In this document: in pieces, positions 1 to 32,693 of the stretch
Layout of the letters: every line of letters begins with the position of its first letter
How positions within the stretch are numbered: the stretch's first letter is position 1
NCBI GenBank assembly: GCA_027619595.1
Contig: JAQCHP010000048.1
Coordinates: 1 to 32,693, forward strand
From: Planctomycetota bacterium
GTDB taxonomy: Bacteria; Planctomycetota; Planctomycetia; Pirellulales; Pirellulaceae
DNA length: 32,693 bases
Reading direction: 5' to 3'
Notes under the pieces: generated by a model
Database searches by the model: none
Seen by the model: the letters and a program-made list of their open reading frames with translations, nothing else
What the model was told of the DNA's origin: nothing
Translations under genes and position numbers: made by a program

Positions 1-119
1 TCGCCCTGTATCACAACCTCGGAGCACTACCCGAAAGGAAATTTACCCACGAATTCTTCTGAAGAGGCAGAAAAGTAGGTCATAACCAGGCAGAAGGGAA
101 ACCGGAAATTTTTACAGCC

Positions 120-326
120 TTAGTTTGCCTCACCTTTGTGTCGAGCCGCAGCCAACTGCTGCGACCGTGTCAGGCTGTCGGCGGTGACACGTGCGAACGC
201 TTGGGCAGCCATCACGGTAAAAAAGACTACCACCAGAACAACGCACCCTCGATACAAGACGATCTCCGGATCTGCGTCACAGACAACATTCCAAAGAGTC
301 GCCACGGCGGCCGCCAAGAGGCTGCT
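120..326 (-). pseudogene. Possible tail of a small membrane-protein gene (remnant)
   Basis: Read leftward, this stretch encodes about 66 residues ending in a normal stop at 120-122. It contains a strongly hydrophobic segment ([20 protein letters not shown]) followed by a short polar tail, which looks like the membrane-spanning end of a small protein. Upstream of about 326 the same frame runs into the antisense of the sigma-54 activator fragment, so the natural start is missing. I do not recognise the family. The hydrophobic pattern and the abrupt join to an unrelated gene on the other strand make it look like a displaced gene end, but it could be chance, so confidence is low. Confidence 0.35.
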
Positions 327-330
327 CAAA

Positions 331-1077
331 CCGGACCAATTGGCGGAAAGCGAGCTATTTGGACATGTTGAAGGGGCCTTTACGGGCGCTGATCGCACAC
401 GGCTCGGTAGCTTTGAAGCGGCGCAACACGGAACACTTTTTCTCGACGAAATCAGCGAGATGTCGCGGGGACTCCAAGCAAAACTCCTACGAGTCCTCGA
501 AGCTGGCGAAATCCAACGGCTAGGCAGTGATCAGCGACAACATGTCGACGTGCGAGTCCTGGCGGCCACCAACCGCGACCTGCGAGTTGAGATCGACCGA
601 AAGCGATTTCGCGCAGATCTTTTTTACCGAATCAACGTTCTTCACATTCACTTGCCACCGTTACGAGAACGTCCTGAAGATATTCCGCCGCTCGTCGATT
701 TCTTCGTGCGGCAGTATCGACATGAGAGTGTCTCGGACGTCCAAGGGGTCGCACCTCAGGTTTTGGAAACGTTGATGGAATACCATTGGCCCGGCAACAT
801 CCGCGAACTGCGCAATGTAATCCATCGCGCTTGCATTCTGTGTAAGACAGGAGTCTTGCAGGTAGGCGACATCGCGACGAGAGAACTTAGCGATCGACCG
901 GCCGAATTGGGAGATTTTCGAGACTTAAGCCTGGCAGAAATGGAGCGTCGTGCGATTCGACACGCCTTGCGCAAACATGCCGGGAATAAGACGGCCGCCG
1001 CCCGTCATTTGGGAGTCACGTCCCGAACACTTCACAATAAGCTCAACCGCGATGTCGAGCTGCGCAAAGCTTCTTAG
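331..1077 (+). pseudogene. Sigma-54-dependent transcriptional activator, 5'-truncated
   Basis: This encodes the C-terminal two thirds of a bacterial enhancer-binding protein. Visible in order are the ESELFGH segment leading to the GAFTGA loop that contacts sigma-54, the Walker B region GTLFLDEI, the AAA+ sensor region (LAATNRDL), an arginine-finger-type segment ([11 protein letters not shown]), WPGNIREL, and a Fis-type helix-turn-helix ([20 protein letters not shown]). The Walker A loop and any receiver or sensor domain, which should lie just upstream, are absent. Homology starts abruptly at about 331, and the upstream frame is unrelated sequence. The frame stays open to a TTG at 136, but that start has no ribosome binding site and its extra residues look like antisense of another gene. 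Without Walker A the product could not hydrolyse ATP normally, so it is called a broken gene. The family assignment is firm. Confidence 0.85.
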
Positions 1078-1117
1078 TCGATCCGGAGCCACGATCACCC
1101 ACGGCGCTCGGTCTGGA

Positions 1118-2560
1118 TCAGTCTGGTAGCCCTTCGTCCGTTGGTTCGGTCAACCACGCTGTCAGTACAACTCCCACCAAACAATAGACTCCGGCAACTG
1201 CGGCGCCGACCAGCGCAATTTTCGCGGGATTCGGCGGAGTGGCAGCGGCAAACGTCAACGTGAACCAAGCAGCCGCCGTACCCAAGATGCGTCCGCCAAT
1301 ATTCGCGGCAAAACTTTCGCCCGTCCCGCGCAAATGAAGAGGAAAAACTCGCGGAATATAGTTTCCCCAGAAACTAAATTGCCCTACTACGATCAACCCG
1401 ACCACAAACGCTCCCATTTTGATCATGGTCAGGGAGCCCTCGTCGCCCAGCGAGCGGCTAATCCACCAAAAGAACGCCGGTACGATGAGGAGTGACGGAA
1501 TTTGAAACAGTCGCAAGAGAGCACGTCGGCTGACGATCTTGACCGCCAAAAACGCCAGCAAGAATCTTCCGCAAAGACCGCCGATCTCTTGCAAGATCGT
1601 TACTTTTGCCACGGCTTCATCACTCGCGTTACGCGCGATCTGTTTCAATTTCGCTTCTGGAGGCAGAGCAGACTGGTTCTTTTCTGCGACAGACACGACA
1701 AGATCGGCAGCCGCTTTTGCTTCCGCCTTGATCTGAGCGTGGCCCGAAAGAATCTGAGGCAGTTGTTGAATCGCGCCAAACGCCATTCCATAGCTCGCTC
1801 CAAAAATCAAGGTCGTCATCATGGTGGTGCGCGCAAGTTGCGGACTAAAAAGGGCGGCGATACTGGGCCGCTTGAGCGACCCCGACTCACGTTTTTTCTG
1901 CCATTGGGGCGATTCCGGCAGAAATGGGCGAATGATGATCAAAGGGAGCGCTGGAATCACACCCGAAATGAGAGTATAGCGCCAAGCTTCGTGTCCGCCC
2001 TGGATCGCGGGTAGGTAATTGGCCCACTGCGCCGCCAACACGTTGGCAAATCCAACCAGCAGTCCACCAACGGACGAAAAAGCCTGCGTGTATCCGAGAA
2101 CCTTCTCTCGTTGCTCGCCGTCTTCAAACAATTCTGCGAGCCAAGCCACGGCCGCCACAAACTCGACACATACGCCGATAAAGACCAAACAACGGAAGAA
2201 AAGAAGCTGGTAAAGGTTCGTACTGCACCCTGCAGCGCCGGCCGCAAATGCATAGAGCAAGATGCTCCATGTCAGAACACTTCGCCGCCCGAGCCGATCG
2301 GTAAGATATCCACCCAACAGACCAAACAATCCACCAGCAATTGCAGGCACAAAAAACAACGTGCGCGCCCAAGCGTTATAAGCCGGTGAACCGGGGACCA
2401 ACAACGGAGCACCGTTTTCGCCTACGCCTCCCAAGGCAGCCAGAGCGGGCCTGATGATCAATGGGAGCATCAACAGTTCGTAGATATCGAATGCGAATCC
2501 GATCGATGCAATGGCACAGATTAGCCAGGTAACCGTGGTAAATGCATGCTTTTCCCGCAT
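1118..2560 (-). CDS. Major facilitator superfamily (MFS) transporter
   Basis: A 480-residue inner-membrane secondary transporter with about twelve hydrophobic segments. The MFS motif A between TM2 and TM3 is clear (GGYLTDRLGRR), and a PESPQW motif follows TM6, as in the sugar porter and aromatic-acid/metabolite:H+ symporter groups. The substrate cannot be read from sequence. Between TM7 and TM8, predicted periplasmic, lies an unusual hydrophilic Ala/Lys/Glu-rich insert of roughly 40-50 residues. The ATG start is preceded by an AGAGGCAGGGG purine run at a good distance. It lies 61 bp downstream of the beta-propeller gene on the same strand and could be co-transcribed with it. The 3' end faces the broken sigma-54 activator gene. 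Confidence 0.9.
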   Translation of the reverse strand: MREKHAFTTVTWLICAIASIGFAFDIYELLMLPLIIRPALAALGGVGENGAPLLVPGSPAYNAWARTLFFVPAIAGGLFGLLGGYLTDRLGRRSVLTWSILLYAFAAGAAGCSTNLYQLLFFRCLVFIGVCVEFVAAVAWLAELFEDGEQREKVLGYTQAFSSVGGLLVGFANVLAAQWANYLPAIQGGHEAWRYTLISGVIPALPLIIIRPFLPESPQWQKKRESGSLKRPSIAALFSPQLARTTMMTTLIFGASYGMAFGAIQQLPQILSGHAQIKAEAKAAADLVVSVAEKNQSALPPEAKLKQIARNASDEAVAKVTILQEIGGLCGRFLLAFLAVKIVSRRALLRLFQIPSLLIVPAFFWWISRSLGDEGSLTMIKMGAFVVGLIVVGQFSFWGNYIPRVFPLHLRGTGESFAANIGGRILGTAAAWFTLTFAAATPPNPAKIALVGAAVAGVYCLVGVVLTAWLTEPTDEGLPD

Positions 2561-2621
2561 TAATGCGCCCCTGCCTCTTTAAGATTTGGTCCGAAGTTAA
2601 AGTTAATTGCCAAAACCGTGT

Positions 2622-4307
2622 CTATTCCTTTGCAGGCACATCGGCCGACTCGCCATCTTGAATCGAATACAATCGATTGCGATTGGCGATAAACAGGGTG
2701 TTCCCGGCGACAACGGGTGTGGTATAGACGGCACTTCCCATATTGATCTCTGCCAACAGGTCTTTGTCAGCGGCAAGTTTAAAAATGGAAATGTCGCCGT
2801 CTTCGTCGCCAATGTATACTTTGCCTTCGACGATCAGGGGTGACGCCCAGGACGCGGCCAACATATCGTGCGTCCAATGGGCCTTTCCCGATTTCGCATC
2901 CAGGCAATGAAACAACCCACTGAAATCAGCAATAAACAACAATCCCTTGTCGATCGCTACGGTTCCACAGCTACGATGCATGGTCGTTTCAAATTCGTTT
3001 GGATCGCTGCCGACATAGTGCCAGACGGCGGCTGAGTTCTTATTGTCCCGTTCCAAGTCACCGTCTTTCGCAACTAAAGCTTGTAATCGCTTGTGGGGGA
3101 CTGGCTGCTTCGGATCTTTGGCGTTGTACACGATTGTAGGGCTGACGTCTCCACGTTTCGTTGGATCAATACACCAAAGATGTCCTGGACCTTCTCCGTG
3201 TTCGGGATCCTCACCTACCGCTACATACACGAGATCGTCGTAGATCACGGGTGTGGCAATGATATGATTGCGAGTGGCCAATCCACCCAATACATACAGC
3301 GAATCCTTGGGGTTGCAATCAAACTTCCAAAGCAGTTTCGACTTACCATTCTCACCGGCGGCGTCAAACGAATACAACCAACCATCTCCCCCACCGAAAA
3401 TAACTTGCTGCACGCCCCCCAATTTCGCCAGCGCAGGCGACGACCATTGACCGTGCAAGATGTTTTCGCCGGGCGAATTATCGGTCCAGAGCACTTTACC
3501 GTCTCGACGATCAACACAAATAAAACTAGGAGCTCTTGTTTCCGGAATTGTAATATGACTCTCGTCGACGCCGTTTCCGGTGCAAATAAACAAATGATCG
3601 CCCAGCGCCGTTAAGGAACAGCTACACATATTGTGCTGAGAAACGTTAAGTTCCTTCATCATATTCAATTTCCAAACAACATCGGCCTCGGTCTCGGTCG
3701 CGTTGGCTTCGTCGGCAACCGGTCCATCGTTCTCTCCATCGCGAAAGCCTTCCGTATCCAAACAAAGAACCTCGCCGCGATTCGTGACGTACCACAATCG
3801 GTCGCCATCGACCAAGGGGGCTGCGCAAACTCCTTGATGTGGCCAATCGTGCACCCGCCCCGTGGAAAGTTTTTCGTTCGAGTGCTGCCACAGAAATCGC
3901 CCCGACTCCTGGTCAATACATAAGAGGACACCCAAATCAACCTTGTTCGGATAACGTTCGATATAGGCACCACCGTTGTTGGTCCCCACGTAGACCTTGC
4001 CATTGGCTACCACAGGATTACCGTAGGTTTCCGAACCCAAAGGGACTGACCAACGAATATTCTCACCCGCTTCAACGTCCCATCCTGTGGGAATATCCTT
4101 TCCAAAGGAGACGTTATTGCGGAGTGGCGAACCGCCCCACTGAGGCCAATCCCCTGGGCGAACCTGAAGCCCTTCGATGAACTTCAGCGATTGTTCCACA
4201 GCGGACGGCGGCTCAGCAGCTCCAGTGGGTCTTTCGCCCAAGTGACCCGCCAGCAATACCATAAAAATAAACGGACGATATCCCAAAAGAAAACGGCGCA
4301 ATTCCAT
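2622..4307 (-). CDS. Secreted PQQ-binding-like beta-propeller repeat protein
   Basis: A 561-residue protein with an N-terminal hydrophobic export signal (about residues 8-30, ending near GAAEPP). It then carries repeated blades of the type 'P(V/L)(V)xxGxVYxGxxxGxxxCxDxxxGxxxW', for example GNPVVANGKVYVGTNNG and ASPLIVEGKVYIGDEDG, with several D-x-x-(S/T)-G-(K/R) turns. This is the WD40-like PQQ/BamB propeller fold expanded in planctomycetes. Such proteins are often annotated as quinoprotein or BamB-like without proven enzymatic activity; I see no reason to claim PQQ binding or catalysis here. The ATG start has a GAGGA ribosome binding site 7 bases upstream. It is flanked by a second propeller gene upstream and an MFS transporter gene downstream on the same strand. 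Confidence 0.88.
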   Translation of the reverse strand: MELRRFLLGYRPFIFMVLLAGHLGERPTGAAEPPSAVEQSLKFIEGLQVRPGDWPQWGGSPLRNNVSFGKDIPTGWDVEAGENIRWSVPLGSETYGNPVVANGKVYVGTNNGGAYIERYPNKVDLGVLLCIDQESGRFLWQHSNEKLSTGRVHDWPHQGVCAAPLVDGDRLWYVTNRGEVLCLDTEGFRDGENDGPVADEANATETEADVVWKLNMMKELNVSQHNMCSCSLTALGDHLFICTGNGVDESHITIPETRAPSFICVDRRDGKVLWTDNSPGENILHGQWSSPALAKLGGVQQVIFGGGDGWLYSFDAAGENGKSKLLWKFDCNPKDSLYVLGGLATRNHIIATPVIYDDLVYVAVGEDPEHGEGPGHLWCIDPTKRGDVSPTIVYNAKDPKQPVPHKRLQALVAKDGDLERDNKNSAAVWHYVGSDPNEFETTMHRSCGTVAIDKGLLFIADFSGLFHCLDAKSGKAHWTHDMLAASWASPLIVEGKVYIGDEDGDISIFKLAADKDLLAEINMGSAVYTTPVVAGNTLFIANRNRLYSIQDGESADVPAKE

Positions 4308-4360
4308 GAAACAGTCCTCAGCAGATAATTTGATAATTGAAGTTCAGTTGCGGTGACACT

Positions 4361-4387
4361 GACGCGCCGTGAAACCGACGCGCCGTG
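4361..4387. repeat. Short direct repeat between the two propeller genes
   Basis: Two copies of GACGCGCCGTG, at 4361-4371 and 4377-4387, lie 16 bases apart in the short gap between the stop of the larger propeller gene and the start of the smaller one. They could be a slipped duplication or a tandem protein-binding site. Nothing else supports a role. Confidence 0.5.
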
Positions 4388-4399
4388 GCAAACGAGACG

Positions 4400-6604
4400 T
4401 TACGGATTCGGAGTTACTTCCACATTGTCAACGTAGAATTCTGCATCGGTAGCATTGCCAAACAGGCCAGGACTCCCCGTCACATTGGGCGTTTTGTCTG
4501 TCGCTTGGATCATCCACATCGATGGTTCTGCTCCCTCCCGAGGCCAGACCTTTCCTGACAATTGCACACCCTCCGACACGTTTTCAGCGCGCAACTTCAT
4601 GCGATACCACGTCCCCGACTTCCAGACAAAGGGTACCGTTTCCGCGAAACGCAATTGCAAACGTGAGGTCCAGGAACGGAGTTGCAGTTCTTGCGACGCC
4701 AACATGGCTAAAGTGTAACGTTGGTTGATCACGCCCATGTCTGGCAGTTGTCCAGCACGATCGGTCGCCATCACGTCGGCCTGCACCGTATAGCCCGACA
4801 TGCTGCTGCTTCCCATCCAACTTTGGCTGCGTGTCCCCTTGGGAATGGTACTGATCTTCACCAGTACTGGCTCTTTCTCCAGTAGCTTGGGCTGGTGACG
4901 GTAGGATGCGCCAATCCAGGTCGCTGGTACCTGATTGTTGGAAAAGTCGAATTTCCAAGGAAGAGGCGGAACGATTCTCACTCGATTCGAGCAAGCCAAG
5001 CCACCAGCACTAGCAGTAATCTTCGCAACACTCGCCACGGTCTCAGCCGGTGCATGAAAAATACCCGCTTGATCGACGGTCCCCGCTCCATCGACCGACA
5101 ACTCCGCTTTGACATCTTGAACGTACTGTCCAAGAGCGTTAAAGCCACGGACCGTGAGTTTTTGTTTTTCCGAAGACTTCACCAACAATTCCACCGGAAC
5201 CAATTGAAGTTGTGTAATTTTCTGATCGTTCCGAACAGGTGATTCCGGCAGAGACTTGGGCGAGTCGGTGTGCTCCACGATCGGGCTCTTGTTGCCGATG
5301 CAGTAGAGCGCAACATTCGTGGGGAGGTAAATCCTTCCATTGGCGATGGTGGGGGAACCAAGAATCTCCTCTGAGTTCAATCGCAATTGATGAACAACGT
5401 CGACTCCTTGTTCCGTTGGACGCAGTACATACCACCGGCCAGTTGCTTCCCCCACGAATATTTTCCCATCTCCGTAGACCATACTGCCAAACATGATCCG
5501 ACCGAGCTTTTTCTTGGCGATTTCTTTTCCGGTCTTTGCGTCGACGATCCAGAGCGTGCCGCCATCGTCGACGGCATAAATGCGTCCATCGATCCACATC
5601 GGCTGGCAACGTCCAACGGTCCTAGCCGGTATTTTCCAGGTGAGGGACTTTTCGGCAATATTTCCTTGCGTACGTCCGTCAAAGGCAAACATCGCCCCAA
5701 GAATTGTCGTGTCGGATGAATTCTGCTCACTATGTCCGCAAAAGATCATCGAGTCATGCACAAGCGGCATCGTATTGATGCCGCGCGGCGACGCATCGTA
5801 CTTCCAGATCACCTGACCGGTACGTGGCTGTAGCGCATAGACGGAACCATCGGAAGCGCCAAATACCATGGCAGCCTGCCCATTCAGTGTTGTGATGAAC
5901 GGAGTGCTATACGTCGTATCCTCGGGGCGGACGCGTGTACTAGCAATCCAGACGGGTACGCCCGTAAGCTTGTCGAAAGCGACCAGGCGATGTGCGGGGA
6001 CGGCATAGTCACCCCAACCGGTCATAACTCCGCTAATAATGACTAGGTCTTCGAAGACGATCGGCAGGTTCGTACGTCCCCCATAGGTGGACAACATCCC
6101 ATACTCTTCGCTCATCGAATGCGACCAAACTTGCTGGCCCGTCTTCGCATTCAAACATTGGAAAAGGCAGCCCAAACCGAGCGAGTAGACGTGTCCAGTC
6201 GCGGGATCACCCACGGCACTGGACCATCCCACGCGTTCGGCCGGCGCGTCTGACAAAAAGACGTTATTGACAGCTTCCCATAACAGCTCTCCGGTTTCCG
6301 CATGAATGCAGGCAACCTTTTCGCCTTCTTGCGTCGTTTCGGGAAACGCGCGACAGATCACGTAGACGCGACCATCCATCACAATCGGGGTCGAGCGAGT
6401 AGCAAATTCAGTTTTGCGCCATACCAAATTTTCGCCTTTGAGTGTCCAGTGATCGGGTAGGTTTTTCTCCCTGGAAACGCCATTTTGTTCGGGACCGCGC
6501 CAGTGCGGCCAATCGGCCGCTTCTGCTGCAATCGGTATCAGCAGGAACAAGAAAGTCTTCATACTTCGGATGAAGTACGTACGAGAAAAAAGGGACTGGG
6601 TCAT
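4400..6604 (-). CDS. Secreted PQQ-like beta-propeller protein with Ig-like and lectin-like C-terminal domains
   Basis: A 734-residue protein. The N terminus carries an export signal (MKTFLFLLIPIAAEA, residues 15-29), followed at once by the DWPHWRGPEQNGVSREKNLP block that opens many planctomycete outer-propeller proteins. Residues ~40-440 form PQQ-type blades. Residues ~465-550 resemble a bacterial Ig-like (BIG2-type) domain (VRGFNALGQ...ELSVDGAGTVDQAGIFHAP). Residues ~555-734 look like a concanavalin/LamG or DUF1080-type jelly roll, ending YVDNVEVTPNP. ATG at 6604 has an AAAGG ribosome binding site 5 bases upstream. ATG at 6562 would give a cleaner signal peptide but lacks one, so the first is preferred. 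It probably acts outside the inner membrane; its ligand is unknown. Confidence 0.87.
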   Translation of the reverse strand: MTQSLFSRTYFIRSMKTFLFLLIPIAAEAADWPHWRGPEQNGVSREKNLPDHWTLKGENLVWRKTEFATRSTPIVMDGRVYVICRAFPETTQEGEKVACIHAETGELLWEAVNNVFLSDAPAERVGWSSAVGDPATGHVYSLGLGCLFQCLNAKTGQQVWSHSMSEEYGMLSTYGGRTNLPIVFEDLVIISGVMTGWGDYAVPAHRLVAFDKLTGVPVWIASTRVRPEDTTYSTPFITTLNGQAAMVFGASDGSVYALQPRTGQVIWKYDASPRGINTMPLVHDSMIFCGHSEQNSSDTTILGAMFAFDGRTQGNIAEKSLTWKIPARTVGRCQPMWIDGRIYAVDDGGTLWIVDAKTGKEIAKKKLGRIMFGSMVYGDGKIFVGEATGRWYVLRPTEQGVDVVHQLRLNSEEILGSPTIANGRIYLPTNVALYCIGNKSPIVEHTDSPKSLPESPVRNDQKITQLQLVPVELLVKSSEKQKLTVRGFNALGQYVQDVKAELSVDGAGTVDQAGIFHAPAETVASVAKITASAGGLACSNRVRIVPPLPWKFDFSNNQVPATWIGASYRHQPKLLEKEPVLVKISTIPKGTRSQSWMGSSSMSGYTVQADVMATDRAGQLPDMGVINQRYTLAMLASQELQLRSWTSRLQLRFAETVPFVWKSGTWYRMKLRAENVSEGVQLSGKVWPREGAEPSMWMIQATDKTPNVTGSPGLFGNATDAEFYVDNVEVTPNP

Positions 6605-6714
6605 AACTGCCTTTCGAAAGCACGAGGTGGGAATCGCAGTATAACACGAGGGAGCGGGTTCAGCGAAGCTCCGACCGACAGTCAGAGCGGAGAATTAGCC
6701 TAGTTTCGCCAAAA

Positions 6715-7734
6715 TTATTGGGGGCTCCGCGGCGAATTGGGCAACGCCACATTCTCCGGAGGCGGGTAAACTGCGCCGGGTGTCACGGCCGCGTGTGCGT
6801 GGTCCTTCCAGAAGGTCACGAAGTCGCTTGCGGGCTGCGACACGGCAGGATCGAAGACAACTCGCCGCAGTTCCTCTTTCTGTTCATGAAAGCTCTCGAA
6901 GTCGCGGGGGTCATTTGGTCCTTCAATGGGAGCTGGCCGATCGTAAACCACGGTCGCACCATTCTTCCCGTCAAGGTGGTACTGTGAAAGTCCAACCACA
7001 CGGTCGCCCACATAAATGGCCTCGTTAAGTTCGTGCGTCACGATGAGCACGGTGTAAGGGGGCCGTTCGCCAGCGCGTTTAGCGGCGAGGTTCTCCTGGT
7101 ACAGATGCAACAGCATGACCTGCAAGTCTTCGCGGGTCGATTCATCTAATGCGCCAAAGGGCTCGTCGAGTAGTAGTATCTGTGGCTTCATCACTAAGCT
7201 CTGCGCCACAGCAACTCGCTGCCGCATTCCGCCCGACATCTGGTGGGGGTACTGCTGAGCCGCGGCAGTCAGTCCCACCTTTTCCAACATAGCGTAGGCA
7301 AGCTCGCGGTGGACCTTGCGTATCGATCGCCACCGAGGGTACATAAAAGCACGAAACGGAAGCGATGTCTCGTCCAACATCAATCCAAATGCAACATTGT
7401 CGAGTGCTGTGAGGAAGTCGTAGAGACCGTAGTGCTGATACACGATCCCCACATCGCGGTGGGGCCGTAAGACACGATGTCCATTGGTCCAGATTTCTCC
7501 CTGCCGTGGTGGGTGTGTCCCAAGAATAGCGCGAAGCAAGGTCGACTTACCGCAGCCGCTGGGTCCCACTAAAGCCACCATCTGACCGGGAGAAATCTGC
7601 AACGATACCTGATTCAATATTTTCTTCTCGCCGTACCAATGCGAGACATTCCGGACCTCCAACGCCCAACGGTCGTCCACCCCAGGCGTCGCGGCATCTC
7701 CGACAGATCCTGCCGCAGCTTTCTCGTCGATCAT
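6715..7734 (-). CDS. ABC transporter ATP-binding protein, NitT/TauT type
   Basis: A 339-residue ATPase resembling the nitrate/sulfonate/taurine importer group (TauB/SsuB/NrtD). All nucleotide-binding motifs are visible: Walker A GPSGCGKST (57-65), Q-loop VYQHYGLYDFLT (98-109), signature SGGMRQRVA (167-175), Walker B ILLLDEPFGALD (186-197) and the H-loop VTHELNEA (His235). Between Q-loop and signature there is an extra basic segment around residues 122-145. About 100 residues after the core form a charged C-terminal extension. No permease or binding-protein gene lies beside it, so the partner subunits must be elsewhere or have been lost. It follows the type II secretion F-like gene by only 15 bp, which suggests co-transcription. 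The start is supported by an AAAGGGTGG run upstream. Confidence 0.9.
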   Translation of the reverse strand: MIDEKAAAGSVGDAATPGVDDRWALEVRNVSHWYGEKKILNQVSLQISPGQMVALVGPSGCGKSTLLRAILGTHPPRQGEIWTNGHRVLRPHRDVGIVYQHYGLYDFLTALDNVAFGLMLDETSLPFRAFMYPRWRSIRKVHRELAYAMLEKVGLTAAAQQYPHQMSGGMRQRVAVAQSLVMKPQILLLDEPFGALDESTREDLQVMLLHLYQENLAAKRAGERPPYTVLIVTHELNEAIYVGDRVVGLSQYHLDGKNGATVVYDRPAPIEGPNDPRDFESFHEQKEELRRVVFDPAVSQPASDFVTFWKDHAHAAVTPGAVYPPPENVALPNSPRSPQ

Positions 7735-7749
7735 CCGGCCACCCTTTGC

Positions 7750-8799
7750 TTATTTCGGTATTAACTCGTTAATGGTTCCCAAGTAGGAAACGACGAAGAT
7801 ACGGAAAATCATGAAAATCAACAGCCCAGCCACGGCAAGCCAGGTAGCCACTGCTGCTGCGACCGCTACGACCGCCCAAGCCGATTTGGCTCGATCCTCG
7901 TAGCCCCGAGAAAGATGCTTCAGCGATTCAACCAACGTTCCGGTCAATTCACCGGTCTGCAACACCTGCACAAAATCGTCCGGAAAACCTTGTGTTTCCC
8001 GAAATGCTTCGTGCAACTCTTTACCCTGTCGCAGACGGTCGTCAATCTGCTGGGCAAAGCCTTGGTAATAAACATTGCCCGTGGTCTCCAACGTGGTTTT
8101 TGCGATGGTTCGCGACGCCATATCCGAGTCGGCAATCATCGCCATCGACCAAGTCATATGGGCCATGATTTGGGCGATGATGGCCTGACCCAGCAAGGGA
8201 ACTCGCAGCGCCAACCGCTGTACCTGTTGCCCAAACGCTCCTTCACCCGTGGCAAATTTCCAGGCCACCACGAAGGCGAAAACGATCACGCTCAATAGCC
8301 CGATGTAGATCAGGAGCCCTCGGGTCCCGACCAAACCGAAACCCAAAATATCGACATCCTGGCCAACCATTTGGCTGAGCGGCTGCATGGCCCAAATCAA
8401 AACGCCCACGATGAAGATGGCCGCCACCAGGTTGAACGCTGGCCAGAGAATCCCCATCAGATAGATCGACCGTAGCTTCACTAACCGATCGTAGTGGTCA
8501 GCCAGTTTGATCAGCACTTCCGGCAATTTCCCGCTTCGTTCCCCGACCCGGGCCATCGTCCGAAACAAGGCCGGAAAATAACGCCCTTGCGCCTGCACCG
8601 ACTCCCCAAACGACGTCCCTTGCTGCAGTCGATCGTGGACATTCCCCATAACCCGATTGTAGGTCCCCTGAGCGTAAGAGAACTCCTGTTCACAAACCCG
8701 GCGAATGTCCAAACCCGCGCGGAGCGCCATTCCCATGCGGCGGCTCACGACGGACAACGCACGTAAGCTAATTTTTTCGGTGGATAGATGTAGGCCCAT
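7750..8799 (-). CDS. Type II secretion system F-family membrane protein
   Basis: About 349 residues, close to the usual ~400 of the GspF/PilC platform proteins that anchor secretion or pilus assembly ATPases. Two T2SSF repeats are visible. The first runs from about LSLRALSVVSRRM-type residues to a hydrophobic pair (MGILWPAFNLVAAIFIVGVLIWAM). The second begins at RLALRVPLLGQAIIAQIMAHMTWSMAMI and ends in TWLAVAGLLIFMIFRIFVVSYLG. The motifs ARVGERSGKLPEVL and LQTGELTGTLVESL match the family GExxGxL turns. ATG at 8799 is preferred over an in-frame TTG at 8826 because neither has a clear ribosome binding site and ATG is the better codon. No other secretion genes are nearby, so it is an isolated copy. 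Confidence 0.87.
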   Translation of the reverse strand: MGLHLSTEKISLRALSVVSRRMGMALRAGLDIRRVCEQEFSYAQGTYNRVMGNVHDRLQQGTSFGESVQAQGRYFPALFRTMARVGERSGKLPEVLIKLADHYDRLVKLRSIYLMGILWPAFNLVAAIFIVGVLIWAMQPLSQMVGQDVDILGFGLVGTRGLLIYIGLLSVIVFAFVVAWKFATGEGAFGQQVQRLALRVPLLGQAIIAQIMAHMTWSMAMIADSDMASRTIAKTTLETTGNVYYQGFAQQIDDRLRQGKELHEAFRETQGFPDDFVQVLQTGELTGTLVESLKHLSRGYEDRAKSAWAVVAVAAAVATWLAVAGLLIFMIFRIFVVSYLGTINELIPK

Positions 8800-8915
8800 C
8801 AGCAGTCCCGAGGCAGTACGATTCAAGCAAATTTTTTCACCACAGCCTTATCCTGATTATCGTAGCCGCGTTGTGGCAGACAAGCCATGCCTTTAGAATC
8901 GCTCGGGGACAGACG

Positions 8916-9794
8916 ATGAACCGACGAGAACCGACGGACAGCGCCATGAAGAGTTGGAACAGCGTCGCGATTGTCGGGGTGGGACTCCTGGGCGGGTCGA
9001 TCGGGTTAGGGCTTTTGCGCCGACAACTTACGACTCGCGTGATTGGCATCGGGCGGAACGAAACGAGTTTACGACGGGCACGTGACCTGGGGGCTATTAC
9101 CGAGTTCGCCACCGAATGGGACCACGAGCGGGAGTTACCTGATCTGGTAATCGTCTGTACTCCTGTGGGAACGGTGGCCCGAATCGTGCTGGAATTTGCC
9201 CGGCGAGCGAACGATCGAGTGGTAATTACCGATGTCGGCAGCACGAAAGTTGAGATCCTGCAGTCGATTGCAGCTGGATGGCCTGGGGGACCGGCGCAGT
9301 TTATCGGCAGTCATCCGCTGGCAGGAAGTGACAAGACGGGTCCGGAACACGCCGATGCCAATCTACTGCAGGGACGAACGGTCGTCGTCACTCCGGAAAC
9401 AGCGACTCCCGCTCATGCCACGGACGAAGTTACGAGCCTGTGGACCGAATTGGGTGCACGTGTGCACGTAATGACGGCGGATGAACACGATCGGGCATTG
9501 GCCTGGGTCAGCCATTTGCCACATGTCGTCGCGGCAGCCCTGGCGGCGGTCACGCCGATTGAGCATCTGCCACTCGCTGCCAGTGGTTGGCGAGATACGA
9601 CGCGCATTGCCGGAGGAGACACTTCGTTGTGGAGTCAAATCGTGGCCAGCAATCGAGAAAATCTACAGTTCACGCTCGAAGCGATCCAACAGCGTCTGCA
9701 AGAGCTGAACCAGGCATTATTACACAACGATCCTACCATTTGGGAACGTCTTTTGAACGAAGGAAGGGAACGTCGTGACTCTGTGGCAGATTGA
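8916..9794 (+). CDS. tyrA: Prephenate/arogenate dehydrogenase
   Basis: A 292-residue enzyme that oxidatively decarboxylates prephenate or arogenate in tyrosine synthesis. The Rossmann glycine loop GVGLLGGS is at residues 21-28, the substrate region GSHPLAGSDKTGPEHA carries the conserved His, and SHLPHVVAAAL supplies the second conserved His. After the second beta strand the sequence reads GIGRNE, where NAD-dependent enzymes usually have Asp; this hints at NADP use, but only as inference. The ATG at 8916 has GGGGA 6 bases upstream and is preferred to a TTG at 8871 and to a second ATG at 8946. The 3' end overlaps purL by 20 bp, which suggests translational coupling. It is transcribed divergently from the F-like gene. 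Confidence 0.92.
   Translation: MNRREPTDSAMKSWNSVAIVGVGLLGGSIGLGLLRRQLTTRVIGIGRNETSLRRARDLGAITEFATEWDHERELPDLVIVCTPVGTVARIVLEFARRANDRVVITDVGSTKVEILQSIAAGWPGGPAQFIGSHPLAGSDKTGPEHADANLLQGRTVVVTPETATPAHATDEVTSLWTELGARVHVMTADEHDRALAWVSHLPHVVAAALAAVTPIEHLPLAASGWRDTTRIAGGDTSLWSQIVASNRENLQFTLEAIQQRLQELNQALLHNDPTIWERLLNEGRERRDSVAD
9761..9768 (+). promoter_or_regulatory. Ribosome binding site fixing the purL GTG start
   Basis: The run AGGAAGGG lies inside the last codons of tyrA, 6 bases before the GTG at 9775. It is the only good site near the beginning of the purL frame and supports a GTG start that overlaps tyrA. Confidence 0.7.
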
Positions 9795-12700
9795 AATCCG
9801 AACGCTTGCGGGTCAGCTTGACCGAGAAGCAGAACGCATTGCGACCGAGGCTCGCGAAATGGGAATCGAGGATTCCCTCCGGATTGCCACGCGCAGGGGG
9901 TTCTTATTGGAGGGGAATGTATCAATTGACGACCTTCGGACAACGGTCTGTCCATTGCTAGTTGATCCGCTGACCGAAGAGGTGCAAATCGACGCTGTTG
10001 GGAGTACCGTTTGGCAAGCGCCCCCGTGGCAAGACGCAGCGATGGTGTACGTGATTCCGCTGCCGGGGGTCATGGATCCGGTGGCGCAATCGACGGAGCA
10101 GGCTCTGTGTCATCGTGGACTCGACGTGGCGACGATGCGAACGTTTCGTCGCTATTGGGTGGGCAAGCTTTCGGCTGAGCAAAGGGAGCGACTTGCAGCG
10201 CGACTGCTGTTTAACGCTTCGATTGAACAAGCGGTTCATGGGCCGCTACAACTCGACCGTTTGGACTCGGGCGTATCCTATCGATTTCAACGCATCGAAA
10301 TACCCCTGCGGGCGTCGACCAGCGACGATCAACTCGTACACCTCAGTCGCGAGGGGCAATTGTCGTTGTCCCTGATTGAAATGCAAACGATCCGCCAACA
10401 TTTTTGCGAGCTTGACCGCGATCCTACCGACGTCGAACTGGAAACGATAGCCCAAACGTGGAGCGAGCATTGCAGCCACAAGACCCTGGGCGGCCGCATC
10501 CGTTACACCGACGAAAATGGAACACGCCAGTTCGAAAGTATGCTCAAAGAGACAATCTTCGCCGCCACGCAGCAAATCCGCTCCCGCCCAGGAACTGCTG
10601 ATTGGTGCGTCAGTGTTTTTAAGGACAACGCGGGGATCATCGAATTTGACGACGAGTATTGCGTAACGTTCAAAGTTGAAACTCACAATCATCCGTCGGC
10701 AATTGAACCGTATGGCGGCGCGAATACCGGAATGGGCGGAGTGCTGCGCGATACGCTCGGCACGGGACTCGGCGCGAAACCGATCGCCAGCACCGATGTA
10801 TTTTGCTTCGCTCCTCCCAACATGCGACAAGCGGACATCCCGGCCGGAGTATTGCATCCACGGCGAGTCATGCGGGGAGTCGTGGCGGGAGTGCGTGACT
10901 ATGGCAACCGCATGGGAATTCCTACCGTAAACGGAGCTGTCTACTTCGATCCAAGGTACCTGGCAAATCCCTTGGTCTATTGTGGATCAGTCGGTTTGCT
11001 ACCGCGAACTGCCGTCCCCAAACAACCGATGACCGGTGACTGGATCGTTTCCTTGGGCGGAAAGACGGGGCGGGACGGCATTCACGGAGCCACTTTCAGC
11101 TCCATCGAGCTCACCAGTGAAAGTGAAACGATTTCTGGTGGATCGGTGCAAATTGGCAATGCCATCACAGAAAAAATGTTGATGGACGTCCAACTTGCCG
11201 CCCGAGATCGAAAGTTGTTTCATGCAGTAACGGACTGTGGCGCAGGAGGGTATTCCAGTGCCGTAGGAGAAATGGGCGCTGAGTTGGGTGCTGAGGTTTG
11301 GCTCGACAAGATCCCCACCAAGTACAGTGGCCTCAGTTATACGGAACTTTGGATTTCCGAAGCGCAGGAACGAATGGTGTTGGCCGTACCTGCCGTCACG
11401 TGGGACGAGTTCCATGCGTTGGCCAGTTCCGAAGGAGTGGAAGCAACGATCATCGGCCGATTTACCGACACCCATCGTTTAGTCCTGAAGTACGATTCGG
11501 ATCAAGTCGCGGACCTTTCGATGGAGTTCTTACACGATGGCCGTCCGCCGGTCGTGCGCGAAGCAACCTATCGATCGATTCCACCGGAGCGCCTGAAACT
11601 AAACACAATCCCCGTTACGAATCGTGAGAACGAACCGACGATTCGGCCGGCAGAAGCCGCCCTCTTGGGACTTTTAGGAAGCTGGAATATCGCCAGTAAG
11701 CACTGGATAATTCGTCAGTATGACCACGAGGTCCAGGGAGGCAGCGTCATCAAACCGATGGTCGGATTCGACGGTCCCAGTGACGCAGCGGTGGTCCGAC
11801 CACGACTCGCATCACGTCAGGGGCTTGTCATTGCGTGTGGCATGAATCCTGCCTATGGCGACCTGGACCCTTACCATATGGCCGCCTGCGCAATTGATGA
11901 AGCGGTACGGAACTGTGTCGCCGTTGGTGCTGACCCGGATCGAATCGCCATTCTCGACAATTTTTGTTGGGGGAACACGCAACGTCCGGAAACACTGGGA
12001 TCGCTGGTTCGAGCAGCCCTGGCGTGTCACGACGTGGCCATCGCTTTCGGCACCCCATTTATCAGTGGCAAGGACAGTCTCAACAATGAATTCACTTATC
12101 AGGACTCCGATGGACAAAGTCAAACGCTCACCATTCCGCCCTCCTTACTCATCAGTGCTGTGGGCCAAATCGATGACGTTCAACGATGTGTGACGATGGA
12201 CGCCAAGGAACCTGGCAACGAGTTATACCTGGTAGGTACCACCAAGCTACACTTTGGCGGCGCTCATTACACGCAACTTCGAAAGGGGACCGGAGGGATC
12301 GTGCCTCAAGTGGATACGCAACACGCGCTGGCCACATTTCGCGGAATGCATGCTGCCATCCACGCAGGACTGGTTCGTGCCTGTCACGACTTGAGCGAAG
12401 GGGGTCTGGCGGTGGCCGCTGCTGAGATGGCGTTCGCCGGGCGACACGGGATTCAACTCGAATTTACCGACAAAATGTACGCCGACTGGGGGGCTCCCAC
12501 GTCCGCGCGGCTTGAGCCTTGGGAAATTCTGTTATTTTCGGAGTCCCCTTCGCGGTTCCTCTGTGAGGTCTCGCCCCTTCAATCCGAGGCATTTCGGCAG
12601 GCGTTCCATGGGACCAGCGTTTGCCGGATCGGGAAAATTACCCAGGAACCACGTTTGCGACTCACTTCGGTCGAACCCAATTCGGATCCACCTACCGGAA

Positions 12701-12813
12701 ACGGTTCTAAAACCCAATCCGATACAAGCCGAATTTTGATCGACCTACCGATCGAAGACCTTCGCCAAGCGTGGCACCAACCGCTCGATTTCGACACTAC
12801 CGAAGTTGCCTAA
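9775..12813 (+). CDS. purL: Phosphoribosylformylglycinamidine synthase, tandem PurS-PurL fusion
   Basis: A 1012-residue synthetase subunit that converts FGAR to FGAM with ATP and ammonia, the fourth step of purine synthesis. Residues ~1-75 and ~88-158 each look like a PurS unit (IEIRTLAGQLDREAE... and VYVIPLPGVMDPVAQ...). The PurL core follows, with the conserved WSEHCSHKT (His232, His235), the ATP/FGAR-binding segment KVETHNHPSAIEPYGGANTG, FGTPFISGKDSL and ACHDLSEGGLAVAAAEMA. Typical small PurL is about 740 residues and typical large PurL about 1300 with a glutaminase. This protein has the N-terminal region of the large form but no glutaminase, which is supplied by the next gene, purQ. It starts with GTG inside tyrA. 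Confidence 0.93.
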   Translation: MTLWQIEIRTLAGQLDREAERIATEAREMGIEDSLRIATRRGFLLEGNVSIDDLRTTVCPLLVDPLTEEVQIDAVGSTVWQAPPWQDAAMVYVIPLPGVMDPVAQSTEQALCHRGLDVATMRTFRRYWVGKLSAEQRERLAARLLFNASIEQAVHGPLQLDRLDSGVSYRFQRIEIPLRASTSDDQLVHLSREGQLSLSLIEMQTIRQHFCELDRDPTDVELETIAQTWSEHCSHKTLGGRIRYTDENGTRQFESMLKETIFAATQQIRSRPGTADWCVSVFKDNAGIIEFDDEYCVTFKVETHNHPSAIEPYGGANTGMGGVLRDTLGTGLGAKPIASTDVFCFAPPNMRQADIPAGVLHPRRVMRGVVAGVRDYGNRMGIPTVNGAVYFDPRYLANPLVYCGSVGLLPRTAVPKQPMTGDWIVSLGGKTGRDGIHGATFSSIELTSESETISGGSVQIGNAITEKMLMDVQLAARDRKLFHAVTDCGAGGYSSAVGEMGAELGAEVWLDKIPTKYSGLSYTELWISEAQERMVLAVPAVTWDEFHALASSEGVEATIIGRFTDTHRLVLKYDSDQVADLSMEFLHDGRPPVVREATYRSIPPERLKLNTIPVTNRENEPTIRPAEAALLGLLGSWNIASKHWIIRQYDHEVQGGSVIKPMVGFDGPSDAAVVRPRLASRQGLVIACGMNPAYGDLDPYHMAACAIDEAVRNCVAVGADPDRIAILDNFCWGNTQRPETLGSLVRAALACHDVAIAFGTPFISGKDSLNNEFTYQDSDGQSQTLTIPPSLLISAVGQIDDVQRCVTMDAKEPGNELYLVGTTKLHFGGAHYTQLRKGTGGIVPQVDTQHALATFRGMHAAIHAGLVRACHDLSEGGLAVAAAEMAFAGRHGIQLEFTDKMYADWGAPTSARLEPWEILLFSESPSRFLCEVSPLQSEAFRQAFHGTSVCRIGKITQEPRLRLTSVEPNSDPPTGNGSKTQSDTSRILIDLPIEDLRQAWHQPLDFDTTEVA

Positions 12814-12891
12814 CGTGCGGTAATGTGGTCTTTGACATAAGTTTTTTGATAGAAACCATTCATTCGTGATGCCGGAAGGAAAATTTGAGGC

Positions 12892-13692
12892 ATGGCCGCA
12901 CCGCGTGTAATTGTTTTGCGTGCACCGGGCACGAACTGTGATGAAGAGACTGCGTACGCGTTCGAATTGGCTGGTGCAATTGCCCGACGGGTTCATGTGC
13001 ATCAGTTACTCGAGCGCCCAGCAATTTTGGATGAATTCCAGGTTCTTTGTCTTCCGGGCGGTTTTAGTTATGGGGACGACATTGGCGCTGGCAGGATCCT
13101 GGCCGACCAACTGCAGTTGGGACTCGCAGAAGCAGTGCAACAGTTCCATGCACGCGACACGCTGATACTCGGAATCTGCAACGGATTTCAAGTTTTGTTA
13201 CAGACAGGTCTCCTGGTATCACAAACGCCCCGACGAACCGCCAGTTTGACCTGGAACGATGGTGGGCGGTTTGAGGATCGCTGGGTCCGGTTGCAAGTTA
13301 AGTCCAACAAGAGCGTCTTCTTGAACGGATTGGACACCATGGAGTTGCCTATCGCACATGCCGAAGGCAAATTGATTCTGGCTGACACGCAAGTCGTGAA
13401 CAACCTGACTCAAAAGGACCAAATCGCCCTGTGTTATACCCAAGTTGGTGATCAACAAGGCAACAATCACAACGACGTTGCGGGAGAAATCTTGCCCTAT
13501 CCGATCAATCCCAATGGTTCCATGGGAAATATCGCTGGACTGTGCGACGAAACGGGCCGGGTGCTAGGACTCATGCCACATCCAGAACGTTTCTTAGACC
13601 CTCTGCATCATCCACGTTGGACCCGGTTCAAGTCTCCGCCATTACCGGTGGGGCGCGTCCTGTTTGAAAACGCGACGCGGTACTTCGCTTAG
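12892..13692 (+). CDS. purQ: Phosphoribosylformylglycinamidine synthase glutaminase subunit
   Basis: A 266-residue class I glutamine amidotransferase that delivers ammonia to PurL. The opening RAPGTNCDEETAYAFELAG, the LPGGFSYGDDIGAG block, the nucleophile loop GICNGFQVL with its catalytic Cys, and the His-Glu pair in LMPHPERF are all present. Length is near the family norm of 220-270. The ATG lies 78 bp downstream of purL, with GGAAGGA about 11 bases upstream and GAGG immediately adjacent. Being next to the PurS-PurL fusion, it completes the FGAM synthase complex, so no separate purS gene would be needed. Confidence 0.94.
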   Translation: MAAPRVIVLRAPGTNCDEETAYAFELAGAIARRVHVHQLLERPAILDEFQVLCLPGGFSYGDDIGAGRILADQLQLGLAEAVQQFHARDTLILGICNGFQVLLQTGLLVSQTPRRTASLTWNDGGRFEDRWVRLQVKSNKSVFLNGLDTMELPIAHAEGKLILADTQVVNNLTQKDQIALCYTQVGDQQGNNHNDVAGEILPYPINPNGSMGNIAGLCDETGRVLGLMPHPERFLDPLHHPRWTRFKSPPLPVGRVLFENATRYFA

Positions 13693-13762
13693 AGTCGCGG
13701 GCAACCGCAAGAGTTTGCCTTGTCACGCAATCGCACAAACACAACGAAGGCGGACTTCGACC

Positions 13763-14314
13763 ATGGCCACGCAACCCCGCCCAACCCATTCGCTGCCATC
13801 GCCCAGCGAGCATCCCGATCGAATTATCGTGATCTACGACGGACAGTGCCGTTTTTGTCGTGCGGGTGTCGAGCAATTATGGCATTGGGATTGGTGGCAC
13901 AAGTTGTCCTTCATTTCTCTGCATGAAGCGGAAGTCACGCGACGCTGGCCCCAATTGACCCACGCACAACTGATGGAACAAATGTATATTGTGACGCCGG
14001 ACGGCGCATGCCTGGGCGGCGCGAGCGCGGTCCGCTTTTTGGCGCGATATCTGCCGATTTTATGGCCCATGGCTCCTTGGATGCATCTTCCAGGCACACT
14101 CCCCATTTGGCAATTTTTGTACGGAATTGTCGCGAGATCGCGGTATCGCCTCGCAGGTCGGATTGCCGAGAATTGCGACGAAGGAACTTGCTCAGTGCAC
14201 CTTGGTAAACACGGATCGCACGCGGTTGGCGGGCAGTCGATTCAGAAGGAAAGGCTCGCCCAGGAGGCAGCGTCCAAGGCAACACAAACGATGAGCCAGC
14301 CCCCTCACGATTGA
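13763..14314 (+). CDS. DCC-family thiol-disulfide oxidoreductase-like protein (DUF393)
   Basis: A 183-residue protein opening with the DUF393 hallmark: IIVIYDGQCRFCRAG, a D-G-x-C-x-x-C thioredoxin-like redox pair near residues 27-32. The family also has the downstream region (YIVTPDGACLGGASAVRFLARYLP) seen here. The C-terminal half contains a hydrophobic stretch and ends in a polar tail. Function in the family is poorly defined; a redox role is inferred from CxxC. ATG at 13763 is chosen over an upstream start at 13664 that would overlap purQ and add a non-conserved Arg-rich stretch. It sits between purQ and a serine acetyltransferase gene, whose cysteine pathway fits loosely with thiol chemistry. 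Confidence 0.82.
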   Translation: MATQPRPTHSLPSPSEHPDRIIVIYDGQCRFCRAGVEQLWHWDWWHKLSFISLHEAEVTRRWPQLTHAQLMEQMYIVTPDGACLGGASAVRFLARYLPILWPMAPWMHLPGTLPIWQFLYGIVARSRYRLAGRIAENCDEGTCSVHLGKHGSHAVGGQSIQKERLAQEAASKATQTMSQPPHD

Positions 14315-14565
14315 CCCTTGATGACGTCCCGCCATGCTACCGCTGGCATAGCGGCACTAGCTCGTTCTTCGCCACGATTCAAACGTTCGGTTGGCTCGCC
14401 GCCCGACCACGAGCGAATTGCCCTGGCGAAGCTGACGAAAAGCTGAATTTCGGAAACCGGGTAGACCGAAGAGGGTAAAGGCTTGCCTTTGCAATTCGGG
14501 GCCCTTAGCATCACAGCAAGGCATCGGAACACTCAAAAAGCTTATCTGGCCTGGAAAGGTCTGTC

Positions 14566-15600
14566 ATGGCGTCCGACTTTCGACTCAAGGAACAACTTCC
14601 GAATCTCACCAATGAAATCGTCCGCACCTATTCGGAAGTCGGTACGATCAACCATCTGGGGCACTGTCCGCTGCCAAATTATGAGATGGTTGTTTCGTCG
14701 CTCGACGACTTGCGAGAGATCATTTTTCCGGGCTACCGACGGCGCGAAGGATTGCATATAGGTAACATTACGTACCACGTTGGCGATTTGATTGATGGAC
14801 TGCACGATCGGCTCACCACCCAGATCGCTCGGGCACTGCGTCACGAAGATCGAGTACGGCCCGACGACGAACAAGCGATGAAGGAACGATCCGGGGGGAG
14901 CGACCAATCATCCTCTCGGGATCGCGTCGACTCCTGTGGCCGGGAAGAGGACACGGACTACGATGCCAAGGGACAGGCGATCACGATTGAATTCCTCAAG
15001 CGAATCCCCCAAATCCGTCGGCAGCTTGCGCTCGACGTGCGAGCCGCCTATGACGGCGACCCGGCGTGCCACAGTTTGGACGAGGTAATCTTCTGCTACC
15101 CAGGCCTCGAGGCGATTACAGTTTTTCGAATCGCGCACGAACTACGCAACCTGAACGTTCCGTTGATCCCCCGCATGATGAGCGAATATGCCCATCACCG
15201 AACGGGGATCGACATCAACCCTGGCGCAACGATCGGTGAACGTTTTTTCATCGACCATGGGACTGGGGTTGTGATCGGGGAAACCTGTGAGATTGGCGAA
15301 CGAGTCAAGATTTATCAGGGGGTTACGTTGGGCGCACTGAGCTTCCCCACCGATGGCGCGGGGAATCTCTTGCGGGGACATAAGCGTCACCCGACGATCG
15401 GAGACCGGGTCGTCATTTACGCAAATGCCACGGTGCTCGGCGGAAAAACCGTGGTCGGCCACGATTCGGTCATCGGTTCGAGCGTTTGGTTGACGGAAAG
15501 TGTGGACCCTCATACGACCGTGCTGCTGGAAAAACCAAAGTTGCGACTGCGGTCCGACCAGCCCGACGAATGGAAGCCCGAAATGAACTACCAGATTTAG
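14566..15600 (+). CDS. cysE: Serine O-acetyltransferase, EpsC type
   Basis: A 344-residue enzyme that acetylates L-serine, the first step of cysteine synthesis. The N-terminal helical half (residues 1-170) contains a charged, probably disordered insert around 105-130 ([15 protein letters not shown]). The C-terminal half is a left-handed beta-helix of hexapeptide repeats ([45 protein letters not shown]), with the catalytic FIDHGTG His and the acetyl-CoA-binding [19 protein letters not shown] region. The extended N terminus matches the longer EpsC-like form more than E. coli CysE (about 273 residues). ATG at 14566 follows GGAAAGG. The 251-bp gap upstream shows no riboswitch that I can recognise. 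Confidence 0.9.
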
Positions 15601-15683
15601 GAGCTACGGTACCCTTTCCGCATGAATTCGTTATCCTGATCTGTTTGGACGACAAATTCGTGAAACGGACAAGGAATTGTGCC

Positions 15684-17324
15684 ATGGCGTCAATTGTCCC
15701 CCTGCGACGCGCGTTGATGAGCGTTAGCAATAAAGAGGGGTTGGTGGAGTTTGCCACTCAGCTGGCGTCTTGGGACGTGCAGATTTACAGTACGGGGGGC
15801 ACGGCGCACGCGCTGCGGGAGGCCGGTCTCGCGGTCCAGGACATTGCTCCGTACACCGGATTTCCCGCCATCTTGGACGGTCGGGTGAAGACGCTCCACC
15901 CCAAAATCTTCGGTGGAATCCTGGCACGTCGCGACCGCCTCGATCATCTCAAGACACTGGAAGAACATGGAATCTTGGCGTGGGACCTCGTCGTAGTCAA
16001 TCTGTACCCGTTTGAGGCGACCGTAGCGCGCGAAGGAACGACGGAAGCGGAGGCGATCGAACAGATCGACGTGGGTGGGCCGAGCATGATTCGGGCTGCT
16101 GCCAAGAATTTTGCCGCAGTCACCGTAGCGACGTCCCCGGGTGATTACGCTCCGATCCTGGCAGAATTGACCCAACATCAGGGGACCACTTCGACGTTGC
16201 GTCGCCACCTTGCGGCCCGAGCCTTCCAGCATACATGTCAGTATGACGAGTTGATCGCGGGGTATTTCCAGCGACAACTGACCGCAACCGATCTACCCAG
16301 TGCGCAGCCCGATGTGGCGGACGGACCGGACGAAACAATCTTCCCCCGTCGACTCCAATTGGAATTGACGCGTTATTCGCCTCCCTTGCGGTACGGCGAA
16401 AACCCGCATCAACGTGCGGCTGCATATCAATTCTCAACGCGCGACCCACAAACTACCGCCGTGCCCGGGATCCTCGCCGCAAAAAAACTGCACGGTAAAG
16501 AATTGTCGTATAACAACCTGCTCGACCTGGACAGTGCTTGGAGAATCGCAGGGGGGCTCCCGGATCGGTCGGTTTCGGTCATTAAACACAACAATCCTTG
16601 CGGTGCCGCATCTTCTGCACGATTGGCCGATGCGATGCAAAATGCGCTCGATGGCGACCCGGTGAGCGCTTTTGGTTCGATCATCGGCACCAATTCTGTG
16701 TTCGACGAAGCGACCGCGCAAATCCTCACCGCACCGGGTCTCTTTGTGGAAGCGATCGTGGCACCGGAATTCGAGCCGCGAGCGTTGGAAATCCTCACCA
16801 CACAGACGAAATGGAAACAAAATGTACGTTTGTTGACCGCCGTACATTCAACCCCCATGTATCGAACGGACCTGGAATTTCGGTCGATCCAAGGTGGCAT
16901 GCTCATACAGGAATCCGACGAGTCCGACGATTGCATCGACGACTGGCGAGTTGTTACCACCACTTCGCCCGAGAGGTCTGACTGGGAGGAATTGCGATTC
17001 GCCTGGCGGATGGTTCGTGCGGTGAAGTCCAATGCCATCGTCGTCACGCGAAACCGGGCGCTCTGTGGAGTCGGTGCTGGCCAGATGAGCCGAGTCGACT
17101 CGGTTGAGATTTCGCTCCGCAAGGCGGGCGACCGAGCTTCCGGCGCCTTCTTGGCTTCGGATGCATTTTTTCCGTTTGATGACTCCATCCATCACGCAGC
17201 ACGTCACGGCATTCGCGCCATCATCCAGCCAGGTGGATCGAAGCGGGATGATGAGGTTGTCCAAGCGTGTAACCAACACGGTATGGCGATGGTCTTTACC
17301 GGCCGCCGCCATTTCCGACACTAA
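15684..17324 (+). CDS. purH: Bifunctional AICAR transformylase / IMP cyclohydrolase
   Basis: A 546-residue enzyme catalysing the last two steps to IMP. The N-terminal MGS-like cyclohydrolase domain shows [46 protein letters not shown] and [11 protein letters not shown]. The transformylase domain shows [25 protein letters not shown], the catalytic [18 protein letters not shown], and [12 protein letters not shown] near the C terminus. ATG at 15684 has AAGGA 8 bases upstream. An in-frame upstream extension overlaps the serine acetyltransferase gene and is not family-like. The stop is only 14 bp before trpC. Confidence 0.95.
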
Positions 17325-17338
17325 TCGAATTAAAATCT

Positions 17339-18130
17339 ATGCCAGACACCATCTTGGATCGCATTGTCAAAACGAAGTTGCAAGAGATTGCCCGCGACCG
17401 CCAGGCACGCCCCGAAATCGAGTGGCGATCCGAGGCACGTGACGCCGCACCGCCTTTGGACTTTGCGGCTGCACTGGCGGCACCTGGCCCGGTCAAACTG
17501 ATTGCTGAAATCAAACGAGCAAGCCCATCCAAAGGGATCATCCGGGAAGACTTTGATCCCCCAACGATCGCTCGGATCTATGCCCAACACGGTGCTACCT
17601 GCATTAGTGTCCTGACCGACACGCCTTATTTCCAAGGATGTCTTGAACACCTTCGAGCAGTACGCCATGCCGTATCGACGCCACTCTTGCGCAAGGATTT
17701 TATTCTCGACACCTACCAACTGTGGCAGGCTCGCGCGGTGGGTGCCGACGCCGTTTTATTGATCGCCGAATGCCTGGATGATTGCCAATTGCGGAATCTG
17801 CACCAGGCGGCCATCGAGATGGGTATGAGTCCCCTGGTCGAGTGCTACGAACCGGAAAATGTCGAGCGTGCCCTGGACGCTGGTGCCACGTTGATTGGTA
17901 TTAACAACCGCAATCTGCACACATTCGAAATCGACTTAGAGCACACTCTGCGCATGCGCGAAAAAATACCCCGAGACTGTATTCTGGTGGGCGAAAGTGG
18001 CATCCACGGACCCGACGACTTAGAACGACTGGCCGCCGGAGGAGTGCAGGCCGTTCTGGTGGGGGAACATTTGATGGCCAGCCCTGACATTGGTGCGGCC
18101 GTCGATCGTCTGTTGCAGCGCCACGCCTAG
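17339..18130 (+). CDS. trpC: Indole-3-glycerol phosphate synthase
   Basis: A 263-residue TIM-barrel enzyme that closes CdRP to indole-3-glycerol phosphate in tryptophan synthesis. Diagnostic segments are LIAEIKRASPSKGIIREDFDP (catalytic Glu and Lys), ISVLTDTPYFQG, LLRKDFILDTYQ (catalytic Lys), GINNRNLHTFEID and LVGESGIHGPDDL. Length is standard. No clear ribosome binding site precedes the ATG, which lies 14 bp after purH, so translation may depend on coupling with purH. It stands apart from other trp genes in this window. Its 3' end faces der across a 54-bp gap with no convincing terminator. Confidence 0.95.
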   Translation: MPDTILDRIVKTKLQEIARDRQARPEIEWRSEARDAAPPLDFAAALAAPGPVKLIAEIKRASPSKGIIREDFDPPTIARIYAQHGATCISVLTDTPYFQGCLEHLRAVRHAVSTPLLRKDFILDTYQLWQARAVGADAVLLIAECLDDCQLRNLHQAAIEMGMSPLVECYEPENVERALDAGATLIGINNRNLHTFEIDLEHTLRMREKIPRDCILVGESGIHGPDDLERLAAGGVQAVLVGEHLMASPDIGAAVDRLLQRHA

Positions 18131-18184
18131 TCGACAAGACGCAGTCACTGTATTTCACCAGTCACTCCGTTTCGCCAGGGGGCG

Positions 18185-19552
18185 CTAAACGTCCTGTTGC
18201 TGTTTGACGCTAGGCTCCACATCGTCTCGTTCGTCCCGTGACGATCGTCGATTCAGATACAACTTAATGGGAACCTCGCCAAACCTTAGCTGATCCCGGA
18301 ATACGCCCAGCAAATACCGGCGGTACTGCTCCGAGAAGGACTCGGGATGATTGCACATCAAGACGATTGTCGGAGGCTGCGAGCCAACTTGGGTGGCATA
18401 ATAAATTTTAGGACGCCGATTCTTATGCAGCGGTGGCCCATGGCGTTCTACAGCTAGTCGAACGAGCTGATTCAACTGCGCCGTGGAAACTCGATCTTGA
18501 GATTGCTTAAATAACATTTGCGCGTGATTTAGCAACGCCTTTACATTTTTTCCCGTCATTCCGGTCACAAATGCGATCGGGACATGCCACATGCTCTGAA
18601 ACGTTTCCCGCAAATGTGCGACCCATTTCTCAGTCGGAACACCTTGATGCACTAGATCCCATTTATTGACTACAAACACGCAAGGCTTGTAGTTATCGGC
18701 GATATAGCTCGCCAACTGTTTATCGACTCGACTGATTTTTTCGGTAGCATCGAAAAACAACAGCACAACGTCCGCACGACGGATACTTCGTTTTGCGCGA
18801 TGCGTTCCGTAAAAGTCGATATCAGTACGAATACTGACACTCCTGCGTAAACCTGGTGTATCGATGGCAGTAAACACCTTGCCGTCGAGTTCGAATCGTA
18901 CGTCGACGCTATCCCGTGTGGTGCCAGGGATTTCGCTGACGATCATTCGCTCCGCCTTTGCGATCGTGTTGACGAACGTACTCTTTCCGACGTTCCTTCG
19001 TCCGACAATCGCAAGTTTCATCGTGGGTTCTTCGACCACTTGTTGGTGATCGGGCAAGGGAAGCCGCTGCGTAATTTCTTCCAACAGTTCGTCACGGAAG
19101 CGATTATTTTTGGCGCTGCAGCGAATCACTCGGCCACGACCTAGTCGGTGGAACCCCTCTGCTTCGGCATCCCACGAAGGGCCATCTGTCTTGTTGGCCA
19201 CGCATAGAATTGGCTTATTCACATATCGGAGTTTTCGTGAAATCTCTTCATCGTGCGTGACCTGGCCAGCTTGAGTGTCGACCACGAACAGGATCAGATC
19301 AGCGGATTCCATGGCCGTGTTGATTTGATCTTCAATCTGCTGCGTTAAGTTGTCCGAATCTTGGCTCCCCATTCCGCCTGTATCAACAATTTCGAAGTAG
19401 CGTTCACCACTTTGCATGAGATAGGTAATACGGTCGCGCGTCACCCCGGCCATATCGTCGACTACCGCCAGACGGCGACCAGCCAGCCAATTGAAGACGC
19501 TTGACTTTCCCACATTCGGGCGTCCGACGATCACAACCTGGGGAACTTTCAT
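18185..19552 (-). CDS. der: Ribosome-associated GTPase Der (EngA)
   Basis: A 455-residue tandem GTPase needed for 50S ribosomal subunit assembly. Two complete G domains are visible: GRPNVGKSS (G1), GVTRDR (G2), DTGG (G3), NKTD (G4); then GRRNVGKST, GTTRDS, DTPG, NKWD. A C-terminal KH-like domain follows (RPKIYYATQVGSQPPTIVLMCNHPE), ending in a basic and acidic tail (RRSSRDERDDVEPS). Length is typical. The ATG at 19552 has no obvious ribosome binding site. It is transcribed divergently from the uracil-DNA glycosylase gene. Confidence 0.95.
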   Translation of the reverse strand: MKVPQVVIVGRPNVGKSSVFNWLAGRRLAVVDDMAGVTRDRITYLMQSGERYFEIVDTGGMGSQDSDNLTQQIEDQINTAMESADLILFVVDTQAGQVTHDEEISRKLRYVNKPILCVANKTDGPSWDAEAEGFHRLGRGRVIRCSAKNNRFRDELLEEITQRLPLPDHQQVVEEPTMKLAIVGRRNVGKSTFVNTIAKAERMIVSEIPGTTRDSVDVRFELDGKVFTAIDTPGLRRSVSIRTDIDFYGTHRAKRSIRRADVVLLFFDATEKISRVDKQLASYIADNYKPCVFVVNKWDLVHQGVPTEKWVAHLRETFQSMWHVPIAFVTGMTGKNVKALLNHAQMLFKQSQDRVSTAQLNQLVRLAVERHGPPLHKNRRPKIYYATQVGSQPPTIVLMCNHPESFSEQYRRYLLGVFRDQLRFGEVPIKLYLNRRSSRDERDDVEPSVKQQQDV

Positions 19553-19665
19553 TGCGTTTCAATCGATGGGGGGTTCGATGACCGGAAGGGATACCGCTAT
19601 ACTCGTCGGCTAGAACAACGAGGGCTTGGCTATTGTAATCGAAAAATCGTCGGAAGGTGGACTTC

Positions 19666-20562
19666 ATGGACGGGCAACCAACTCCGACGGACAAACTCGC
19701 TCCCCTATGCCCCTCATCGGAACGATTATTTCTGGCAATTCTCCAGTATGCCCGCATGTGGGAGCATTTTGGTGTCACGGCGTTACGGACAGCCAGCATG
19801 ACCGAAACGACGGCCGACATGACGACCTCCAACCCTGTGTGGCCCTCACAACCCTGTCTGTCGTCAGCCGGGGCGACGGAGCCGGCGACCGTTCCCCTTC
19901 CTAAAGGTACACCTGCATGCCCATCTGTGGCGTCTGACGCGACGAGCGTGCCTCGTACGGACAGCCTGTCGCTCCGTCCATCGGAACGCTTGCAAGCCTT
20001 GCGCGTGATTGCCGATGAGGTCCGTCAATGCACTCAATGCGCTGAATTGGCATCGACGCGAACACAAACGGTCTTCGGAGTAGGGAACCCACAGGCACGT
20101 GTCTGTTTTTTTGGCGAAGCGCCAGGCGCTGACGAGGATCAACAGGGAGAGCCGTTTGTAGGCCGAGCCGGCCAACTGCTGGACCGCATCATCGAGGCCT
20201 GCGGAATGAAGCGACAAGATGTTTATATACTCAATGTGCTGAAATGTCGCCCACCGGGGAACCGCAATCCAAGCCGCGACGAATCGGCCGCTTGCCGTCA
20301 TTTCTTTGAGCGTCAGCTAACGACAATCCAACCCGAATATATTGTTTGCCTAGGCGCCATTGCAGCTACCACGTTACTTCAATCGAATCTTACGATCGGA
20401 CAACTACGTGGTTCGTTTCACGATTGGCAAGGGATCAAAGTACTCGCCACCTACCATCCAGCTTACCTCCTGCGCAATCCTCCCGCCAAGAAAGACGTAT
20501 GGCAGGACATGAAGATATTGCTCGCCGATATGGGGCTGCCCATCCCGGAGCAAAAAGGGTAA
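19666..20562 (+). CDS. Family 4 (4Fe-4S) uracil-DNA glycosylase with N-terminal extension
   Basis: A 298-residue DNA repair enzyme that removes uracil from DNA. The catalytic domain starts near residue 110 with [13 protein letters not shown]. It has the family motif [20 protein letters not shown], the [15 protein letters not shown] segment and the late [13 protein letters not shown] loop. Cysteines in CTQC, LKCRP and AACRHFF fit an iron-sulfur cluster. The first ~105 residues are Ser/Thr/Pro-rich and of no recognised fold; usual family members are about 200-230 residues, so this is a long extension. ATG at 19666 is favoured over GTG at 19657 because GGAAGGTGG lies just upstream of the ATG and would overlap the GTG. 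Confidence 0.88.
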
Positions 20563-20681
20563 CGGTTCACCAAATAGCCGAAACCTGATGGCATCCGCTC
20601 CTCGCGCGACCTATGTCCGAGTATGGCCGAGGAGACTTCGCTTGCTGTTCGTCGAAAGCAATGGCAAGCTGTAAGAACGGT

Positions 20682-22169
20682 TTACACCGGACGAACATCG
20701 GGCTTGCCATTGACGAGCCGATCTATTGTATCGCGAAACTCTTTCATTCGAATTGGCATGACCATGGTCACATGACGAGCGTCCTTATGCGCCTTTTCAA
20801 CCCACGGCTGATGGTGCTTGTCGAGCAAGAGGATGCACGGGATAGCTTGGGTGTTGCGTTCCTGGACCATTTGATTGTAAGCGGCCACAGCAGCGACTCC
20901 CAATCCGATTGAACTGAACACGACACAGTCGGGCTCCGGGCCGTCCCCGCCAAAGCGATCGAGCGCCCTCTGCGCATCGCTCATAACGAGCACTCGGAAT
21001 CCATACTTCTTGAGTTGCGCACGAAAAGTGTTTTGCAAGTCAACTGCCGATTCCACCACCAAAACTGTTCGCGGAATCGTGTCGATGTTCGCGTTCGCCA
21101 CGGAGTTAGTAGCCTCGTCGGTCGCTTCGTCAATCCGTCCTTCGCGCAAAGACTTCGCCGCACTATGCAATTCCGTCAGCATATCGGTGGCCGTTTGATA
21201 CCTCCGTTCGGGATCAAATTCCATCGATTTCATGACGATGTAGGCCAAGCGTTGCGGGATGTCGTCGCAGATCGTGGAAATTGGGGGTATGTCTTGAAAC
21301 CGCGTCTTGCTGAGTCTTTGAATTCGATCCTTTGTCTCTTGCAGGGGTGCCTTCCCAGAAAGCATGTGGTAATACATGCATCCGGCAAAATAGATGTCAC
21401 TGCGTGGACCATCCCGGCGTGCCCCCGAAGCTCGCTCCAATCCAGCGTAGTCAATGGTTCGATCCGTTACGGAATCCTCGTCCGTACCGCCGGCTTCGGC
21501 CGCCAAGCCGAAATCAACAAGCTTGGGCTCGCCGGAACTCGAGATCAAAACGTTCGACAACTTAAGATCCCTGTGATAAAGTCCTTTCTGCGCAGCACAA
21601 GCCAGTCCCGACATGATTCCGGACATTAGCTCCGTCGCTTCGAGCGGCGACAAACGGCGACGTAACTTCATAAAATCGCGCAAGGTGTTTCCCTCGATGA
21701 ATTCCATGACCAGAAAGTACGGCTTCGTGCGCGAATAGACCTCGTAAATGGGCACTATATTCGGGTGCCGCAGCGACATGCCCGTTTCTCCCTCACGGAG
21801 AAACTGATCCATTACCTTGCGATTCGCCTCATTTCGATCGTCACCAAACTGGTTGCGCAAAACCTTAATCGCTACAACGCGTTCAGGATTGTCAACGGCA
21901 ACCGCGCGGTAAACGCGGGCAAACGTCCCTTTACCGACCAGGTACTGCACCTTGTAGTTGCCGTAGAAAAATCCAGTGCGTTCCCCTTTGATCAATCGCT
22001 CGACTTGGTAGTTCGTGAGCAGCTCCTTCCGCAATAAAATACTACGAAAATCGCTGGCCGTGACGCTCCTGGTACCTAAATCGGCCCAGATCGCGTCCAA
22101 CTGACGTTGACTGAGGAGATTGAGGTCTAGGGCCCGCTGGGCGTATTTATCGGCCGACTCTTCCTGCAT
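20682..22169 (-). CDS. Hanks-type Ser/Thr protein kinase with degenerate receiver domain
   Basis: A 495-residue cytoplasmic protein. Residues ~10-70 form a helical module common in front of planctomycete kinases (LLTNYQVERLIKGERTGFFYGNY). The kinase domain (72-335) has the glycine loop VGKGTFARVY, VAIKVL (Lys102), HRDLKLSN (Asp201, Asn206) and VDFGLA (Asp219), so it should be active. After a linker, residues ~367-486 fold like a two-component receiver (RTVLVVESAVDLQ...), but the acidic pair reads ES, the phosphoacceptor position in PDCVVFSSIG is Ser, and the conserved Lys is Met in VMPIR. It is therefore a pseudo-receiver. The ATG start has no clear ribosome binding site. There are no transmembrane segments. 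Confidence 0.9.
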   Translation of the reverse strand: MQEESADKYAQRALDLNLLSQRQLDAIWADLGTRSVTASDFRSILLRKELLTNYQVERLIKGERTGFFYGNYKVQYLVGKGTFARVYRAVAVDNPERVVAIKVLRNQFGDDRNEANRKVMDQFLREGETGMSLRHPNIVPIYEVYSRTKPYFLVMEFIEGNTLRDFMKLRRRLSPLEATELMSGIMSGLACAAQKGLYHRDLKLSNVLISSSGEPKLVDFGLAAEAGGTDEDSVTDRTIDYAGLERASGARRDGPRSDIYFAGCMYYHMLSGKAPLQETKDRIQRLSKTRFQDIPPISTICDDIPQRLAYIVMKSMEFDPERRYQTATDMLTELHSAAKSLREGRIDEATDEATNSVANANIDTIPRTVLVVESAVDLQNTFRAQLKKYGFRVLVMSDAQRALDRFGGDGPEPDCVVFSSIGLGVAAVAAYNQMVQERNTQAIPCILLLDKHHQPWVEKAHKDARHVTMVMPIRMKEFRDTIDRLVNGKPDVRPV

Positions 22170-22311
22170 GAATTCATTGGGGGGCTGGGGAGCGAAAACA
22201 GGTTAACGAACTGAGGCTACCGAATTGAGCTGCCTATCCAGGCCCGACGCAATGGGGTATCGCGCGGTGATGTCGGTCCTGGTATTCATTGTAGGTGGCA
22301 CTCGTAATATT

Positions 22312-22326
22312 AAGACGCATCGTCTT
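22312..22326 (-). terminator. Small hairpin after the 96-residue gene
   Basis: A perfect 6-bp inverted repeat, AAGACG-CAT-CGTCTT, lies 17 bases beyond the stop of the leftward gene ending at 22343. On that strand it is followed by AATATTA rather than a clean T-run, so a terminator role is only possible. Confidence 0.3.
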
Positions 22327-22342
22327 TGGGGGCAAGCAAGAA

Positions 22343-22633
22343 CTAAAAACCAGTCTCATCCTCGCGGCTTCGTCGCAGATCGTCTCGTTCGCGTCGAGTG
22401 GCCTCTAAGTCAAACAACAGGTATTTCATATCCAATCGTAATTGGCCAAGGGCTTCCTGCACCAGTCCAAGGATTCGCTGCCGTCGGTGGGTGCTTTGGG
22501 CGACCCGGTCAAACATTTGCATCACATGGAATCGCTGAGGTTCCGGCAACGAGGCAATCGACTGCTGCAGTTCGATCATGTCTTGGGGCAAGCTAGCGAC
22601 ATGGGGGATTTCAGGCTTGGGCTGCGTTTTCAT
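22343..22633 (-). CDS. Conserved-looking short coiled-coil protein, unknown function
   Basis: A 96-residue protein. The middle and C-terminal parts (MFDRVAQSTHRRQRILGLVQEALGQL and MKYLLFDLEATRRERDDLRR) are amphipathic and probably form a helical hairpin or coiled coil; the C terminus is very charged. There is no signal peptide or membrane segment. The ATG start has a good AGGAG 7-8 bases upstream on the same strand, which together with the coherent heptad-like pattern argues for a real gene. I do not recognise a named family, though similar short proteins seem familiar from planctomycetes. It lies upstream of the kinase gene on the same strand, 173 bp away. Confidence 0.7.
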   Translation of the reverse strand: MKTQPKPEIPHVASLPQDMIELQQSIASLPEPQRFHVMQMFDRVAQSTHRRQRILGLVQEALGQLRLDMKYLLFDLEATRRERDDLRRSREDETGF

Positions 22634-22864
22634 GCTGGAACTCCTGGTGAATGCTGTTGGGCCGGACGATGATGAGGGACCAATGCAGTCCCTGTGCCAA
22701 ACCGTAAGGCGAATCGAACCAAACGACGTAACTCATTGAAGCCACGAACCTTATCGATTTCAAGCCAACCCAGCTATCTTAGACGTCTCGTCGCAAAAAA
22801 ACCACGCGCGATCTGTCCCAGAATCGCGAATCCTGATAAAAGGCTAAGTTACGACGGAAAAACA

Positions 22865-22871
22865 CGGAGGA
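22865..22871 (+). promoter_or_regulatory. Ribosome binding site deciding the start of the large secreted protein
   Basis: CGGAGGA is the only strong ribosome binding site near the beginning of this frame and lies 8 bases before GTG at 22880. It moves the start 62 codons downstream of the first possible in-frame start at 22694. Confidence 0.75.
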
Positions 22872-22879
22872 TCCTCAAC

Positions 22880-25627
22880 GTGGCGTTGTCGCAACGGACC
22901 ACCCCCCGACCCCACAGAAAATCCACCATTGCAATAGCTATTTATTGCAGGGTGCTGTTTTTGTGCATTGCTAGGCCACTGGCTTTTTGCTTTGCCGGGC
23001 CATGGGGATTCGGGCTCGTGGTGGAGCTGGCCGATGCCAGGCCGACTGCCTGCGGGTCGGAACGGGGCCTGACGCAAGGTGCGTGGGGACTGGGTGACCA
23101 CGATGCGTCTTTGGAGGTCCATGCGAACGGACCTGACCGCAGGCAAAAACACTCAGGTGAAGCGAGTGAGTCGTGGACATTATCCTTGGGCGTCGGGTCC
23201 TACGCGTACTTGGAGCACGTACTTCCGCCGTCGTATGTCGTGCCCGAATTAAAAGCGACGGTCTGGGTGCGCAGCGACCGCACGCCGCTTCAATTCCGCG
23301 TACGAGTAACACTGCCTGCCAGTGGAACGAGTCCCCAGCCGCTCACGGTCTGGTTGGACGGTGATTCTGAATATGCCGTAACGGGTCGATGGCAGGAGTT
23401 AGTCGCTAACGATTTGCCGCTCAAACTGCAGCGGCAGGTACGGTCCTTGCGACTTCAATATGGCCCCTCGGTGAGCAGTGAAGGGGCCTACATCGACCGC
23501 GCCGCCGTGAACGTCTATTCGGGCAAAGGGAGAATTCGCGTCTGGCTGGACGACCTGGGCCTAGAAGGAAGTATAGGCGGGCCCGAGAAGAACGAAGAAG
23601 ACGAGCCGATACGACTTGCCTCAGCCGAAACCAACGTGCCCAATCTCGAGGGACCGCGCGAATTAGGTGTGCAGCTCCGAGGATCGCTCTGGCTGGCGCG
23701 GGGGCGACCGTTTTTTCCCCGTGTTGCGGACATTCGCACTCAAGCGGGACCACCGCTTCCCTGGGATTGGCGGGAAATCAGTGGCCGCGGCTGGAATTCT
23801 GTGTGGACAAGCGCCGAAACGACCGAGCAAACGCTGCACGACGTCCGCGATTCGTCGCTGTTACTCGTCGGTCCGCCGCCGGTCGCCCCATCGCCACTTT
23901 GGCCGCTCCCCGAATCGGCTCCCGTTCTGGCGTGGCACGTGCCATCATCTGGCAGCGTACCATCCAAAAACAATTCGCAAACGATCGCTCAATTGCGTCA
24001 AGTAGCACCCGAATCGCGTCGACCTTTGGTCGCACACGATGACACCATCCTCGCCACCCACGAAGCACGTCGTAACACCGACGTGCTCACATTTCGACGA
24101 GTCGCCTATGGCACTTCGTTTCCCCTACAACGTTGGGCCAGTTGGATTTCCGATCGCAATTCTGCCCCCTTGTCCAAAGCCCCATTCTTAGTGTCATTGG
24201 GGACCTCTCCATCCATTCCGGCGATGCAGCAGGCGCGCCGAGCCGGATTCGACGGCCCGACACCGTGTATCAGTTTCGAAGGACTACGACAATTAGTGCG
24301 TTGGTCGCTGGCAGTTGGAGCTAATGGAATTGTTTCGAGCCTCGACACTGAGCCACTCAACGAACGAAGCCAGCAGCGGACGCTGGACGTGTGGGAACTT
24401 GTGAATCTTGAATTGGAGTTAATCGATCCCTGGTTGTCCGCCGATCAACCTCGACAAACGATCTCGAGTTCGGTTGCGAGTATCCGTTATCTCGTACTCC
24501 AGACTGACCGATCTGTTCTCGCTGTCCCATTGCTGCCTTTGCAGGACGCAGAACACCTGCCACCGATCTGGCAAGACAAAGAAATCTCTGTCACGATTCC
24601 GTACAATTCTTCGTCTGCGATTGCGTATGAATTGGTAGGTGACACACTCCGTCCGATGCGTTCCATGCATAGACCGGGCGGTCTCCACGTAACGGCGGCC
24701 AAGTTTTCTCCGTCGCAAATAATCCTAGTGACAAGCGAACCGATAGTATTAACGCACGCCCGTCGTCAGTTGGCGTCCCAGTGTGACCGGCGTTTAGAAC
24801 TGTTAGCGCGTGTTTACCGTGATGAAGCGCAACGCATCGCCGATATCACTCAACAAATTAAGTCAATCTTACCGGAACCCGACACCGTAGATCGCTGGGC
24901 GCGGGCCTCGGCGCAGCTCGGAGTACAGGCCGACGATGCTCGGGCCCGAGGTGAAAAAACACTTGCCATGCAGCGGTACGAAGTGGCAACGACGGCATTG
25001 GCCCGCGGCACACGTGCAGCCTGGCAGATCATGTCCGAGTCATTACCTCAGCCTACCGCCAGTCCCGGTGGACTCGTCTTCGACACGCTTCCGGTTCATC
25101 AGTCTCTATTAAAACGGTTGGAAACATCCCATTTGGGTGCCGAACTCGTCCCTGGAGGCGATATGGAATCGCTGGAACGATTGACGCAATCGGGCTGGAA
25201 GCATTGGCAATCGCGGGAGTCCGGAAGCCTATCCCAAGTCTTGGTGTCCGTACACGGCGATAGGCCGCGACAGGGTCAGCGTTGCCTGCGCATGGAAGCC
25301 ACTCCATCAACCACGTCCGGTTCCGTGGATGCGACGCCCAACGTGTGGGTACAAACACCGTCGATCGGCCAAGGCAATTCCGGGTTAGTCCTATTCCATG
25401 GATGGCTTCGCGTCGAATCACCGGTACAGGGGCACGACGGATTCTTAATCTACGATTCGATTGCTGGCCCCAGTATGGGTTTGCGTTATTATGGTGGCAA
25501 CGAGTGGCAGGAATTTTCTTTGTATCGATTCGTCAACCCGGGCGAATCGATACAAATGACCTTAGCACTAACGGGACCTGGAAAAGTCGATATCGACGAG
25601 ATTTCCGTCACACGCATCGCACCCTAA
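22880..25627 (+). CDS. Large secreted protein with two jelly-roll-like modules, unknown function
   Basis: A 915-residue protein if it starts at GTG 22880. A basic N terminus and a hydrophobic segment (AIAIYCRVLFLCIARPLAFCFA) form an export signal or membrane anchor. The next ~150 residues resemble a carbohydrate-binding-type beta sandwich (WTLSLGVGSYAYLEHVLPPSYVVP... VWLDDLGLEG). The middle holds segments typical of a TIM-barrel-like fold (GWNSVWTSAETTEQ, VRWSLAVGANGIVSS), then an alpha-helical region (~residues 690-770). The last ~180 residues form another beta sandwich, beginning ELVPGGDMESLE and ending KVDIDEISVTRI. I see no catalytic motif that allows a glycosidase claim. It may be co-transcribed with the glycerate kinase gene 16 bp downstream. 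Confidence 0.8.
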   Translation: MALSQRTTPRPHRKSTIAIAIYCRVLFLCIARPLAFCFAGPWGFGLVVELADARPTACGSERGLTQGAWGLGDHDASLEVHANGPDRRQKHSGEASESWTLSLGVGSYAYLEHVLPPSYVVPELKATVWVRSDRTPLQFRVRVTLPASGTSPQPLTVWLDGDSEYAVTGRWQELVANDLPLKLQRQVRSLRLQYGPSVSSEGAYIDRAAVNVYSGKGRIRVWLDDLGLEGSIGGPEKNEEDEPIRLASAETNVPNLEGPRELGVQLRGSLWLARGRPFFPRVADIRTQAGPPLPWDWREISGRGWNSVWTSAETTEQTLHDVRDSSLLLVGPPPVAPSPLWPLPESAPVLAWHVPSSGSVPSKNNSQTIAQLRQVAPESRRPLVAHDDTILATHEARRNTDVLTFRRVAYGTSFPLQRWASWISDRNSAPLSKAPFLVSLGTSPSIPAMQQARRAGFDGPTPCISFEGLRQLVRWSLAVGANGIVSSLDTEPLNERSQQRTLDVWELVNLELELIDPWLSADQPRQTISSSVASIRYLVLQTDRSVLAVPLLPLQDAEHLPPIWQDKEISVTIPYNSSSAIAYELVGDTLRPMRSMHRPGGLHVTAAKFSPSQIILVTSEPIVLTHARRQLASQCDRRLELLARVYRDEAQRIADITQQIKSILPEPDTVDRWARASAQLGVQADDARARGEKTLAMQRYEVATTALARGTRAAWQIMSESLPQPTASPGGLVFDTLPVHQSLLKRLETSHLGAELVPGGDMESLERLTQSGWKHWQSRESGSLSQVLVSVHGDRPRQGQRCLRMEATPSTTSGSVDATPNVWVQTPSIGQGNSGLVLFHGWLRVESPVQGHDGFLIYDSIAGPSMGLRYYGGNEWQEFSLYRFVNPGESIQMTLALTGPGKVDIDEISVTRIAP

Positions 25628-25643
25628 TGCATTCCGAGCATCA

Positions 25644-27038
25644 TTGAGTACATCATCCATATCTATTTCTCAGGTAGCCAGAGAAATTTGGCAATCCGGA
25701 CTATCGGCAGTCGACAGTGCTGCGTTGGTCCGTGCGGCCGTGCGATGGAACTCGGACGGACTAACGATCATGGGGGAGTTGTTCCCCGCTGCATCCTTGC
25801 GCGAAATTGTCGTACTCGGATGCGGTAAAGCTGGGGCGGGAATGGTGGCGGGATTGGAAACTTCCCTGTCCGATTGCCCCTTGCCACGCAGAGGTTGGGT
25901 GCAGGTGCCGGACGATTGTGTCCGCCCGACCGAAGGCATCCGGTTATTCGGCGCCCGACCAGCGGGTTTCAATTTTCCGACGGCACGTGGCGTGGAAGGC
26001 GCACAGCATCTCCTTGAATTGGCGCGACACGCCGACCCGCGTGACCTATGCATCGTGCTCATTTCGGGAGGTGGTTCGGCGTTGCTGCCAGCGCCCACTC
26101 CGCCACTCACACTTGCCGACAAACTCGCCGTCACGCAAACCTTGAGTAGTGCCGGTGCCGATATCCGTAAACTCAACACGGTCCGCAAACGCCTGAGCCA
26201 AATCAAAGGTGGAAAGCTGGCCGCAGCGTGCCGTGCTGAGCGACTGATCACCTTGGTTGTCTCCGACATCCTTGGCGATCCACTCGATTTGATTGCTTCG
26301 GGGCCGACGGTTCCAGCGACCGGCGATCCGCAAGAAGCGTGGCGAATCGTGCAACACTTTGCACAGTTGGGATACTCGTTTCCAGAATCCATGTATCAAG
26401 TATTGCGTGCCCCAATCGAATTAACATCGCATTCGAATACATATCCACCCGTCATGCGACACCACGTGATCGGCAACAATGCGACCGCCGTCAACGCCGC
26501 TGCTGATCGAGCGAGGCAGCTTGGATTTGCCACAACGGTAGTACCTCCCGAAGGGGAGGGGACGTCGGCGGAACTTGTCGGACAATCTCTGGCGCAGCAG
26601 CTCACGCAACTCGCACTTAATTCCACCAAAGCGTGTTGCCTCGTCTGGGGCGGAGAACCCACGGTAACCCTTTGCGACCCAACAATTCGCGGCAAGGGTG
26701 GCCGGAATCAACATGCTGCCTTGGCGGCCCTCGAATGGACTTGGCAACACGGCATACCTGCCGGCGACATCGCGATACTGGCCGGTGGTACTGACGGTGA
26801 AGATGGCCCCACGGACGCTGCCGGTGCTTGGTGGGATACGCAGTCGTTCAAATCCGTCCAAGCGAGTAACCGATCACCAAGACCCTATCTCGATCGTTGC
26901 GATGCCTACCACTATTTTCGTGATCTTGGCGGTCTCTTACAAACCGGCCCAACGCATACCAATGTATGCGACTTAAGGGTGGCAGTTTGGTTACCAACTT
27001 GTCACCATTTAAGCCCCTTCGGGCAGCGCCGAAGCTGA
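25644..27038 (+). CDS. Glycerate 2-kinase (DUF4147/MOFRL family)
   Basis: A 464-residue kinase phosphorylating D-glycerate, the link from glyoxylate or hydroxypyruvate metabolism to glycolysis. Family motifs visible are VLGCGKAGAGM (59-67), ISGGGSALLPAP (140-151), the NTVRKRLSQIKGGKLA nucleotide region, VVSDILGDPLDLIASGPT, GGEPTV...GKGGRNQH, and the MOFRL C-terminal region AGGTDGEDGPTDAAGAW ... LLQTGPTHTNVCDLRV. About 15 residues follow the usual family end (LPTCHHLSPFGQRRS), suggesting a slightly altered 3' end next to the repeat zone. The start is a TTG at 25644 without a strong ribosome binding site, 16 bp after the preceding gene, so coupling is likely. Confidence 0.92.
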   Translation: MSTSSISISQVAREIWQSGLSAVDSAALVRAAVRWNSDGLTIMGELFPAASLREIVVLGCGKAGAGMVAGLETSLSDCPLPRRGWVQVPDDCVRPTEGIRLFGARPAGFNFPTARGVEGAQHLLELARHADPRDLCIVLISGGGSALLPAPTPPLTLADKLAVTQTLSSAGADIRKLNTVRKRLSQIKGGKLAAACRAERLITLVVSDILGDPLDLIASGPTVPATGDPQEAWRIVQHFAQLGYSFPESMYQVLRAPIELTSHSNTYPPVMRHHVIGNNATAVNAAADRARQLGFATTVVPPEGEGTSAELVGQSLAQQLTQLALNSTKACCLVWGGEPTVTLCDPTIRGKGGRNQHAALAALEWTWQHGIPAGDIAILAGGTDGEDGPTDAAGAWWDTQSFKSVQASNRSPRPYLDRCDAYHYFRDLGGLLQTGPTHTNVCDLRVAVWLPTCHHLSPFGQRRS

Positions 27039-27059
27039 ATTATTTTATGTTAAGAGTAC

Positions 27060-27092
27060 GGCCTTTTTGATATTGCAAGAACGAAAAAGGCC
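27060..27092 (+). terminator. Hairpin downstream of the glycerate kinase gene
   Basis: A 9-bp perfect stem, GGCCTTTTT (27060-27068) pairing with AAAAAGGCC (27084-27092), lies 21 bases after the stop codon. There is no T-run after the right arm. Its loop and right arm also resemble the repeat unit seen at 30980-31010, so it may be repeat-derived and act as a terminator only incidentally. Confidence 0.4.
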
Positions 27093-27175
27093 AGGTTAAT
27101 TTCTGGAAATATGCGGGTCTTTCATTAGCCCGGAGGGCGGAAGATCCCTGCCGGTGGCGTAAGCCAACGGATAGC
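27064..27175 (+). repeat. Diverged copy of the composite intergenic repeat, direct orientation
   Basis: The segment ATTGCAAGAACGAAAAAGG (27073-27090 region) matches the ATTGCAACAACGAAAAAGG block at 30985-31011. It is followed, after extra sequence, by TAGCCCGGAGGGCG and GATCCCTGCCGGTGGCGTAAG, as in the copy ending at 31060. It is the most diverged of the copies here. Together with 27191-27210 (another CCCGGAGGGCGG core) it shows the 27039-27525 gene-free stretch to be built largely of repeat remnants; no gene is credible in it. Confidence 0.65.
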
Positions 27176-27372
27176 GGACAATCAAACCGCCAGCCCGGAG
27201 GGCGGCACATGAATCGCGTTATTCCCAGTGATAATTGAGGTCACACGCGATGTCATGGTCTGCAAGATTTTGCAAGTACTCATCCTGAAGTGTGCGTGTT
27301 TGAAGTAGTCACCAATTCGCATTGCATAGCCTTGCGTTGCCCTCCGGGCTAAAGAAATTGAGGGTTCTCTAT

Positions 27373-27392
27373 CCGGTGGCTTACGCCACCGG
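27373..27392. repeat. REP-like palindrome
   Basis: CCGGTGGCTTACGCCACCGG is a perfect 8-bp stem with a TTAC loop. Versions of the same core, in either orientation, occur at 27153-27172 (imperfect), 31047-31060 (half) and 32623-32637 (half). It resembles the extragenic palindromes common in this bacterial group. Confidence 0.8.
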
Positions 27393-27499
27393 CAGGGATG
27401 TGTCGCCCTCTGGGCTAGAGGAATGCTCCTTTTTCGTTGTTGCAATTTCAACCAAACCCCATTTTTTTGCAAAATAGATCAGCTACGGCGTTGCCCTCC
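27379..27499 (-). repeat. Composite intergenic repeat, inverted copy
   Basis: The reverse complement of this ~121-bp stretch matches 30939-31060 with one indel and fewer than ten differences by eye. It contains, in leftward order, the GGAGGGCAACGCCGTAGCTGAT block, an A/T-rich centre, GGGGTTTGGTTGAAATTGC, the AACGAAAAAGGAGCATTCC block, the TAGCCCAGAGGGCGACA block and the palindrome half. It abuts the 3' end of the spermidine-synthase-like gene. Confidence 0.85.
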
Positions 27500-27525
27500 C
27501 GGCCGTGTCACCCACCCGACAAAGA

Positions 27526-29970
27526 TTACCACTGCACAACGGCAGCGATGCTGCTGAAATCGTCTGTCCACAAGGGTCCGGCCAAATCGGCAGGAGTCGG
27601 CAAGAATGCCTCCGGCCAATCTTTGCTCCTTGTTTGCAATGTCCGATCGCGCGACACAAGTACCCAGCGACTCCCCTCGATCCCCAAGTCGTGTTGTGTA
27701 TGAGTCCGCACTGTTAACGACTGCAATGACCGTTCTGCTGCGAGCCGGTGCACAATCGGTTCCAAATTGAGGTAAATATTCGAGATGTGATACGCGACGA
27801 CGCCATCCGGCGCAAGGTGTCGTAGATAAAGATCGAGACACTCTTGTGTCAACAAATGTAAGGGGATCGCGTCACCACTAAAGGCGTCGATGGCTAACAC
27901 GTCGAATTGCTCGGAATGGCCATCCCGGAGGCTATGATCCAGTAACACGCGTGCATCGCCCAAAGAGGTCTCGACCGTCGCGCCACGCTTGCGAGCATCA
28001 TGCAGGTAGCTAAAGAATCTCGGATTGATCCCAAGCCCTTCCTGACTGTGTACCTGAACCTGGGCGCTAGATTCGGATGGTTGGCTATTCTCACCGGCGG
28101 CCGAACCGGTACCGACGATTTCAGAAAGGTCACTGGTATAGTCCTGATCCCCATCGGCAATCCGGAGCACGGACGGGTTAATTTCGTAGAACCGGACGTA
28201 ATCACCTTTCTTGGCATAGGCAGCCAACGTACCAGTTCCCAACCCAATTACTCCTATGCGAAAGGGATGGTCGGGTTGAGCAACTCGCTGAGGATGCTTT
28301 TCGATCGCGCGCCCCACGCCGCTCCGTTCGTCATAATACAAGAGTGCCTTTTCTCGTTTCGACGGCATCTGAAATTGTGTTCCGTGCAGAATGCGACCGT
28401 GATACAAAGCCACCGCCGCGAGTTCCGGATAAACTTCTGTGACGGGCACGCCCTCCGTATTCAAGATTTTTCTCGCACCTACCGTCACGACGGAAATGAC
28501 GCCGTAGAAATTTCGCTCCACACGCAATACATTCGCACGTTCACGGTATATGTGCCATCCTAGACACGCCTCTGCCAACAGCACAGCGACACCGATACAA
28601 CTCACGTAGACTTGCCCCGGGGGGCGTCGCGCGTGGTGACTCGATGGAATACTTGCGGTATGCTTGCGCGACGCACGCCGTTCCGCTCTCGTAGATCGAT
28701 CCGTTACCCCATCGGTCACATCCACCGGCCTCTTGGCGTCTTGCACCATTTCCATCCACACCAAAAGGCACGTCGCGGCGAGCCCCAAATCTAGTTCCCA
28801 GTATTGCAAGAAAATCACCGGTGCGACAATTGCTACGGCAATGCCACCCAAGGCTCCCCCTGCAGCAACCGTCAGGTAAAACAGAGTCGACCAAGATGAT
28901 CCCGGCCTGAGACGTGCCAATTCCCCATGACAACACATGCAGCAGGAAAAGCAAAGGCCCACATGAAGGGCAACTTGCCACCACATCGGCAAACTGATCG
29001 GAAGACGGCCATAAAGTGCCTCTTGCCACGACCGCGGGAAACTCTCGGGATTCACGAGAGTCAAACACAGCAATATGGACCCACCAACCGTGGCGATGAG
29101 AAAGGGAACTCTGCGATACCAAGAATCGCTTTCGAAACACAAAATGAAGCTCAGTAGGTAGGCACTTAACGGCAACACCCACATGAACGGAACGACGGCG
29201 ATGTCTTGGCACATCTGGTTGGTAATCGCTAGTAACACCACCGTCCCTACCATGGAATAGACAAACCATTTGAGCATCAGCCTACCGGTTGGCGGAGTAT
29301 CGGCAACTAACGGATTCGGCGGTAGGTCCCGACCGCTGGCACTACGTCCACCGCTCATCAGAGCCGTTTCAACCGGCCTTTGAAACAGCGCCCACACGCA
29401 GCCACTGGCGGAAATTGCCAACCCAACAAATCCCAGCGACCAATAAAAATTCTGCTGCCCCAGGTTGAGACTCGGTTCCACGACTAATGGATAACTCAAC
29501 AACGCCGTAAGCGAGCCTATGTTCGATAACGAGTACAATCGATAGTGGCTACGATTGGGGTAACGCAGTGTGAACCACGCTTGAAAAAGGGGACCGCTCG
29601 CAGATAGCAGCAGGTAAGGAAAGCCGACACTCCGCAAGAGTAGCACTAGAATTTGCCAAGTTGGATTATCGCCTGGCACCTGAGTCGGCGGACTGGGTGC
29701 GATAGGCAAGGAAATAGCCGCCAACAAGAGCAATCCCAAGTGGACGACTCCTTGCGTCTTCCGGCCCAACAGTGTGGCCGAAAGATGCGCATAGGTATAA
29801 CCGCCAAGCAGCAACGATTGAAAAAACAGCATGCATGCCGTCCAAACGGCTGGAGACGATCCGTACCACGGTAGAATTGTCTTGGCGATGAGCGGCTGTA
29901 CTTGAAACAACAAAAAGGCACTGAGGAATACAGTAACGCCAAAAACTCCCATAACGTTCTTTCCGTTCAT
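27526..29970 (-). CDS. Polytopic membrane protein fused to spermidine-synthase-like methyltransferase-fold domain
   Basis: About 814 residues. The N-terminal ~450 residues contain about ten hydrophobic segments, opening with VTVFLSAFLLFQVQPLIAKTILPWYGSSPAVWTACMLFF, split here into VTVFLSAFLLFQVQPLIAKT and the ILPWYGSSPAVWT signature seen in bacterial spermidine-synthase-like fusion proteins. A charged linker (TRAERRASRKH) precedes a Rossmann domain with the SAM-type loop IGVIGLGTGTLAAYAKKG, acidic FYEINPSV, SLGDARVLL and LAIDAFSGDAIPLHLLT, ending VWT-like LWTDDFSS. Polyamine synthase activity is unproven in this fusion family and should not be assumed. Start: ATG 29970 gives a Lys before the first membrane segment; ATG 29952 has GGAAAG upstream and is an alternative; TTG 30030 is unlikely. 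It is divergent from the small gene at 30190. Confidence 0.85.
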   Translation of the reverse strand: MNGKNVMGVFGVTVFLSAFLLFQVQPLIAKTILPWYGSSPAVWTACMLFFQSLLLGGYTYAHLSATLLGRKTQGVVHLGLLLLAAISLPIAPSPPTQVPGDNPTWQILVLLLRSVGFPYLLLSASGPLFQAWFTLRYPNRSHYRLYSLSNIGSLTALLSYPLVVEPSLNLGQQNFYWSLGFVGLAISASGCVWALFQRPVETALMSGGRSASGRDLPPNPLVADTPPTGRLMLKWFVYSMVGTVVLLAITNQMCQDIAVVPFMWVLPLSAYLLSFILCFESDSWYRRVPFLIATVGGSILLCLTLVNPESFPRSWQEALYGRLPISLPMWWQVALHVGLCFSCCMCCHGELARLRPGSSWSTLFYLTVAAGGALGGIAVAIVAPVIFLQYWELDLGLAATCLLVWMEMVQDAKRPVDVTDGVTDRSTRAERRASRKHTASIPSSHHARRPPGQVYVSCIGVAVLLAEACLGWHIYRERANVLRVERNFYGVISVVTVGARKILNTEGVPVTEVYPELAAVALYHGRILHGTQFQMPSKREKALLYYDERSGVGRAIEKHPQRVAQPDHPFRIGVIGLGTGTLAAYAKKGDYVRFYEINPSVLRIADGDQDYTSDLSEIVGTGSAAGENSQPSESSAQVQVHSQEGLGINPRFFSYLHDARKRGATVETSLGDARVLLDHSLRDGHSEQFDVLAIDAFSGDAIPLHLLTQECLDLYLRHLAPDGVVAYHISNIYLNLEPIVHRLAAERSLQSLTVRTHTQHDLGIEGSRWVLVSRDRTLQTRSKDWPEAFLPTPADLAGPLWTDDFSSIAAVVQW

Positions 29971-30144
29971 TCGCGAGAAACGAGCGACTGGTCCGTGGCG
30001 GCCAAAGCCATCTTCGCAGGCCCCCCTCAAGGTACCCTAGACGCCCCAAGTGTACCAGTTCGCTCATCGATAGCGGAATTGGGAATCCTTTGTTTCAACA
30101 CAACATCTCTTGACGTTCCATCAGCATTTCTGGTACTTGACCCG

Positions 30145-30163
30145 GGGACATCGCTGTTGTCCC
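30145..30163. promoter_or_regulatory. Dyad between divergent genes
   Basis: GGGACA and TGTCCC form a perfect 6-bp dyad with a 7-base centre, 26 bp before the ATG of the small secreted protein. A TTGACG hexamer occurs at 30110-30115 but no good partner hexamer follows. The dyad could be an operator or chance. Confidence 0.3.
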
Positions 30164-30189
30164 TTGGAAGTTGTCACTGAGGTACTGTC

Positions 30190-30573
30190 ATGCATGGTCG
30201 TTGGTTCGCTTGCAATGCTTGGCTAGCGGTTGTATTGCTCAACGCAGTCGTCGCCGATGTCGCTGCTTTCTCGCGTCACGCATTTGAAAGCGCCGACGAT
30301 CCCGGCAATGTCTTGTCGATGGCCGCAGATCCCGAGCGAGCCAAGGTCGCAAATCTTAAAGATCAGCTCGAAAAAGGCTTAAAGGCGCGCCGGCCGGAGG
30401 AATTCGCGTATATCGGCTATATCCACTCGTTAGTGGAGTCGGGCGACTTGCCAGTGAAGCTTGTGCTGGAAACATTCCATTGGTCAAGACGACAAGATCC
30501 GCACTTTCCGTTCCCCTACTTTCAACGTGCGATTCGCGTACGGGCGGCACGAGCTGGAATCACCATCCAGTAA
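30190..30573 (+). CDS. Small secreted protein, unknown function
   Basis: A 127-residue protein with a plausible signal peptide (WFACNAWLAVVLLNAVVADVAA, cut near residue 24-26). The mature part is mostly helical and charged, with a conserved-looking core around residues 55-120 (LKARRPEEFAYIGYIHSLV, LVLETFHWSRRQ, FPYFQRAIRVRAARAGI). The ATG has GAGGT 6 bases upstream, a good ribosome binding site. No named family is recognised, but the core reads like a real, selected protein rather than a chance frame. It is isolated between a divergent membrane-fusion gene and the palindromic element that begins 9 bp after its stop. Confidence 0.72.
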   Translation: MHGRWFACNAWLAVVLLNAVVADVAAFSRHAFESADDPGNVLSMAADPERAKVANLKDQLEKGLKARRPEEFAYIGYIHSLVESGDLPVKLVLETFHWSRRQDPHFPFPYFQRAIRVRAARAGITIQ

Positions 30574-30582
30574 TTTAGCGAA

Positions 30583-30788
30583 ACTTCCCGCTGATCGCCG
30601 GTAGGCGAACCACTCGTTCCCAGGCTCTGCCTTGGCAGTGTCCTTGATCCCTCCATCGCGGCTAACGGAAACCGCAGGCAGAGCCTGGGAACCAGATATG
30701 GACCGTTCGAAAAAAAATGTACCTTATAACCCGCTGCGACGTGGGACATTTTTTTCCGAACGGGCCATACCGGCGATCAGCGAGAAGT
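30583..30788. repeat. Nested palindromic (foldback) element
   Basis: A ~206-bp element with three inverted-repeat pairs. The outer pair is 30583-30603 with 30768-30788 (20 of 21 positions match; core CGCTGATCGCCGGTA). Inside are 30616-30632 with 30676-30692 (17 of 17; GTTCCCAGGCTCTGCCT) and 30703-30720 with 30746-30763 (17 of 18; CCGTTCG plus an A-run plus TGT). The outer pair encloses the two inner stems side by side, so a single strand could fold into a long stem bearing two hairpin arms. No convincing target-site duplication flanks it. No coding frame in it is credible. It could be a MITE-like element or a structured RNA or terminator for the preceding gene. Confidence 0.8.
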
Positions 30789-30830
30789 GTCAAAAAAAAA
30801 AATCGCAATTCTCATAGGGGACTTTGCGTT

Positions 30831-31022
30831 GGAGCGAATTCCAACAGCCCGGAGGGCAACGCCGTAGCTGATTAATCATGCGCAAAAACGCAGTTTTGTT
30901 GAAATTGCAACAACGAGAAAGGAGCATTCCAATAGCCCGGAGGGCAACGCCGTAGCTGATTTATTTAGCGAAAAAACTGGGGTTTGGTTGAAATTGCAAC
31001 AACGAAAAAGGAGCATTCCTCT
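30831..31022 (+). repeat. Tandem copies of the composite intergenic repeat (about 90-bp period)
   Basis: Units begin with GGAGC(GA)ATTCC at 30831, 30921 and 31010, a spacing of 90 and 89 bp. Each of the first two units contains TAGCCCGGAGGGCAACGCCG or close to it, TAGCTGATT, an A/T-rich centre and TTGAAATTGCAACAACG(A/G)AAAGGAGC. The third unit switches after AGCCCAGAGGGCGACA into the palindrome half that borders the insertion sequence. The A/T-rich centres differ most between units. Confidence 0.85.
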
Positions 31023-31084
31023 AGCCCAGAGGGCGACAGATCCCTGCCGGTGGCGTAAGCCCTCGTTGTTATACACAAGTTTTT
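31023..31084 (+). repeat. Left 62-bp inverted repeat flanking the insertion sequence
   Basis: This pairs with 32599-32660 at 61 of 62 positions. The inner 24 bases (31061-31084, CCTCGTTGTTATACACAAG plus T-run) look like the insertion-sequence terminal repeat. The outer 38 bases are the same REP-like sequence found in other intergenic copies. Confidence 0.88.
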
Positions 31085-32622
31085 CTCTTGGTTTGCGTGG
31101 TATTTGGCCCGAAAGTTTGCCAACAGGCACTGATATCGTATAGTCTTTCCATTCCACGCATCGTGGTATCGGGACCAGGTTCATCATTTCGCGCTCGTTC
31201 GATGTACCCACCCAGCCTTGCGATCAGGCGAATCATCGTCCGCAACGTAGGAGGTTTTTTAGGTGGTGGCTCTTGCATTACAATTTGGTAAACCGGTTGC
31301 CATTCGTCTTTGACAAAAACACATTCGCAACTCGCATCGGGATATTCTCGACCGATGCGAGTTGTGTAGAGCGTTCGCCAAGCGACGATCAACGTTACTG
31401 CCAAACAGCGTTCGAAACGTTCGATCGTCTCAAATCTGCGGCCTTCGATACGACAGCCAGATTTCAAGGTTCGGAAAAATATTTCGATAAGCCATCGAAT
31501 ACAGTAGTATGCGATCACTAATTCGATCTCTTCCTTAGTTAAGATCGGCATGTTCGTCAAAAGAAGCCAACGGACGGGAGTTTCACCTTCAGGGGCACCG
31601 ACTTCCTCTGCTAAGACCGCATTCACCGTGGTGTTATTCAATTTTCGATCTGGTCGCGACGAACCGCGAAGGGTTACGGTGGTTGCTCGAACTTCCATTT
31701 CACACTGACGGGAAATACGAGGTTGATTTCGAGCTCTTTTATCGCACGCTAGTTTGGGCTCACGACCCCGAACGTGAATTTGCTTGCTGTAAATCCGTTC
31801 GCACGCTGCAAGTTGCTCGTATAGATAAGTTACTTCGTCCGAATCTTCAGTAACGACGCTTCTATCATAGCAACTGCGGATGATCCACTGAAAATTGTCC
31901 GGAGACTCCCGGTCGAGTTCGATGACCTCAAAGATGTCCGCCTCGCTATCGGCAACGCATACAATCTTAGTCTCCGGATGCTGCAGAGCGATCTCTTGGG
32001 CGTGTCTGTGTGTATCGAGCCAACGCACCGATTTTTTTTCTTCGATCGGCTTTTTCTTACGATCATCCGCCTTAGAAGGTCCGTGATCACGAGTCCAAAG
32101 TTCAGCAGATAGTATTCCCAATGGAGTGCCGTTAGGTGTAAATGCAATCAGCGGATAGAGAAATTCTCCGAACCGCGAGCCACCATCGAGCGGCCCCGCG
32201 CCTTCGACCTGTACCTTTGGACGAGTTAGGTCTAATTCTGTCGTGTCTTGAGCGACGATCACAACCTTTTCTTGCGCCAATCGGGCGTAAGTTGCATCAA
32301 TATGAGGCTCAAGGACATTCTCAAAGCTGACTCGTTCGTTGTCAAAAAGACGATAAGCCGCAGTAGTTTCGTTATGTCCACCATTCACGGCCGCAGGAAT
32401 GCTTTTACTCGGAGATGCTGCCATCATTGACAGCAATTCAATCAGGCCGTCATTGAGCCTCTCATCACCAATGTCTACAGTGTCCATCTCTTTACTGACC
32501 CAATCGCTCACCATCGCTATGCTCCTTCAAGCGAAAATTAAACGCTAACATCCTTGCCAGCAACAGTTTACAGATTTCGACGCTCGGCCGCATCGGCAAA
32601 AAACTTGTGTATAACAACGAGG
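31061..32622 (-). mobile_element. IS4-family (IS50/Tn5-like) insertion sequence, apparently intact
   Basis: A ~1.56-kb element bounded by inverted repeats CCTCGTTGTTATACACAAG (31061-31079) and CTTGTGTATAACAACGAGG (32604-32622) and carrying one full-length transposase gene. The transposase stop codon lies inside the left terminal repeat. The bounds given take the terminal repeat as ending where the sequence becomes the common REP-like repeat; the element could instead include the whole 62-bp repeats (31023-32660). No direct target duplication is visible at either choice of boundary. Confidence 0.85.
31069..32514 (-). CDS. IS4-family transposase
   Basis: A 481-residue DDE transposase related to Tn5/IS50 transposase (476 residues). 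The N terminus (DIGDERLNDGLIELLSMMAA ... NGGHNETTAAYRLFDNERV) matches the Tn5-type DNA-binding region. Catalytic residues are visible as Asp90 (VAQDTTELDL), Asp189 (CVADSEADIF) and Glu344, the last within a perfect Y-(2)-R-(3)-E-(6)-K signature (Tyr337, Arg340, Glu344, Lys351). The C-terminal segment RLIARLGGYIERARNDEPG also resembles Tn5. The ATG at 32514 has AAGGAGC 6-8 bases upstream. No frameshift or internal stop is seen, so the gene should be functional. Confidence 0.94.
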   Translation of the reverse strand: MVSDWVSKEMDTVDIGDERLNDGLIELLSMMAASPSKSIPAAVNGGHNETTAAYRLFDNERVSFENVLEPHIDATYARLAQEKVVIVAQDTTELDLTRPKVQVEGAGPLDGGSRFGEFLYPLIAFTPNGTPLGILSAELWTRDHGPSKADDRKKKPIEEKKSVRWLDTHRHAQEIALQHPETKIVCVADSEADIFEVIELDRESPDNFQWIIRSCYDRSVVTEDSDEVTYLYEQLAACERIYSKQIHVRGREPKLACDKRARNQPRISRQCEMEVRATTVTLRGSSRPDRKLNNTTVNAVLAEEVGAPEGETPVRWLLLTNMPILTKEEIELVIAYYCIRWLIEIFFRTLKSGCRIEGRRFETIERFERCLAVTLIVAWRTLYTTRIGREYPDASCECVFVKDEWQPVYQIVMQEPPPKKPPTLRTMIRLIARLGGYIERARNDEPGPDTTMRGMERLYDISACWQTFGPNTTQTKRKTCV

Positions 32623-32660
32623 GCTTACGCCACCGGCAGGGATCTGTCGCCCTCCGGGCT
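32599..32660 (-). repeat. Right 62-bp inverted repeat flanking the insertion sequence
   Basis: Mirror partner of 31023-31084 with one difference (CCTCCGGG here versus the complement of CCCAGAGG on the left). The outer part ends at GGGCT (32660), after which the two flanks diverge completely. Confidence 0.88.
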
Positions 32661-32693
32661 TTTGAAATTCGCCCCGACTCAGGGATTCTGATG

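Follow-up and report, generated by a model that had tools for sequence, protein, structure and literature searches.

The window, i.e., the whole stretch of DNA analysed here (32,693 nucleotides), holds a compact group of nested palindromes near its right end. The original prediction for this locus offered three readings: a MITE-like foldback element, a structured RNA, and a replication/transfer-type structure. In the present study, we asked which of these readings applies. We consider it very probable, on the basis of sequence comparisons, that the element is a decayed copy of a non-autonomous MITE, the outer arms of which are the terminal inverted repeats of a planctomycete insertion sequence (IS) group with an ISL3-like DDE transposase. 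Rather than one structure, the element combines three components: this IS-derived MITE, REP-like palindromes, and another small palindrome.

Architecture and neighbourhood of the element

Three nearly perfect inverted-repeat pairs had been described, and all were present at 30580-30791, each slightly longer than claimed. The outer pair has arms of 24 nt (92%). Inner pair 1 (30613-30632 and 30676-30695; 20 nt, 95%) is separated by 43 nt, and inner pair 2 (30697-30723 and 30743-30769; 27 nt, 89%) by 19 nt. The whole window was scanned for inverted pairs with arms of 20 nt or more, no more than 2 mismatches, and a spacer of up to 200 nt. Five pairs were obtained, three of which were those of the element, and no pair of this quality was found in any of 20 dinucleotide shuffles of the window. 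The 206 nt first reported folded at -113.2 kcal/mol as RNA (z -10.85) and at z -10.75 as DNA, with none of 200 shuffles being as stable in either case. The element carries no gene, as claimed, in that no listed open reading frame (ORF) of at least 80 aa overlaps its 212 bp. It was correctly placed behind a stop codon; however, the gap is 6 bp instead of 9 bp because the true start is at 30580. The features are summarized in Table 1.

Table 1. Features of the element and of its immediate surroundings in the window
Feature	Position	Strand	Observation
Upstream ORF, 127 aa	30190..30573	+	Precedes the element by 6 bp; unmatched in Pfam and NCBIfam
Whole element, very probably a decayed MITE, 212 bp	30580..30791	.	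Shares its ends with an autonomous IS; has related copies within and outside the own genome
Left terminal inverted repeat	30580..30603	+	Differs from the family consensus end by two changes
REP-like cargo	30613..30695	+	5' arm and 3' arm from two different palindromes
Second inner palindrome, 73 bp, TATGG...CCATA	30697..30769	.	Probable separate insertion at TA
Right terminal inverted repeat	30768..30791	-	24 bp identical to both ends of the G073 IS
IS4-family transposase	31069..32514	-	Convergent neighbour of the element; other IS family

The adjoining IS4-family transposase was considered as the mobiliser and set aside because it belongs to a different IS family. Repeats of the CCGGAGGGC type occur in both orientations at 27126-27506, 30838-31084, and 32599-32673. 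Inverted copies of 75 bp (91%) lie on either side of the IS4-family ORF, and the left copy overlaps the end of this ORF. These repeats belong to a different repeat family from the MITE. Further upstream, the C-terminal part of an 834-aa ORF (27526-30030, minus strand) weakly resembles a fused MFS/spermidine synthase (28.8 bits; cut-off, 40).

Terminal repeats and the autonomous insertion sequence

BLAST of the whole element yielded matches in 2 of 60 genomes, including its own, as if the element were almost private. This result was misleading because the interiors of the elements differ, and the spread was revealed by an end pattern (the 20-bp end, allowing 2 mismatches). The pattern was detected in 99 of the 241 genomes of the bacterial family (reversed-pattern control, 0-2 matches per genome), with 189 matches in genome G070, 38 in G244, and 37 in G073. 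Thirty of the 100 listed places among the 189 in G070 start no more than 150 bases from the first base of their contig, as if the MITE breaks the assembly. In the species-level genome collection, 47 stretches contain the exact 20-mer end, all titled as members of Planctomycetota except for two records named "bacterium isolate bin.5". Among 392 genomes across the phylum, the 20-mer with at most 1 mismatch was confined to the own genome and one place in G929; therefore, the exact end is rare outside the family. Other copies exist both in the own genome and elsewhere.

We compiled the 46 elements that were complete in the loci fetched, allowing up to 5 mismatches across the two 20-base ends; those interrupted by contig ends were excluded, and three of the 46 are IS copies (L112, L133, and L134, the last with an internal deletion). 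Exact 8-bp duplications flank 15 of the 46 elements, against 0.145% of all cross pairs, and at least six of eight flanking bases match in 33 (cross pairs, 6.1%). The remaining 13 elements, including L133 and L134, match at fewer than six bases. Among the seven offsets tried (-3 to +3), exact flanking 8-mers appeared at offset 0 only, and the 15 duplicated targets have A/T at 82 of 120 positions. The original prediction reported no target duplication, which holds for the window copy (3 of 8 flanking bases match) but not for the family.

The arms differ among copies, yet stay matched within each element. The two terminal stretches of 24 bases agree as arms at 953 of the 1104 positions compared, whereas arms with shuffled partners agree at a mean of 891 (sd 8.2; maximum, 923 in 2000 shuffles). 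Since these shuffles ignore the common descent of the copies, the agreement is as expected for the matched ends of a transposon and says nothing for an RNA function. End positions 7, 16, and 21-23 differ among copies and mostly remain paired; position 24 does not.

An autonomous element with the same ends was identified in G073. Its two ends, each the same 24 bp as the right arm in the window, are spaced 1450 bp apart and enclose an intact 418-aa transposase gene, and the whole is flanked by a perfect 8-bp target duplication. The protein matched Pfam DDE_Tnp_ISL3 (PF01610) at 53.1 bits (cut-off, 23). However, it scored 58.8 bits against the NCBIfam ISL3 whole-protein model NF033550 (cut-off, 180) and 58.2 bits against an IS256 model (cut-off, 150). 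The family name is therefore approximate, and we use "ISL3-like" only. A further full-length IS in the family (L133, genome G192) shares 79% protein identity and has flanks matching at 4 of 8 bases, and L134, a deletion derivative of the IS, matches at 1 of 8.

Searches for transposase homologues covered the own family, a class sample, and plasmids. Homologues were found in 12 of the 241 family genomes and in 42 of the 397 genomes of the class sample; tblastn of plasmids with the ISL3-like transposase gave no match. At the first 8 of 15 loci with distant homologues (L240-L247), all ends inspected are close to GA(C/G)ACTNCTCGC, and the printed sequence reads as a perfect 8-bp duplication in seven; L247 has none. 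ISL3 elements normally generate an 8-bp target duplication and typically have ends that begin with GG. The present group shares this duplication and the DDE_Tnp_ISL3 domain with the ISL3 family; in contrast, its ends start with GAC or GAG, and its transposase is under the NCBIfam ISL3 cut-off. ISL3 is among the IS families that occur in 30 or more phyla (PMC9208149).

Interiors of the elements and the two inner hairpins

The interiors of the 46 elements formed 15 clusters at the first threshold and 13-14 at looser ones, one of which is the IS itself. The other 12 to 14 groups have no detectable similarity to one another, and BLAST did not connect any of the three IS interiors with the remaining 43. 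These 43 (the IS copies were excluded) were folded against shuffles. The median z was -4.6, with 29 of 43 below -3, while flanks of about equal length gave z -0.59, with 4 of 58 below -3. Since the interiors of L110, L117, L206, and the 196-bp element of L156 are not palindromic (z near or above 0), strong folding is a tendency and not a rule.

The largest cluster, at 14 of 46 elements, contains REP-like hairpins (three elements in the own genome, six in G244, two each in G074 and G070, and one in G076), a share that is overstated because some loci were fetched with a REP-containing pattern (22 matches, spread over 9 of the 241 genomes; 2 for the reversed control). We aligned 13 of the 14 (L081 was excluded) together with C223, a partial copy. 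L081:1219-1546 in G244 is a 328-bp MITE copy with another palindrome of approximately 130 bp in its loop; the five other complete G244 copies in the set are 198-208 bp. At L008/L063 (G003:C125), a short palindrome with arms of approximately 11 bp (CCTTCTCGCTG) encloses a 23-nt stretch identical to part of the interior of the window copy. This palindrome is possibly a diverged relative without full ends.

One orthologous site is occupied by L183:3521-3814 in Rhodopirellula sp. SM50 and L206:5531-5657 in Stieleria sedimenti. Their flanks are alike at 941 and 944 of 1000 bases and the ends of the elements are nearly identical; however, the L183 element is 294 bp and that of L206 is 127 bp. To judge from this comparison, the interior has changed at a single site, a case seen once.

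The end-sequence search of the own genome (an assembly of 281 contigs) identified three further copies, four in total: C163:965-1122 (158 bp), C121:2071-2391 (321 bp), and C223 from 20464, which is interrupted by the contig end. The window copy and C223 are identical at 111 of 114 aligned bases, and 29 nt of C223 are absent from the window copy. This stretch runs from the last part of one hairpin's 3' arm through the whole of the next hairpin. Inner hairpin 1 is thus the leftover 5' arm of one palindrome paired with the 3' arm of the distal one, and its long loop of 43 nt is due to the missing 29 nt. L173, a relative from a different genus whose interior begins in the same way, also has a corresponding stretch. 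This supports our inference that the window copy lost the 29 nt and that the other copies did not gain them.

The REP-like core, GAGCCTGGGAAC, has 15 exact occurrences in the own genome, whereas the reversed control has 3. Four adjoin a RAYT gene on contig C154 (NF047646, 96.3 bits; cut-off, 80), three upstream and one downstream. Six core loci are outside both the MITEs and the RAYT locus; at four of these, the two-hairpin unit is largely present (41-46 of 48-51 aligned bases), and at the other two just 14-20 bases align. Inner hairpin 1 is a remnant of RAYT-adjacent REP-like palindromes that are also present alone in the genome, and these units presumably entered the elements through RAYT activity. 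Short palindromes around a RAYT gene that are also dispersed alone are shared with described REP/REPIN-RAYT systems (PMC3116915, PMC6006769, PMC3733652), from which the present case differs in its 15 exact cores, in the lack of a visible GTAG or CGTC tag, and in its location inside a DDE-type MITE. REPs usually exceed 100 copies per genome (PMC2817692). Since the copy number is low here and no tag was seen by eye at the foot of the printed hairpins, we use "REP-like" and not classical REP. RAYT classes whose REPs lack the usual tag exist (PMC6006769), and REPs in planctomycetes in general are already in print (PMC3733652, PMC6006769).

Inner hairpin 2 has a different history in the reading that we prefer: it is probably a later, separate insertion into the MITE. 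Its core was absent from all the other 45 elements (at most 3 mismatches), and the REP-like part joins the outer arm almost directly in L173 and C163, while a half copy of the hairpin is located at C231 in the own genome. MITEs of the IS630/Tc1 type insert at TA and duplicate it. TA is present at both ends of hairpin 2, which suggests insertion at this dinucleotide, but TA is self-complementary and a single complete copy is known. We regard it as unlikely, given the core's absence from the other elements, the junctions in L173 and C163, and the half copy, that the hairpin belonged to the original MITE. That alternative gains from there being a single complete copy and from TA being self-complementary, such that a duplication is indistinguishable from the end of a palindrome. 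The closest copy, C223, stops before the site. Matches in the 241 genomes outside the own genome (13; reversed control, 11) were rejected as relatives of hairpin 2 because they had no good inverted partner (best, 14 of 23).

Identity, proposed mechanism, and implications

The stable fold (z -10.85) and the location 6 bp past a stop codon, between convergent genes, are also what would be seen if the element were a structured non-coding RNA, such as a 3'-UTR stability or terminator element kept for its transcript fold behind the upstream gene. However, Rfam yielded no family at the gathering score (best, 26.3 bits; threshold, 150), and a promoter and terminator scan found nothing, with one terminator-like site against 1.2 expected. 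Elements with the same ends also occur in many places, often between 8-bp duplications and with dissimilar interiors. We consider this reading highly improbable, although the element may have a secondary influence on the upstream mRNA. The replication/transfer-type structure also raised in the original prediction found no support: related copies are dispersed, and target duplications often flank them.

A REPIN/BIME-type element moved solely by the RAYT single-strand transposase, outer arms included, would account for the C154 RAYT being flanked by the same palindrome cores and for the REP-like nature of the largest interior cluster. This reading is already disfavoured and has very little probability in our assessment, because the same outer arms also enclose other interiors and a DDE transposase gene, flanked by exact 8-bp duplications, and no match to the end pattern (at most 2 mismatches) lay beside any of the six solo cores in the own genome.

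The reading as a MITE-like foldback element is borne out, and three of the checks proposed for it gave positive results: other copies, arms that vary but match, and an autonomous transposase gene with the same ends. The shared IS ends and the 8-bp duplications in the family point to a decayed MITE even though the window copy itself has no duplication. Like MITEs described previously (PMC10969869), the element is short and gene-less, with dispersed copies and with terminal inverted repeats common to an autonomous IS; the target duplication is found in the family only. It differs from them in an interior unlike that of the IS and in the several dissimilar, mostly hairpin-forming interiors under one set of ends. 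QMITE2 of Coxiella (PMC10969869) and a minisatellite-bearing MITE of Porphyromonas (PMC4596501) are precedents for a MITE containing or resembling another repeat class. Each involves one repeat class, and no exchange of palindromes appears in the published accounts compared. We found no description of the element family among titles and abstract openings in the open-access literature. MITEs as a kind are already known; to the extent of this search, the family and its habit of carrying varied palindromes appear to be undescribed.

We propose the following mechanism from the ends and the duplications. The ISL3-like transposase would bind the ends of the element in trans and excise or copy it, and insertion would duplicate 8 bp of an often A/T-rich target. 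The interior, dissimilar to that of the IS, would carry smaller palindromes, in this case REP-like hairpins such as those beside the own-genome RAYT. After insertion, the window copy would have acquired two changes at the left end, retained no recognisable duplication, and lost 29 nt, leaving the arms of two hairpins to pair with each other. A 73-bp palindrome was probably inserted later. The window copy is now probably immobile because no transposase homologue at E 0.001 or better was found in the 281 contigs of its own genome.

We speculate, tentatively, that one set of planctomycete IS ends acts as a transposon "frame" in which unrelated palindromes, RAYT-linked REP-like units among them, are gained, lost, and swapped time and again. 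In this way, a double-strand DDE system would hitch-hike on a single-strand RAYT system and vice versa; at present, we consider this possible rather than likely. Palindromic cargo itself may be favoured, for example by drawing both ends together.

The present study assigned a presumed mobiliser, ends, and a target duplication to a repeat family whose ends are found in 99 of 241 genomes of a planctomycete family. If palindromic cargo is selected or repeatedly captured, these elements would constitute a natural series with fixed ends and varied hairpin interiors. Such a series could be used to probe the effects of hairpins on transposition and the interplay of two unrelated transposition systems.
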